Shown here: piece by piece, positions 1 through 49,974 of the stretch | Layout of the letters: each line of letters begins with the position of its first letter | Numbering within the stretch: the first letter of the stretch is position 1 | Assembly: GCA_903929755.1 (NCBI GenBank) | Contig: CAIYVZ010000210.1 | Location: 1-49,974, forward strand | DNA length: 49,974 nt | DNA from: an uncultured Acidobacteriia bacterium | Lineage (GTDB): Bacteria; Acidobacteriota; Terriglobia; Bryobacterales; Bryobacteraceae | Reading direction: 5' to 3' | Notes under the pieces: model-generated | What the model saw: the letters and a program-made list of their open reading frames with translations, nothing else | Databases searched by the model: none | Told to the model about the DNA's origin: nothing | Program-made: the position numbers and the translations under genes

Positions 1-2
1 CG

Positions 3-119
3 TTCGAAGCACCCAACTATCCAGCTTGCCAGGTCTTGTTCCAAAGCGCCAGGTCTAAAGTGAAGATTCTTAAAGATTTCTTCGAGTACCCTTTCGACGT
101 GCCGGAAACCTTCAAGTAG
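3..119 (+). CDS. C-terminal end of an unidentified protein (cut by window edge)
   Basis: An open frame enters from the left edge and runs 38 codons to a TAG at 117-119. The visible end reads ...KILKDFFEYPFDVPETFK. I do not recognise the family. No other frame on this strand stays open as far, but a stretch this short could be open by chance. It lies upstream of and codirectional with the TonB-dependent receptor, separated by 76 bases in which I see no convincing terminator. Confidence 0.4.
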   Translation, partial: FEAPNYPACQVLFQSARSKVKILKDFFEYPFDVPETFK

Positions 120-195
120 GGGGCTGAACTGTTACAAAAAATGAGTTGACCGTGGGTGACGGCTGTGACATTGTTAATGTGCTGGAAAAGTCGCC

Positions 196-3100
196 ATGAT
201 GCACCTCCGCACAATCTCTTCCTCCTATCGCTTTATCCTTACGGGTCTGTTGTTAAGTTCGATGCTGGCAGCCCAAACCTCCACAGGTACGGCAACACTG
301 GTCGGTAATGTCACCGATACTTCCGGGGCCGTAGTGGCCGGAACCAAAATCAAAGTGCTGGACCTCGGCAAGGACTTTCTCTCCGAGACAGTTTCGTCTG
401 CCGAAGGCACATACTACGTTCCGAATCTGAGCCCGGGAACCTACAGGATCACCTTCGAGATGAATGGTTTCAAGTCTCTGGTTCGCGACGGTGTTCAGCT
501 TCGCCTCGGGGAGACGCCCCGTATCGACGCGCAACTCCAAGTCGGCAATATTTCGGATTCGGTGAAGGTAACTGGCTCCGCCCCTTTGCTGGAAACTGAA
601 ACGTCGTCGTCCGGCCAGATCATGGAAGGTGAGCAGGTGGTGAAGCTGCCGGTGATGCAAAAGGGTCTGAAACGCATGACTCTCTACATGCCGGGCCTGA
701 ACGTTGTCAACGGCCTCCACGCCGATGGGCAGCGGGAGCGTTCCCTTGGCATCATGCTGGATGGCGTCAGCGGCAAAGAGCCGGTTCGCGGAGCGGTGAA
801 TGACGACCAGAAGATCATGACGGGAACCCTGGACATGATCCAGGAATTCCGCATGTTTACCACCGGGCTTCCTGCGGAATTCGGACATGCCGCCGGCGGT
901 GTTCTGTCCGCAGTTTACAAGAGCGGAACCAATGAACTCCACGGGTCGGCCGAGGACCGGTATTTGAATGGCGCGCTGGTCCATCGCCAGTACTTTGATC
1001 AGCTGAAGCGCTGCGACGTGGGGCTGCCCTGCAACCCGTGGTCGTATCACGAAATGTCTGCCACGGCGGGCGGCCCGGTCCGCATCCCGAAACTCTACAA
1101 TGGCAAAGATAAAACTTTCTGGTTCTTCGGGTTCCAGCGCCACCAGGAGCACGTCTCGGAAACGGCCATCACCAACGTTCCCACTCCCGAGATGTACAAC
1201 GGCGATTTCAGCCTGGGCGGACGCGGCTATCCCCTCTACGACCCGGCCACCACCCGTCAGGATGCCGCCGGCAAGTGGATTCGCGACCCCTTCCAGGCGA
1301 ACCAGATTCCGGTGAGCCGTTTCGATCCGGTTTCTGTGAAACTGCTTTCGAATAAACCCTGGCCACAGGCGAATCGCCCCGGCGTGATCACGCCCACAGG
1401 CGTAACGCAAAATGAGGTCCTGCCCACGCGCGGTGAGTATGTCTTCAATCGGTTCGATACCAAGGTGGATCACCAGTTCAGCGTGAACAACCGTCTCTTT
1501 GGGCGGGTTTCCAGAATGATTAACCGTGCCCCCGGGCGTTATTCAACCGATATCACGTGGGATATTTACGATCCCGTCATGGTCCAACCCAATGACTTCA
1601 CCAATGTCGTGATCTCCGATACCCACACTTTCTCGCCAACGCTGATCAACGAATTCCGCATTGGCGTCAACCGTCGGCACGAAACGAAAGATCCGGTAAC
1701 CTACGGCCAGGGCTGGGCCGCAAAGCTCGGTATCACCAACGTGGATGGCTCCACGTTTCCCAAAATTGTCACAGGCTACAACGGCAACCCCGGCGGGCGC
1801 TTCGCCAATATTGCCGAAGACGCCACAATTCAGGATAATGTGACGCGGGTTTCCGGTCGCAGCACCTGGAAGATGGGTTATGAGCTGATACGGACCCGCT
1901 ACAACGCCCTCGTCGAGGCCCTTCCTTCAGGAACCTACAACATGGGCGGGACAGAGCTGCCGTTCACGCCCAACACCGGTAATACCTTCGCCAGTTTCCT
2001 GCTCGGCAACGTGGCGAGCGCTCAGTTTACCCGCAACCAGGCCACCTGGCTGCCGCGCTGGTGGGGCCATTCTTTCTATGTCCAGAATGACTATCGCCCC
2101 ATGAAGAACGTGACGGTAAATCTTGGGCTCCGCTGGTCGTATGAATCTCCGTTCTCCACCAAGTACGGGCAACAGTCGCAGTTCGATCCGAACGTCAACG
2201 ACCCCATTACGGGTCTGAAAGGTGCCATCGTCCACAAGCCCGGTCCGCTCGCGGCAAAGGATCTGAACAACTTCCAGCCCCGTATCGGACTCGCGTGGAG
2301 CTTCCGCCCCAACTTTGTCTTCCGTGCCAGCTTTGGCATGGTATCGGTGGACCTGATGACGAACGACATCAACCAGAACTTTGAAGAGTATCTGGCCACA
2401 GCCAACGTACAGGCACCGACCGGCGATCCCCGGACTGTGTTCAAGCTCTCCCAGGGGGCGCCGACCATCGCTTTCCCTGCCGCGTCGGATGGCAGCGTTC
2501 CCTATGTGGGGACCAACTACTCCAGCCGCAACGCCACCTGGTATGACCCCCACATGCGGACGCCTTATGTGATGAACTGGTCCGGCGGCTTGCAGTGGCA
2601 GTTCGCGCGAAGCTGGCTGATGGATGCGCAGTATCAGGGCTCGGCCGGTGTGAAATTGATGAACACCTGGAATATCAACGTGCAGCCCATCAGTTTCTTC
2701 CCCTTGGGCGACACCTCAAAGCTCGACACCATCCGCAACAATTTCCAGAGCTACAAGCCGTATCCCCAGTTCGGCAACGTGAACCTGGTCAGCAATTTTG
2801 GCCACAACACCTACCACTCGGCGACACTGCGGATGGAGAAGCGGTACAGCGGCGGCCTGACTGGAAGCTCGTTCTACACCTGGTCCAAGACTCTCAATAA
2901 CGCCGATGACGATGGTGTGGTGACGGGCATCAGCTACTTTAACCGCAGCCTTGAAAAAGGCCGGGCGAACTATGATGTGCACCATCGCTGGGTCTCTACC
3001 GTCACCTACGAGTTGCCCATCGGGAAAGGCCGCAAATGGATGAATCGGGGCGGTCTGGCCAACACACTGCTCGGCGGCTGGGAAGTCGTCTGGGTCCAGA

Positions 3101-3582
3101 CCTTCCAAAGCGGCCCGCCGTTCACCGTAACTTTCGCTGGCAGCCCTTCGGTTTATCTGCCCGGAGTGGGCAACCGGCCGAACCAGATCCTGGCCGACGA
3201 TGTCGTCAAGCTGGATCACGTGGATATCGGGCCCAACCGCTTCCCCTTCTCCGCACAAAATCGCTACCTGAACATCAACGGCTTCGCCTATCCGGCCGCC
3301 TACACAATCGGCACGCTGGGCCGCAATACCCTGCAGGCTCCAGGTATCATCTGGCCGCAGTCTTCGCTGCAGAAGTCCTGGATGCTGAGAGACCGCTGGC
3401 GATTTACCCTCCGTGGCGACGTGAACAACGTCATCAAGTACCACAATTTCAATCCGCCCAACTCGGTCTATAACAAGACCGACCCCTCCAGCTTCGGTAC
3501 CTTTACCGGCACACGAGGCAGTTTCTCCGACATCGGGACAGGCCGGTGGCACACCATCATCGTAGGGAGGGTGGAATGGTAA
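196..3582 (+). CDS. Oar-like TonB-dependent receptor with carboxypeptidase-regulatory domain
   Basis: Outer-membrane beta-barrel receptor of 1128 residues, of the large Oar-like type that is expanded in Acidobacteriota. A signal peptide covers about residues 1-26 (hydrophobic stretch ending LAA-Q). A carboxypeptidase-regulatory-like Ig fold follows at about 35-115, containing GNVTDTSGAVVAG and the typical GTYYVPNLSPGTY pattern. Then come a plug region at about 130-240 (EFRMFTTGLPAEFGHAAGG, VYKSGTNELHG) and a long barrel ending in an aromatic residue (...VGRVEW). Oar-like proteins usually import or bind large substrates, often glycans or peptides; the substrate here is unknown. ATG at 196 is chosen for the signal peptide, with GGAAAAG just upstream; 199 is also possible. 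The gene overlaps the following ThuA-like gene by 7 bases, so the two are probably cotranscribed. Confidence 0.93.
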   Translation: MMHLRTISSSYRFILTGLLLSSMLAAQTSTGTATLVGNVTDTSGAVVAGTKIKVLDLGKDFLSETVSSAEGTYYVPNLSPGTYRITFEMNGFKSLVRDGVQLRLGETPRIDAQLQVGNISDSVKVTGSAPLLETETSSSGQIMEGEQVVKLPVMQKGLKRMTLYMPGLNVVNGLHADGQRERSLGIMLDGVSGKEPVRGAVNDDQKIMTGTLDMIQEFRMFTTGLPAEFGHAAGGVLSAVYKSGTNELHGSAEDRYLNGALVHRQYFDQLKRCDVGLPCNPWSYHEMSATAGGPVRIPKLYNGKDKTFWFFGFQRHQEHVSETAITNVPTPEMYNGDFSLGGRGYPLYDPATTRQDAAGKWIRDPFQANQIPVSRFDPVSVKLLSNKPWPQANRPGVITPTGVTQNEVLPTRGEYVFNRFDTKVDHQFSVNNRLFGRVSRMINRAPGRYSTDITWDIYDPVMVQPNDFTNVVISDTHTFSPTLINEFRIGVNRRHETKDPVTYGQGWAAKLGITNVDGSTFPKIVTGYNGNPGGRFANIAEDATIQDNVTRVSGRSTWKMGYELIRTRYNALVEALPSGTYNMGGTELPFTPNTGNTFASFLLGNVASAQFTRNQATWLPRWWGHSFYVQNDYRPMKNVTVNLGLRWSYESPFSTKYGQQSQFDPNVNDPITGLKGAIVHKPGPLAAKDLNNFQPRIGLAWSFRPNFVFRASFGMVSVDLMTNDINQNFEEYLATANVQAPTGDPRTVFKLSQGAPTIAFPAASDGSVPYVGTNYSSRNATWYDPHMRTPYVMNWSGGLQWQFARSWLMDAQYQGSAGVKLMNTWNINVQPISFFPLGDTSKLDTIRNNFQSYKPYPQFGNVNLVSNFGHNTYHSATLRMEKRYSGGLTGSSFYTWSKTLNNADDDGVVTGISYFNRSLEKGRANYDVHHRWVSTVTYELPIGKGRKWMNRGGLANTLLGGWEVVWVQTFQSGPPFTVTFAGSPSVYLPGVGNRPNQILADDVVKLDHVDIGPNRFPFSAQNRYLNINGFAYPAAYTIGTLGRNTLQAPGIIWPQSSLQKSWMLRDRWRFTLRGDVNNVIKYHNFNPPNSVYNKTDPSSFGTFTGTRGSFSDIGTGRWHTIIVGRVEW

Positions 3583-4412
3583 CCCGACGGACGGCACTTT
3601 CCACCCTGGCGGGCACCGCCTTCACCCCCTTCGCCGCCCGCGCGGCAAAGAAGGCGACGGCGTTCGCGCTGATCGGCGACCGATATCACAACTCGGACTA
3701 TATCCGCACTGGTCTGACGCGGACGATCGCAAAGGACATGGGCGTTTCGGTCGATTTCACCGACGAAACTTCGCTGCTGAATGCGGAGACGCTGGATGGG
3801 TACAAGGTTCTGATCATTCTGCGCGATGGCATGATCTGGCCGCAGGGTTATGGCGGGGACGAAAGTACGAATGCCGCGTGGGTGGCGACGGGGCGTCCGA
3901 AGCTGACCTTCGACCCGCCGGTGCCCCCGAGCAAAGCGGAATCGCAGTTTTGGATGAAGCCGGCGCAGGGGAAGGCAGTTCGCCAGTTCGTGGAGAACGG
4001 CGGCGCAGCGCTGTTTCTGCACAACACCACGCATGTCGGCCTGTCGGATCCCGACTTTCGCCATGTGCTGGGCGCGGCGTACACGGGGCATCCGCCGATC
4101 CGGACCTTCAAGGTGAAGGTGACGAATTCGGAACATCCGATAACGCAGGGTGTCCGCGATTTCATCATCACGGATGAACAGCACTATATGACTTACGACA
4201 AGGACCCGAAGTTTCTATTTCTCCAAACGGTGAACGAGGACGGGTTGACGTACGAGAAGCAGGGTGCGACGGCTCATGCGGGTTGGTCTTATGATTACGG
4301 CAAGGGGCGGGTGGCGTATCTGTCGCCCGGCCATATGCTGAGCGATTTGTGGCACCCTTCGGTGATCCGGCTGCAGCAAAATGCGCTGCGCTGGGTGATG
4401 CGGCAAAAATAA
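3576..4412 (+). CDS. ThuA-like domain protein, secreted
   Basis: A 278-residue protein of the ThuA-like (trehalose-utilization, class I glutamine amidotransferase-like fold) family, often found beside sugar oxidoreductases in Acidobacteriota and Planctomycetes. A signal of twin-arginine type (TRRTALSTLAG) covers residues 1-22. The ThuA core includes VLIILRDGMIWP, FVENGGAALFLHN and the late YDYGKGRVAYLSPGH motif, which is characteristic of the family. ATG at 3576 is preferred over an in-frame ATG at 3546 because it follows a strong GGGAGG and places the signal peptide at the N-terminus. It overlaps the receptor stop codon. Its exact activity is unknown; the neighbouring Gfo/Idh/MocA oxidoreductase suggests sugar or polyol metabolism. 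The last third is duplicated downstream at 6671-6901. Confidence 0.88.
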   Translation: MVTRRTALSTLAGTAFTPFAARAAKKATAFALIGDRYHNSDYIRTGLTRTIAKDMGVSVDFTDETSLLNAETLDGYKVLIILRDGMIWPQGYGGDESTNAAWVATGRPKLTFDPPVPPSKAESQFWMKPAQGKAVRQFVENGGAALFLHNTTHVGLSDPDFRHVLGAAYTGHPPIRTFKVKVTNSEHPITQGVRDFIITDEQHYMTYDKDPKFLFLQTVNEDGLTYEKQGATAHAGWSYDYGKGRVAYLSPGHMLSDLWHPSVIRLQQNALRWVMRQK

Positions 4413-4413
4413 G

Positions 4414-4450
4414 AAGCCCGCCGACAGCTGAACACTGTCGGCGGGCTTTT
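4414..4450 (+). terminator. Rho-independent terminator after the ThuA-like gene
   Basis: A perfect 14-bp stem (4414-4427 with 4435-4448) closes a 7-base loop and ends in a run of four T. It starts two bases after the ThuA stop codon. A slightly diverged copy lies at 6902-6938, after the duplicated ThuA fragment. Confidence 0.9.
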
Positions 4451-4451
4451 G

Positions 4452-4738
4452 GTCTTTAGGGCACGCCGTTCGAGCTTGCCGGGCACGTGCAGCGCGATCA
4501 CGGCGAGCAGCCGACCATGTTTTCGGAAACGGGCAGAAAGCGCGTTATCTCACGGTACGTGCCGGGGTCATAGTGCCCTGGTCGCCGATAAAGACGAAGC
4601 CGAGGGGCTGAGACTGGCGGGCGCAGTCGGTGGCGGGACGCGGGGTGCGCGCCTGGCCGGGGTGAACCCTCCATGGCTCCAGGCTTTCGGCCATTTTTAC
4701 GGGGACGGAGGCGTGGGAACCAGACAAGTTGCCATCGG
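4452..4738 (-). pseudogene. Decayed 3' fragment of a Gfo/Idh/MocA oxidoreductase gene
   Basis: This stretch aligns by eye with parts of the intact oxidoreductase gene at 6957-8453. Shared blocks include GAGCTTGCCGGGCACG, TTCGGAAACGGGCAG, GGGCTGAGACTGGCGGGCG and GGTGCGCGCCTGGCC. At least two internal deletions (of about 130 and 60 bases relative to the intact copy) and many substitutions leave no usable frame. With the intact ThuA gene just upstream it mirrors the downstream arrangement, where ThuA is the fragment and the oxidoreductase is intact. It therefore marks one arm of a duplication around the toxin-antitoxin insert. Confidence 0.8.
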
Positions 4739-4776
4739 TACTCCGCCTCCTGCTCCCGCACGCCTGCGATATTCTT

Positions 4777-4798
4777 CTGACTACAGGTCAGTCATAAT
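4777..4798 (+). promoter_or_regulatory. Possible promoter/operator of the PIN toxin-antitoxin pair
   Basis: An inverted repeat CTGAC-N5-GTCAG (4777-4791) abuts a good -10 hexamer CATAAT (4793-4798), 16 bases before the antitoxin ATG. No clear -35 is seen. A palindrome overlapping the promoter fits the autoregulation known for many toxin-antitoxin operons, but this is inference. Confidence 0.35.
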
Positions 4799-4814
4799 AT
4801 GGTCAGGACGCACT

Positions 4815-5087
4815 ATGATCTGCAATGAACAGGATCTCTCCCCTAACCAAAAAAATGCCATTGAAACGCTCCTCGGGCGCCGTGTCCAGCAAGGCGAAGC
4901 TGTGAGCGTCCGCATCTTTGAGCCGGCCGCAGTTTCGCATCAGCGGAAGCTGGAAATCGCTGAGGAGCTCAGGAAGTATTTCGCCGAAGTGGATGCGTCC
5001 CGAAGACCGGTGTCGGAAGAAGAGGCCGAGGACATAATAACTGAGGCGATGCGCAGCGTTCGCCCGGGCTACAGTCCTGTTCAGTGA
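4815..5087 (+). CDS. Putative antitoxin partner of a PIN-domain toxin
   Basis: A 90-residue acidic protein. Its first half (MICNEQDLSPNQ..., AIETLLGRRVQQGEAVSVR) and second half (LEIAEELRKYFAEVD) are typical of small antitoxins encoded directly before COG1569-type PIN toxins. ATG at 4815 follows AGGACG at a good distance. The frame is open further upstream, but that part reads through the decayed oxidoreductase fragment. It overlaps the PIN gene by 4 bases (GTGA), the usual coupled arrangement. The antitoxin role is inferred from position; the protein has no strongly recognisable DNA-binding motif. Confidence 0.7.
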   Translation: MICNEQDLSPNQKNAIETLLGRRVQQGEAVSVRIFEPAAVSHQRKLEIAEELRKYFAEVDASRRPVSEEEAEDIITEAMRSVRPGYSPVQ

Positions 5088-5518
5088 GAATCGTACTTGA
5101 TAGTGCCATCCTCGTTCGCGGACATGGCAACTCCAGCGGGCTCGCCAATGATCTGCTCCTGCGCCTCATCGGGTCCGATCACGTTCTGGTTCTGTCGGAC
5201 GAGATGCTCTATGAGGTGGCAAGAGTCCTGCGTTACCCGCGGATGTTGGCGCTGCACGGCCTGTCGGAAGAGCGCATTTACCACTACATCGGCTGGCTAA
5301 GAGAGGCTGCCGAGATCGTGGTGCCCAATCCCTTCCTGATAACTCCGATTCGCGATCTGAATGACGCGGTGGTGATGCAAACGGCTGTCATCGGAGAAGC
5401 TGATGTTATTTGCACGAAGGATCGGGATTTCTTTGAGTCTCCGGCGACTGACTTCCTGGCGAAGGCCGGGATAGTGGTGTTGGATGACATTTCGCTGATT
5501 CGTCGTTTGCGCTCCTGA
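5084..5518 (+). CDS. PIN-domain ribonuclease, putative toxin (COG1569-like)
   Basis: A 144-residue PIN-domain protein of the 'putative toxin-antitoxin system toxin component, PIN family' type. Visible acidic residues match the PIN metal site: Asp5 in RIVLDSAILV, Glu in the SDEMLYEVARVL helix, Asp in RDLNDAVVM and Asp in CTKDRDFF. PIN toxins cleave RNA in the cytoplasm. The start is a GTG that overlaps the antitoxin stop. The pair sits inside a 1.9-kb insert between duplicated copies of neighbouring DNA. Confidence 0.85.
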   Translation: MRIVLDSAILVRGHGNSSGLANDLLLRLIGSDHVLVLSDEMLYEVARVLRYPRMLALHGLSEERIYHYIGWLREAAEIVVPNPFLITPIRDLNDAVVMQTAVIGEADVICTKDRDFFESPATDFLAKAGIVVLDDISLIRRLRS

Positions 5519-5554
5519 TACTCCGCTCACGCCCTACCCAACCCCCGCGCGGCA

Positions 5555-6670
5555 ATGTTGACGATGTCGCCCGCACCGCTGCCTCCACAGGTCCCTCAGT
5601 CGCCCTTGGGGACGGAAAAAGTCATGCACGATTCTCCCTGGATAATCCGCGTCGGATCTCAGTCCATTGGATCGGGAACGGCTGTCCGGTCCGACACGCA
5701 ACAGGGTGGCGCTATGCCAGTCTCGCTGCAAGTCCTGCGCGTAATCAAGGGTGATGAGGCCCTTGCAGGCACACCCATCTCAGCTCTCTGGGCGAACGGG
5801 ACGGCGATAGCTGGTGGAGGATCCCAATCTGGCGGCGTCTGGTTTCTCCGCCGGGCTGGGCAGGCCTGGAACGTGATGCCGGTGGTGCAAGGCGCGATAG
5901 ACCTCAGCATGACATACTATCCCTCCCCGGCGGGGCCAATCGACAGCGCCTACGCCTATGACCAAAACGCCACTGAGCAAGATAAACTTGCCGCAGAGAT
6001 AAGCTCGGGGATTGAGGCCAGCAGGAGTTCTGTTATCCAGTTCAACTTTTTGTTCGAGAGCGGCCTTCTCGATGATCTGAACTCTCAGCCGGTATTGCTC
6101 CTTTACAAGCGGCTCGCTGGATCGCTTTACGCTGACAAGAGGCTTTTGGGTCTCAGTGGGCTGATACGGCAGGGGGACGCGACGGCGCTGGAGCGTGCCG
6201 CTCAGACGGCCGCGGCAGATCAAAATAATGCCGCTGAAGCCGCATTGCTCTCAAGCGTCCGGGGGTGGTTCCGCAATACGGATCCAACGGCGGTTGCAAT
6301 TCCTGGTGCCGCGGCGACCAACTCGTCGAACGGGAACATGGCATTTCGGCAGGCTGCTGCCCACGCCCTTGCTGCCATCCACACCGCCCCGGCCTTGCCA
6401 TTTATGGCCGCGCTGCTGGACGATCCCGACCCTGGTCTAAGGGTCGAGGCGGCAGGCGGAATCGGATCGTTCGCCAACGGGCTGGCGGTCCAGACTCAAG
6501 CCGGTGTGCCGAGTCTGGCCCACCTACAGTTCCCAGCCGTTGCGGCATACAAAAACTCAGATACGGTAGCTCATTTCGCCTTGGGGCGAGCCATTGCCGA
6601 CAATGAGAGCTTCTATGTATCCTTCTGGAGATCCTGGTGGTCGCAGAACCGCGTGGGTTTGGGGTACTAA
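5555..6670 (+). CDS. HEAT-repeat-like protein of unknown function, possibly truncated at both ends
   Basis: A 371-residue protein I cannot assign to a named family. The first half (VMHDSPWIIRVGSQSIGSG..., LQVLRVIKGDEA..., GGVWFLRRAGQ) resembles the beta-rich domain of secreted proteins. The second half has alanine-rich helical repeats (QAAAHALAAIHTAPALPFMAALLDDPDPGLRVEAAGGIGSF) of HEAT/PBS-lyase type. No signal peptide is present and the N-terminus (SPAPLPPQVPQSPLG) looks like the middle of a pre-protein, so the 5' end may have been lost at the insertion boundary. The TAA at 6668-6670 lies exactly where the duplicated ThuA sequence begins, so the C-terminus may also be cut. No strong ribosome site precedes 5555. 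Expression is uncertain. Confidence 0.6.
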   Translation: MLTMSPAPLPPQVPQSPLGTEKVMHDSPWIIRVGSQSIGSGTAVRSDTQQGGAMPVSLQVLRVIKGDEALAGTPISALWANGTAIAGGGSQSGGVWFLRRAGQAWNVMPVVQGAIDLSMTYYPSPAGPIDSAYAYDQNATEQDKLAAEISSGIEASRSSVIQFNFLFESGLLDDLNSQPVLLLYKRLAGSLYADKRLLGLSGLIRQGDATALERAAQTAAADQNNAAEAALLSSVRGWFRNTDPTAVAIPGAAATNSSNGNMAFRQAAAHALAAIHTAPALPFMAALLDDPDPGLRVEAAGGIGSFANGLAVQTQAGVPSLAHLQFPAVAAYKNSDTVAHFALGRAIADNESFYVSFWRSWWSQNRVGLGY

Positions 6671-6901
6671 CAGGGTGTTCGCGATTTCATCGACCAAAAA
6701 TTTCTGTTCCTGGAGACGGTGAACGCGGACGGATTGACGTACCAGAATCAGGGTGCGACGGCTCAGGCGGGCTGGTCTTACGATTACGGCAAGGGGCGAG
6801 TGGCCTACCTGTCGCCCGGCCATATGCTGAGCGATTTGTGGCACCCTTCGGTGATCCGGCTGCAGCAGAATGCGCTGCGCTGGGTGATGCGGCAAAAATG
6901 A
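6671..6901 (+). pseudogene. Duplicated C-terminal fragment of the ThuA-like gene
   Basis: The 231 bases align with 4145-4412 of the intact gene at roughly nine identical bases in ten over the last 210. The reading frame is kept to a TGA stop. About 36-39 bases are deleted after GVRDF. The N-terminal two thirds are absent, so the fragment cannot encode a full protein; an internal ATG at 6719 would give only 60 residues. It begins directly after the stop codon of the HEAT-like gene and in the same frame. Confidence 0.88.
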
Positions 6902-6938
6902 AAAGCCCGCCGGCAGCTGAATACCATCGGCGGGCTTT
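6902..6938. terminator. Bidirectional terminator between ThuA remnant and oxidoreductase
   Basis: An 11-bp stem (6902-6912 with 6928-6938, AAAGCCCGCCG) around a 15-base loop. It has A residues on the left and TTT on the right, so it can serve both the rightward remnant and the leftward oxidoreductase gene that ends at 6957. It is the diverged duplicate of the hairpin at 4414-4450. Confidence 0.75.
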
Positions 6939-6956
6939 GGGTTTTTCTGAAGCGGT

Positions 6957-8453
6957 TTAACTGAGAACCCAGCCCTTGCGGAAGTTGGGCTTCAGGTACT
7001 TGTTGGCTTCGGGGTTATTGCTGAAACGGCCCTTTACGGCATCCCATTCGAGCTTGCCGGGCACGCGCAGAGAGATCACGCCGAGCAGCATCCACTCCAC
7101 GAACGGCACCGCGTTGTTGAAGTTGGAGCAGGCCGGATCGCCACCCTTGCAGGCGCGGATCCAGTCACCGTAGTGGCCGGGCGAGCGGGTGAGGCGCGGC
7201 TCCGGGAACTTGTAATCCACCATTTTTTCGGAAACGGGCAGCAGGCGGGTCATTTCGCCATAAGTGCCGGTGGTCATAATGCCCTTGTCGCCCAGGAAGA
7301 CGGAGCCGTTGGGCTGAGACTGGCGGGCGTCGGGGGCGATGGCTTCGGTGTAGCGGTCCATGGTGAAGACCTGTCCGACGTAGCCGGTTGCCGGGCGAGG
7401 GGTGCGCGCCTGGCCTGGGGTGAACGGACGGGAGGGCAGATCGCCCAGCAGTTCGCCGGCGGGGACGCCTTCCACCTTGGGGGCTTCCTTCAGGCCATCG
7501 TGCCAGAAGAGTTTCACGGCGGGCATGTTGCCGCGGGCGGGGAAGTCGTAACGGATCACCGACTTCTTCGGGTACATGAAGTCGCTGGAGCCTTCCTTCA
7601 GGATGCACTCGACTGAGGTGGGCGCGCCCAGTTTCAGTGCCATGTTCGGAGCGCCGAGGATGTGGCAGGCCATGTCGCCGACAGCGCCGCAGCCAAAGTC
7701 AAAGAAGCCGCGCCAGTTGAAGGGCTGGTAGAAGTTGCCGTACTGGTTGGGGTAGCCATCGCCGCCATCTGTATAGGGGCGCTCGGCGGCAGAGCCGAGC
7801 CAGAGGTCCCAGGCGAGGGTGTCGGGCACCGCGGAGGCGGCGGGGAGGGAGGTGAGGCCCTGGGGCCACCAGGGGCGATCGGTCCAGGCGTGAACTTCGC
7901 TCACGTTACCGAGTTGGCCATCCCAAACGATTTCGGCGGCCTGACGGGTGCCTTCATTCGAGTAACCCTGGTTGCCCATCTGGGTGGCAACCTTATATTT
8001 GGTTGCTGCGTCGAGCATGGCGCGCGCTTCCCAGACGGTGCGGACGAGGGGTTTCTGCACGTACACGTGCTTGCCGCGTTCCATGGCTGTAATGGCGGCG
8101 GTGGCGTGCATGTGATCGGGGATGGTGACGATGACGGCGTCAATGTCCTTGCCCTTTTCGTCCAGCATCTTGCGGAAGTCTTTGAACTTCGGCGCCTTTT
8201 CGTATTTTTTGAAGGTGCCGGCGGCGCGCTTGTCGTCCACGTCGCAGAGGGCGACGATGTTCTCGTGCGAGCAGCCCTGAATGTCGCTTTCGGCCTTGCC
8301 GCCTGATCCAATGGAAGCGATATTCAGCTTTTCATTGGGGGATTTGTACCCCATCTGCTTGAGGGAAGGGGTGGCGCCAAAGCCTCCCGTGGGAATCGCT
8401 CCGGCGAGCAGGGACCCGTAAAAGAAATATCGTCGTGAAAAATTTTCAGCCAT
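6957..8453 (-). CDS. Gfo/Idh/MocA family oxidoreductase, twin-arginine exported
   Basis: A 498-residue NAD(P)-dependent oxidoreductase. The N-terminus NFSRRYFFYGSLLAGA is a twin-arginine type signal, so the enzyme probably acts folded in the periplasm. The Rossmann half starts at about residue 35 (LNIASIGSGGKAESD), with VALCDVDDKRA and the family's VYVQKPLVR motif (EKP in many relatives). The C-terminal half has FDFGCGAVGDMACHILG and WDLWLGSA, typical of the planctomycete/acidobacterial exported subgroup. ATG at 8453 is chosen for GGGAG seven bases upstream and for placing the signal at the N-terminus; an upstream ATG at 8492 would add 13 residues. It converges on ThuA across a shared terminator. 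The substrate, probably a sugar or polyol, is unknown. Confidence 0.9.
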   Translation of the reverse strand: MAENFSRRYFFYGSLLAGAIPTGGFGATPSLKQMGYKSPNEKLNIASIGSGGKAESDIQGCSHENIVALCDVDDKRAAGTFKKYEKAPKFKDFRKMLDEKGKDIDAVIVTIPDHMHATAAITAMERGKHVYVQKPLVRTVWEARAMLDAATKYKVATQMGNQGYSNEGTRQAAEIVWDGQLGNVSEVHAWTDRPWWPQGLTSLPAASAVPDTLAWDLWLGSAAERPYTDGGDGYPNQYGNFYQPFNWRGFFDFGCGAVGDMACHILGAPNMALKLGAPTSVECILKEGSSDFMYPKKSVIRYDFPARGNMPAVKLFWHDGLKEAPKVEGVPAGELLGDLPSRPFTPGQARTPRPATGYVGQVFTMDRYTEAIAPDARQSQPNGSVFLGDKGIMTTGTYGEMTRLLPVSEKMVDYKFPEPRLTRSPGHYGDWIRACKGGDPACSNFNNAVPFVEWMLLGVISLRVPGKLEWDAVKGRFSNNPEANKYLKPNFRKGWVLS

Positions 8454-8492
8454 AAAATCTCCCAGGGGGACTAACAAGATCCGCCTGCACAA

Positions 8493-8498
8493 ATTATA
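8493..8498 (-). promoter_or_regulatory. Possible -10 element for the oxidoreductase gene
   Basis: A consensus TATAAT on the minus strand, 39 bases before the ATG at 8453 in the 83-bp divergent region shared with csm1. The matching -35 (TTAGGC or GTTAGG at 17-18 bases) is poor. An 8-bp palindrome GAGATCTC (8525-8532) lies just before the csm1 start. Confidence 0.4.
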
Positions 8499-8536
8499 TG
8501 CCTGACCACGTGTTAGCCTAACGAGAGATCTCGCAA

Positions 8537-9964
8537 ATGGCAGTACAAATTCTATTACAGGGCAGACTCGCAGGTGTGGATGATTTCCTGCTTGCTGCCC
8601 CCGCGAAGCACGACAACCGGGCCTTTGAGGCTCGCCTGCAGTGGAGCACGCTGCTGGGCGAGACTTTGCCCCGCGCTTTGCTGGCTCATCTGGAACTTCC
8701 TTCGCTCCTTTTGGGGACTGCGGGGGGCGGAAACTTTCTGGTGATTCTGCCGGATGCGACCCGGGCCGAAGAAGCGGTGGCGTTTCTGCATCGAAGTAAT
8801 ACGGTGCTGCACGCCGCTACTGGCGGGCTGGTCAGCATCGTGTGGAGTTCTACTGAGAACCTGGGTGACTGGACGGTGGTTCGCAAGCGCCTGGCCGAGG
8901 GGTTGCGGGAACAGCAGAATGCCGCAGTGGCTGGCGCTGGTTTCTTTGATGCCTTTGTGCCGCAGGCTGCTTCGTCCGATGTAATTCCGAAGGGTCTGCG
9001 CGATGCTGCGGGCGTTGGGTGGAGTTTTGAGTTTCCCGCGCTGATTCAGGCCGAAGGCGGCGAGCACCGCTGGGATCTGGGGCGCCAGGCGGGTACGGAT
9101 AATATTTCCGTGCCGAGGCATTCGGCGAGGAACGGCGACGCTCCGGCGTCGGCTCGTGAACTGGCGAAGCGGGCGAAGGGTACGAAAATGTGGGGCATCC
9201 TGCGGGGCGAGATTGATGGCTTTCAGGGCCGTCTGCGCCGTGCTGCCGGGGTGGAAGAGCATGTCCAGCTTTCCGTACTGTACAAACAGTTTCTGGCGGG
9301 CGAGATTGAGTTGCTCTGCTCGCAGGCCGAGTACTTCCAGAAGGTGAGTGTGCTGCGCGCCGGGGCTGCGGATTTCGCCATTGCGGGCTCGTGGGATGCG
9401 CTGGCTTCTTTCGCGCGGGACCTGCAGCGCGTGTTTGCAGTGTTCGCGACCGAGAATTTGAAGGAACTGCTCGGGGCGGAGGCGAAGTCGGTAACCATGT
9501 CGCTGACGCTGGCCGAACCGGCTGACGCGATGGCTGGTGTTTGGGAGTCGAGTGCGCGCGATCTGGAGATCGCGAAGGCTGCGGACAAAGATTGTTTCTA
9601 TCTGCTGGGCCGGGTTCTGGAATGGAAGCAGCTAAAGAACGCTGCCGAATTGCGGGAAACGGTTACAGAGATAAATGAAGATTTCCGGGGCGGCGCGGAC
9701 TTTTTGGCGCAGCTTCGGAACCTCTACCGCAAGGTGGAGACCGCAGCCGTGAATCCGGTTGCGGGCGATCAGGAGCGGCTGGCTGCGAGGGCAATGCGGT
9801 TTCAGCGCCGGTTCGCCAAGGTGGGGACAAAGCGGGAACGTCAGTTCCAGAAGCTGCGTTCGCACCTGATGCAGGAAATGGCCGGCCGGAATCTGCGGGG
9901 GCGGCTGCGGCTGCGTCCGGAGGGTCTGGTGGCGCTTGAATGGGCGCGGCTGGCAGAGGATTAG
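8537..9964 (+). CDS. csm1: Divergent Cas10/Csm1, type III CRISPR large subunit, without HD and with broken GGDD
   Basis: A 475-residue protein recognised as Cas10 from palm-domain patterns and its csm neighbours. Palm 1 shows GGGNFLVILPDATRAEEAV at about residues 61-79, matching the GGxFxLLLP pattern of Csm1. Palm 2 shows WGILRGEIDGFQ (219-230), where the canonical DxD reads Glu225-Ile-Asp227. It also shows VLRAGAADFAIAGSWDALASF, where the canonical GGDD reads Gly276-Ala-Ala-Asp279. No HD motif is seen at the N-terminus. Typical Csm1 proteins are about 750-850 residues, so this one is much reduced. In the family, GGDD makes cyclic oligoadenylate and HD cuts DNA; I infer neither activity remains. 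It would then act as the scaffold holding the crRNA 5' end. The start has only a weak GAGAGA upstream. First gene of a five-gene operon. Confidence 0.82.
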   Translation: MAVQILLQGRLAGVDDFLLAAPAKHDNRAFEARLQWSTLLGETLPRALLAHLELPSLLLGTAGGGNFLVILPDATRAEEAVAFLHRSNTVLHAATGGLVSIVWSSTENLGDWTVVRKRLAEGLREQQNAAVAGAGFFDAFVPQAASSDVIPKGLRDAAGVGWSFEFPALIQAEGGEHRWDLGRQAGTDNISVPRHSARNGDAPASARELAKRAKGTKMWGILRGEIDGFQGRLRRAAGVEEHVQLSVLYKQFLAGEIELLCSQAEYFQKVSVLRAGAADFAIAGSWDALASFARDLQRVFAVFATENLKELLGAEAKSVTMSLTLAEPADAMAGVWESSARDLEIAKAADKDCFYLLGRVLEWKQLKNAAELRETVTEINEDFRGGADFLAQLRNLYRKVETAAVNPVAGDQERLAARAMRFQRRFAKVGTKRERQFQKLRSHLMQEMAGRNLRGRLRLRPEGLVALEWARLAED

Positions 9965-10000
9965 ACTGCAAAGTGGATTTGAAGTCAGGGGAATTTGAAA

Positions 10001-10861
10001 ATGGCTGAAGAACAAAGCGTTAGCGTAGGTCGGGGAAGTCTGGGCGAAGCTCTGGGAGCTGCGTTGGGCTCGGTTGTCGTTTCTGCGCCAAAAGAAGCTC
10101 ACAAAGAAGCCGACGTGACGGCTGCGGAGCCAATAGCGGCGGAAGCGAAATTGGCGGATGCAAAAGCCGATGCCGGAACTGCTGCTCCGGCGCAGGGTGC
10201 ACGTCCTCCCCGCGAACCGCGTCCCCCACGCACGGGTGCTCCGGGTGGTCAACAGGCGAATGCGCCGGGTGGCCAGCAGGGTAATCGTGCAGGTGGCGGC
10301 AATCGGCCTCCCCGTGAGGGTGGTAATCGTCCGCAAGGGGATCGACCGCAAGGGGATCGACCGCAAGGTGATCGGCCCCATGGTGATCGTCCACAGGGTG
10401 GCCGGCCTGGTGGGGATCGTCCCGGCGGAGATCGTCCCGGCGGAGACAGGCCTGGCGGAGATCGTCGTGATTTTCGTCCCGGTGGCGGGGATCGCACTGG
10501 CGGCGAACGTCGTGACTTTGCTCCCGACATCGAAATCGAGAAGCTGATTTCGGACAGCCTCTACCTGGACAACCAGGCGCACGTTGTTGTCAGCCGCATG
10601 CGTGATATGGATTCGGGTACCCGCAGCCAGTTGCGCCGCCTTTACAGCGCGGTGCGGCGTGCCACGCGGGCTCCGGAGAATGAACGGCAGCACGAATTCG
10701 TCATGCTGCGGGCGCGTTTGGCGTACACCATTGCGAGGCACGGACTTCGCAGTCTCGACCAGCTGGAGCGGCTCCTTTTGCAGGTAACGCGTAAGAACGA
10801 AGCTCGTGGTTATGAGCGGTTCCGCGACCTGTTTGAAGCGATTGTCGCGTACAACGAATAA
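10001..10861 (+). CDS. csm2: Csm2 (Cas11-type small subunit) with long Gly/Arg/Pro-rich N-terminal extension
   Basis: A 286-residue protein. The C-terminal ~110 residues (176-286) fit the Csm2 small subunit: SQLRRLYSAVRRAT, then FVMLRARLAYTIARHG and a final helix. Csm2 normally has about 120-150 residues in total and forms the inner filament of the Csm complex that contacts target RNA. The first ~175 residues are low complexity: an Ala/Glu/Lys part (1-60), a Pro/Arg/Gly part, then repeats of GDRPQ/GDRPG from residue 113 encoded by 15-bp DNA units. This extension is predicted to be disordered. ATG at 10001 follows AGGGGA; an in-frame TTG at 9995 is less likely. It lies 36 bases after csm1. Confidence 0.83.
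   Translation: MAEEQSVSVGRGSLGEALGAALGSVVVSAPKEAHKEADVTAAEPIAAEAKLADAKADAGTAAPAQGARPPREPRPPRTGAPGGQQANAPGGQQGNRAGGGNRPPREGGNRPQGDRPQGDRPQGDRPHGDRPQGGRPGGDRPGGDRPGGDRPGGDRRDFRPGGGDRTGGERRDFAPDIEIEKLISDSLYLDNQAHVVVSRMRDMDSGTRSQLRRLYSAVRRATRAPENERQHEFVMLRARLAYTIARHGLRSLDQLERLLLQVTRKNEARGYERFRDLFEAIVAYNE
10337..10471 (+). repeat. Nine in-frame 15-bp tandem units inside csm2
   Basis: Consecutive 15-base units such as GGGGATCGACCGCAA and GGAGATCGTCCCGGC encode GDRPQ, GDRPH or GDRPG. The first two units are identical; later ones diverge, which indicates slippage expansion followed by drift. Confidence 0.9.
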
Positions 10862-10878
10862 GAAACCAGGCAAGCAAA

Positions 10879-11709
10879 ATGAGCGCTCACACTGCACAAA
10901 CGGAATTGAAGCTGATCGGCAAGCTGATCCTCGAAGGCGAACTCTGCTGCGAGAGTGGTTTGCATATTGGGGCGGGCAAAGGCTCGCTCGAAATCGGCGG
11001 CGCGGACAACCCTGTCGTGAAGGATTCGCATGGCCGGCCTTACGTACCTGGCAGCACGCTGCGCGGCCGTATGCGCGCACTGCTGGAGCAGGCGACCGGC
11101 GCAGCTATCCCTTCGGAACTGGTCTATATTTCGAAGCGCAAGGGCCAGGAAGTTCGCATTCACCAGAGCGACCGTCCGGACGATGAAATTTGCCTCCTGT
11201 TTGGCCGCAATCCGGGCCGGATGGAGAAGGTTGGCGGCGGCGATCTGGATGGCAGCGTTGCCACTCCGGCGCGCCTGAGCGTGTTCGACGCTCCGCTGGT
11301 TATCGAGAGCATTACGCCGCAGATGCGCGAATCGCTGGATGATGAACTGACGGAAGTGAAGAGCGAAAACGCCATTGACCGCATCACGTCGCAGGCGAAT
11401 CCGCGGACGCTGGAACGTGTGCCGGCTGGTGCGCGGTTCAAAGTCCGCATGGTGTTGGACGTTCTTTGCCAGGAAGATGCCGTTTTGGCCAGCCTGCTGG
11501 TACAGGGTCTGCGCCTGCTGGAAGACGATACGCTGGGCGGTGGCGGTTCACGCGGCAGTGGCCGGGTTCGTTTCGACGGCCTGAAGCTGGTGTGGCGTGG
11601 TCGCGAGTATTATGCCTCGGGCGCGAGTGAACGCGAGATCGCTTCGGGTGCGGACGTAGCTGGTCTGCAGGGCAAGCTTTCGGAGATCGGCGAGCTGGTC
11701 GCGGCTTAA
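10879..11709 (+). CDS. csm3: Csm3, backbone RAMP protein (Cas7 group) with catalytic Asp retained
   Basis: A 276-residue Cas7-group RAMP protein that would form the crRNA-binding backbone. Typical features are GLHIGAGKG (27-35), IGGADNPVVKD (39-49), YVPGSTLRGRMRALLE, and the Gly-rich loop LGGGGSRGSGRVRF near the end. Asp43 corresponds by local pattern to the Csm3 catalytic aspartate that cuts target RNA every 6 nucleotides in characterised complexes. Target RNA cleavage may therefore be intact. It starts 17 bases after csm2 and ends 6 bases before csm4. Confidence 0.93.
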   Translation: MSAHTAQTELKLIGKLILEGELCCESGLHIGAGKGSLEIGGADNPVVKDSHGRPYVPGSTLRGRMRALLEQATGAAIPSELVYISKRKGQEVRIHQSDRPDDEICLLFGRNPGRMEKVGGGDLDGSVATPARLSVFDAPLVIESITPQMRESLDDELTEVKSENAIDRITSQANPRTLERVPAGARFKVRMVLDVLCQEDAVLASLLVQGLRLLEDDTLGGGGSRGSGRVRFDGLKLVWRGREYYASGASEREIASGADVAGLQGKLSEIGELVAA

Positions 11710-11715
11710 TTCCCC

Positions 11716-13176
11716 ATGGCGCTGATTGAAGTCAGGCTGCGACCCACGGGGCCGTGGCGCACAGGATATCGTGGCGACCGGGAACGCGTCGATGTGGTTT
11801 ACCACAGCGATACGTTGTTCTCCGCCGTTACCCATGCCATGCGCGCTCTGGGTTGGATGGAAGAGTGGCTGGCCGCGACGGTCGGCGCAACGGGGGAACC
11901 GGCGGTTCGTTTGGGTTCGTTATTTCCTTTCGTGGGGAAGACGCGCCTGATTGCTCCGCCGCAGAGCGTTTGGCCGCCTTCCGGGCGCGGGCAACTGCAT
12001 TTGAGTGGCGCGAAACTGGTGCCGCTGGAAGTTCTTCGTCAGGGTATTCAGGACGAGGCTCGCTGGGAAGTGGATGGCGAGTGCCAGTGTTTGCTGCCTG
12101 CGAATGGGACGGCTCCGTTCCGCATTGTGGTGCGTGAATCGGCTGCGGTGGATCGTCTGACCGGGGTTGCGGAAGGGCATAAGACAGCTTGTCTGGAGTT
12201 TGCTCCGAATTCCGGTTTCTGGGGCGTGTTTTCGGCTGCGGACAAGGTTTGGGAATCGCGCGTGAAGTCGGCGTTGCGGTTGCTGGCGGATTCGGGCTTT
12301 GGTGGTGAACGTTCGCGTGGATGGGGCCGTTCTGCAGAACCTCAGTTCAACGACGCGTCGCACTTATTCCCCGCTGCGAGTGAAGATACGGCGGCCTGGT
12401 GGCTGTTGAGTTTGTATTCGCCGGATGCTTCGGACGCGGTGGACTGGACGAAGAGCCAAAGCTCCGTGACGGTTCGCGGCGGCTGGACGGATAGTTCGGC
12501 TGGTGTGGGATTGAAGAAACAGGTTCGGCTGGTGGAAGAAGGTTCCGTGCTGGCTGCGCCAGGGTTGCGGGGCAGGGCAGTGGATGTGGCGCCGGAAGGC
12601 TTTGCACATCCCGTGTATCGCGCCGGATTTGCGTTGGCGGTTCCTGTGCCGGTGCCTGCGGAAACGGCTTCTAAGAAGAAGCCTGTCAAAGAAGAACCCA
12701 AGGCCGAAGCTGTGGTGACGGAACTGGAAGTTGTTCCCGTTGTGGAAGTGGCGGAGCCTGTGGTGCTGGAGTTGGTCGAGGTGGGCGCTGCGGAAGTGCC
12801 GGTGAGTGAGGCCGTTGAACCGGTCGTTGCTGAATCGGTCGTTGCTGAACCGGTCGTTGCTGAACCGGTCGTTGCTGAACCGACCGCGGTTGAACCGACT
12901 GTGGTTGAACCGACTGTGGTTGAACGGGCCGCTGTTGAACCCGCTGCTGCTGAACCGAGCGTTGCTGACGCGGTTGTTACTGAGACGGCTGCTGCTGAAC
13001 CGTCGGTTGCTGCCGCGGTCTTAGCTGAAGCCGTCGTAGCCGAAGCGGCTGTCGCTGAATCGGGCGTTACTCCAGTAACCCTGACCGAATCCGTGGCTTC
13101 TGGGCCGGTCGCCGCTGAAGTACCGGCGGCTACTCCTGAACCACCCACTGAAGTCGTTGAAGAGGTGCAGGCATGA
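11716..13176 (+). CDS. csm4: Csm4 (Cas5 group) with long acidic Val/Ala/Glu/Pro tail
   Basis: A 486-residue protein. Residues 1-315 match Csm4 in length and pattern: RLRPTGPWRTG at the N-terminus, YHSDTLFSAVTHAM, FPFVGKTRLIAPP, then the RAMP Gly-rich loop GFGGERSRGWGR, and a C-terminal FAHPVYRAGFAL motif. Csm4 binds Cas10 and the crRNA 5' tag. After a short KKKPVKEEPK linker the last ~170 residues are almost only Val, Ala, Glu, Pro, Thr and Ser, strongly acidic and predicted disordered. Such a tail is not part of Csm4 proteins I know. The gene overlaps csm5 by 4 bases (ATGA). Confidence 0.87.
   Translation: MALIEVRLRPTGPWRTGYRGDRERVDVVYHSDTLFSAVTHAMRALGWMEEWLAATVGATGEPAVRLGSLFPFVGKTRLIAPPQSVWPPSGRGQLHLSGAKLVPLEVLRQGIQDEARWEVDGECQCLLPANGTAPFRIVVRESAAVDRLTGVAEGHKTACLEFAPNSGFWGVFSAADKVWESRVKSALRLLADSGFGGERSRGWGRSAEPQFNDASHLFPAASEDTAAWWLLSLYSPDASDAVDWTKSQSSVTVRGGWTDSSAGVGLKKQVRLVEEGSVLAAPGLRGRAVDVAPEGFAHPVYRAGFALAVPVPVPAETASKKKPVKEEPKAEAVVTELEVVPVVEVAEPVVLELVEVGAAEVPVSEAVEPVVAESVVAEPVVAEPVVAEPTAVEPTVVEPTVVERAAVEPAAAEPSVADAVVTETAAAEPSVAAAVLAEAVVAEAAVAESGVTPVTLTESVASGPVAAEVPAATPEPPTEVVEEVQA
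12811..12960 (+). repeat. Ten in-frame 15-bp tandem units inside the csm4 tail
   Basis: Units of the form GTTGCTGAACCGGTC run without spacers and encode V-A-E-P-V variants. Two adjacent copies (12841-12870) are identical. The period and the in-frame coding show protein tail growth, not a CRISPR array. Confidence 0.9.
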
Positions 13177-14276
13177 AGTACCGTGCAATGGTTCTGACGC
13201 CCACTTTGGTGGGCGATGGCAACCGTCTGGCGCCAATCGACTATATGGTCTGGCGCGATCAGGTCAACGTCCTGGACCAGACCAGAATTTTCAAGCTGCT
13301 GGCCCGCGGGCCTCGGCTGGAAGGCTATCTGCAGCAGTTGAGCAGGGCTACCCGGCTCGATTTCGCGTCCTGGGGCGGCTTTGCTCAGAACTACGCTGAC
13401 CGGCATATTCCATTCGAAGATGCATCGTGCACCCCGAACTGGAACGCTGCCACTACGGAAAGCCTGTTCATCCCGACGTTCGCCGCTGCTGCTTCCGGGC
13501 CGTACCTGCCGGGTGCCGCGATTAAGGGCGCGTTGCGGACAGCGTACGTATTTTCGCGCGTGAAGCCTGCCGCGATCAAAGAACTGGCAGAGAGAATGGC
13601 CGGCGATAAGCCACCTCGCCGGATCGCGGAGCAACTGGAACACCAGACCACGGGTCAGGGTGGTTCGGACAGAATGCGGGCGGTTGCCGTTTCAGATTCC
13701 GGCGTTACGAAGCGCGATCAGTTCAAGGTCTATATGTGCAAGACCTCGTCATTGATTCCGAAAGGGCCGACGCAGTTCTCGCTGGGCTGGAAGCAGACCG
13801 AGTTCGCCGAGATGGCGGCTCCGGGAACGATGTTCGAAGGCTCGTGGCGCGAAAATGAATTTCTGAATCGCGAGGAAGTCCGGAAGTCTCTGAACTGGAG
13901 CAAGCCGGTGAATCACCAGATGCTTTTCGAGGCGGCGAATCAGCATGCCGCGAAGCAACTGGAGATTCATGCGAAGTACGCTGAGATTGCCGGGATGGCC
14001 GATCTGGCTGCGACTGTGAAGGCCCTGCAAGGGCGTCTGGAAGCTGCCCAGAGTGCTGGTTCCTGCCTGCTGGCACTGGGCTGGGGCGCTGGGTTCCTGA
14101 GTAAATCTGCCGCCATTGGGGCGGACGAAGCGGATCACCGCAAGCTGCTCGGGATGCTGCCGATGTATTCGCGTGCCATCAAGAGTGGTCTGCCTTTCCC
14201 GAAGACTCGTTGTGTAGTGTTCATGGGGAACCGTCCGGCGGCGTTGCCCGGCTGGGTTGAACTCCGCGTCGACTGA
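13173..14276 (+). CDS. csm5: Csm5, RAMP protein (Cas7 group), crRNA 3'-end cap subunit
   Basis: A 367-residue RAMP protein of usual Csm5 length. It shows ESLFIPTF followed by GPYLPGAAIKGALRTAYVF (about 109-127), the conserved motif of the family. Near the C-terminus are LALGWGAGFLSKS, a typical Gly-rich segment, and PFPKTRCVVF. Csm5 sits at the 3' end of crRNA and in studied systems recruits maturation nucleases. It is the last csm gene; no cas6, csm6 or CRISPR repeats follow. Directly downstream, in the same frame, lies a fragment of an unrelated monooxygenase gene. Confidence 0.9.
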   Translation: MKYRAMVLTPTLVGDGNRLAPIDYMVWRDQVNVLDQTRIFKLLARGPRLEGYLQQLSRATRLDFASWGGFAQNYADRHIPFEDASCTPNWNAATTESLFIPTFAAAASGPYLPGAAIKGALRTAYVFSRVKPAAIKELAERMAGDKPPRRIAEQLEHQTTGQGGSDRMRAVAVSDSGVTKRDQFKVYMCKTSSLIPKGPTQFSLGWKQTEFAEMAAPGTMFEGSWRENEFLNREEVRKSLNWSKPVNHQMLFEAANQHAAKQLEIHAKYAEIAGMADLAATVKALQGRLEAAQSAGSCLLALGWGAGFLSKSAAIGADEADHRKLLGMLPMYSRAIKSGLPFPKTRCVVFMGNRPAALPGWVELRVD

Positions 14277-14285
14277 TGTTCTCGC

Positions 14286-14450
14286 GGCGCAGCTTTTTGG
14301 GTGACCGAGGTTTGGGACAGCGAAGCCAGCCACAAGGCATCACTTGCCCTTCCCGCCGTGAAGGCCTCGATTGCGAAGGGGCGTCCTTTGATTGCTTCCT
14401 TTGGGGAATATCACGCCACCGAGCCAATTGGGTTTCACTCAGGTAATTAG
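14286..14450 (+). pseudogene. C-terminal remnant of an antibiotic-biosynthesis-monooxygenase (ABM) domain gene
   Basis: The frame after the csm5 stop reads AAFWVTEVWDSEASHKASL, then LPAVKASIAKGRPLIASFGE and a TAG at 14448-14450. This pattern (VWDSEASHKASL...LPAVKASI) is typical of the second half of small ABM-fold quinol monooxygenases of about 95 residues. The N-terminal half is missing. It marks a recombination scar at the downstream edge of the csm operon. The remainder up to 14496 holds nothing I recognise. Confidence 0.7.
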
Positions 14451-14496
14451 GTTGGGCCATACTGGCTGATAGACTCGGAGACCCGAGGGTTAAGCC

Positions 14497-15159
14497 ATGT
14501 GGAACGATACGGAATTACAGCACGATGTCGAGATGGAAGTCGGCTGGGAACTTAGTTCCGGACCAAGGCACATCAACACTATGGTCAAGGGCGGCGCCGT
14601 TGACCTGGCTGGCCAGGTGGATACCTACTGGGAAAAATGCGCAGCCGAGCGTGCCGCCTGGCGTGTAGCCCATGTCAATGCCGTAACGAACGGCATCCGC
14701 GTCGTCATCCCCTTCGATGCGCTGCGTGACGACGATGATGTGGCCCTCTCCGCGATGAGCATCCTCGAATGGAACGTTCTGGTGCCCGCCACGGTGGAAG
14801 TGAAAGTGGTGGACGCGTGGGTGACGCTGTCCGGAACTGTGGAACGCCAGGAGCAACGGGAAGAGGCTGCCCGCGCGCTCACCCCGTTACGGGGTATTAC
14901 GGGGATTCGTAACGACATCGTGGTGCGGGCTGCCGCGACGAATCCCGCGCCCGCGAACGCGAAAATTGCTATTGAAGCTGCGCTGAAACGGAATGCCCTG
15001 GTAGACAGCAATCACATCAAGGTTCAACTGGTACACGGCGCTCCAAGCCTGCGGGGTATTGCCCGTTCACGCGCAGAGTACGACGAAGCCATGCACGCAG
15101 CGTGGTCCGCGCCTGGCACTACCAGCGTGGAAGATCACCTGGTTATCGGGACACTTTAA
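14497..15159 (+). CDS. BON-domain protein (three BON-like repeats)
   Basis: A 220-residue protein with three BON-like modules. The first (about 5-72) has INTMVKGGAVDLAGQVDTYWEK, the second (about 78-145) VEVKVVDAWVTLSGTVERQEQREEA, and the third (about 152-220) is more diverged. The GxV.L.G.V pattern with following helices is characteristic. BON domains usually bind membranes or phospholipids; OsmY-like proteins are periplasmic. No signal peptide is visible here, so a cytoplasmic location is possible. ATG at 14497 follows GAGGG. It converges on the ybdD-like gene. Confidence 0.82.
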   Translation: MWNDTELQHDVEMEVGWELSSGPRHINTMVKGGAVDLAGQVDTYWEKCAAERAAWRVAHVNAVTNGIRVVIPFDALRDDDDVALSAMSILEWNVLVPATVEVKVVDAWVTLSGTVERQEQREEAARALTPLRGITGIRNDIVVRAAATNPAPANAKIAIEAALKRNALVDSNHIKVQLVHGAPSLRGIARSRAEYDEAMHAAWSAPGTTSVEDHLVIGTL

Positions 15160-15184
15160 CAGCACTTCGCTAACAGCACTTCGC
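15157..15184. repeat. Tandem 14-bp direct repeat
   Basis: TAACAGCACTTCGC occurs twice head to tail, at the 3' ends of the convergent BON and ybdD-like genes. It partly encodes the last residues of the latter. Probably a replication slip. Confidence 0.85.
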
Positions 15185-15337
15185 TTTGGAGTACTTCTGG
15201 CGGAAGCGCTCGTCGCTGAATTTGCGCCATTCCACGGGCGTATCGGCAACGCCGTGGGCGGCCAGATGGCGGGCATACGCGTTCTGGTCGCCGATTTCTT
15301 TCAGCAGGTACCAGAAGCCTTTCAGAAACGCTTTCAT
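15170..15337 (-). CDS. ybdD: YbdD/YjiX-family small protein paired with CstA
   Basis: A 55-residue protein beginning MKAFLKGFWYLLKEIGDQNAY and ending ...KYSKAKCC. The WYLLKE start, YxRHLAAHG middle (with PVEWRKFSDERF) and Cys-Cys end match the YbdD/YjiX (DUF466) family, which is encoded with CstA-type transporters. The ATG overlaps the cstA stop by 4 bases (ATGA), so the two are translationally coupled. The protein is easy to miss because of its size. Confidence 0.88.
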   Translation of the reverse strand: MKAFLKGFWYLLKEIGDQNAYARHLAAHGVADTPVEWRKFSDERFRQKYSKAKCC

Positions 15338-17373
15338 ATCTGATCCGCGCTGAGCTGCGTTTGGACGAACGGGGTTTCCAGCAATTCGCGTTTTGTGCTG
15401 CCGCTCAGGATGCCGAACCAGAGACGCAGGCTGTCGGCGAGGACGATGGCGACGAGGATCATGAAGGTTCCGCAGACCACAGCGTCCAGCTGATTATTAA
15501 AGATCAGCGTGGCGGTGGCGGTGGTTTGGGGGCCTTTGGCGATCTGCTCCGCCTGCGCGAGGAAGCCGACCCGGGGCAATGGCGAAAAGATCTTCTGCCA
15601 GGCAGCTGTGAACGTGACGGTCACCAGCCAGACCATGGGGACGATGGTGATCCACATGTAGCGTGGCCCGTGCATTTTGAGGATGATTGTTGTGGCCACG
15701 GCCAGCGCAATTGACGCCAGAAGCTGGTTGGCAATGCCAAACAGAGGCCACAGCGAGTTGATGCCGCCGAGAGGGTCGCGCACGCCCTGAATCAGGAAGT
15801 AGCCCCATGCGGCGACGATTACGGCGGAGGTGGCAATCACGCCGGGCATCCAGCTGGTGCGTCCAAGCGGCTTCGAAATGTGTCCCAGAATGTCCTGCAG
15901 CATGAAGCGGCCCACGCGGGTCCCGGCGTCGATGATGGTGAGGATAAACAGCGCCTCAAACATGATGGCGAAGTGGTACCAGAAGCCGAGCACCGCCTCG
16001 CCTCCACCCCCGCTGGAAAAGATGTGCGCCATACCAAGTGCGAGGGAGGGCGCGCCTCCCGTACGGCTGAACAGCGTGGTTTCGCCCACACTTTTCGCCA
16101 GCGAGGCCATGGCGCTGGCGGAGACCGGATAGCCCCAGTTTGTGATAGTTGCGGCGGCGGCTTCGGCGGTCTTGCCGACGACACCGGCGGGCGAGTTCAC
16201 CGCGAAGTAGATGCCCGGCTGCATGGCGCAGGAAGCGATCATCGCCATAACCGCTACGAAGCTTTCGAGCAGCATGGCGCCGTAGCCTACGGGCAAAATG
16301 TGCGTTTCGCGGGAGATCATCTTGGGCGTGGTGCCGGAGGAGATCAGCGAGTGGAAGCCGGAGATGGCGCCACACGCGATGGTGATGAAGCAGAACGGGA
16401 AGATCGTACCGGCGAACACCGGACCCGTGCCATCTACAAAACGCGAGAACGCGGGCATTTGCAGTTCCGGCCGGACGAACAGGATACCCAGCGCCAGCAT
16501 GCCGATGACGCCGAGTTTGACGAAGGTACTGAGATAATCGCGGGGCGCCAGCAGCAGCCATACGGGCAGGGCGCTGGCAAAGAAGCCATAGATGATGATG
16601 GCGATGGCGATCCCCATCGCTGAGAACGTGAACGCCGGGGCGAGGCTGGCGGATTCGGCCACCCACTGGCCACCTAAGACAGCGGCCAGCACGAGGGCGA
16701 AGCCGAGCGCCGAGCATTCCAGAACCTTGCCCGGACGCCAGTAGCGCAGGTACAAACCCATGAAGACCGCAATCGGCATTGTGGCGGCGATGGTGAAGGT
16801 GCCCCACGGGCTTCCGGCCAGCGCATTAACGACGACCAGAGCGACAACGGCCAGCAGGATGATCATGATCAGCAGCACGGTGACCAGGGCGACTGCGCCA
16901 CCGACCTTGCCGATCTCCTCGCGGGCCATCTGGCCGAGCGTCTTGCCGTCGCGCCGGACGGAGGCGAAGAGGATGACGAAGTCTTGTATTGCGCCGCCGA
17001 GCACCGCACCGGCGATAATCCAGAGCGTGCCGGGCAGATAGCCGAACTGGGCGGCCAGCACGGGGCCAACCAGCGGTCCGGGGCCAGCGATGGCGGCGAA
17101 GTGGTGGCCGAAGACGATCCACTTGTTGGTGGGCACAAAGTCATGGCCATTTTCGAGGCGTTCCGCAGGCGTGGCGCGCGCGGGGTCCAGCGCCATTACT
17201 TTGGCGGCGATGAAAGCGCCATAGAAACGGTAGGCGATCAGGTAGGTGCAGACGGACGCGATCACCAGCCAGATCGAGTTGATCGATTCACCGCGGGACG
17301 ACGCAATTGCGCCCAGCGAGATGGCTCCGGCGGCTGCCAGCGTGATCCACAGAAGAGTTTTGAGGAGGCGCAT
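15334..17373 (-). CDS. cstA: CstA-family carbon starvation protein, peptide/pyruvate transporter
   Basis: A 679-residue polytopic inner-membrane protein with about 16 hydrophobic segments. Family patterns are clear: FVPTNKWIVFGHHFAAIAGPGPLVGPVLAAQ near residue 80, GGAIQDFVILFASVRRDGKTLGQMA, and GAISGFHSLISSGTTPKMIS. CstA proteins take up peptides, and related BtsT imports pyruvate, during carbon limitation. The gene is followed by its usual small partner with a 4-base overlap. The start is the only ATG giving the full first membrane segment. It is divergent from the TPR gene at 17507. Confidence 0.95.
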   Translation of the reverse strand: MRLLKTLLWITLAAAGAISLGAIASSRGESINSIWLVIASVCTYLIAYRFYGAFIAAKVMALDPARATPAERLENGHDFVPTNKWIVFGHHFAAIAGPGPLVGPVLAAQFGYLPGTLWIIAGAVLGGAIQDFVILFASVRRDGKTLGQMAREEIGKVGGAVALVTVLLIMIILLAVVALVVVNALAGSPWGTFTIAATMPIAVFMGLYLRYWRPGKVLECSALGFALVLAAVLGGQWVAESASLAPAFTFSAMGIAIAIIIYGFFASALPVWLLLAPRDYLSTFVKLGVIGMLALGILFVRPELQMPAFSRFVDGTGPVFAGTIFPFCFITIACGAISGFHSLISSGTTPKMISRETHILPVGYGAMLLESFVAVMAMIASCAMQPGIYFAVNSPAGVVGKTAEAAAATITNWGYPVSASAMASLAKSVGETTLFSRTGGAPSLALGMAHIFSSGGGGEAVLGFWYHFAIMFEALFILTIIDAGTRVGRFMLQDILGHISKPLGRTSWMPGVIATSAVIVAAWGYFLIQGVRDPLGGINSLWPLFGIANQLLASIALAVATTIILKMHGPRYMWITIVPMVWLVTVTFTAAWQKIFSPLPRVGFLAQAEQIAKGPQTTATATLIFNNQLDAVVCGTFMILVAIVLADSLRLWFGILSGSTKRELLETPFVQTQLSADQI

Positions 17374-17506
17374 GAGAGTTCAGATTGACAGACTCAAGTG
17401 TAACGAGGCAAGCTCTCTGGCGAGCGGGCGGGGACCCGCTGCAAACCTTGTCCAATTCCTGTGGCATAATTGGGTCACAATTCGGGTACAGGAAAGGGCA
17501 GATTGT

Positions 17507-18811
17507 ATGAAGAAAGCTCTGGTATTGATGATGGCGGCGGCGCTGGCCGCGACGAGCGCGTTTGCTCAGGCAGGTGGTGGTGCGGCTGGTGGCGGCGCTG
17601 CCGGCGGCGGTACGACAGGCGGTGGTACGGCTGGCGGTGGGGCTTCCGGTGGCGGTACGACGGGCGGAACCACCGGCGGTGTGGGTGGCGGAACCTCGGG
17701 TGGCGTTGGCACGGGAACGTCGCGTATTCCCACCAATAATGGGACGCAGGGCAATACAAGCCAACAGCCATCCACCCTCGATTTTCCGCGCACGATTTTT
17801 CTCAGCGGCAAGGTGATGATGGACGATGGTTCCCCGGTGCCCCCGAACGTGACCATTCAGCGTCTGTGCACTGGCACTCCGCAGTCTGTTGCCTACACGG
17901 ACAGCAAGGGTCATTTCAGCTTCCAGTGGGGCCAGTCGAACGGCATGATGGTGGATGCTTCTCAGTCCTCGATCGGCGGTTTCGGTGGAGGCAACAGAGG
18001 TTCCTCCGGTTCCATGGGGGGCAGTTCCAGCGGGCCTTCTATGTCGGGATGTGAGCTGCGCGCGGAACTGGCCGGCTACCGGTCGGACCTGGTGAACCTG
18101 TTTAACCGGCAGCAGATGGATAACCCGGATATCGGCATTATTGTTCTGCATCGTATGGGGAACGTGGAGGGTGTGTCGATCAGCGCCACTACCCTGAATG
18201 CTCCGAAAGATGCCAAGAAGGCTTATGAGAAGGGGCTGCAACTGGTGCTGAAAAGCAAGCCGGAAGATGCGCTGAAGGAATTCGACAAGGCCGTCGCGGC
18301 GTATCCGAAGTTCGCCGATGCGTGGGTAAATATCGGCAAGATTCGCCTTGCGCAGAAGGACGAAGCGGGTGGCAGAGAGGCTTTTCTGAAGGCGATTGAG
18401 GCTGACGGCAAGCTGGTGATGCCGCATATCGAACTCGGCATGATGGCGGCTCGGGGCAATAAGTGGGACGAAGCGGCTCCCTATCTGGAAAAGGGCCTGA
18501 AGCTGGATCCGGTGGATTATCCTCTGGCCTGGTATGCCAGCGCGGCGGCGAATTTCAACCTCAAGAAGTTCGATGTTGCGGAAAAGAGTGCCCGCGAGGC
18601 AATCAAGCTGGATCCGAAGCATAGAAACCCGCGTTCGGAGTATCTGCTGGGCCTGATTCTGGCCGAGAAGCATGAGTATCCCGGCGCTGCCGAACAGTTG
18701 AAGAGCTATCTGAAATTCTCCCCGAACGCAACCGATCTGGATACGGTGAAGGACCAGATTGGCCAGATTGAGAAGTTTCTGAAGGAAACAGACGCGGTGA
18801 AACAGCCGTAG
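17507..18811 (+). CDS. Secreted TPR protein with Gly-rich N-terminal region
   Basis: A 434-residue exported protein. The signal peptide is about 1-21 (MKKALVLMMAAALAATSAFA-Q). A Gly/Thr-rich linker follows at 22-70. A beta-sandwich resembling carboxypeptidase-regulatory domains lies at about 85-190 (IFLSGKVMMDDGSPVPPNVTI, TDSKGHFSFQ), interrupted by a Gly/Ser-rich loop. Several TPR units span about 225-425 (AYEKGLQLVLKSKPEDALKEF, AWVNIGKIRLAQKDEAGG). ATG at 17507 is chosen for AGGAAAGGG upstream and the signal peptide, although the frame stays open to 17246. An extended -10 (TGGCATAAT, ending 17470) may be its promoter. The role is unknown; TPRs suggest a protein-binding scaffold. Confidence 0.85.
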   Translation: MKKALVLMMAAALAATSAFAQAGGGAAGGGAAGGGTTGGGTAGGGASGGGTTGGTTGGVGGGTSGGVGTGTSRIPTNNGTQGNTSQQPSTLDFPRTIFLSGKVMMDDGSPVPPNVTIQRLCTGTPQSVAYTDSKGHFSFQWGQSNGMMVDASQSSIGGFGGGNRGSSGSMGGSSSGPSMSGCELRAELAGYRSDLVNLFNRQQMDNPDIGIIVLHRMGNVEGVSISATTLNAPKDAKKAYEKGLQLVLKSKPEDALKEFDKAVAAYPKFADAWVNIGKIRLAQKDEAGGREAFLKAIEADGKLVMPHIELGMMAARGNKWDEAAPYLEKGLKLDPVDYPLAWYASAAANFNLKKFDVAEKSAREAIKLDPKHRNPRSEYLLGLILAEKHEYPGAAEQLKSYLKFSPNATDLDTVKDQIGQIEKFLKETDAVKQP

Positions 18812-18837
18812 ACGGCTGCTTTCGGAGGCTGGGCGGT

Positions 18838-19023
18838 CTAGCCGTGGCCGAGTTTCATGGCCCAGCCGATACCGAACAGGGCGACAACGAAGCAGCCAAA
18901 GCAGTACAGGCCGTAGTTCACACGCTCTTTCTGCGTCTTCTTCGTGGTGATTCCCATCACGACGGAAGCCAGGATGGAGAACAGGAACGCCGCTTCAAAG
19001 TGCGAGAGGTTGATCTTTGGCAT
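18838..19023 (-). CDS. Small two-helix membrane protein
   Basis: A 61-residue protein with two hydrophobic segments (FEAAFLFSILASVVMGI and YGLYCFGCFVVALFGIGWAM) separated by a basic loop TTKKTQKERVN. No known family recognised. It lies 5 bases after the neighbouring membrane protein gene at 19029-19451, so the two are likely cotranscribed. Confidence 0.65.
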   Translation of the reverse strand: MPKINLSHFEAAFLFSILASVVMGITTKKTQKERVNYGLYCFGCFVVALFGIGWAMKLGHG

Positions 19024-19028
19024 GCGAG

Positions 19029-19451
19029 TTAGTCCTTCTGCCCCGTGGCGATTTCCCAGGTATCTACCATGGCCAGAATATTCAGCAGACCGGCTGAAAC
19101 AAGGAACTTGGTGCCGTAATCGTGCACCGCGCCCGCCATATCCGGCTGCGAATAATCGAACATAGCGGCCAGCAGGTACAGGCCACCGGTGGCCAGATCG
19201 CAGGCCCAGCCGCCGTAGTTAATCAGCGAGGTGAGGTAGTCCGCGCCCTTCTCCGGCGTGAACATATTGCCACGCATGAAGAGACCAAACAGGAACATGA
19301 TGGAGACAGACAGGAAGATAAGGATTCCGCGACCCGACTTCTTCAGCATGAAGTGCCCGGCGCCCGGGACGATCCAGGCGGCGGCGACGGGCAAAATCCA
19401 CGCCGTCACTGGGGTTGATGCCGCCGGGGCGGTTTGTGTTGAGGCTGCCAT
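19029..19451 (-). CDS. Membrane protein of unknown function (DUF6677-like)
   Basis: A 140-residue protein with about four hydrophobic segments. The first part, AAAWIVPGAGHFMLKKSGRGILIFLS, resembles TM2/DUF6677-type membrane proteins, which carry a PGxGHF motif. The middle NYGGWACDLATGGLYLLAAMF and the end FLVSAGLLNILAMVDTWEIATG are also typical of the acidobacterial group. Function unknown. It is upstream of and close to the small membrane protein gene. Confidence 0.7.
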   Translation of the reverse strand: MAASTQTAPAASTPVTAWILPVAAAWIVPGAGHFMLKKSGRGILIFLSVSIMFLFGLFMRGNMFTPEKGADYLTSLINYGGWACDLATGGLYLLAAMFDYSQPDMAGAVHDYGTKFLVSAGLLNILAMVDTWEIATGQKD

Positions 19452-19502
19452 TCAGTTGTAAATACGAGGGTATCACGCGCCGGGTTCAGGCCTGGTTGTC
19501 GC

Positions 19503-20387
19503 CTACCGTTCGCCCCACTTCAGTTTTTGCCGCAGAACGTCGAAGAAGGTCATGTGCGGCGGCGTGATCAGCAGGACATCGAAGTTCGCGGTGGCGCACT
19601 CTACCGTATCGCCCGCTTCGAGCGGACTGCCGACCTGGCCATCCACCGTGAGGTACGCTTCTTCCTCAGCTGCCTTGTTCACGACGCGGACGCCCATCTC
19701 GGAAGGCACAATTACCGGTCGGTTCGTCAGGGTGTGCGGGCAAATCGGCGTCAGGCAAAGCGCGTTCACGCTGGGGAACATAATGGGGCCGCCGGCCGAG
19801 AGCGAATAGGCTGTTGACCCCGTGGGCGTGGAAATGATCAGGCCGTCGGCCTTATAGGCGCAAATGAAGGTATCGCCCGTCCACATGTCCAGGTCGACGA
19901 TGCGGGCGATGGAGCTTTTGGCGATGACAACGTCGTTCAACGCGTGATACTCGGCCACCTTGATGCCGTCGCGAATCAGCGAGACGCAGAGCATCTTGCG
20001 GCGGGTGATATCGGCGGCTCCGGAGAGGGCGCGTTCCAGTTCCTCAAAAAAGTCGTCTACTGTGATGGAGGTGAGGAAGCCGAGGCCGCCCAGGTTCACG
20101 GCCAGCAGGGGAATTTGCCGGCTCCCCACGGCGCGGGCAGCGGAAAGCAGCGTCCCGTCGCCACCGAGGACTATGGCCAGATCGCAGCCATCGGCGACGT
20201 GCTGGCGGTCCAACCCCATCAGCATGCCGGCATAACGGGCGGTTTCGCTGTCGAAACGCGCCTCGATCCCGCGCTCGGAAAGCCAGCGGAGGAGTTCGGG
20301 GACCAGTTTGACGGCGCGGGGGGCATTCGGCTTCGAGAAGATCCCAACCCGGCGGACGTTCGGCGTCAGGATTAGTTCGGCCTGCAT
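19503..20387 (-). CDS. nadK: NAD kinase
   Basis: A 294-residue ATP-NAD kinase that makes NADP. Motifs: IVLGGDGTLLSAAR (the GGDG signature), LGGLGFLT, HALNDVVI (the NE/D motif) and ADGLIISTPTGSTAYSLSAGG. ATG at 20387 is chosen because it lies 5 bases after the tlyA stop and gives the usual N-terminus VRRVGIFSKPNAP. The frame stays open further upstream inside tlyA but that extension is not family-like. Third gene of the leftward xseB-ispA-tlyA-nadK operon, an order shared by many bacteria. Confidence 0.95.
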   Translation of the reverse strand: MQAELILTPNVRRVGIFSKPNAPRAVKLVPELLRWLSERGIEARFDSETARYAGMLMGLDRQHVADGCDLAIVLGGDGTLLSAARAVGSRQIPLLAVNLGGLGFLTSITVDDFFEELERALSGAADITRRKMLCVSLIRDGIKVAEYHALNDVVIAKSSIARIVDLDMWTGDTFICAYKADGLIISTPTGSTAYSLSAGGPIMFPSVNALCLTPICPHTLTNRPVIVPSEMGVRVVNKAAEEEAYLTVDGQVGSPLEAGDTVECATANFDVLLITPPHMTFFDVLRQKLKWGER

Positions 20388-20391
20388 CCGT

Positions 20392-21141
20392 TCAGTTCTG
20401 ACTGTTGTTGGTGATCCGGCGGCCATAAAGTAAGAATTCCTTGTTTCCTTCCGCACCCGTGATGGGGCTCTCCATGATATCGGTTTCGAAGCCGAGTTGC
20501 TCCACACACGCCCGAACTTTCTGGCAGCATTCTTCGTGGAGCAGCGGATCGCGGACGATTCCGCCCTCTCCAACCATACCCCTGGCCACTTCGAATTGCG
20601 GTTTTACGAGGACGACCATCTCGCCGGAGTCCGGTTTCAGGGTGGCCGCCATGACGGGGACGATCCTGGTGGCGGAAATAAAGCTGACGTCGCAGACGGC
20701 GAGGTGGAGGAACTCTCCCAGGTCGGCGGCGGTCATGTGGCGGGCGTTCACGCCCTCGCGGACCACCACGCGGGGGTCGCTGCGGAGGCGCCAGTCGAGT
20801 TGATTGGTGCCGGAATCGATAGCGTAGACACGAACGGCTCCGGCCTGCAGCAGGCAATCGGTAAAGCCACCGGTGGAACTGCCGAAATCGCCGCAGACCA
20901 CGCCTTGCGGGTTAATCTTCCAGCGGTGCATGGCACCTTCCAGCTTCAGGCCGCCGCGGCTGACAAAACGAAGCCGTTCCGTGAGTTCCACGCGAGGGTT
21001 CTCGGGCAGGATCTGGCCGGCCTTTTGCGCTTTCTGGCCATTGACGAAGACGGACCCGGCCATGATGAGGGCCTGCGCTTTTTCGCTGGTTTCGGCCAGG
21101 GAATGCTCCACCATCCAGCGATCAAGTCTTTCTTTTGCCAT
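20392..21141 (-). CDS. tlyA: TlyA-family rRNA methyltransferase / hemolysin A homolog
   Basis: A 249-residue protein with an N-terminal S4 RNA-binding domain (MAKERLDRWMVEHSLAETSE, 1-60) and an FtsJ-like methyltransferase (about 75-245) with GDFGSSTGGFTDCLLQAGA, VYAIDSGTNQLDWRLR and CDVSFISATRI. TlyA methylates 16S and 23S rRNA 2'-O positions in mycobacteria. ATG at 21141 gives the standard start. It lies 11 bases after ispA and 4 bases before nadK. Confidence 0.93.
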   Translation of the reverse strand: MAKERLDRWMVEHSLAETSEKAQALIMAGSVFVNGQKAQKAGQILPENPRVELTERLRFVSRGGLKLEGAMHRWKINPQGVVCGDFGSSTGGFTDCLLQAGAVRVYAIDSGTNQLDWRLRSDPRVVVREGVNARHMTAADLGEFLHLAVCDVSFISATRIVPVMAATLKPDSGEMVVLVKPQFEVARGMVGEGGIVRDPLLHEECCQKVRACVEQLGFETDIMESPITGAEGNKEFLLYGRRITNNSQN

Positions 21142-21152
21142 GAACTGTGTGG

Positions 21153-22040
21153 TCAGGACTTCCGGAGTACGATCAGGTCTGCTATCTGGTGCAGGCGAAG
21201 TGCGCGGTCGCCGAATAACTCCAGCGCGGCGTGCGCCCGGGCGCATTCTTCCGCGGCCATGGTGCGCGAGGTTTCCAGACCATAAACGGCGGGGAAAGTG
21301 ATCTTGCCCTGCGCCGCGTCTTTGCCGGCGGTCTTGCCCAGGGCTTCGGAGGATTCTTCCACGTCGAGAATGTCGTCCACAATCTGGAAGGCCAGGCCGA
21401 TGTGTTCGCCGTAGCGGGAGATGGCGGTCATTTGGGCGGCATTAGCGCCGCCGCACACGGCTCCCATGCGGACACTGGCGCGCAGCAGGGCTCCGGTTTT
21501 GGCGCGGTGGATGCGTGCCAGCAGTTCTTCGGTTGGGGGCAGGTGTTCGCTTTCAATATCGATGACCTGGCCGCCGATCATGCCCTCATCGGTGCCGGAA
21601 GCGAAGGAAAGTTCTTCCATGAGCGCCACTTTGCGGGCAGCGTCCAGCTCAGTGGCGCGAGTGAGCGTCTGGAACGCCAGGGTCAGCAGGGAATCGCCGG
21701 CCAGTATGGCCATCGCCTCGCCGAAGATCTTGTGATTGGTCGGTTTGCCGCGGCGATAGTCGTCATTGTCGAGAGCCGGAAGATCGTCGTGGATGAGCGA
21801 GTAGGTATGGATCATCTCGAGCGAGCAGGCGGCTTCCATCACGCCGGGAGCGGCACCAGAGAGGGCCGCGGCGGCGTCGAGACAAAGCACGGGACGGATG
21901 CGCTTGCCACCGGCGAAAAGGCTGTAGCGCATGGCCTTGTGGATCGTCTGGGGCAGCGTGGTTTCGGGCGGCGTCAGGCGGTCGAGCGCGGCATCCACCT
22001 CGGCCTGGCGGAGTTTCAGGTGTTCAGAAAGCGAGGTCAT
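21153..22040 (-). CDS. ispA: Polyprenyl (farnesyl/geranylgeranyl) diphosphate synthase
   Basis: A 295-residue all-helical prenyltransferase. The first Asp-rich motif is seen in THDDLPALDNDD-type context (HDDLPALDNDDYRRG, about 91-105) and the second as IVDDILDVEE near residue 220. GGKRIRP at the N-terminus and the GIAILAGD-like AMAILAGDSLL are also present. It condenses isopentenyl units for quinones and carriers. The product chain length cannot be told by eye. It overlaps xseB by 4 bases. Confidence 0.93.
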   Translation of the reverse strand: MTSLSEHLKLRQAEVDAALDRLTPPETTLPQTIHKAMRYSLFAGGKRIRPVLCLDAAAALSGAAPGVMEAACSLEMIHTYSLIHDDLPALDNDDYRRGKPTNHKIFGEAMAILAGDSLLTLAFQTLTRATELDAARKVALMEELSFASGTDEGMIGGQVIDIESEHLPPTEELLARIHRAKTGALLRASVRMGAVCGGANAAQMTAISRYGEHIGLAFQIVDDILDVEESSEALGKTAGKDAAQGKITFPAVYGLETSRTMAAEECARAHAALELFGDRALRLHQIADLIVLRKS

Positions 22041-22294
22041 TTCTCAGGCCGGAAGGGTTCTGTCTGCATGGCTCCGTCTTTGCGGATGAGCATTTCCACG
22101 CGGGTTTCGGCTTCTTCGAGTTGCTTGCGGCAGGCATCGGAGAGGGACATGCCACGGGAGAAGAGATCGAGCGAGCGTTCAAGCGATAAATCGCCTGATT
22201 CCAGCTCACGGACCACTTTGTCCAGGTCGTCGAGAGAAGCTTCGAAGGTTGGTTTGGCGACGCCCGAAGGTGCGGCCTGGGGAGTATCCGGCAT
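22037..22294 (-). CDS. xseB: Exodeoxyribonuclease VII small subunit
   Basis: An 85-residue protein matching XseB: FEASLDDLDKVVRELESGDLSLERSLDLFSRG-type helix pair (20-50) and CRKQLEEAETRVEML. The subunit joins XseA to degrade single-stranded DNA. The large subunit gene is not in the window. It is the first gene of the leftward operon leading to ispA, tlyA and nadK. Confidence 0.93.
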   Translation of the reverse strand: MPDTPQAAPSGVAKPTFEASLDDLDKVVRELESGDLSLERSLDLFSRGMSLSDACRKQLEEAETRVEMLIRKDGAMQTEPFRPEK

Positions 22295-22355
22295 TCGTCC
22301 TATTCTATCCGGCGGCTGGTGTTGTTGGTTTGCGTTAAACTCTCCCTTGGCTCAG

Positions 22356-24131
22356 ATGAATATTTCTTCACGTCGTTTCGCTCTCTTATTTCTCGCGGCA
22401 AGCGCCGCTTTCGGTCAGGGTATACCCCAGAATCCGGCCTATGTTCCGGGGCCGGATGCCCAGGTGAAGCCCGGCGTTCCCAAAGGTAAGGTGATCAAGT
22501 TCACCTACGACACGAGTCCTGTGTTGCCGGGGACATCGCGGGCGGTTTCGGTCTACATTCCGGCGCAGTATGACGGCTCCAAGCCCGCCTGCGTGATGGT
22601 CTATCAGGATGGCGCGGGCTATGTTTCGGAAACGGGTGGGAGCCGGGCCACCATCGTGATGGACAACCTGATTGCGGAGGGTTCCATGCCTGTGACGGTG
22701 GGAATCTTTGTCGATCCGGGCGTTACCGCGGGCCTGACGCCCGATCAGATGGCGCGCTACCACCGCAGCCTCGAGTACGACGGTCTGGGAGACCGGTACG
22801 CCCGGTTTTTGATTGAAGATCTGATCCCGGAGGTGGAGAAGCGGGCCAGCGTGAAGATTTCGACGAACGCGGATGACCGCGGCCTCATCGGCGGCAGTTC
22901 CGGGGGCATCGCCGCCTATGTTGCCGCCTGGGAGCGGCCGGATTCGTTCCATCGGGTTATTAGTTATATCGGGAGTTTCACGAACCTGCGCGGGGGCGAT
23001 ACGCTGGCCTCCTGGATCCGAAAATTCGAACCCAAACCGCTGCGCATCTTCATGCAGGACGGCAGCAACGACCAGAGCATCTACTCGGGCTCCTGGTTCC
23101 TGGCCAACCAGGAGATTTACGCTTCGCTCGAATATGCGGGTTACGACGCGAAATTCGTGATCGGCACCGAAGGGCACAGCGGTCGCCACGGCGGTTCGAT
23201 TCTGCCGGAGGCGCTGCGCTGGGCATGGCGCGAATATCCGAAGCCAATTGTGGCATCGAAGGGTGGCCCCGGGGTGCGGCAATACGTAACGGATTTCCTC
23301 GATCCGGCTGCGGACTGGGAATTGGTGGGTCAGGGCTACGGTTCCGTGGAGGCCACGGCCGTGGATAAAGCGGGAATCCTGCATTTCTCCGATACCAAAT
23401 CCGGCAGAATCTACCGGTTGGGTGCCGATGGCAGGCCAGCGGTATTCAAAGAGAATTCCGTGTCAACCGGCCTGATGTTCGGCCCGGACGGGCGGCTTTA
23501 TGCGGCGCAGCCCTCGAAGAAGCGCATTGTTTCGTGGGGCTCGGACGGAACGGAGCAGGTGGTGGCGCAGGGCGTGGAAGCTCATGATTTGGTGGTTACC
23601 AGCAAGGGGCTGATCTACTTTACCGATCCCTCTGCGCGCCGCGTCTGGTTGCTGGATACGGACAAGAAGAAGCGAGTGGTCTTCCAAAGCACTGCCGACA
23701 ACAACATCGGGTACCTGGCCGGCATCCAGATTTCGCCCGACGAGCATCTGGTGAACGTGACGGATCGGGATTCGCGTTGGGTTTGGTCCATGCAGATTGG
23801 CGTGGATAACGGGCTGCAGCACGCGATGCCTTTCCATCATCTGGAGTCGCAGGATGACACGCAGGTGACGCGGGCTGCGGGGATGGCAATAGACACTACG
23901 GGCCATATGTTCGTTGCGACCACGCTGGGAATTCAGATCTGCGATCAACCCGGGCGCGTGGTGGGGGTGGTTCGGAAGCCGCAACCGGGGCCGGTCAGCG
24001 CCGTGGTTTTCGGCGGCGAAGGACTGCACACGCTGTACGCGACGGCGGGTGACAAGGTTTTCGCCCGGAAAATGCGGCGTACCGGAACGCTCCCGTGGCA
24101 GCCAGTGAAACTTCCGAGGCCGCAATTGTAG
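22356..24131 (+). CDS. Exported esterase fused to SMP-30/gluconolactonase-like beta-propeller
   Basis: A 591-residue two-domain protein. The signal peptide is about 1-20 (...FLAASAAFG-Q). Residues 45-290 form an enterochelin-esterase-like alpha/beta hydrolase: YIPAQYDGSKPACVMVYQDG, the nucleophile motif IGGSSGG (178-184) and HSGRHGG with the likely catalytic His. Residues 325-590 match SMP-30/gluconolactonase propellers (GPDGRLYAAQPSKKRIV, GLIYFTDPSARRVW, ISPDEHLVNVTDRDS). ATG at 22356 fits the signal peptide. The frame is open for 375 codons further upstream across ispA and xseB on the other strand, which I treat as chance. The substrate is unknown; the pairing suggests sugar ester or lactone degradation in the periplasm. 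Confidence 0.88.
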   Translation: MNISSRRFALLFLAASAAFGQGIPQNPAYVPGPDAQVKPGVPKGKVIKFTYDTSPVLPGTSRAVSVYIPAQYDGSKPACVMVYQDGAGYVSETGGSRATIVMDNLIAEGSMPVTVGIFVDPGVTAGLTPDQMARYHRSLEYDGLGDRYARFLIEDLIPEVEKRASVKISTNADDRGLIGGSSGGIAAYVAAWERPDSFHRVISYIGSFTNLRGGDTLASWIRKFEPKPLRIFMQDGSNDQSIYSGSWFLANQEIYASLEYAGYDAKFVIGTEGHSGRHGGSILPEALRWAWREYPKPIVASKGGPGVRQYVTDFLDPAADWELVGQGYGSVEATAVDKAGILHFSDTKSGRIYRLGADGRPAVFKENSVSTGLMFGPDGRLYAAQPSKKRIVSWGSDGTEQVVAQGVEAHDLVVTSKGLIYFTDPSARRVWLLDTDKKKRVVFQSTADNNIGYLAGIQISPDEHLVNVTDRDSRWVWSMQIGVDNGLQHAMPFHHLESQDDTQVTRAAGMAIDTTGHMFVATTLGIQICDQPGRVVGVVRKPQPGPVSAVVFGGEGLHTLYATAGDKVFARKMRRTGTLPWQPVKLPRPQL

Positions 24132-24168
24132 ATGATGGGAACTTTCCCTGGGCGGGAGGCAATACGCT

Positions 24169-24744
24169 ATGAAAACCAGCATGCGGTTGAGCGACGAAAC
24201 ACTCTACCGGAGAATGAAAGCCGGCGACCGGGAAGCTTTTGCCGAGCTTTATGACCGGCGGGAAGCCGCCCTTTATCGCTACGCCCTGCACATGACGAAT
24301 AACGTGCAGGCTGCTGAAGAGATTGCCCAGGAAGTTTTCGTTCAGCTGATGGGGCCGACGACTCGGTACGACGAGACACGGGGGCCGCTGGAAGCGTGGA
24401 TGTACGGTGTGGCCCGGAATCTGGTGCGGGTCTTTCGGCGACGCGGTGCCGTGGAAGAGCAAGTGGACCGGGCGGTTGAAGACGATATTGTGGGTGGCCT
24501 GATTTCGGACGAGAGTCTGGTGGCGTTGCGGTCGGCAGTGAGCGAATTGCCGCCAAACTATCGCGAAGTGGTGGTTCTGTGTGATCTGGAAGAACGAAAT
24601 TACGATGAGGCCGCAAGCCTGATTGGGTGCCCGGTCGGCACCATTCGCTCCAGGCTTCATCGTGCCAGAGGTTTGCTGGCGGGGAAATTGAGACGGTATC
24701 GGCCCGTTGCGGCCGGAGGCGGAAATGACGCGGCAGGACTGTAA
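24169..24744 (+). CDS. ECF-type RNA polymerase sigma factor
   Basis: A 191-residue sigma-70 family protein. Region 2 (about 22-90) has GDREAFAELYDRREAALYRYAL, AEEIAQEVFVQL and the promoter-melting segment PLEAWMYGVARNLVRVFRRR. Region 4 (about 120-175) has LPPNYREVVVLCDLEERNYDEAA and VGTIRSRLHRARGLL, a helix-turn-helix. ATG at 24169 follows GGCGGGAGG-type sequence. It overlaps the downstream anti-sigma gene by 20 bases. Confidence 0.93.
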   Translation: MKTSMRLSDETLYRRMKAGDREAFAELYDRREAALYRYALHMTNNVQAAEEIAQEVFVQLMGPTTRYDETRGPLEAWMYGVARNLVRVFRRRGAVEEQVDRAVEDDIVGGLISDESLVALRSAVSELPPNYREVVVLCDLEERNYDEAASLIGCPVGTIRSRLHRARGLLAGKLRRYRPVAAGGGNDAAGL

Positions 24745-25345
24745 CAACGTAATTGCCGATATGGTGGACAGCGCCCGGGCTGGTGGCAGGTTGTCTGCCG
24801 ACTCGCGCTCGCACCTGTTGGTGTGCGCCGCGTGTGCCGATCGCTGGGAAGCCGAGATGGTGCTGACAGCCGGTATGAGTGAGTTTCGCGCGCTGGTGCG
24901 GAACCAGCCTCCTTTCGGCCAACGGTCCCGGCTGCGTTCGGAATTGCTGGAGCGCTTTGACCGGCAAACGCCGCGTCACTCGGTTCGTTCCTGGTGGGGC
25001 CTGGCAGCTGCGGCGGTATTGCTTTGCATGGTGGGTGGCGGCATCGCTTATCGGTTTGTTATGGCTCCGGCAGCGGAAGTTGCTGCCGTGGAAGATATGT
25101 CGGACGCCCAAACGGAGGCGCAGGAGGCCGGCTTTATCGCTGTTCCCTATGTGCCGCCATTGGCACAGGGCGAACTGGTTCATGTGGTTCACATGCAGTT
25201 GCAGCCGGCCGAACTGGCCAGCCTGGGTGTGAATGTGGATCCCACGCTGTCGACCGACATGCAGGCCGACATCCTGGTGGGGGAGGACGGATTTCCGCGC
25301 GCGGTGCGGATCTCTGAAGAAGCTACAGGTGAGGGGGGCTACTAA
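24725..25345 (+). CDS. Membrane anti-sigma factor with zinc-binding motif
   Basis: A 206-residue protein. The N-terminal domain holds SRSHLLVCAACADRWEAE, which contains the H-x3-C-x2-C motif of zinc-associated anti-sigma domains. One membrane segment follows at about 90-112 (WWGLAAAAVLLCMVGGGIAY), and then a periplasmic domain. It should hold the preceding sigma factor inactive until an envelope signal. ATG at 24725 follows GGAGG; a TTG at 24707 is less likely. It is followed one base later by a secreted protein, the third gene of the operon. Confidence 0.87.
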   Translation: MTRQDCNNVIADMVDSARAGGRLSADSRSHLLVCAACADRWEAEMVLTAGMSEFRALVRNQPPFGQRSRLRSELLERFDRQTPRHSVRSWWGLAAAAVLLCMVGGGIAYRFVMAPAAEVAAVEDMSDAQTEAQEAGFIAVPYVPPLAQGELVHVVHMQLQPAELASLGVNVDPTLSTDMQADILVGEDGFPRAVRISEEATGEGGY

Positions 25346-25346
25346 A

Positions 25347-26201
25347 ATGTCTAAGGCAAGAATGATAAAACGAGTGGTTGCTGGTGTGGTTATTGGTTCT
25401 GCTTTCCTGCTGGCCCAGGGGCCTGGCGGGCCCGGTTTCGGGCGAGGTGCGGGTGGCGGACGTGGTATGGGGATGATGGGCGGCGCAAGCGCGTACGTGA
25501 CGGGCGTACCTTTTTCCGCGGTTCAGGTGGTCCAGACGCAGGAATCGCTGATGGACGGGAATACGATCACGAAGAAGTACCAAACCAACATTGCGCGTGA
25601 TGGCCAGGGTCGGGTGCGGACGGAAGAGACGATTACGCCCCGCTCCGGTTCAACGGGGCAGACACAAAGCATCGTGACGATTCTCGATTACGTGGCGCAG
25701 ACCCGCTCTGTGCTCGATTCCTCCACCATGACGGCGTGGCAGTCGCCCTTGCGGGTTCCCTCGGCCAACCGTGTTGCCGGTCAGCGCCCCGCCGGGACCG
25801 GGTTTGCTCCCCGTGTGGCGGGTGCGGGCCCGGAGAATGCTCCGAACATTACGCGTACCACCATGGCTCCTCAGGTGGTGAACGGCGTCCTGGCCAGCGG
25901 GACCCAGCATCTTGAAGTAATTCCCGCCGGTCAGATCGGCAATGAGCGAGCCATTCAGATCACTCGCCAGACCTGGGTTTCCAACGAACTGAAGGTTCCG
26001 GTGCAGATCCGCAGTTCCGACCCCCGGTTCGGTGTCACGTCGATGGAGCTGACCAATATTGTGCAGTCGGAACCGAACGGCTCGTTGTTTATTGTGCCGG
26101 CCGGATACACGGTGAAACAGGGTCGTGGCGGACCGGGCTTTGCCGGGCCTGGCGGACCGCGTCCTGGGTCGCAGAACCGTGGCGGCAGGCCTTCCAGGTA
26201 A
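25347..26201 (+). CDS. Secreted Gly-rich protein of unknown function
   Basis: A 284-residue exported protein. The signal peptide is about 1-24 (MIKRVVAGVVIGSAFLLAQ). A Gly/Arg/Met-rich linker (25-45) precedes a beta-rich body (VTGVPFSAVQVVQTQESLMDGN, TKKYQTNIARDGQGRVRTEET) and a Gly/Pro/Arg-rich tail. The YQTNIARDGQGRVRTE pattern recurs in acidobacterial proteins encoded beside sigma/anti-sigma pairs. ATG at 25347 follows GAGGGG. The anti-sigma operon context suggests it senses or answers envelope stress; no function is known to me. Confidence 0.8.
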   Translation: MSKARMIKRVVAGVVIGSAFLLAQGPGGPGFGRGAGGGRGMGMMGGASAYVTGVPFSAVQVVQTQESLMDGNTITKKYQTNIARDGQGRVRTEETITPRSGSTGQTQSIVTILDYVAQTRSVLDSSTMTAWQSPLRVPSANRVAGQRPAGTGFAPRVAGAGPENAPNITRTTMAPQVVNGVLASGTQHLEVIPAGQIGNERAIQITRQTWVSNELKVPVQIRSSDPRFGVTSMELTNIVQSEPNGSLFIVPAGYTVKQGRGGPGFAGPGGPRPGSQNRGGRPSR

Positions 26202-26208
26202 GCCCCAC

Positions 26209-26730
26209 TCAGTCCATCGCTGATTTTCGAAGCTGCCAGCCCGAGTAGCCGACCATGGCGAAGAACAGCAGAAAGCTGATGCCGATCACGACGATGCGGC
26301 GCTGCGGGCTGAGTTCGGTGGCGATGACATCCGCGTTCAAATCGGTGCTCAGGTTGAGAACCACCATGGCGGGGGCAGCGCTTGACCGGTTTTTGATAAC
26401 CAAACGGTAGGCGCCCGCGTCCTCAACCACGATGCGGAAGCTGCCGCTTGCACCCTCGGGGGTGGCCGCCAGCGCCTGGTGCGGCATCCCGCGCAGCATG
26501 GCACGAAGCGCCGGGCGGGGCATCAGTTCCATGTGGACTGCGTTCGAGCCGGGGGCGGTTGGGTTTTCTGCTACGCGAAACGCTGCATCCACTCGGAGCG
26601 GAGTTTGCGGGACATGGAGATCGATCACCCGGAATTCTCCCGGAGGGAGTAAGAACGGCGCGTTGTCCGCCGTAGCCGCGTTCAGGGCTAAGGCCGAGAG
26701 AAGCGCCACCACAGCCAGGCCAAACCTCAT
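26209..26730 (-). CDS. Exported protein with C-terminal membrane anchor, function unknown
   Basis: A 173-residue protein with an N-terminal signal peptide (MRFGLAVVALLSALALNA) and one C-terminal membrane segment (RIVVIGISFLLFFAMVGYSGWQL). The middle is predicted to be a beta-sandwich, with GAYRLVIKNRSSAAPAMVVLNL. I do not recognise a family. It overlaps the amidohydrolase gene by 4 bases, so they are one operon. Confidence 0.75.
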   Translation of the reverse strand: MRFGLAVVALLSALALNAATADNAPFLLPPGEFRVIDLHVPQTPLRVDAAFRVAENPTAPGSNAVHMELMPRPALRAMLRGMPHQALAATPEGASGSFRIVVEDAGAYRLVIKNRSSAAPAMVVLNLSTDLNADVIATELSPQRRIVVIGISFLLFFAMVGYSGWQLRKSAMD

Positions 26731-28358
26731 TGCTGGTGCACGATCTTTCCTCCAACCACCGTCAGGGTGACGTGCGTCTTGAGGATCTCGGGTGCCGGAA
26801 TCGTCATAATATCGGAGGAAAGCATCACGAAATCAGCCAGTTTGCCTGCTTCGAGACTGCCCTTTGTGGCTTCCTCGAAAGCCGCGTAAGCACCTTCCAG
26901 AGTGAAGCTGCGGAGGGCTTCTTCACGCGTCAGGCGCTGGTCCGGAAACCAGCCTCCGGCGGGATGGCCCTGTTTGTCTTGCCTGGTGATGGCGGCATAG
27001 AAGCCGTCGAGAGGGTTGGCCAGTTCCACGGGGAAATCGGAACCGCTGGCCAGGTGCACGCCGAGCTTGATCAGGGTCTGCCAGGCGTAGGCTCCTTTTA
27101 CACGTTCGGGACCGAGGCGGTCGCCAGCCCAAGCCATATCGCTGGTGGCGTGGGTTGGCTGCATGGAGGCGATGATGGAATATTTCTGGAATTTGACGAA
27201 GTCTTCCGGGGCGATGACCTGAGCGTGCTCCACGCGGAAACGCTTGTCGTTGGGGCCCTTCAGCGCGGAGGCATAGGCGTCGAGCGTTTCGTGGTTACCG
27301 CGGTCGCCGATGGCGTGGGTATTTACCTGGAAGCCACGTGCGGCGGCTTTGACAGCGACGTTTTCGATAGCGTCCTTGCCCGTGATCATCAGGCCGCTGG
27401 CGGATTTTTCGTCGGCATAGGGGGAGAGCAGTGCTGCCCCGCGCGAGCCGAGAGCGCCGTCGGCATAAGCCTTAATACTGCGGATGGTGAGGAAATCTCC
27501 AATTTCGGGGCCGCGCGCGAGCCAGGTGGCTACCAGAGCTGGTTCGTTCGCGAGCATGGCATAAACCCGTACGGGCATCTTGCCCTCCGCCAGAAGGGAG
27601 TGGTAGGCAGCGATTTCCGCGTTGCCGACGCCCGCATCATGCACCGAAGTCAGGCCCAGACGCGCACATTCTTCCAGGGCCCGCGCAAGCTGGCGATGCA
27701 CTTGTTCCGGCGAGGCTGCCGGGATTTTCCGCCGGACGAGGTTCTGCGCCGTATCCACCAAAACGCCCGCTGGTTTCCCCTGCGCGTCGCGAATGATGCG
27801 ACCGCCCGCGGGATCTTTCGTATTTTGGTTAATATCGGCGGCGTCGAGAGCGGCGCGGTTCGCCCATGTGGCGTGGCCGTCGATACGGGTGAGCGCGACG
27901 GGGTTCTTCGGGGCGGCTTGCGTGAGGGAGTCGGTGGTGGGGAATTGTTTGTTGACCCAGAGGTTCTGGTCCCAGCCACGCCCGACGATCCATTCGCCCG
28001 GGGCGGCCTTTGCGGCGGCGGCTTTCACTTTGGCTGCGATCTCCGCCTCGGAAGTGACACCGCGAAGATCCAGGATTTCGAGCGACGACCCCAGACCCTC
28101 CAGGTGGCCGTGCGCATCAATCAGGCCAGGGACGATGGTGGCGCCTTTGGCGTCAAGGATGCGGGTTTTTGGGCCTTCCAGCGCCTTCAGATCGTTGCCA
28201 ACGGCGGCGATTTTCCCGTTGCGGACGGCGATTGCCGTGGCGCGGGGATTTTTGGCGTCCACCGTGTAGATTTTTGCGTTTTTGACCACTAAATCCGCAG
28301 TTTGAGCGGACAAGATGGTCACGATTCCGAGGCTCAGAAAGACAAGTCTTAATCGCAT
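26727..28358 (-). CDS. Exported YtcJ-like amidohydrolase
   Basis: A 543-residue metal-dependent hydrolase of the amidohydrolase-3 (YtcJ) group. The signal peptide is about 1-19 (...IVTILSAQ). The metal-binding DAHGHLEGLG has His83 and His85. Further family motifs are WIVGRGWDQN, NTHAIGDRGNHETL and RFRVEHAQVIAPED. Members hydrolyse C-N bonds of various small molecules; the substrate is unknown. It is the first gene of a leftward pair with the anchored protein. Confidence 0.92.
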   Translation of the reverse strand: MRLRLVFLSLGIVTILSAQTADLVVKNAKIYTVDAKNPRATAIAVRNGKIAAVGNDLKALEGPKTRILDAKGATIVPGLIDAHGHLEGLGSSLEILDLRGVTSEAEIAAKVKAAAAKAAPGEWIVGRGWDQNLWVNKQFPTTDSLTQAAPKNPVALTRIDGHATWANRAALDAADINQNTKDPAGGRIIRDAQGKPAGVLVDTAQNLVRRKIPAASPEQVHRQLARALEECARLGLTSVHDAGVGNAEIAAYHSLLAEGKMPVRVYAMLANEPALVATWLARGPEIGDFLTIRSIKAYADGALGSRGAALLSPYADEKSASGLMITGKDAIENVAVKAAARGFQVNTHAIGDRGNHETLDAYASALKGPNDKRFRVEHAQVIAPEDFVKFQKYSIIASMQPTHATSDMAWAGDRLGPERVKGAYAWQTLIKLGVHLASGSDFPVELANPLDGFYAAITRQDKQGHPAGGWFPDQRLTREEALRSFTLEGAYAAFEEATKGSLEAGKLADFVMLSSDIMTIPAPEILKTHVTLTVVGGKIVHQQ

Positions 28359-28412
28359 ACTGTATTATCGCCTGTTGGGCCCTTTTCCATTATTTCGCAG
28401 GGCTAAAAAGCT

Positions 28413-29351
28413 ATGAGAACACTGGTAACAGGCGCACAGGGTTGTATCGGATCCTGGGTCGTCAAAAGACTGATCGACGCTGGCCACGAGGTGGTCACGT
28501 TCGATATCAATGAATCACTTGCCCGGCTGGAGATGATCTCCGACGCGTCGGTGGCGGCGAAAGTGACCCGCCGCGTTGGCCGGATCGAAGACACGGCCGC
28601 AGTGAAGAGCCTGGTGAAGGATGAAGGTATCACGCACATCTGCCACCTGGCTGCCGTGCTGATGCCGTTCTGCGCGAAGAACCCGGTTGAGGGCGCGCTG
28701 ATCAATGTGGTGGGCACGCTGAATGTTTTTGAGGCGGCGAAGGATGCGGGGATCACCGGCGGGATCGTTTATGCGAGTTCCTCGGCGGTATGGGGGCCTA
28801 CCGATGAATACGGCGAAGGCGAACTCACCGAAGATCTGCCGACGAAGCCGAAGACTCATTACGGCGTCTATAAGGCTGCGAACGAAGGCAACGCGCGGAT
28901 TTTCTTCGCGAATGACGGCATTTCCAGCATTGGTCTGCGCCCGTGGACGGTGTTCGGCCCTGGTCGCGATTTCGGTCTGACCGCCGACCCGACGCTGGCG
29001 ATGCGGGCCGTGGCGAACCGTGAGCCGTTCCAGATTCGCCTGTCCGGCCACATGGATCTGCAGTATACGCAGGACGTGGCCGATATCTTCATCCAGTGCA
29101 TGCTGAGCAAGACGGAGGGCGCGCATGCGTTCAATCTGCGCGGCGAAGTGATCTCGATGGAAGGTTTGGTTGACATGCTGGATGAACTGCGGCCGGAAGC
29201 GAAGGGCCTGATCACGGTTGCCGGCAATCCGGTGCCGGTGGCTTACCGGATGAGCGACGCGGCCCTGGTTGCCACGGTGGGTGAAGTTCCGCGTACGCCG
29301 CTGAAGGAAGCGGTGCTTTCGACGATCAACAAGTTCGAATCGTTGCGGTAG
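28413..29351 (+). CDS. NAD-dependent epimerase/dehydratase (extended SDR)
   Basis: A 312-residue extended short-chain dehydrogenase. The Rossmann motif is TGAQGCIGSWV (residues 6-16). The active site shows YASSSAVWG and the YxxxK pair in HYGVYKAANE. GLRPWTVFGPGRDFG is the typical sugar-nucleotide epimerase segment. Likely acts on a nucleotide sugar or related sugar; exact substrate unknown. Divergent from the amidohydrolase gene. Confidence 0.9.
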   Translation: MRTLVTGAQGCIGSWVVKRLIDAGHEVVTFDINESLARLEMISDASVAAKVTRRVGRIEDTAAVKSLVKDEGITHICHLAAVLMPFCAKNPVEGALINVVGTLNVFEAAKDAGITGGIVYASSSAVWGPTDEYGEGELTEDLPTKPKTHYGVYKAANEGNARIFFANDGISSIGLRPWTVFGPGRDFGLTADPTLAMRAVANREPFQIRLSGHMDLQYTQDVADIFIQCMLSKTEGAHAFNLRGEVISMEGLVDMLDELRPEAKGLITVAGNPVPVAYRMSDAALVATVGEVPRTPLKEAVLSTINKFESLR

Positions 29352-29362
29352 TACGCGCGTTT

Positions 29363-29416
29363 TGATCCGGTCGCTTGGTTTCTGCCTGTTTGGGCAGGAA
29401 CGGGCGGCCGGATCAA
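29363..29416 (+). other. Nested inverted repeat (stem-loop structure)
   Basis: A 9-bp outer stem TTGATCCGG/CCGGATCAA (29363-29371 with 29408-29416) encloses an inner 5-bp hairpin CTGCC/GGCAG (29383-29387 with 29394-29398). It starts 11 bases after the epimerase stop. It may end transcription or act in the leader of the small membrane gene, but no T-run follows directly. Confidence 0.5.
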
Positions 29417-29461
29417 CTCCTGCGCGATAATCGGCTCAGGTCCGGAGTAACCTCTTTTTTC

Positions 29462-29722
29462 ATGTCCCGAATGATATTTCGAGCCCTGGTGGCGATCACG
29501 CTGGTGGTTATGTACTTCGCGCGGCGGTCGGGCGGACATATGGGCCCGTGGACCTTTCTGCCGTTTTACTACTGGTTTCTGGCCTCGGTCGTCATTTTTG
29601 GGGCGTTTGGCGTGGCTGCTGCGTACCGTGCGTGGAAAGAGCCTAACAACCGGCGCGTGTTATTGTTTGACGTGGCGCTGGCGGCGATCTGGATCCCCTA
29701 CTGGTTCGCCAACCTTAAGTAA
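29462..29722 (+). CDS. Small membrane protein of unknown function
   Basis: An 86-residue protein with about three hydrophobic segments (FRALVAITLVVMYFA, FYYWFLASVVIFGAFGVAAAY, LLFDVALAAIWIPYWFA). ATG at 29462 is chosen from hydrophobicity; the Shine-Dalgarno is distant (GGAG, 14 bases upstream) and ATG at 29471 is also possible. It ends 2 bases before the convergent ThiE-like gene. Confidence 0.65.
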   Translation: MSRMIFRALVAITLVVMYFARRSGGHMGPWTFLPFYYWFLASVVIFGAFGVAAAYRAWKEPNNRRVLLFDVALAAIWIPYWFANLK

Positions 29723-29724
29723 GC

Positions 29725-30240
29725 CTAAGAAAACAGGCTGATTCCAGCCACGCCGACGGCCCCGGCTTCGATGCACGAGGCGGCATTGGCTTCGTTTATT
29801 CCACCCAGCGCAAGCACCGGAATCGGGGAAAGCCTGGCGAGTTTGCGCAGTTCGGCCAGGCCCAGCGGGCTTCGGGAATCGACCTTCGACAGCGGCGAAA
29901 ATATGGGAGAAAGCAGAACGTAGTCCGCTCCTTCCGCTGCCAAAACATCGTCCAGGTTATGGCAGGCGACGGTGATCAGGAAGCCGTTTGGTACCAGTTG
30001 ACGCACTAGTTTCGCCGAGACTCCGTTCGATTTCAGGTGAACGCCAGCCGCACCGGTTGCGAGCGCCACATCCAGTCTGTCGTTGACCAGAATTCGCCCC
30101 GGCAGCTGCAACGCCAGGGCTTGCCGGACATAGACGGCGAGTGCCTTCGCGGTGAACTGTGGCTCCCGAATCTGGATCAACTCGGCGTGAGGTGACAGGC
30201 AGGAACTCCCCATCCCGTTCGTGATCTGGCAGCGAATCAC
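29725..30240 (-). CDS. Short thiamine-phosphate synthase/TenI-like protein
   Basis: A 171-residue TIM-barrel protein of the ThiE/TenI family. Seen are LIQIREP, ILVNDRLDVALATGAAGVHL, ADYVLLSPIFSP, PVLALGGI and GAVGVAGISLF, all family positions. It is shorter than typical ThiE (about 210), mainly at the N-terminus, so it may be TenI-like (an aromatase in Bacillus) or a reduced ThiE. The start is a GTG that overlaps the FmdE stop by 4 bases (GTGA); an upstream ATG at 30279 is less likely. Third gene of the flippase-FmdE-ThiE operon. Confidence 0.82.
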   Translation of the reverse strand: MIRCQITNGMGSSCLSPHAELIQIREPQFTAKALAVYVRQALALQLPGRILVNDRLDVALATGAAGVHLKSNGVSAKLVRQLVPNGFLITVACHNLDDVLAAEGADYVLLSPIFSPLSKVDSRSPLGLAELRKLARLSPIPVLALGGINEANAASCIEAGAVGVAGISLFS

Positions 30241-30818
30241 AGAACTTTGTAGTACGCTTCGCCATGGCAGGCACGGCAAAGAATACGGCCGTTGTGCTCC
30301 ACAAAGCGCTCAAAATTAATGCCTTCGCCGCAGGTTTCGCACGTGTGCTTCGGGCCTTTGTAGCCGGGGAAATCTTCCGGGCCTAAGGCAACCGACACCC
30401 ACTGGTGCGTAAACAGCGATTCGACCGGCATCTCGCGATAAGCCAGCATCTGCTGTTCGTTCTTCGCTTCGACATGCGGGTACAGGAGGCGTGCTTCCTG
30501 CTTTGATGAATCCAGCGCGGCGACTCGAACCGCGCGGTTGTCGCGAAGGTCGATGAAGGTGGCGGCCACCTTGCCGAAGTCTCGGAACTTCAGGGCGCGC
30601 TTGCCCAGGCGGCAGCCAGTGACCACGGAAATCGCATCCGTCATACAACGGTCAATCTCAACAAACGTGACCAGACGCTTGCGGTCCGCCCCGCGGGGAT
30701 CGGAAATCTCCAGCAGCGACAAACCATGGATCGCCATCCGCAGGCCAAGAATCTGACCCGCGCACAAGTGTCCGTGTGCCTCGGCGGCGAGGCCTTCATA
30801 CTCGGCTAGGGTCTTCAA
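30237..30818 (-). CDS. FmdE-domain protein with zinc-finger tail
   Basis: A 193-residue protein. The FmdE domain (about 1-135) has EAHGHLCAGQILGLRMA with His and Cys of the metal site, EIDRCMTDAISVVTGCRLGKR and KVAATFIDL. The C-terminus carries a Cys4 zinc ribbon (HTCETCGEGIN, ILCRACHGEAYY). FmdE domains occur in formylmethanofuran dehydrogenases but also widely in bacteria, where they are linked to molybdopterin or other cofactor enzymes. The start is a TTG overlapping the flippase stop (TTGA), the only start that fits. The frame stays open upstream, but that part is antisense or out of frame to the flippase gene. Confidence 0.85.
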   Translation of the reverse strand: MKTLAEYEGLAAEAHGHLCAGQILGLRMAIHGLSLLEISDPRGADRKRLVTFVEIDRCMTDAISVVTGCRLGKRALKFRDFGKVAATFIDLRDNRAVRVAALDSSKQEARLLYPHVEAKNEQQMLAYREMPVESLFTHQWVSVALGPEDFPGYKGPKHTCETCGEGINFERFVEHNGRILCRACHGEAYYKVL

Positions 30819-31849
30819 CGGGCGGCACCTTTCGGGCGTTCGAAATCCAGCCGCCCGGTGCGGTGGGCTTCGCTCGCATGGCGCTTCAGATCGGCGAAAT
30901 TGAAGCCTGCTGAAGCAATCGCAATCGCGCCGCCGATGGCGAGGGGCAGCGTCTGTAACAGGAACATGATTTCCGCCAGGATCTTCGCGTCGGGTGTCTC
31001 GGTGAACAGACGCTGCAGGCCGTACACGACGGCAGCCTGGAAAGCGCCCATGTTCGCGGGGGCGTTCGGCATTAGCGTCCCCACCGACTTCACCACCACC
31101 AGGAACGCCATAGCGCTCAGGGAGAATTCGAAGGCGTCGGCGCGCGCAATCGCCCAAACGGCGAAGACCTGCAGCGCCCAGTACAGGGCGCTGATGCCCA
31201 TCGCGTGGCCCAGTTCCGTCCAGTTTCCCAAATTGTGAACGCGTTCCAGCAGGTGGCTGAAACGCGCCGCCCAGCCGGAGTTGCTGACGAACGAATGCGC
31301 ATGCTGGCGCCGGAACAGAACCCACAACAACAGCAGGCCAAGCGCCACCATTGTGCCGCCAAAGATCCACATCACGCGATTGACTGCGACATGCGTGGGA
31401 ATCTGCCAGGTGACCAGCAGGTAGATGATCACCATCCACAAACCGTCCATCAGGCGGACGATGAGGTCTGAGGTTAGAGTCAGCGACAGTGGCACGCCCG
31501 TCTTGTACGAGAGCAGGAAGCACCGGATTACTTCACCGGCGCGGGCGGGCAGAAAATCGTTGGCGAAGAGGCCGACAAAAACGGCCTGTACGCACTTGCC
31601 GAGCGGGGGCTTGCCGACGGGACGCAGCACCGCGGCCCACCGCCATGCCTCCACCACATAGATCAGGAATTCAACGACGATGGCGACCATCACCCAGCGC
31701 CAGTCCAGCGTTCTGAGGTGTTCCCCCAGTTGTGCGAAGGGGAACTTAAAAAGGACCCAAGCCAGCGACGCAGCGCCAATGGCATAGCCGATGGCTGGGA
31801 TCAACCAACTGGGAAGTTTCTGCCACGGTTGAGTTGTCTCGGAAGTCAT
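30815..31849 (-). CDS. Lysylphosphatidylglycerol synthase/flippase-type membrane protein (UPF0104)
   Basis: A 344-residue polytopic membrane protein with about eight helices. It matches the UPF0104/LPG_synthase_TM family: VFVGLFANDFLPARAGEVIRCFLLS, and the late SVGTLMPNAPANMGAFQAAVVYGL motif. Family members move or modify lipids or glycolipids. ATG at 31849 is chosen for family length; the upstream open frame to 32107 is not membrane-like. First gene of a leftward three-gene operon, divergent from the gluconate permease. Confidence 0.88.
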   Translation of the reverse strand: MTSETTQPWQKLPSWLIPAIGYAIGAASLAWVLFKFPFAQLGEHLRTLDWRWVMVAIVVEFLIYVVEAWRWAAVLRPVGKPPLGKCVQAVFVGLFANDFLPARAGEVIRCFLLSYKTGVPLSLTLTSDLIVRLMDGLWMVIIYLLVTWQIPTHVAVNRVMWIFGGTMVALGLLLLWVLFRRQHAHSFVSNSGWAARFSHLLERVHNLGNWTELGHAMGISALYWALQVFAVWAIARADAFEFSLSAMAFLVVVKSVGTLMPNAPANMGAFQAAVVYGLQRLFTETPDAKILAEIMFLLQTLPLAIGGAIAIASAGFNFADLKRHASEAHRTGRLDFERPKGAAR

Positions 31850-31955
31850 GATGGCCCGGAATTGTCCAGCGCCTTCATGATAGCGCCTTAATTTTGGTGC
31901 CCTGTTTTGCATTACAACTTGCCATGGAGGGGTCTGGCCTGAGAGTATTGTTACC

Positions 31956-33257
31956 TTGAACCTCATCCTGCTTGCATTCGGCGCTGTCGCCCTCCTCCTG
32001 TTTCTGATAATTGTGCTGAGGATGCATGCGTTCCTCGCCATGCTGATCTCGGCTTTTGCCATGGGGCTGGCGGCGCATATGGCTCCGGCCGTGGTCCTGA
32101 AGTCCATTCAGGCGGGCTTTGGCGACGCGCTGAGCACGATAACCGTGGTACTGGGGTTGGGCGCCATGATCGGCGCGTACCTGGAACATTCCGGTGGTGG
32201 CCGGGCGCTGGCGGACTGGCTAATCGATAAATTTGGCCAGGATAAAGCCGCCTGGGCTCTGATGCTGGCCGGATTTCTGGTGGGGCTGCCGATTTTCTTC
32301 GAGGTCGGTTTCATCATCATGGTGCCGCTGGTTTATAACCTGACCCGGGAAGGGAAGCGGTCGCTGCTGGTGTACGGTTTGGCAGTGACGGCTCCGCTGA
32401 CGATTCTGCATTCGCTGGTGCCTCCGCACCCCGCGCCTGCGGCTGCTGCGCAGTTGCTCGGCATCGACTTCGGCACGGCGGTGCTGTATGGCACGCTGCT
32501 GTCGATTCCGATGACCCTGGTGAGCGGCATGTGGTACGGGCAGTGGATCGGGAAGCGGATCAACGTGCCGCTGCCTGCCGCCGCGCTGGAAGTGCCGGTG
32601 GCGCGCGACAAGAATCCACCTGCGGTGTTTGGCGTGGCGGTGTTGTTGCTGTTGCCTGTAATCCTGATTGGCTGCGCGACGTTGTGGCCGAAGGTTCCGG
32701 TGATGGTGCTGATCGGGCATCCGTTCTCGGCGCTGCTGATCACGCTGCTGGCTTCCATGCTGCTGCTGGGCACCGCGCGGGGGCTTTCCACGCAGAAGCT
32801 GACGGATCTTGCGAATAAGGCCGTGGGGCCGACCGCTTCGCTGCTGCTGATTATGGGTGCGGGTGGGGGGCTAAAGCAGATTATTGTGGATTCCGGCGCG
32901 GGCGCGATGGCGGGGAAGATGATGGCGCAGGCGCATATTTCGCCGTTGTGGGCGGCCTTCCTGATGGCCGGAGTTTTGCGGCTGGCGCAGGGGTCGGCCA
33001 CAGTGTCGATTATCACGGCGGCGGGCATTATTGCGCCGATTGTGAAGGGTCTGCCGGGGTATCGTCCGGAACTGCTGTTCCTTGCGCTGTGTTGCGGCGG
33101 GACGGGGTTTTCTATCGTGAACGATGCCGGGTTCTGGATTGTGAATCAGTACTTCGGGTTGACAGTGGGGCAGACGCTGAAGACGTGGACGGTGATGAAG
33201 ATGATCTCGGCGTTCGTTGGTTTTGGGATTGTGCTGGCGATTAACGCGCTAACGTAA
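31956..33257 (+). CDS. Gluconate:H+ symporter (GntP family)
   Basis: A 433-residue inner-membrane permease with about 12 helices. Family patterns are GLGAMIGAYLEHSGGGRALA, GLPIFFEVGFIIMVPLVY, HSLVPPHPAPAAAA and GSATVSIITAAGIIAP. It imports gluconate or related sugar acids, which fits the lactonase-like propeller gene nearby, though that link is inference. The start is a TTG at 31956 with a weak ribosome site; no ATG gives the first helix. Confidence 0.92.
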   Translation: MNLILLAFGAVALLLFLIIVLRMHAFLAMLISAFAMGLAAHMAPAVVLKSIQAGFGDALSTITVVLGLGAMIGAYLEHSGGGRALADWLIDKFGQDKAAWALMLAGFLVGLPIFFEVGFIIMVPLVYNLTREGKRSLLVYGLAVTAPLTILHSLVPPHPAPAAAAQLLGIDFGTAVLYGTLLSIPMTLVSGMWYGQWIGKRINVPLPAAALEVPVARDKNPPAVFGVAVLLLLPVILIGCATLWPKVPVMVLIGHPFSALLITLLASMLLLGTARGLSTQKLTDLANKAVGPTASLLLIMGAGGGLKQIIVDSGAGAMAGKMMAQAHISPLWAAFLMAGVLRLAQGSATVSIITAAGIIAPIVKGLPGYRPELLFLALCCGGTGFSIVNDAGFWIVNQYFGLTVGQTLKTWTVMKMISAFVGFGIVLAINALT

Positions 33258-33368
33258 CGGCATGCGGGGGCTGCTATTGCTGTTGATAGTCGGTCCACCA
33301 GCTCCGTGTGCCGATTGCGTCTGTTCTCATTTTCGAGTACTCTTTGGTAGTCGCCGCCAGTGAATTGA

Positions 33369-33500
33369 GGCAAGAAGCACACGCAGGTCATTCTGGGAAC
33401 GAAGAGTGTTCGTATGCCCCGGCCCCCCTCGCAGGAAATCAAGACAGGTACCTTGCGTGCGATCCTCAAAGATCTGGGGCTCAGCGAAGGAAAGGAATAA
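33369..33500 (+). pseudogene. Remnant of a hicA-type toxin gene
   Basis: The frame ending at TAA 33498-33500 reads KKHTQVILGTKSVRMPRPPS then QEIKTGTLRAILKDLGLS. This is the typical C-terminal half of HicA mRNA-interferase toxins (VPRH...EIKxGTLRxILK). A TGA at 33366-33368 closes the frame and the N-terminal half, with the catalytic GSH region, is missing. It sits where a hicA would be, 7 bases before hicB. The upstream 33258-33365 holds nothing recognisable. Confidence 0.7.
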
Positions 33501-33507
33501 AAAGCGA

Positions 33508-33939
33508 ATGTTGTCCTGGCAGGCGTTATTTGAACCGGCCGAAGAAGGCGGTTTTGTTGTGACCTTTCCGGACCTTGGACATGGCGCGACACAAGGCGAG
33601 ACGGAAGCGGAAGCGCTCGAAATGGCAGCGGACTTTCTGGTTTGCGTCATCGCGGACTACATCTACAGTGGAGAACCATTACCGGAACCAAAGAAGCGTA
33701 CCGGGAAGAAGTATCGTTCCGTGCCGCTGCCCGCGCTGGCGTCCGTGAAAGCGGAATTGTACAGGGCTTTCCTCGCATCCGGTGTCCGCAAAGCAGAACT
33801 GGCCCGGCGTCTCGGGACCTCCAAAGGAAACCTGGACCGACTGTTCGATCCGACCCACAGCACGCGCCTCGAACATCTCGAAGCGGCCTTCCTGGCTATC
33901 GGGAATCGTCTGGACATTGGAATTCGCGAAGCAGCTTGA
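33508..33939 (+). CDS. hicB: HicB-like antitoxin, orphan
   Basis: A 143-residue protein. The N-terminal HicB fold (1-70) has YQALFEP-like WQALFEPAEEGGFVVTFPDLG and GETEAEALEMAADFLV. The C-terminal part (90-143) is a helix-turn-helix (VRKAELARRLGTSKGNLDRLFDPTHSTRLEHLEAA). HicB normally neutralises HicA and represses its own operon; here HicA is a remnant, so HicB may remain as a regulator only. ATG at 33508 is chosen because it follows the hicA stop and gives the standard start. Confidence 0.87.
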   Translation: MLSWQALFEPAEEGGFVVTFPDLGHGATQGETEAEALEMAADFLVCVIADYIYSGEPLPEPKKRTGKKYRSVPLPALASVKAELYRAFLASGVRKAELARRLGTSKGNLDRLFDPTHSTRLEHLEAAFLAIGNRLDIGIREAA

Positions 33940-33990
33940 ATTGCCAGTGCCGCCCCACCAAACCGGCGCGGGTTTTTGAATCGGAGCCGG

Positions 33991-34160
33991 GTGGCCACCG
34001 GCTGGGCGCTTACCTGGCTAGCGAGCGGGGGGCAGTAGCCTGGTTCCAGGTCCGCCGTATTTCGGCGAGTTCGGCGGGCGTCGTATTTGGCGGGCGCGAG
34101 AACTTGGCCTTGCGTAACATGAGTCCGTAGAATCGGGCCGCATCGTGGGGGGCTTGCGCC
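33991..34160 (-). pseudogene. Duplicated and deleted 3' fragment of the transglutaminase gene
   Basis: Aligns by eye with 37659-37930 of the intact gene (shared CAGTAGCCTGGTTCCAGGTC, GGCGTCGTATT, GGCGGGCGCGAGA, CTTGGCCTTGCG). Translation gives HDAARFYGLMLRKAKFSRPP and a TWNQATA end, with about 33 residues deleted in frame between them. The Cys/His/Asp catalytic part is absent. The rest to 34344 contains an open minus-strand stretch I cannot assign (LRGVFGPESIVADPSLKPLT), then the leader of the second receptor. Confidence 0.82.
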
Positions 34161-34344
34161 ACGACTTGTAAGTCGGGTACTGTTCCATCGCCGCGAAGAT
34201 GCACACGGATGAACTGGATTTCGATCCCGGCTTCCGAAGTCAGGGGCTTCAATGAAGGGTCGGCGACGATGGATTCCGGGCCGAACACACCCCGCAACTT
34301 CGTTTGACATATACTGAATCCCGTCCTGAAGGGAGATGTGTCAG

Positions 34345-37300
34345 ATGAATCGAATTCCATGCAGAATTGTAATTGGAGTGTTGGCATCACTGTTCGCGGC
34401 CAGTGGGCTTTATGCCCAGGCCGTGGCGAACGCGGAGATCCATGGTTCCATTACCGACGCCAGCGGCGCCGGTGTTCCGGATGCCCAGATAAAGGCGACG
34501 CAGACTGAGATGGGCCGGGTGACCTCCACGGTTTCCGGCGCCGACGGCTCCTACGTTCTGACCAATCTGCCCGTCGGACCCTATAGGTTCGAAGCCAGTT
34601 CGCCGGCGTTCAGTACCCATGTGCAATCGGGCATCACCCTCCAGGTGGGCAATAATATTCAGATCAATGCTGTACTGCAGGTCGGCAAGGTGAGCGATAC
34701 AGTTACGGTCTCCGAAGCCGCCGCCATGGTGGAGACGCAGGACACGTCGGTGTCGCAGGTGATTGACCAGCGGCGCATTGCCGATCTTCCCCTCAATGGC
34801 CGGCAGGTTACGGACTTGATCCTGCTGTCCGGCGGTTCGAATATTCCACCCAACGCCGCCAGCCGTGTGGTCACCACCCATGACTATTCCTCTGCGGTGG
34901 GCATCTCAATTTCCGGTGGTCAGGTCAACGGCAATAACTATCTGCTCGACGGCGGCGATAACAACGACTCTCACTCGAACGTCAACCTCCCGTTTCCATT
35001 CCCCGATGCCTTACAGGAGTTCAGCGTACAGACGAGCGGCGTCTCGGCGCGGTATGGCCTGCACCCTGGGGCGGTGGTCAATGTGGTGACCAAGTCGGGC
35101 ACCAACCAGATCCACGGGAGCTTCTTTGAATTTGTGCGCAACGGCAACTTCAACGCGCGCAATTTCTTCGCGCCCACGCAGGATTCGCTTCGCCGGAATC
35201 AGTTCGGTGGCGCAGGCGGCGGCCCCATTAAGAAGGACAAGCTTTTCGTCTTCTCCGGCTACCAGGGAACACGCGCCCGAACCGCGCCTCCGCAGAGTAT
35301 CGCGTTCACCCCGACGCAGGCCGCGCTCTCCGGTGATTTCAGCGGCCTCGAAGCGGCGGCATGCCAGTCGAACAAGAAGGGCATCCAGCTCATTGATCCC
35401 ACCGGGGGAGCGCCCTTCGCCAACAATGCGATACCCGTCTCCCGCTTCAGTGTTCCCGCTATGGGATTGCTGAAAAATATTCCGGTGGCAGCTAACTCCT
35501 GCGGACAAATCAACTACTCGGTGCCAAACCCCAACAACGAGAATCAGTATGTAGGCCGTGCCGACTGGCTGCAGAATACGAAACATACGATCTACGGCCG
35601 CTACTTCATCGCCGACTACGACAATCCTCCGTTTTATACCAACAGCCTGTTGACCACCACGCGTTCGGGTCTGGAAATGAGGTCGCAGTCCATCACCCTT
35701 GGCGACCAGTACACAATTACGCCGACCATCGTTAACGCTTTCCATGCCACCTATGCGCGGCTGTCCATCAATCGCGCCGTCACGCCCGAGATGCCCAATC
35801 CCGTCTCGCTGGGCGTAAATATGTTCAACGCTTATCCTCACTTTGTCGATTTGTCGGTATCGAATAAGTTCACCATCGGTGGTGGCTCCAATGCACCCGC
35901 CAACTTTACGCGCAACCAGTTCCAGTATGCCGACGATATGGATATTATCCGGGGGCGGCATCACATGAGCCTGGGCTTCGAGATGCTGGCCATCCAGATG
36001 AACGAAGTCAACATCGGCAGCAGCAATGGCAGCTGGACTTTTAACGGATCGCTCTCGGGCGATGCTCTGGCTGATTTCATCCTCGGTCGCCAGAGTTCGC
36101 TCTCGCAGGGCAATCCCGTACAGATCGCGCTCCGCCAGCGTTACTATGGCGCATACTTTCAGGACGATATTCAGGTTCGCAAGGGGCTGAACGTTCACTT
36201 CGGCGTGCGGTGGGAGCCGTCTCTGCCGGAGCACGACAAGGCCGGCCGCGGCGACCATTTCTCGCTCGACGCCTTCAAGGCGGGGCAGAAATCGAGTGTC
36301 TATGACAATTCGCCCCTCGGCCTCCTGTTCCACGGCGACCCCGGGATTCCCGCCGCTTACGCCAACGGCAGCTACATTGACTTTGCGCCGCGCGTGGGCC
36401 TGGCCTGGGATCCGAACGGCGATGGGAAACAAAGTGTCCGAGCCTCCTGGGGTATCTTCTTCGATACTCCCGAGTCCTACACGATGCGGGATTTCGGCGC
36501 GTCGTCGCCCTGGGGGAGTACCGTTTCGCTGATCGCTCCGGTTGGAGGTTTCGCGAATCCGTACGCGGGCTTCCCCGGCGGCAATCCGTTCCCCACGCCC
36601 TACCCGCCCACTAAGTCGACTCCCTTCAGCCAGTCCGCGCAGTACATCATGGCACCTCTGAATCTGCACCACATGTATATGCAGCAGTGGGATCTGAGCT
36701 ACCAGCGGCAGCTTGCAAAGAATCTGCTGTTTTCGGCTACATACATCGGTAATAAGTCCACTCACCTCCGCGCTTCGCAGGAACAGAATCCGGCCGTCTA
36801 TATTCCTGGCGCTTCCACCACCGGTAACACAGCGCAGCGCCGGATGCTGTATCTGCTGAATCCGAAGGCGGGCGCGTTTTATGCGAACATCACGAGCATT
36901 GACGACGGTCTGAATGCTAACTACAACGCGCTCCGCGTGAACCTGGAGCATCGCTTCAGCAATCACTTCACGGCGCTCGGCGTTTACACCTGGTCGCACT
37001 GCCTGCAAAATGCCGAACCTTTTGGCAACCGGAATAACATCGGGTCGAGCAACTACCAGAATCCGTACAATCGGAATGCGGATTATGGCCGCTGCGATTC
37101 CGATGTCCGGCACAGTCTGAATACGTCCTTCGTGATTGACGGGCCGCGCTTTGCCAACAAGGCGCTGGACTGGATTGCCGGCAACTGGCAGCTTGGTTTC
37201 CTGGTGTCGGTCCATACGGGTTTCCCGTTCAACGTGGTCACCGGCGTGGATAATTCACTCACAGGGGTCGGGCAGGATCGCCCGAACGTTGTCGGCGCAC

Positions 37301-37614
37301 CATACGTGAAGAACAACGCAACTCAGGTTTGGCTGAACCCGCTCGCGTTTGTGCCAAATCCGCTTGGCACGTTCGGCAACACCGGCTATAACGCGGTTCT
37401 TGGCCCCGGCTTCTTTGATCTGGACACGAATCTGAAGCGCATCGTCCGGATTACGGAAAAGCACAAAGTGGAGTTACGCTTTGAGTTCTTCAACGTTCTG
37501 AACCATACCAACTTCGGCAATCCGGTGAACAGCCTGAAGTCAACCGCATTCGGGGTGATTCAGAGTTCGTCCGACCCCAGAATCCTGCAGCTTGCGGCTA
37601 AGTATTCGTTCTGA
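34345..37614 (+). CDS. Oar-like TonB-dependent receptor with carboxypeptidase-regulatory domain (second)
   Basis: A 1089-residue outer-membrane receptor. The signal peptide is about 1-24 (...LASLFAASGLYA-Q). A carboxypeptidase-regulatory fold follows at 33-115 (IHGSITDASGAGVPDAQIKA, GSYVLTNLPVGPY). The plug has IADLPLNGRQ, GGQVNGNNYLLDGGDNND and VVNVVTKSGTNQIHGSFFEF. The barrel ends in AAKYSF with the terminal Phe needed for barrel assembly. ATG at 34345 is placed correctly for AGGGAG; the ATG at 34336 lies too close to it. It differs strongly in sequence from the receptor at 196-3582. A duplicated fragment of the next gene lies just upstream. Confidence 0.94.
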   Translation: MNRIPCRIVIGVLASLFAASGLYAQAVANAEIHGSITDASGAGVPDAQIKATQTEMGRVTSTVSGADGSYVLTNLPVGPYRFEASSPAFSTHVQSGITLQVGNNIQINAVLQVGKVSDTVTVSEAAAMVETQDTSVSQVIDQRRIADLPLNGRQVTDLILLSGGSNIPPNAASRVVTTHDYSSAVGISISGGQVNGNNYLLDGGDNNDSHSNVNLPFPFPDALQEFSVQTSGVSARYGLHPGAVVNVVTKSGTNQIHGSFFEFVRNGNFNARNFFAPTQDSLRRNQFGGAGGGPIKKDKLFVFSGYQGTRARTAPPQSIAFTPTQAALSGDFSGLEAAACQSNKKGIQLIDPTGGAPFANNAIPVSRFSVPAMGLLKNIPVAANSCGQINYSVPNPNNENQYVGRADWLQNTKHTIYGRYFIADYDNPPFYTNSLLTTTRSGLEMRSQSITLGDQYTITPTIVNAFHATYARLSINRAVTPEMPNPVSLGVNMFNAYPHFVDLSVSNKFTIGGGSNAPANFTRNQFQYADDMDIIRGRHHMSLGFEMLAIQMNEVNIGSSNGSWTFNGSLSGDALADFILGRQSSLSQGNPVQIALRQRYYGAYFQDDIQVRKGLNVHFGVRWEPSLPEHDKAGRGDHFSLDAFKAGQKSSVYDNSPLGLLFHGDPGIPAAYANGSYIDFAPRVGLAWDPNGDGKQSVRASWGIFFDTPESYTMRDFGASSPWGSTVSLIAPVGGFANPYAGFPGGNPFPTPYPPTKSTPFSQSAQYIMAPLNLHHMYMQQWDLSYQRQLAKNLLFSATYIGNKSTHLRASQEQNPAVYIPGASTTGNTAQRRMLYLLNPKAGAFYANITSIDDGLNANYNALRVNLEHRFSNHFTALGVYTWSHCLQNAEPFGNRNNIGSSNYQNPYNRNADYGRCDSDVRHSLNTSFVIDGPRFANKALDWIAGNWQLGFLVSVHTGFPFNVVTGVDNSLTGVGQDRPNVVGAPYVKNNATQVWLNPLAFVPNPLGTFGNTGYNAVLGPGFFDLDTNLKRIVRITEKHKVELRFEFFNVLNHTNFGNPVNSLKSTAFGVIQSSSDPRILQLAAKYSF

Positions 37615-37686
37615 CGACGGAATACGATTGTGCAGTAACCCCGGCGAACACTATGAAGGTGGCCACTGGCTGGGAAGTTTCGCGGT

Positions 37687-39768
37687 TTATCTGGTTAGCG
37701 GGCCGGGGTTTGCAGTAGCCTGGTTCCAGGTCCGCAGCATCTCGGCGAGCCGGGCGATGGCCATGGGATCTTCCCCAAAGCGGGCGGCGTTGTAAACAGC
37801 TGTGAAGCTGGCCACGCGCCGGTCGGGGACGGTGGCCGCGAGTTCCGCAGGCGTCGTATTCGGCGGGCGCGAGAGCTTGGCCTTGCGCAACATGAGCTCG
37901 TAGAGCCGGGCCGCGTCATGGCTGGAAGCTTGCCCGGAAGCTACGCGCCTGAGCCAGAAGAAGTTCCGCAGCGTGTTCCAAAGCCAGCCCGAATTCCACA
38001 GCAGAAGGCCAAGTGCGGCGAGGCCGCCGATCCAGGCCCAGTTGTCTTTCACGAAATCGACAGGGTGGAAGTCGGGGGGCCTGGGCGATCCGTGGCGGCT
38101 TCTGCTCAGGAAGGCCTGGAGCCGAGCGGCCAACGTTGCCTGATGTCCGAGGTCATACGCCAGAACCCACTGCTGCCACACGGAATCCGCCGCGTCAAAA
38201 TACATGTTCAACCGACTCAGGATGCCGGACGAGGGTGCTGCTGTGGAAGGTGTCGGGTCGAAAGTCACCCAGCCGCGATCCGCGAACCAGCCTTCCACCC
38301 AGGCGTGCGCATCGGACGCGCGAATGACGTTCAGGCCTGACACCGGATTGAAGTAGCCGCTTTGGAAGCCGGTTACTACTCGCGCCGGGATTCCGGTGGA
38401 CCGCAGCATCACGGCCATTGCGGAAGCGAAGTACTCGCAGTAGCCTTTCCGGTCCACGAAGAGAAAGCGCGCCAGAGGGTCGCGGCCCCGAATGATGGGG
38501 GTATCCAGCGTGTAGAGGAAATCCTGGCGGAGGTGTTTTTCAATGCGCTGGGCACGTTCGAGTGGCGTGCCTTCACCGGACCATTCCCGAGCCAGCGCAG
38601 GAATGCGGATATCAATCGGCGGCACAGCGAGATTCCGGCTGCGCTCGCGGTCGGTCAGAGGCTCGGGCAGAGGCTGCGCAAGCAGGGACGACACCTCGTA
38701 ATGCAGCGTGTCGTTAGTGGGTGGAACAGCCTGCCAGGCGTTTCCGGCGCGGCGGATGAGGCGCTGAGTCGGCGGGGTTTGCCCCGGCAGACTGATGTAC
38801 TCCGGAATGCCGGCAATGAAGAGCGTGCCGTTGGTGGAGGCGGTCGAGTCTACCCTATAGAGCAGTCTGCGGCCATCGCGCCGTGAACGTTGCAGGCGGT
38901 CGGCCACCTCGGCCATACCGTTGACAAAGGGGACGGGTTGCGGGGCCAGCGGCGTCGGTTCAAACCAGCGGCGGCCATCGAAGCGGCTCAGAGTTGCCCC
39001 GCGCCATTTCATTGTGAGGGGTAGGGGGCGGCCGTAGGACTGGATATGGATGACGGCGCGGTCGTCCTTGCTGATGGCTCCGAACGTCCCCAGGTCGATC
39101 ACGCTGGAGAAGCCGGTGAGGCGGGCCGCTCCCGGGAAAAGGACGGCGGCGGCGCGCGCCGTGCGGGGCACGATGAGGAAGAAGAAGCCGCTGATGGCGA
39201 GGATGCCCGCCAGCGCAACTCCGGCGATGCCCGCCAGGCGCCAGGTCAGCGTCCGGGTGGGGGCCGCGATGAGCGTGTTCCGGGCCAGCCCGGCGCGAAC
39301 CTCCCCGCTGGTGAAGACGGCGACGGCGAAGAAGAGCGCCAGCGCGAGCCAGATGAGGAAGCTGGAGTGCCAGGAAAGCAGCGCCGCCGCCACCAGTGCC
39401 ACGAAGGCGACGAGGCCGGTGTAGGGGAGGTCCCGGTCGCTGCGGCCCGTGAGGATCTTTACGGCTGCCAGGAAGCAGACGCCGTGGATGGTGGCGGTAA
39501 AGAAATCCCGGGAGATCCAGAGGAAGTCCACCGGGTAAAAGAGGACGTAGGCGAGTGCGGCGATGGAAACGGCGCGCTGTGGGATTTCAAAATGCAGCCA
39601 GCCTGTAAGGACACAAACGCGCAGTAAGAGGGCTGCGCAGGTGAAGGCGATGGTGGCAGCGTCCAGCCGACTGGTACCGGCCAGCGCAAAGAAGCCGCTC
39701 GCTACCAGTCCGAGGAGGGCGAACTGGAAGTAGCGGTCGACGGAGCGGAAAACCGGCGCGGGAACCAC
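37687..39768 (-). CDS. TgpA-like membrane transglutaminase (DUF3488 + transglutaminase + DUF4129-like tail)
   Basis: A 693-residue inner-membrane protein. The first ~210 residues carry about seven hydrophobic segments (DUF3488 type). A periplasmic transglutaminase-like protease domain follows, with the catalytic Cys in RKGYCEYFASAMAVMLR, His in SDAHAWVEGWF and Asp in VTFDPTPS. One membrane segment (WAWIGGLAALGLLLWNSGWLW) precedes a C-terminal cytoplasmic tail rich in KLSRPPNTTPAELA. TgpA-like proteins are widespread and essential in some pseudomonads. The 3' part is duplicated at 33991-34160. Confidence 0.92.
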   Translation of the reverse strand: MVPAPVFRSVDRYFQFALLGLVASGFFALAGTSRLDAATIAFTCAALLLRVCVLTGWLHFEIPQRAVSIAALAYVLFYPVDFLWISRDFFTATIHGVCFLAAVKILTGRSDRDLPYTGLVAFVALVAAALLSWHSSFLIWLALALFFAVAVFTSGEVRAGLARNTLIAAPTRTLTWRLAGIAGVALAGILAISGFFFLIVPRTARAAAVLFPGAARLTGFSSVIDLGTFGAISKDDRAVIHIQSYGRPLPLTMKWRGATLSRFDGRRWFEPTPLAPQPVPFVNGMAEVADRLQRSRRDGRRLLYRVDSTASTNGTLFIAGIPEYISLPGQTPPTQRLIRRAGNAWQAVPPTNDTLHYEVSSLLAQPLPEPLTDRERSRNLAVPPIDIRIPALAREWSGEGTPLERAQRIEKHLRQDFLYTLDTPIIRGRDPLARFLFVDRKGYCEYFASAMAVMLRSTGIPARVVTGFQSGYFNPVSGLNVIRASDAHAWVEGWFADRGWVTFDPTPSTAAPSSGILSRLNMYFDAADSVWQQWVLAYDLGHQATLAARLQAFLSRSRHGSPRPPDFHPVDFVKDNWAWIGGLAALGLLLWNSGWLWNTLRNFFWLRRVASGQASSHDAARLYELMLRKAKLSRPPNTTPAELAATVPDRRVASFTAVYNAARFGEDPMAIARLAEMLRTWNQATANPGPLTR

Positions 39769-39825
39769 AGGTTTAGTTTAACTTCGCACAAATGCAGTAC
39801 CCGAAAACCAGCTATGATGTGAGAC

Positions 39826-40635
39826 GTGCGTTTCTGGATTCTATGCCTTACATGCCTCAGTCTGTGTGCTCAGCCGCAACTACAGTTTGAAGTGGCTTCG
39901 ATCAAGCCATCCGGGCCTGGCAGCGTGCGAGGGTCTGACGGTGGACCAGGCAGCGGCGACCCCATCCGCTACGTATTTGGCCAGGCCACCTTGAAGGATC
40001 TGATTGTGACGGCGTGGAATCTGCAGGAGTTTCAGGTATCTGGTGCCGCGTCACTGGAGCGGGCTGCCTTTGATCTGAACGCCACCGTTCCGCCGGGTGG
40101 CACGAAGGCAGACTTCCGGATCATGCTGCAGAACCTGTTGCGCGAAAGGTTTGCCCTCGTTACGCATCAGGAGACCCGGGACTTTTCCGGGTATATCCTG
40201 ACGAAGACAGGCGCGCCGGGGCCTCAGTTGAGTGAATGGGTTCCCGGCTCATCGGCTCCGCCTGCGCCAGAGGGATGGCCCGAGCTTCCCGAGAAGCGCC
40301 CTGGGCTTGTTCAGCAAAACAGGGCGGGGGATGGCTACGTGCTGGGGCGGCTGCGAGGCCGGGGGCAGCCGATTTCAGCCCTTGTCGAAATTTTGCATTG
40401 GGCAACTCTCAGCCCCGTGGTGGACAGAACTGAGATGCCTGGCCGCTACAATATTTCACTGGAATACTCGATGGAACGGTCGGGTGGCCCACCCGATGTC
40501 AGCGCAGACCTGCCGGTGGCCCCGACGATATTTGTGGCTGTTCAACGGCAGCTTGGGTTGAAGTTGACGGCTGCGAAGGTGCCGTTCCCGGTGATTGTGG
40601 TCGAGTCGTTCGACAAGATGCCGAGCGAAAATTAA
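39826..40635 (+). CDS. TIGR03435-family exported protein
   Basis: A 269-residue protein of the TIGR03435 family, which is strongly expanded in soil Acidobacteriota. The signal peptide is about 1-16 (MRFWILCLTCLSLCAQ). The signature FEVASIKPSGPG follows at once, then DLIVTAWNLQEFQVSGA, LLRERFALVTHQETRDFSGY and the end VVVESFDKMPSEN. The start is a GTG at 39826; no ATG suits the signal peptide. Function unknown. Confidence 0.9.
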   Translation: MRFWILCLTCLSLCAQPQLQFEVASIKPSGPGSVRGSDGGPGSGDPIRYVFGQATLKDLIVTAWNLQEFQVSGAASLERAAFDLNATVPPGGTKADFRIMLQNLLRERFALVTHQETRDFSGYILTKTGAPGPQLSEWVPGSSAPPAPEGWPELPEKRPGLVQQNRAGDGYVLGRLRGRGQPISALVEILHWATLSPVVDRTEMPGRYNISLEYSMERSGGPPDVSADLPVAPTIFVAVQRQLGLKLTAAKVPFPVIVVESFDKMPSEN

Positions 40636-40640
40636 GCCAC

Positions 40641-41005
40641 ATGAAAACGTTCCGGAATGAATGGATTCTCGAAGAGCTTCTGGAGCATCCAACCTACGTC
40701 ACCAGGCGGATGTTTGGCGGACTTGCCGTGTATCTGTTTGAGCGTCAGATGCTGGTGCTTGTGGAGCCGACAAAGTCCGGTCGATGGACCTGGCACGGAG
40801 TCCTTGTCTGTACGGATCATGCGCATCACTCTTCCCTTCAGGCTGAATTTCCGGCGTTCCGGCCACACCACGTGCTGGGAAAGTGGCTTTTCATCGATTC
40901 CGCAGACGACGACTTTGAAGCAACGATGGCAGCGGTTGTGAAGCGAATTGCCGCCAATGACCGTAGACTCGGTATCGTACCGAAGCCTCGGAAATCGGCG
41001 CGGAA

Positions 41006-41009
<4 letters not shown>
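40641..41009 (+). CDS. TfoX N-terminal-domain-like protein
   Basis: A 122-residue cytoplasmic protein. The pattern [23 protein letters not shown] matches the start of TfoX-N domains (RRMFGG.G.Y). In Gammaproteobacteria TfoX regulates competence, but stand-alone TfoX-N proteins in other phyla have no assigned role. It follows the TIGR03435 gene by 5 bases and overlaps the convergent lepA gene by 4 bases at the stop codons. Confidence 0.78.
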
Positions 41010-42823
<1,814 letters not shown>

Positions 42824-42893
42824 GCGGTAAGATGGGGCTGAAACATCAATTATCCCATATATATCGATTCAGGGCACTTATTCGTTTTCGTTC

Positions 42894-43379
42894 ATGAGCA
42901 TCCAAACACGTATTTTCGAAGGCGAACTCTCGGCGGCCGGGCTCCGGCTGGCCATTGTGGTGAGCCGTTTCAACAGTTTCATCACAGATCGCCTGCTTTC
43001 CGGCGCGCTCGACGCGATCCAGCGTTCGGGCGGCGAGGACGCTCAGGTGGACATTGTGCGAATTCCTGGCGCCTGGGAATTCCCCATTACCGTCCGTGCG
43101 CTGACCGCGACGAAAAAATATGACGCCGTGATTTGCCTGGGCGCGGTGATCAAGGGCGATACTCCGCACTTTGACTATGTGGCGGGCGAAGCGGCGGGCG
43201 GCATTGGTGCCGCGGCGGTCGATTCCGGAATTCCCGTGGCGTTTGGCGTGTTGACCACGAACACGGTGGAACAGGCCGTTGATCGGGCGGGGGCGAAAGC
43301 GGGCAACAAGGGTTTCGATGCCGCTATGACCGCGATCGAGATGGCCAATCTTTTGCAAAAACTACAGGCAGGCAATTAA
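42894..43379 (+). CDS. ribH: 6,7-dimethyl-8-ribityllumazine synthase
   Basis: A 161-residue enzyme of riboflavin synthesis that condenses a ribityl-aminouracil with a butanone phosphate. Motifs are [48 protein letters not shown] with the catalytic His, and [17 protein letters not shown]. No clear Shine-Dalgarno precedes the ATG. It overlaps nusB by one base, a common bacterial pair. Confidence 0.96.
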
Positions 43380-43822
43380 TGGCCCGCCATCGCGCTCGTC
43401 AACAGGCGCTGCAGATGTTGTTCCAGTGGGACCAGCGGCGGACTCCGACTGAGGAGATTGTGGGGGGCTACTACGGCTCCTTGCTGATCAGTGACGACGA
43501 AGATCCCACGCCTCCGCGCGACGAGTTTGCTGAGGAATTATTCCGGGGCGTGGTGCGCGAAGCTGCGTCTATTGACGAACTGATCACCAAACATGCGGCG
43601 CACTGGAAAATCAGCCGGATGCCCGTGGTGGATCGCAATATCCTGCGGATCGCGGTACATGAAATGCTGACCACGGACACACCTCCGCCCGTGATCATTG
43701 ATGAAGCGCTGGAATTGGCGAAGCGGTTTTCGTCCGATGAATCGGCGCACTTTGTGAACGGCGTGCTGGATGCGGTGCGGCGGGAACGTGTTGTTCCGGG
43801 CCTCGAAACCAAGCCGGATTGA
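43379..43822 (+). CDS. nusB: Transcription antitermination factor NusB
   Basis: A 147-residue helical protein that joins NusE to bind boxA RNA. Motifs are RHRARQQALQMLFQWD at the N-terminus, ISRMPVVDRNILRIAVHEML and PPPVIIDEALELAKRFSSDESAHFVNGVLDAV. The ATG overlaps the ribH stop codon, so translation is coupled. Confidence 0.96.
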   Translation: MARHRARQQALQMLFQWDQRRTPTEEIVGGYYGSLLISDDEDPTPPRDEFAEELFRGVVREAASIDELITKHAAHWKISRMPVVDRNILRIAVHEMLTTDTPPPVIIDEALELAKRFSSDESAHFVNGVLDAVRRERVVPGLETKPD

Positions 43823-43885
43823 GCCCGGTAATGATTCTCCATGCCCACCCTTGACGCCGTGCTGGCCGCAAGCTAAGGTGGGCTC

Positions 43886-44212
43886 ATGGCCGATCAGAAC
43901 CGGGAACCGGGTTGGGACGAGCGCATGGAAGCCATGCGCATGAATCTGGAACTGATGGGGTACCGGATCGAGGACTCCCGAAAAGAGTCTCAGGCCCGCA
44001 TGAAAGAGTTCCAGGAAAACATCGACGCGTCTCGTAAAGAGTTCGACGCGCGCATCGAAGAGTCCCGCAAAGAGTTCCGCGAGGAAATGGACGAATCCCG
44101 CAAGGAATTCCGTGAACGCAGCGGTGTCCTGATGCAGGCGGTCGAGGATCTGATGGTTGCCAGCGGGGCGATATTACGGCGCGTGGAGAAGATCGAACCC
44201 CGGATCGCGTAA
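43886..44212 (+). CDS. Coiled-coil protein with 11-residue repeats
   Basis: A 108-residue, highly charged protein with no recognised domain. From about residue 30 the sequence repeats an 11-residue unit of the form SRKEFxxxxxE, seen as SRKESQARMKE, SRKEFDARIEE, SRKEFREEMDE and SRKEFRERSG. This predicts a long right-handed or parallel coiled coil. The end (LMQAVEDLMVASGAILRRVEKIE) is amphipathic. It converges on nuoB; a 6-bp stem (44215-44220 with 44229-44234) lies between and overlaps the nuoB stop. Confidence 0.7.
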   Translation: MADQNREPGWDERMEAMRMNLELMGYRIEDSRKESQARMKEFQENIDASRKEFDARIEESRKEFREEMDESRKEFRERSGVLMQAVEDLMVASGAILRRVEKIEPRIA

Positions 44213-44225
44213 GACTCGCCGAGCG

Positions 44226-44789
44226 TTAGGCGAGGTTGAGGGCCTGGCGGGTGGCACCGTGCGACGCGCCAATTTTTTCCTGCAGCATCATGATGGCGTG
44301 AATCAACTGCTCCGGACGGGGCGGGCAACCGGGGACGAACACGTCCACCGGAATCACCTGGTTTACCGGGATCAGAGCATAGTTGTTAAACACACCCGTA
44401 GACGTCGCGCAGGCGCCCATCGAGATGACCCACTTCGGTTCCGGCATCTGTTGATACAGGTGACGGACGACCGGGGCCATTTTGTTCGAAACACGGCCGG
44501 CGATGAACATCAGATCGCTCTGGCGGGGCGAACCGCGGAATACTTCGGCGCCGAAACGGGAAATGTCGAACCGCGAGGCCGACATCGACATCATTTCGAT
44601 GGCGCAGCACGCCAGCCCGAAGGCCATGGGCCAAATGGAGTTCTTGCGGCCCCAGTTGATAACACTGTCCACGGTGGTCATGACAACGCCGGACTGCAGC
44701 AGCTGTTGCTCCAACGTTTCGTTGTCGATGTGGGCAAAAATTTCAGTGCCGGTGCTGGCCATGGGCGCGGTCAGAATGGGGGACGACAT
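44226..44789 (-). CDS. nuoB: NADH-quinone oxidoreductase subunit B
   Basis: A 187-residue complex I subunit that carries iron-sulfur cluster N2. The adjacent cysteines Cys61 and Cys62 ([10 protein letters not shown]), the Cys in GACATSTG and the Cys in [10 protein letters not shown] form the cluster site. ATG at 44789 is preferred to an in-frame GTG at 44795. No other nuo gene lies within the window, so it is either an isolated copy or part of a dispersed complex. Confidence 0.95.
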
Positions 44790-44821
44790 GCCCACTATTG
44801 TGGCACAGGGCCATTTATCGG

Positions 44822-45607
44822 TCAGGCGCCGAGCAGTCCGGCCAGTTCCGGAACGCTGTTGACGACCAGATCGAAGTCGCCAGGCTTCGCTCTGTCGGCC
44901 TTCGCTGCATCGCCATATTCCCGAGGCCGGTAAATGAAGGCGGTCTGCAATCCGGCCTCCCGCGCCGCTTTCAGATCGTTTAGATGAGCCGCTGCCAGCA
45001 TTGTCTCGGAGGGTTTATTTCCCAGGATCTCGGCCGCCATTAGGTACGCTTCCCGGTCGGGCTTGTAGTGCCGGGCAAGTTCCGCCGAGAGGACCACATC
45101 CCAGGGCAATCCCGAGAACTTCGCCATGTCATTCAGGAGCGAGACATTACCGTTTGAAAGGGGCCCGATGGTGAATTTCTGCTTGATGCGTATGAGGCCG
45201 GGCACCGAGTCCGGCCAGGGCTTCAGGCGATGCCAGACGAAGTTCCAGTGGCGTTTCTCGTCTTCGGTCAGGCCGCTGATGCCGAACTCCACCAGGAGGT
45301 CTTCCAGCACCATTCGATGGAGCTCATCCAGCTTTTTCCAGGGTAGCTGGCCCTGCCGAACCTTATCCATCGAAGGCATGTAGCCCGCCCGCCAGCGATC
45401 GGCAAACTTCGCCCAATCTATGTGCAGATCCCTGGCCTTGCCCCAGGCAGCGCCCTCGGCCACAATTGACCCGCGCCAGTCCACGATAGTTCCGAAAGTA
45501 TCGAAGAGGACAGCCTTTGGGCGGAGCGGCGCTGCGTGGGCGGGCAAGGCTGCGAGGGTGGCCAGGCCGGACACTGCCAACAATGACTCCCGACGATTCA
45601 TTCGCAT
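44822..45607 (-). CDS. Exported haloacid dehalogenase-type HAD hydrolase
   Basis: A 261-residue HAD-superfamily protein close to type II 2-haloacid dehalogenases. An N-terminal signal with [11 protein letters not shown] is of twin-arginine type (1-26). The nucleophile is Asp36 in [19 protein letters not shown] holds the motif II Ser, HYKPDREAY the Lys, and [15 protein letters not shown] the last motif. An exported HAD dehalogenase is uncommon; the substrate is unknown. The divergent FAH hydrolase starts within 55 bases. Confidence 0.88.
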
Positions 45608-45660
45608 ATTCTATGCCAGCGGTCACTGAAACAAAAGGGTTCGATATCCTGAAAGGGCTT

Positions 45661-46521
45661 ATGCGCCTCATGACTTTCCGCTACGGCGGCCAGGATCACG
45701 CCGGTGTGGTTACCCCGGATGGTGTTGTACCTGTTCTCGAGATCAATACCAAATACGATCTGCACGTTCCGAACAGCCTGCTCGAGATTATTCAGCAGGG
45801 TATTCGCGAGATACCAACTTCTGGTGTTTCGGCCATTTCGCTGGCCAAGGTGGAGCCCCGCCTGCCGTACGCGGTGCCGCCCAAGATTTATTGCATCGGC
45901 CTGAACTACAAGTCGCACGCCGAAGACATTGCGGAGAAACAGCCCGAAGAACCGGGCAGCTTCATGAAGCCGGCGTCGTGCATGTTCCAGCCAGGTGGCA
46001 ACATTGTTCTGCCGCCCACTGAAGTTTCTAACGACGTGGACGCGGAGGGCGAGCTCGGCGTCATCATCGGCCGGACCTGCCGCTTCGTGCCGGTTGAGAA
46101 GGCGCGCGAAGTGATCTACGGGTTCACCACGACTCTCGATCTTACCGCGCTCGACGTCCTCCGCAAGAACCCCCGCTACCTCACCCGAGCCAAGAGCATC
46201 GACACCTTTTTCAGCTTCGGCCCCGTCATCGTGACGGCCGACGAAGTGAACGACATCGACGGTCTTGAAGTGATCACCGAGCACAACGAAGGCATCTGCT
46301 CCCGTGATTTCGTGCGCAACATGAAGCACAAACCGCTCAATCTGATCTCGTTCCACAGCGACTTCTTTACGCTCCAGCCTGGCGATGTTATCTCCACTGG
46401 TTGCCCGAAGGGCGCCCGTATCAAAGCCGGTGATCGTGTCCGCGCCCGGATTGAAGGCGTTGGAACCACTTCCGCGAATGTCACCCAGGGTGAGCGCGTC
46501 CCGTTCGGCTTTACAGCTTGA
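45661..46521 (+). CDS. Fumarylacetoacetate hydrolase-family protein
   Basis: A 286-residue FAH-fold hydrolase or decarboxylase-like enzyme. The metal ligands lie in DVDAEGELGVIIGRTCR and DLTALDV. IYCIGLNYKSHAEDI and DVISTGCPKGARI are typical. ATG at 45661 is chosen because AAAGGG lies at the right distance and MRLMTFRYGG is the standard start; an in-frame ATG at 45613 is possible. Such enzymes act on beta-diketo acids in aromatic or sugar acid degradation. Confidence 0.9.
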   Translation: MRLMTFRYGGQDHAGVVTPDGVVPVLEINTKYDLHVPNSLLEIIQQGIREIPTSGVSAISLAKVEPRLPYAVPPKIYCIGLNYKSHAEDIAEKQPEEPGSFMKPASCMFQPGGNIVLPPTEVSNDVDAEGELGVIIGRTCRFVPVEKAREVIYGFTTTLDLTALDVLRKNPRYLTRAKSIDTFFSFGPVIVTADEVNDIDGLEVITEHNEGICSRDFVRNMKHKPLNLISFHSDFFTLQPGDVISTGCPKGARIKAGDRVRARIEGVGTTSANVTQGERVPFGFTA

Positions 46522-46544
46522 CCTGCATCAAAGACTGCTAGAAT

Positions 46545-46904
46545 ATGACTGTGCCCTCCGGCCTCAAACGCTTGATTCTGTGGGATTATCCCCGCGGCGT
46601 CTGGCAATACGACATCGTGTGTGCCGCGATCCTCGCGTTTATGGCATTTACGCCTCGCGAGTGGTTTCGCGACCAGCCGCGGATCGCCCATTCCAGCCAG
46701 ATTACGTCGCTGCCCGGTCATGGGGAGCAGATGTTCTGGATTGAACCGGAACTGGTGGCTTCCGTTCCTGAACCCCAGCGCCTGCAGGTATTAAGCCGAA
46801 TTCTGACCCAGCGTACGGGTAAGAAACAGGTTGTGGTGCGGGTGGATCCGATTATGGATGCCGAGCAGGAGTTGAAGGGCTACCTGGCGTTTGGTACCCC
46901 TTAA
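46545..46904 (+). CDS. Small single-pass membrane protein of unknown function
   Basis: A 119-residue protein with one hydrophobic segment (YDIVCAAILAFMAFTP, about 22-37) and a soluble C-terminal part (QRLQVLSRILTQRTGKKQVVVRVDP) resembling small periplasmic partner domains such as ExbD-like folds. I do not recognise a family. It ends 7 bases before the LolA-like gene, so the two are likely an operon. Confidence 0.72.
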   Translation: MTVPSGLKRLILWDYPRGVWQYDIVCAAILAFMAFTPREWFRDQPRIAHSSQITSLPGHGEQMFWIEPELVASVPEPQRLQVLSRILTQRTGKKQVVVRVDPIMDAEQELKGYLAFGTP

Positions 46905-46911
46905 GAGCCTT

Positions 46912-47607
46912 ATGGCCGTCTCCCTGTCTGTGAAGCTGTCTTTCGCATTCTTCTGTGTATCTGCCGTTGTCCCCCTCAGCGCGCAGTCGCTTGACAGCGT
47001 CTTTTCTCATCTGGACAAGTCGGCTGAGGGCTTCAAGACGTTGTCGGCAGACATCAAACAGACAGCCCATACCGCTATCGTGAACGACGATTCCGCCGAA
47101 AGCGGCACCATTCGTCTCAAGCGCGTCAAGGCGGGCGAAACTCACATTCTGGTCGATTTCACTACGCCTTCCGCTAAAACGGTTTCGATTGCGGCTGGTG
47201 ATGTCAGCATCTATATGCCGAAAGCCAAGACCGTCCAGATTTATGACCTGCGCAGCAAACGCAGCATTCTGGAGCAGGGTATGCTGCTCGGTTTTGGCGC
47301 TACCAGTGCAGAGATCAAGGCCGCGTACGAGGTTACTTACGTCGGCCAGGAGACCATTGCCGGCCAGGCTGCCGGACATATCCGGCTGGTTCCGAAATCG
47401 AAGGAAGTGCTGCAGAGCCTGAAGGCCGCCGACCTCTGGATTTCGGATTCCCTCGGCGTCCCGGTGCAGCAAAAATTTCTCACCTCCGGCACCGGCGATT
47501 ACACGCTGATTCTGTACACCAATCTGAAGATCAACCCGTCTTTGTCCGATAAAGATCTGAAGCTGAATGTGCCGAAGGGTGTCCAGACCCAGCAAATCGG
47601 CAAATAA
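46912..47607 (+). CDS. LolA-like outer-membrane lipoprotein carrier protein
   Basis: A 231-residue periplasmic protein. The signal peptide is about 1-23 (...FCVSAVVPLSAQS). The fold is LolA-like: LDKSAEGFKTLSADIKQTAHTA, GTIRLKRVKAGETHILVDF, VSIYMPKAKTVQIYDL and GVPVQQKFL. LolA proteins carry lipoproteins to the outer membrane. ATG at 46912 is chosen for the signal peptide; a TTG at 46891 is possible. Confidence 0.85.
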   Translation: MAVSLSVKLSFAFFCVSAVVPLSAQSLDSVFSHLDKSAEGFKTLSADIKQTAHTAIVNDDSAESGTIRLKRVKAGETHILVDFTTPSAKTVSIAAGDVSIYMPKAKTVQIYDLRSKRSILEQGMLLGFGATSAEIKAAYEVTYVGQETIAGQAAGHIRLVPKSKEVLQSLKAADLWISDSLGVPVQQKFLTSGTGDYTLILYTNLKINPSLSDKDLKLNVPKGVQTQQIGK

Positions 47608-47621
47608 CACTCTGGGCGCGG

Positions 47622-48692
47622 ATGAAGCTCAACGCGAAAAGACTCCCGTGGCTCGACTGGATGCGCGGAATCGGCGCACTCATCATGCTCCAGGGCCACG
47701 TCTTCCACTCGTTCATCCGCAACGACCTGCGGCATGACGGCCCTTACCTGATCTCGCAATTCGTCGGGGGCATGCCCCCTGCACTCTTCCTTTTCCTTCT
47801 CGGCGTGACGTTCAGTTTCCTAATGGATAGCCAGATTCGCCGAGGTGCGGAGCCCCTGGAGCGTGTCAAAGGTGCAGCCAGGCGCTCCGGCTACCTCTTC
47901 CTGGCCGCGTTCGCCTTCCGGTTGCAACTCTGGCTCGTCTCCATCGATAAAAGCCCCTGGACGGACCTGCTGCGCGTCGATATTCTCAATGCGATGGGGA
48001 TGTCACTGCTGCTGCTCTCGCCGGTGGCCGCGTTCACTACGAAGGAGCGAATTCGCCTGAGTGCGGTGTTGGGCGTTGCAATCGCCTGCGTCGCTCCGTT
48101 CGTTTCGGCGATTCCGTGGGGGCCGGTCCCGGGGGGCGTGAAGTATTACTTCATCCCCGATCCTTTGAATTTCGGCGTCTTTCCCTGGGCGGCCTTTGTA
48201 GCGTTCGGTTTAAGCGCAGGCAGTCTGCTGCGGAGCCTGAGACCGGAGGAAACGGACCGGGCGATGCAGTGGTTTGGCTGGGGCGGGCTCGCGATGGCGC
48301 TTGGGGCGTGGGGCATATCCAATATGTCGCTCAGCATCTACCCGAATGCAGATTTCTGGCTCAACAGTCCGGGCCTGATCTTTATTAAGCTCGGGGTGGT
48401 GTTGATTCTGATGTCGTTCTCCTGGGCCTGGAATCTGGGCCTTGACCCTGCGAAGTGGAGCCTGGTCCGCCAGTTCGGGACCACCAGTTTACTGGTCTAC
48501 TGGGTCCACGTGGAACTGGTTTATGGCAAGACATTCTGGTACTTCAAAGAACGCCTGACCGCAGGGCCCACGGTGGCCATGGCGATCTTCATCATTGTGC
48601 TGATGCTGGGTCTTTCGCTGCTGCGCACCAACTGGACAGAGGTAAGGGTCCGGTTCTTCACCCCCGAGCGGCGCCCAACTTCGGTATCCTGA
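47622..48692 (+). CDS. Heparan-alpha-glucosaminide acetyltransferase-like membrane protein (DUF1624 type)
   Basis: A 356-residue polytopic membrane protein with about ten helices. The start, RLPWLDWMRGIGALIMLQGHVFHSF, matches the catalytic first segment of HGSNAT/DUF1624 acyltransferase-like proteins (a conserved His after a D.R.G motif). FPWAAFVAFGLSAG and TTSLLVYWVHVELVYG are further family positions. It may O- or N-acetylate cell-envelope sugars. It follows the LolA-like gene by 14 bases. Confidence 0.82.
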   Translation: MKLNAKRLPWLDWMRGIGALIMLQGHVFHSFIRNDLRHDGPYLISQFVGGMPPALFLFLLGVTFSFLMDSQIRRGAEPLERVKGAARRSGYLFLAAFAFRLQLWLVSIDKSPWTDLLRVDILNAMGMSLLLLSPVAAFTTKERIRLSAVLGVAIACVAPFVSAIPWGPVPGGVKYYFIPDPLNFGVFPWAAFVAFGLSAGSLLRSLRPEETDRAMQWFGWGGLAMALGAWGISNMSLSIYPNADFWLNSPGLIFIKLGVVLILMSFSWAWNLGLDPAKWSLVRQFGTTSLLVYWVHVELVYGKTFWYFKERLTAGPTVAMAIFIIVLMLGLSLLRTNWTEVRVRFFTPERRPTSVS

Positions 48693-48717
48693 ACCTGCCT
48701 CATCCTACAATGAGCGG

Positions 48718-49590
48718 ATGCGAGGCATTTTCACTGCAAGCTTGCTGCTGGTAACGCTGCTCCCCGCGCAGGAGCGGCCTTCGTCCTGCAACAGCTGCCC
48801 GACGTGGAACGCGGCCCAAACACCCTTCCGCCTTTACGGCAACACGTACTATGTGGGGACTCATGGCCTGAGCGCGCTGCTGATCACGTCGGAGAAAGGC
48901 CATATCCTGATTGACGCCGGGCTACCCGAATCCGCACCGCGCATCGTGGAGAACATTCGTGCCCTGGGTTTTCGAGTGGAGGACATTCAGCTGATTGTCA
49001 ATTCACACGTTCATTTCGATCACGGCGGTGGCCTGGCTGAACTCCAGGAGCTAAGCGGGGCCCGCGTTGCCGCCAGTGCCTGGACGGCCGACGTGATGAG
49101 GCGGGGACTCGTCCCCCGCGATGACCCGCAGTACGGCGCCATTATCGCCTCGCCAAAGATCGCGACCAAAGTGGAAACTTTCAAAGACGGCGAAACCCTT
49201 ACTCTCGCTGCCCTCGCTGTGACGGCTCATCTTACCCCGGGGCACACACCTGGCGGCACCAGCTGGACCTGGAAAGCCTGCGAAAACAACCGCTGTCTGA
49301 ACTTCGTCTATGCCGACAGCCTGACTGCCGTCTCCGCTGAGGGCTACCAGTACAGTCAGCGCAAACAATACCCTCACGCGGAGGACTTCGAAAGCAGTTT
49401 CAGGTTTCTGGAAAGCATCCCCTGCGACGTTCTTGTCACCCCTCACCCGGAAGCCGGAGAGCTCTGGGATCACCTGGCGATGCGACCAACAAATCCCAAC
49501 GCCCTCGTGAATCCCAACGCCTGTCGGAGCCTCGCTGCGGGGTTGCGCGAAAAGCTAAGACTGCGCCTGGCCGGCGAAGTTACAAAGTAG
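48718..49590 (+). CDS. Subclass B3-like metallo-beta-lactamase fold protein
   Basis: A 290-residue exported protein. The signal peptide is about 1-18 (...LLLVTLLPAQ). The zinc ligands are His97, His99, Asp101 and His102 (SHVHFDHGGG), His176 (GHTPGG) and His243 (TPHPEA), the full B3 set. FRLYGNTYYVGTHGLSALLI, WTWKACENNRCLNFVYADSL and CDVLVTPHP match B3 enzymes. Such proteins in soil bacteria can hydrolyse beta-lactams, but lactonase-like roles also occur; activity cannot be told from sequence. Confidence 0.88.
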   Translation: MRGIFTASLLLVTLLPAQERPSSCNSCPTWNAAQTPFRLYGNTYYVGTHGLSALLITSEKGHILIDAGLPESAPRIVENIRALGFRVEDIQLIVNSHVHFDHGGGLAELQELSGARVAASAWTADVMRRGLVPRDDPQYGAIIASPKIATKVETFKDGETLTLAALAVTAHLTPGHTPGGTSWTWKACENNRCLNFVYADSLTAVSAEGYQYSQRKQYPHAEDFESSFRFLESIPCDVLVTPHPEAGELWDHLAMRPTNPNALVNPNACRSLAAGLREKLRLRLAGEVTK

Positions 49591-49645
49591 TGTGCGGGAC
49601 TTAGTTGGTAAGGTCAGGATTTCTCAGGCCCGGATAGCAAAGCAA

Positions 49646-49679
49646 AACGGGCGAGCCGGTTGTCACCGAATCGCCCGTT
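49646..49679 (-). terminator. Terminator of the tRNA-Thr gene
   Basis: A 9-bp stem AACGGGCGA/TCGCCCGTT (49646-49654 with 49671-49679) with an inner CGGT/ACCG pairing. On the minus strand it is followed by TTTT. It lies 10 bases after the tRNA. Confidence 0.75.
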
Positions 49680-49688
49680 GCGGAAATC

Positions 49689-49764
49689 TGGAGCCACCCG
49701 TCAGAATCGAACTGACGACCCTCTCATTACGAATGAGATGCTCTACCAACTGAGCTAGGGTGGC
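49689..49764 (-). tRNA. tRNA-Thr (anticodon CGU)
   Basis: A complete 76-base cloverleaf on the minus strand with encoded CCA end. The acceptor stem is GCCACCC/GGGTGGC and the anticodon stem CTCAT/ATGAG surrounds the loop TTCGTAA. The T-loop reads GTTCGATTC. The gene is followed by its own hairpin terminator. Confidence 0.95.
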
Positions 49765-49888
49765 CTCGTGTGAACACGAACTTATTCTTTTATAACACAC
49801 AGTTTTTCACGCTTTCCCTATGCTCTAATGAGGGGGCGTGCGACCTGAAAGTGGAGTCCCGTGGAGGTTTCTTTTTTGTTGCGTAAAG

Positions 49889-49910
49889 CCTAGCGTATAG
49901 CTACGCTAGG
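49889..49910 (+). other. Hairpin just before the ribosome site of the last gene
   Basis: A perfect 9-bp stem CCTAGCGTA/TACGCTAGG around a TAGC loop. It ends four bases before GGAGG of the gene at 49925. No long T-run follows, so it looks like a leader-RNA or operator element, not a terminator. Confidence 0.55.
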
Positions 49911-49924
49911 TTCAGGAGGCTCTC

Positions 49925-49974
49925 ATGATTACTGCATTGCCGGCATTGGAAACAGAACGCTCCGAGATTCAACG
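49925..49974 (+). CDS. Start of an unidentified protein (cut by window edge)
   Basis: ATG at 49925 follows a strong AGGAGG at the right distance and opens MITALPALETERSEIQ, still open at the edge. Too little is visible to name the family. Confidence 0.6.
   Translation, partial: MITALPALETERSEIQ

Follow-up and report, generated by a model that had tools for sequence, protein, structure and literature searches.

What can a type III-A CRISPR effector do when its Cas10 subunit appears to have neither the nuclease domain nor the cyclase motif? This question is raised by a locus in a 49,974-nt stretch of DNA (the window) from an uncultured member of the Bryobacteraceae, a family of soil bacteria, in which five collinear genes, csm1-csm2-csm3-csm4-csm5, occupy positions 8537–14276 of the forward strand. 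A preliminary description of the locus had proposed a complex without signalling and DNase activity, working through RNA binding or cutting alone, and possibly an unlabelled type III variant.

A csm operon with a reduced Csm1

The csm1–csm5 effector operon characteristic of type III-A is present. Its intergenic gaps are 36, 17 and 6 nt in gene order, counted with ATG 10001 instead of TTG 9995 as the csm2 start, and csm4 and csm5 overlap by 4 nt (ATGA). NCBIfam profiles identified the products of csm2 (10001–10861, 286 aa from ATG 10001; TIGR01870, E = 3.2e-10), csm3 (cas7, the backbone subunit; 10879–11709; TIGR02582, 5.4e-56), csm4 (cas5, 486 aa; 11716–13176; TIGR01903, 1.6e-37) and csm5 (cas7-like; 13173–14276; TIGR01899, 9.3e-19), all four above the curated cut-off. 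Csm1 (cas10, 475 aa; 8537–9964) matched TIGR02578 at 1.7e-30, with its best stretch at profile positions 482–737 of 753 and a score under the curated cut-off. These results confirm the single operon with short gaps and a csm4/csm5 overlap, at the coordinates first described. Strand and gene order are identical in 58 of 60 relatives, the remaining two being interrupted by contig ends. Csm4 ends in a Val/Ala/Glu/Pro repeat tail (12652–13173), encoded by a 15-nt repeat family and of differing length among relatives. A synonymous-site scan for guide-like RNA inside the genes gave one csm4 stretch with z 4.5, the best values in the other csm genes being 1.7–3.1.

Csm1 of the window starts directly with palm 1 and thus lacks the HD domain. 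Among 61 solitary copies the protein is 450–507 aa long (under 500 aa in 57), and none of the 61 showed an HD domain; at most 85 aa of open frame precede the selected start, and the longest such extensions are without HD. A single HD dipeptide at residues 25–26 was set aside as a true HD motif because it lies inside palm 1 and, among the 61 aligned sequences, is shared with the two closest relatives alone. No GGDD or GGDE was found at any position of the 475 residues, and a search for a hidden HD or GGDD elsewhere in the protein returned nothing but this unconserved dipeptide.

The GGDD position reads GAAD (residues 276–279; 9362–9373) and the first metal motif of palm 2 reads EID (residues 225–227; 9209–9217), in which D227 is invariant in 61/61 sequences. 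In an AlphaFold2 model of Csm1 (mean pLDDT 87), E225 and D227 lie at the end of strand 219–226 and GAAD sits in the hairpin joining strands 270–275 and 279–285; as modelled, both occupy the expected place of the palm-2 active site. A Foldseek search with this model returned Csm1 chains as all of its best 50 PDB matches (top E 2e-18, TM 0.76 by query length). The length and both motif readings given in the preliminary description were thus borne out, and neither an intact GGDD or HD elsewhere nor a non-Cas10 best fold was encountered.

The broken cyclase motif does not extend to the whole family. An active-type GGDD motif occurs in 0/11 sequences of the window's genus vs 44/50 in other genera, and the 11 genus sequences carry nine different four-letter readings at this position, none a known active form. 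The proposed loss of both signalling and DNase activity therefore appears to hold, judged by motifs, for Csm1 of the window and its genus, whereas most other genera retain the cyclase motif. What defines the system is a family-wide, HD-less, largely vertical Csm operon with no adjacent array and a co-occurring Cas6, and not the broken cyclase.

Distribution, descent and conservation

Of 200 sampled genomes of the order, 170 yielded Csm1 and 165 yielded Csm5, with all matches within the Bryobacteraceae as judged by record titles: 173 of 180 genomes of this family carry at least one of the two vs 0 of 20 other genomes, and seven family genomes lack both. In a sample of 200 genomes from the class, two weak matches were the only ones outside the family. 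A total of 201 named relatives were found; of the 80 listed, all but one carry a title placing them in the Acidobacteriota or a group within it, and nearly all are MAGs. We found no report of such a family-wide Csm operon in the literature.

The operon appears to have descended largely vertically. We compared RpoB and Csm in 28 genomes (30 were chosen; G066, with no RpoB match, and G016, with a fragment, were left out), and their distances were correlated (Mantel r 0.82; 0/5000 permutations). The Csm tree recovered 13 of 16 strong RpoB splits, and two of its own strong splits disagree with RpoB. Further trees combined 22 of the 61 solitary sequences with 10 or 11 ordinary III-A ones; in these, solitary Csm1 and solitary Csm3 each formed one clade with support 1.0. 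Of the suggested unlabelled type III variant, what stands is a distinct III-A-derived clade, and not a subtype with new genes.

The helical core of Csm2 (10532–10858), modelled by AlphaFold2 as six helices, is about as conserved as RpoB. Its mean pairwise identity is 86% across 60 sequences, and in the same 28 genomes the means are 0.856 for the core and 0.846 for RpoB. The core is more conserved than Csm3 in 1768/1770 solitary pairs vs 0/15 ordinary III-A pairs, the control being 12 Csm2 loci (two of which proved solitary) plus L041 and L145, of which the six with Csm2 and Csm3 above the score limit gave the 15 pairs. This conservation could come from structural constraint alone. Ahead of the core lies an Arg/Gly/Pro-rich tail (residues 1–177; 10001–10531), predicted to be disordered (pLDDT mostly <50, no secondary structure); relatives also have such tails, mostly Arg/Gly-rich. 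In Csm3, D43 (11005–11007, within GGADNPVVKD) is invariant in 60/60 sequences and aligns with GGxDNPV of solved Csm3; we take it to be the RNase residue. Since this aspartate is intact, the proposed reduction to RNA binding or cutting alone would be the natural remainder of activity in the window's genus.

Between the window and its two closest relatives, dN/dS is 0.07–0.10 for Csm1, 0.04 for Csm3, 0.03–0.06 for Csm5 and 0.03–0.14 over the five genes; in palm 2, dN is 0.066–0.081 and dS 0.95–1.16. Ratios reach 0.26 in more distant pairs within the genus. These estimates indicate that the operon of the window's genus is under purifying selection.

Arrays, Cas6 and neighbouring genes

No CRISPR array was found at the csm locus of the window, nor in 80 named csm loci (1.12 Mb; many end at contig edges, where <9 kb was scanned). 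Repeat scans of 60 other csm neighbourhoods, with reading of eight flagged ones, likewise yielded none: a loose scan flagged 13, the eight read show repeats of tandem or coding type and no variable spacers, and the other five (L054, L057, L086, L098, L104) all fail the 3-copy repeat scan. The window's genome does hold an 8-unit array (contig C58) and a cas4-cas1-Cas6-cas3 locus, so crRNAs are available in trans. Cas1 is present in 96 of 180 Bryobacteraceae genomes, and arrays occur in 15 of the 20 cas1 regions retrieved.

Presence of csm is independent of cas1 across the whole order (Fisher p 0.68) and associated with Cas6 (within-family p 5e-4). The operon is retained in 81 of 84 cas1-less and 92 of 96 cas1-positive family genomes; its retention is thus independent of the adaptation module. 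Cas6 was found in 154 of the 173 csm-positive family genomes and was undetected in 19; in the window's genome, Cas6 is encoded on contigs C84 and C107 and not at the csm locus. Solitary and cas1-linked Cas6 of the same genome are 54% identical over residues 165–296, and in a tree the cas1-linked proteins are interspersed with solitary ones, with no clean separate clade. We rejected an array with the Cas6-linked repeat as a dedicated guide source, this repeat occurring in only 38 of 200 genomes (in many as multi-unit arrays, in some as single copies). The repeat of the closest Cas6, the one type searched, is present in 10 of 81 cas1-less csm-positive genomes.

An ExeA/XrtA-type AAA ATPase lies downstream of csm5 in 28 of 59 loci and does not adjoin csm5 in the window's genus, and so was rejected as a constant sixth subunit; its profile matches include no nuclease apart from a weak, sub-threshold ResIII. 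Other gene clusters also recur in the csm flanks. No CARF or HEPN effector emerged as a constant csm partner: HEPN profiles of Csm6 and Csx1 each matched 0 of 30 genomes (the Csm6 profile matched no control genome either), and CARF TIGR02710 was found in 5 of 40, once below the cut-off, and not in the window's genome.

Relation to known systems and possible roles

One family genome (G039) also carries an ordinary III-A locus (L041), which shares the five subunits and their order, the Cas10 fold and the Csm3 family with the solitary operon. Its 834-aa Csm1 contains GGDD as well as an HD motif, in contrast to the shorter, HD-less solitary Csm1; CARF genes, Cas6 and cas1 lie nearby. Of III-A features, the window operon has the Cas10 fold and the Csm3 aspartate, and is missing HD in Cas10 (usual, not universal), GGDD, and an array and Cas6 at the locus. 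The III-A2 variant has no identifiable Cas11/Csm2, whereas here Csm2 is present and highly conserved.

Inactivation or loss of the Cas10 cyclase is described for III-C, III-G, III-H and III-I (PMC12669027). These subtypes resemble the window's operon in the inactivated palm, and III-G in addition lacks arrays and adaptation genes. By that account, however, III-G and III-H retain HD while their Cas7 aspartate is gone, the opposite of the HD loss, retained aspartate and full set of five Csm genes seen here. HRAMP and ARAMP, as characterized in PMC8730458, are likewise array-less, type-III-related and confined to one lineage; their Cas5 and Cas7 are strongly diverged and accompanied by nucleases, whereas all five Csm proteins here are recognized by profiles, Csm3–Csm5 above cut-off. 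The same source describes a Streptomyces I-E derivative that also has effector genes without Cas3, adaptation genes or array; it is of type I with a STAND NTPase partner, while ours is of type III with the ExeA/XrtA-type ATPase in part of the family (PMC8730458). HD-less Cas10 with the cyclase present or absent is recorded in a survey that, by its stated scope, drew on complete genomes and required Cas10 to have at least 500 aa (PMC11229360), a limit under which 57 of the 61 solitary Csm1 fall.

We lean, by a small balance of probability, towards a domesticated, III-A-derived Csm ribonucleoprotein, fixed in the chromosome of the Bryobacteraceae and put to use in an RNA task intrinsic to this lineage. 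It would account for traits read from sequence: a complete csm1–csm5 without HD or adjacent array, cas1 independence, the co-occurring Cas6, largely vertical descent, purifying selection, the invariant Csm3 aspartate and the highly conserved, tailed Csm2. The coexistence of this operon with ordinary III-A in G039 also favours it. Counting against it are the supply of crRNAs in trans in the window's genome, the lack of a clean solitary Cas6 clade, the 19 csm-positive genomes in which Cas6 went undetected, the two conflicting splits, the seven family genomes with neither Csm1 nor Csm5, and the higher dN/dS of distant pairs within the genus. Cas6 would process in trans a transcript that carries the guide, the filament of Csm3 would bind and cut complementary RNA, and the Csm2 tail may add RNA affinity or recruit a fixed partner. 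The palm domains of most other genera could still produce a nucleotide messenger, an activity that appears lost in the window's genus, where RNA binding and cleavage would be left. Somewhat short of even odds, we tentatively extend this to a housekeeping RNA machine of the whole family, in which an Arg/Gly-tailed Csm2 with a core evolving at the slow pace of RNA polymerase, a Csm3 ribonuclease filament and co-inherited Cas6 would target endogenous RNA, using either a fixed guide unrelated to CRISPR or no guide at all, signalling being dispensable, as the window's genus would show.

The main rival is a reduced yet immune III-A effector that cuts phage RNA with Cas6-processed crRNAs from the genome's other arrays, which we consider possible but doubtful. 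Cas1 in about half of the family, the arrays beside it and in the window's genome, and the similarity of the two kinds of Cas6 all speak for such a supply, and III-G is thought to take crRNAs in trans (PMC12669027). Against it stand the retention of the operon in nearly all cas1-less genomes, the scarcity there of the one repeat type searched, and the strong conservation of Csm2 and Csm3 together with a mostly vertical inheritance, which differ from what we would expect of a defence locus.

A palm that is still catalytic in the window's genus, making another product through E225, D227 and D279, is unlikely. The invariant D227 and the purifying selection on palm 2 favour it, but the varied readings at the GGDD position include no known active form, and structural constraint could explain the rest. 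We regard as very unlikely that the DNase comes in trans from an independent HD protein or some other partner of a complex that still targets DNA: the ATPase downstream of csm5 suggests that some members of the family may have partners, but it has no nuclease match beyond the weak ResIII and, in the window's genus, does not neighbour csm5. That the operon is the decaying remnant of a CRISPR locus is scarcely credible; HD and GGDD are lost, but the low dN/dS of all five genes, the open frames and the conserved gene order make decay improbable.

CRISPR effectors are usually patchy in distribution, horizontally moved and fast-evolving. If the domesticated-ribonucleoprotein reading is true, the Bryobacteraceae would clearly illustrate the domestication of a multi-subunit CRISPR effector for a cell-intrinsic function, and the role of Csm without immunity would become directly testable. 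With HD missing in the copies examined, the cyclase motif lost in one genus and the Csm3 aspartate kept, the family would offer a natural series that separates the three type III activities.

Operon structure and a reduced Csm1

The five genes csm1 to csm5 occupy 8537-14276 of the window in a single direction, and the compact operon of the preliminary description stands: the first four genes are 36, 17 and 6 nt apart, and an ATGA is common to csm4 and csm5. The operon sits in ordinary chromosomal DNA, with genes for a Gfo/Idh/MocA oxidoreductase, a BON-domain protein and CstA close by, and those for an FtsJ-type methyltransferase, a transglutaminase/TgpA-like protein, LepA and tRNA-Thr farther away. 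A repeat search found no CRISPR array in the window among the matches listed (20 of 21 repeat families). Five stretches of 4203-4662 recur in 6692-7419 at 80-89% identity with order kept and spacing drifting from 2489 to 2757; by its sequence, the pair looks as if the end of the Gfo/Idh/MocA gene, together with its flank, had been duplicated in shortened form.

The same description had proposed a Csm1 of 475 residues that lacks an HD domain and is substituted in palm 2, and all three features were borne out. Residues 5-10 align to residues 222-272 of solved Csm1 proteins, past the HD domain; the HD lies near residue 18 in the ordinary Csm1 of L041, a III-A comparison locus of genome G039. In 61 Csm1 sequences (450-507 aa), the frame stays open for no more than 85 aa ahead of the start chosen, and no HD occurs in the eight longest of these extensions. 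At the GGDD position the window's protein has GAAD, with EID as its first metal motif, and both sit where an AlphaFold2 model (built from 56 family sequences; mean pLDDT 87) puts the palm-2 active site. The Cas10 fold also held, since every one of the 50 Foldseek PDB matches listed is a Csm1 chain (best match: E 2e-18, TM 0.76 by query length). In the survey of related acidobacterial genomes that had been suggested for these substitutions, active-type cyclase motifs, as listed by Hoikkala et al. 2024 (PMC11229360), were found in 0 of 11 Csm1 sequences of the window's genus versus 44 of 50 from other genera. The six exceptions in those genera fall one each in g8, g17, g18, g27, g45 and g50.

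Between the window and its two closest relatives, dN/dS was 0.07-0.10 for Csm1, 0.11-0.12 for Csm2, 0.04 for Csm3, 0.12-0.14 for Csm4 and 0.03-0.06 for Csm5; it reached 0.26 in more distant pairs of the genus, and some dS values were saturated. Csm3 D43, which we take to be the RNase aspartate, is kept in 60 of 60 sequences and, in alignment with solved Csm3, falls in its GGxDNPV stretch. In the window's genus, the complex is predicted to retain RNA binding and cleavage by Csm3.

Distribution, descent and conservation

Among 200 genomes of the order, 180 of them from the window's family, Csm1 was found in 170 and Csm5 in 165, all within the family, where 173 of 180 genomes had one or the other. 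A class-wide sample of 200 genomes gave two weak matches outside the family. A scan of named GTDB genomes recovered 201 relatives; all but one of the 80 listed are titled Acidobacteriota or a subgroup (including Bryobacterales, Bryobacteraceae, Solibacteraceae and Terriglobia), and the family is called Bryobacteraceae on the basis of these titles. The remaining one, titled Acidimicrobiia, probably corresponds to G120, a genome placed in the window's family. Sixty neighbourhoods, picked from the 170 matches for genus spread and contig size, cover 36 genera together with the window; all five csm genes share strand and order in 58, the other two being cut by contig ends. In L054, one of the loci, ~1 kb separates csm1 from csm2.

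In 28 genomes, RpoB and concatenated Csm1/2/3/5 were correlated (Mantel r 0.82, 0 of 5000 permutations), and the Csm tree recovered 13 of 16 strong RpoB splits, with two strong conflicts. Csm1 and Csm3 from 22 solitary operons (HD-less, without an adjoining array) were each monophyletic, with support 1.0, in trees that included ordinary III-A sequences from the phylum. These trees suggest that descent was largely vertical, which is not proven everywhere.

The Csm2 core, 110 columns taken as its conserved domain, had a mean pairwise identity of 86% over 60 sequences, against 73% for Csm3, 53% for Csm5, 50% for Csm4 and 48% for Csm1. The core exceeded Csm3 in 1768 of 1770 solitary pairs, whereas Csm2 was the less conserved of the two in all 15 pairs from six ordinary III-A loci of the phylum. 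Restricting ordinary Csm2 to its best 95-column stretch left the contrast unchanged (mean identity 0.36, maximum 0.84; 36 pairs, nine loci), and the solitary core equals RpoB in conservation (0.856 vs 0.846, 28 genomes). In 55 of 60 sequences an N-terminal Csm2 tail could be parsed; it is 35-177 aa long, and Gly+Arg make up 16-57% of it, reaching 30% or more in 41 sequences; the tails of g10, g11 and g14 are richer in Ala, Pro and Glu. In the five unparsed sequences, PLY replaces SLY or another small change occurs, and a tail is present by eye. Seven ordinary Csm2 proteins lack such a tail, and a few have short leaders of other composition. The model of the window's Csm2 is disordered up to residue 177 and helical beyond, and its best structural matches are Csm2 chains with weak E-values (best 0.016).

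The Val/Ala/Glu/Pro tail of Csm4 (12652-13173) differs strongly in length among relatives, and Csm4 tails are acidic while the Csm2 tail is basic. Third-position identity across 60 genomes is in excess at 12049-12093 (csm4 codons 112-126; z 4.5 versus other csm4 stretches), reflecting either codon usage or an RNA element.

Guide supply and candidate partners

Cas1 is present in 96 of 180 family genomes, and 92 of these retain the csm operon, as do 81 of the 84 Cas1-less ones. Cas6 occurs in 156 of the 180, and together with csm in 71 of the 84 cas1-less genomes; the co-occurrence within the family has a Fisher p of 5e-4, which is nominal as the genomes are related. On contig C84 of the window's genome a Cas6 gene stands by itself, and a second belongs to a cas4-cas1-cas3-cas7 locus on C107. 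Since cas1-linked and solitary proteins are intermixed in the Cas6 tree, no dedicated Cas6 is claimed.

Of 20 regions fetched around cas1 matches, 15 contained real arrays; none was found in 80 named csm loci with flanks up to 9 kb (1.12 Mb, scanned for three exact copies at 55-90 nt). This set overlaps the 60 neighbourhoods, and its two array-like matches are probably two of these, whose repeats lacked variable spacers on inspection. The scan for guide repeats covered one type, that tied to close Cas6 relatives, and was positive in 38 of 200 genomes; 10 of these have csm but no cas1. In G100 (contig C3, L271), which lacks cas1, one isolated CRISPR-like repeat is perhaps the remnant of a decayed array.

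In 28 of 59 loci, spread over 18 genera, the gene after csm5 on its own strand encodes an ExeA/XrtA-type AAA ATPase; none of these loci is from the window's genus. Other copies are 69-100% identical to the reference copy (L101:2068-2952, minus strand). The ATPase resembles TIGR03015 (XrtA/PEP-CTERM-associated), scoring 295 bits, below the cut-off of 324.5. Csx1 HEPN was found in 0 of 30 genomes, as was Csm6 HEPN, whose profile matched no control genome either. The CARF profile TIGR02710 matched in five of 40 genomes, one match being below cut-off; G039, G049, G012 and G056 have matches close to ordinary CRISPR genes, but the strongest (G039 contig C1:2196715-2197866, E 1.3e-50) is far from that genome's ordinary CRISPR locus. 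G039 holds both a solitary HD-less operon and the ordinary III-A locus (L041:5351-16351), which encodes a full-length Cas10 with HD and GGDD, a Csm6-type ring nuclease and two CARF genes.

Tandem repeats lie ~0.6-2.1 kb downstream of csm5 in L081, L085, L089, L097, L099, L101 and L102. Read by eye, they appear to encode Pro-rich peptide repeats (such as PPPDPWGDGL, LPPNPWDEGPPK, RPPDPLGFDREI), and in several loci they adjoin a small gene that recurs there and whose product looks hydrophobic.

A possible role for the operon

Literature searches on Csm or type III-A CRISPR in Bryobacteraceae, Solibacter or Acidobacteria gave no paper, and broader ones gave none that deals with this operon, judged by title and the opening of the abstract, with subscription papers only partly covered and absence in print not proven; "Acidobact" has no match in the main text of Makarova et al. 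Hoikkala et al. (PMC11229360) left out Cas10 proteins <500 aa, so most of the solitary Csm1 family would be hidden there.

The window's genome carries eight units of the Cas6-linked repeat at the end of contig C58, so a supply of guides in trans is possible there, and an immune effector working with borrowed crRNAs is conceivable, if doubtful. Near-universal presence, independence from cas1, purifying selection, mostly vertical descent and Csm2 as the slowest subunit are more in keeping with a cell-intrinsic function than with an arms race. From these sequence patterns, we lean slightly towards the Csm operon being a domesticated RNA-cleaving RNP.
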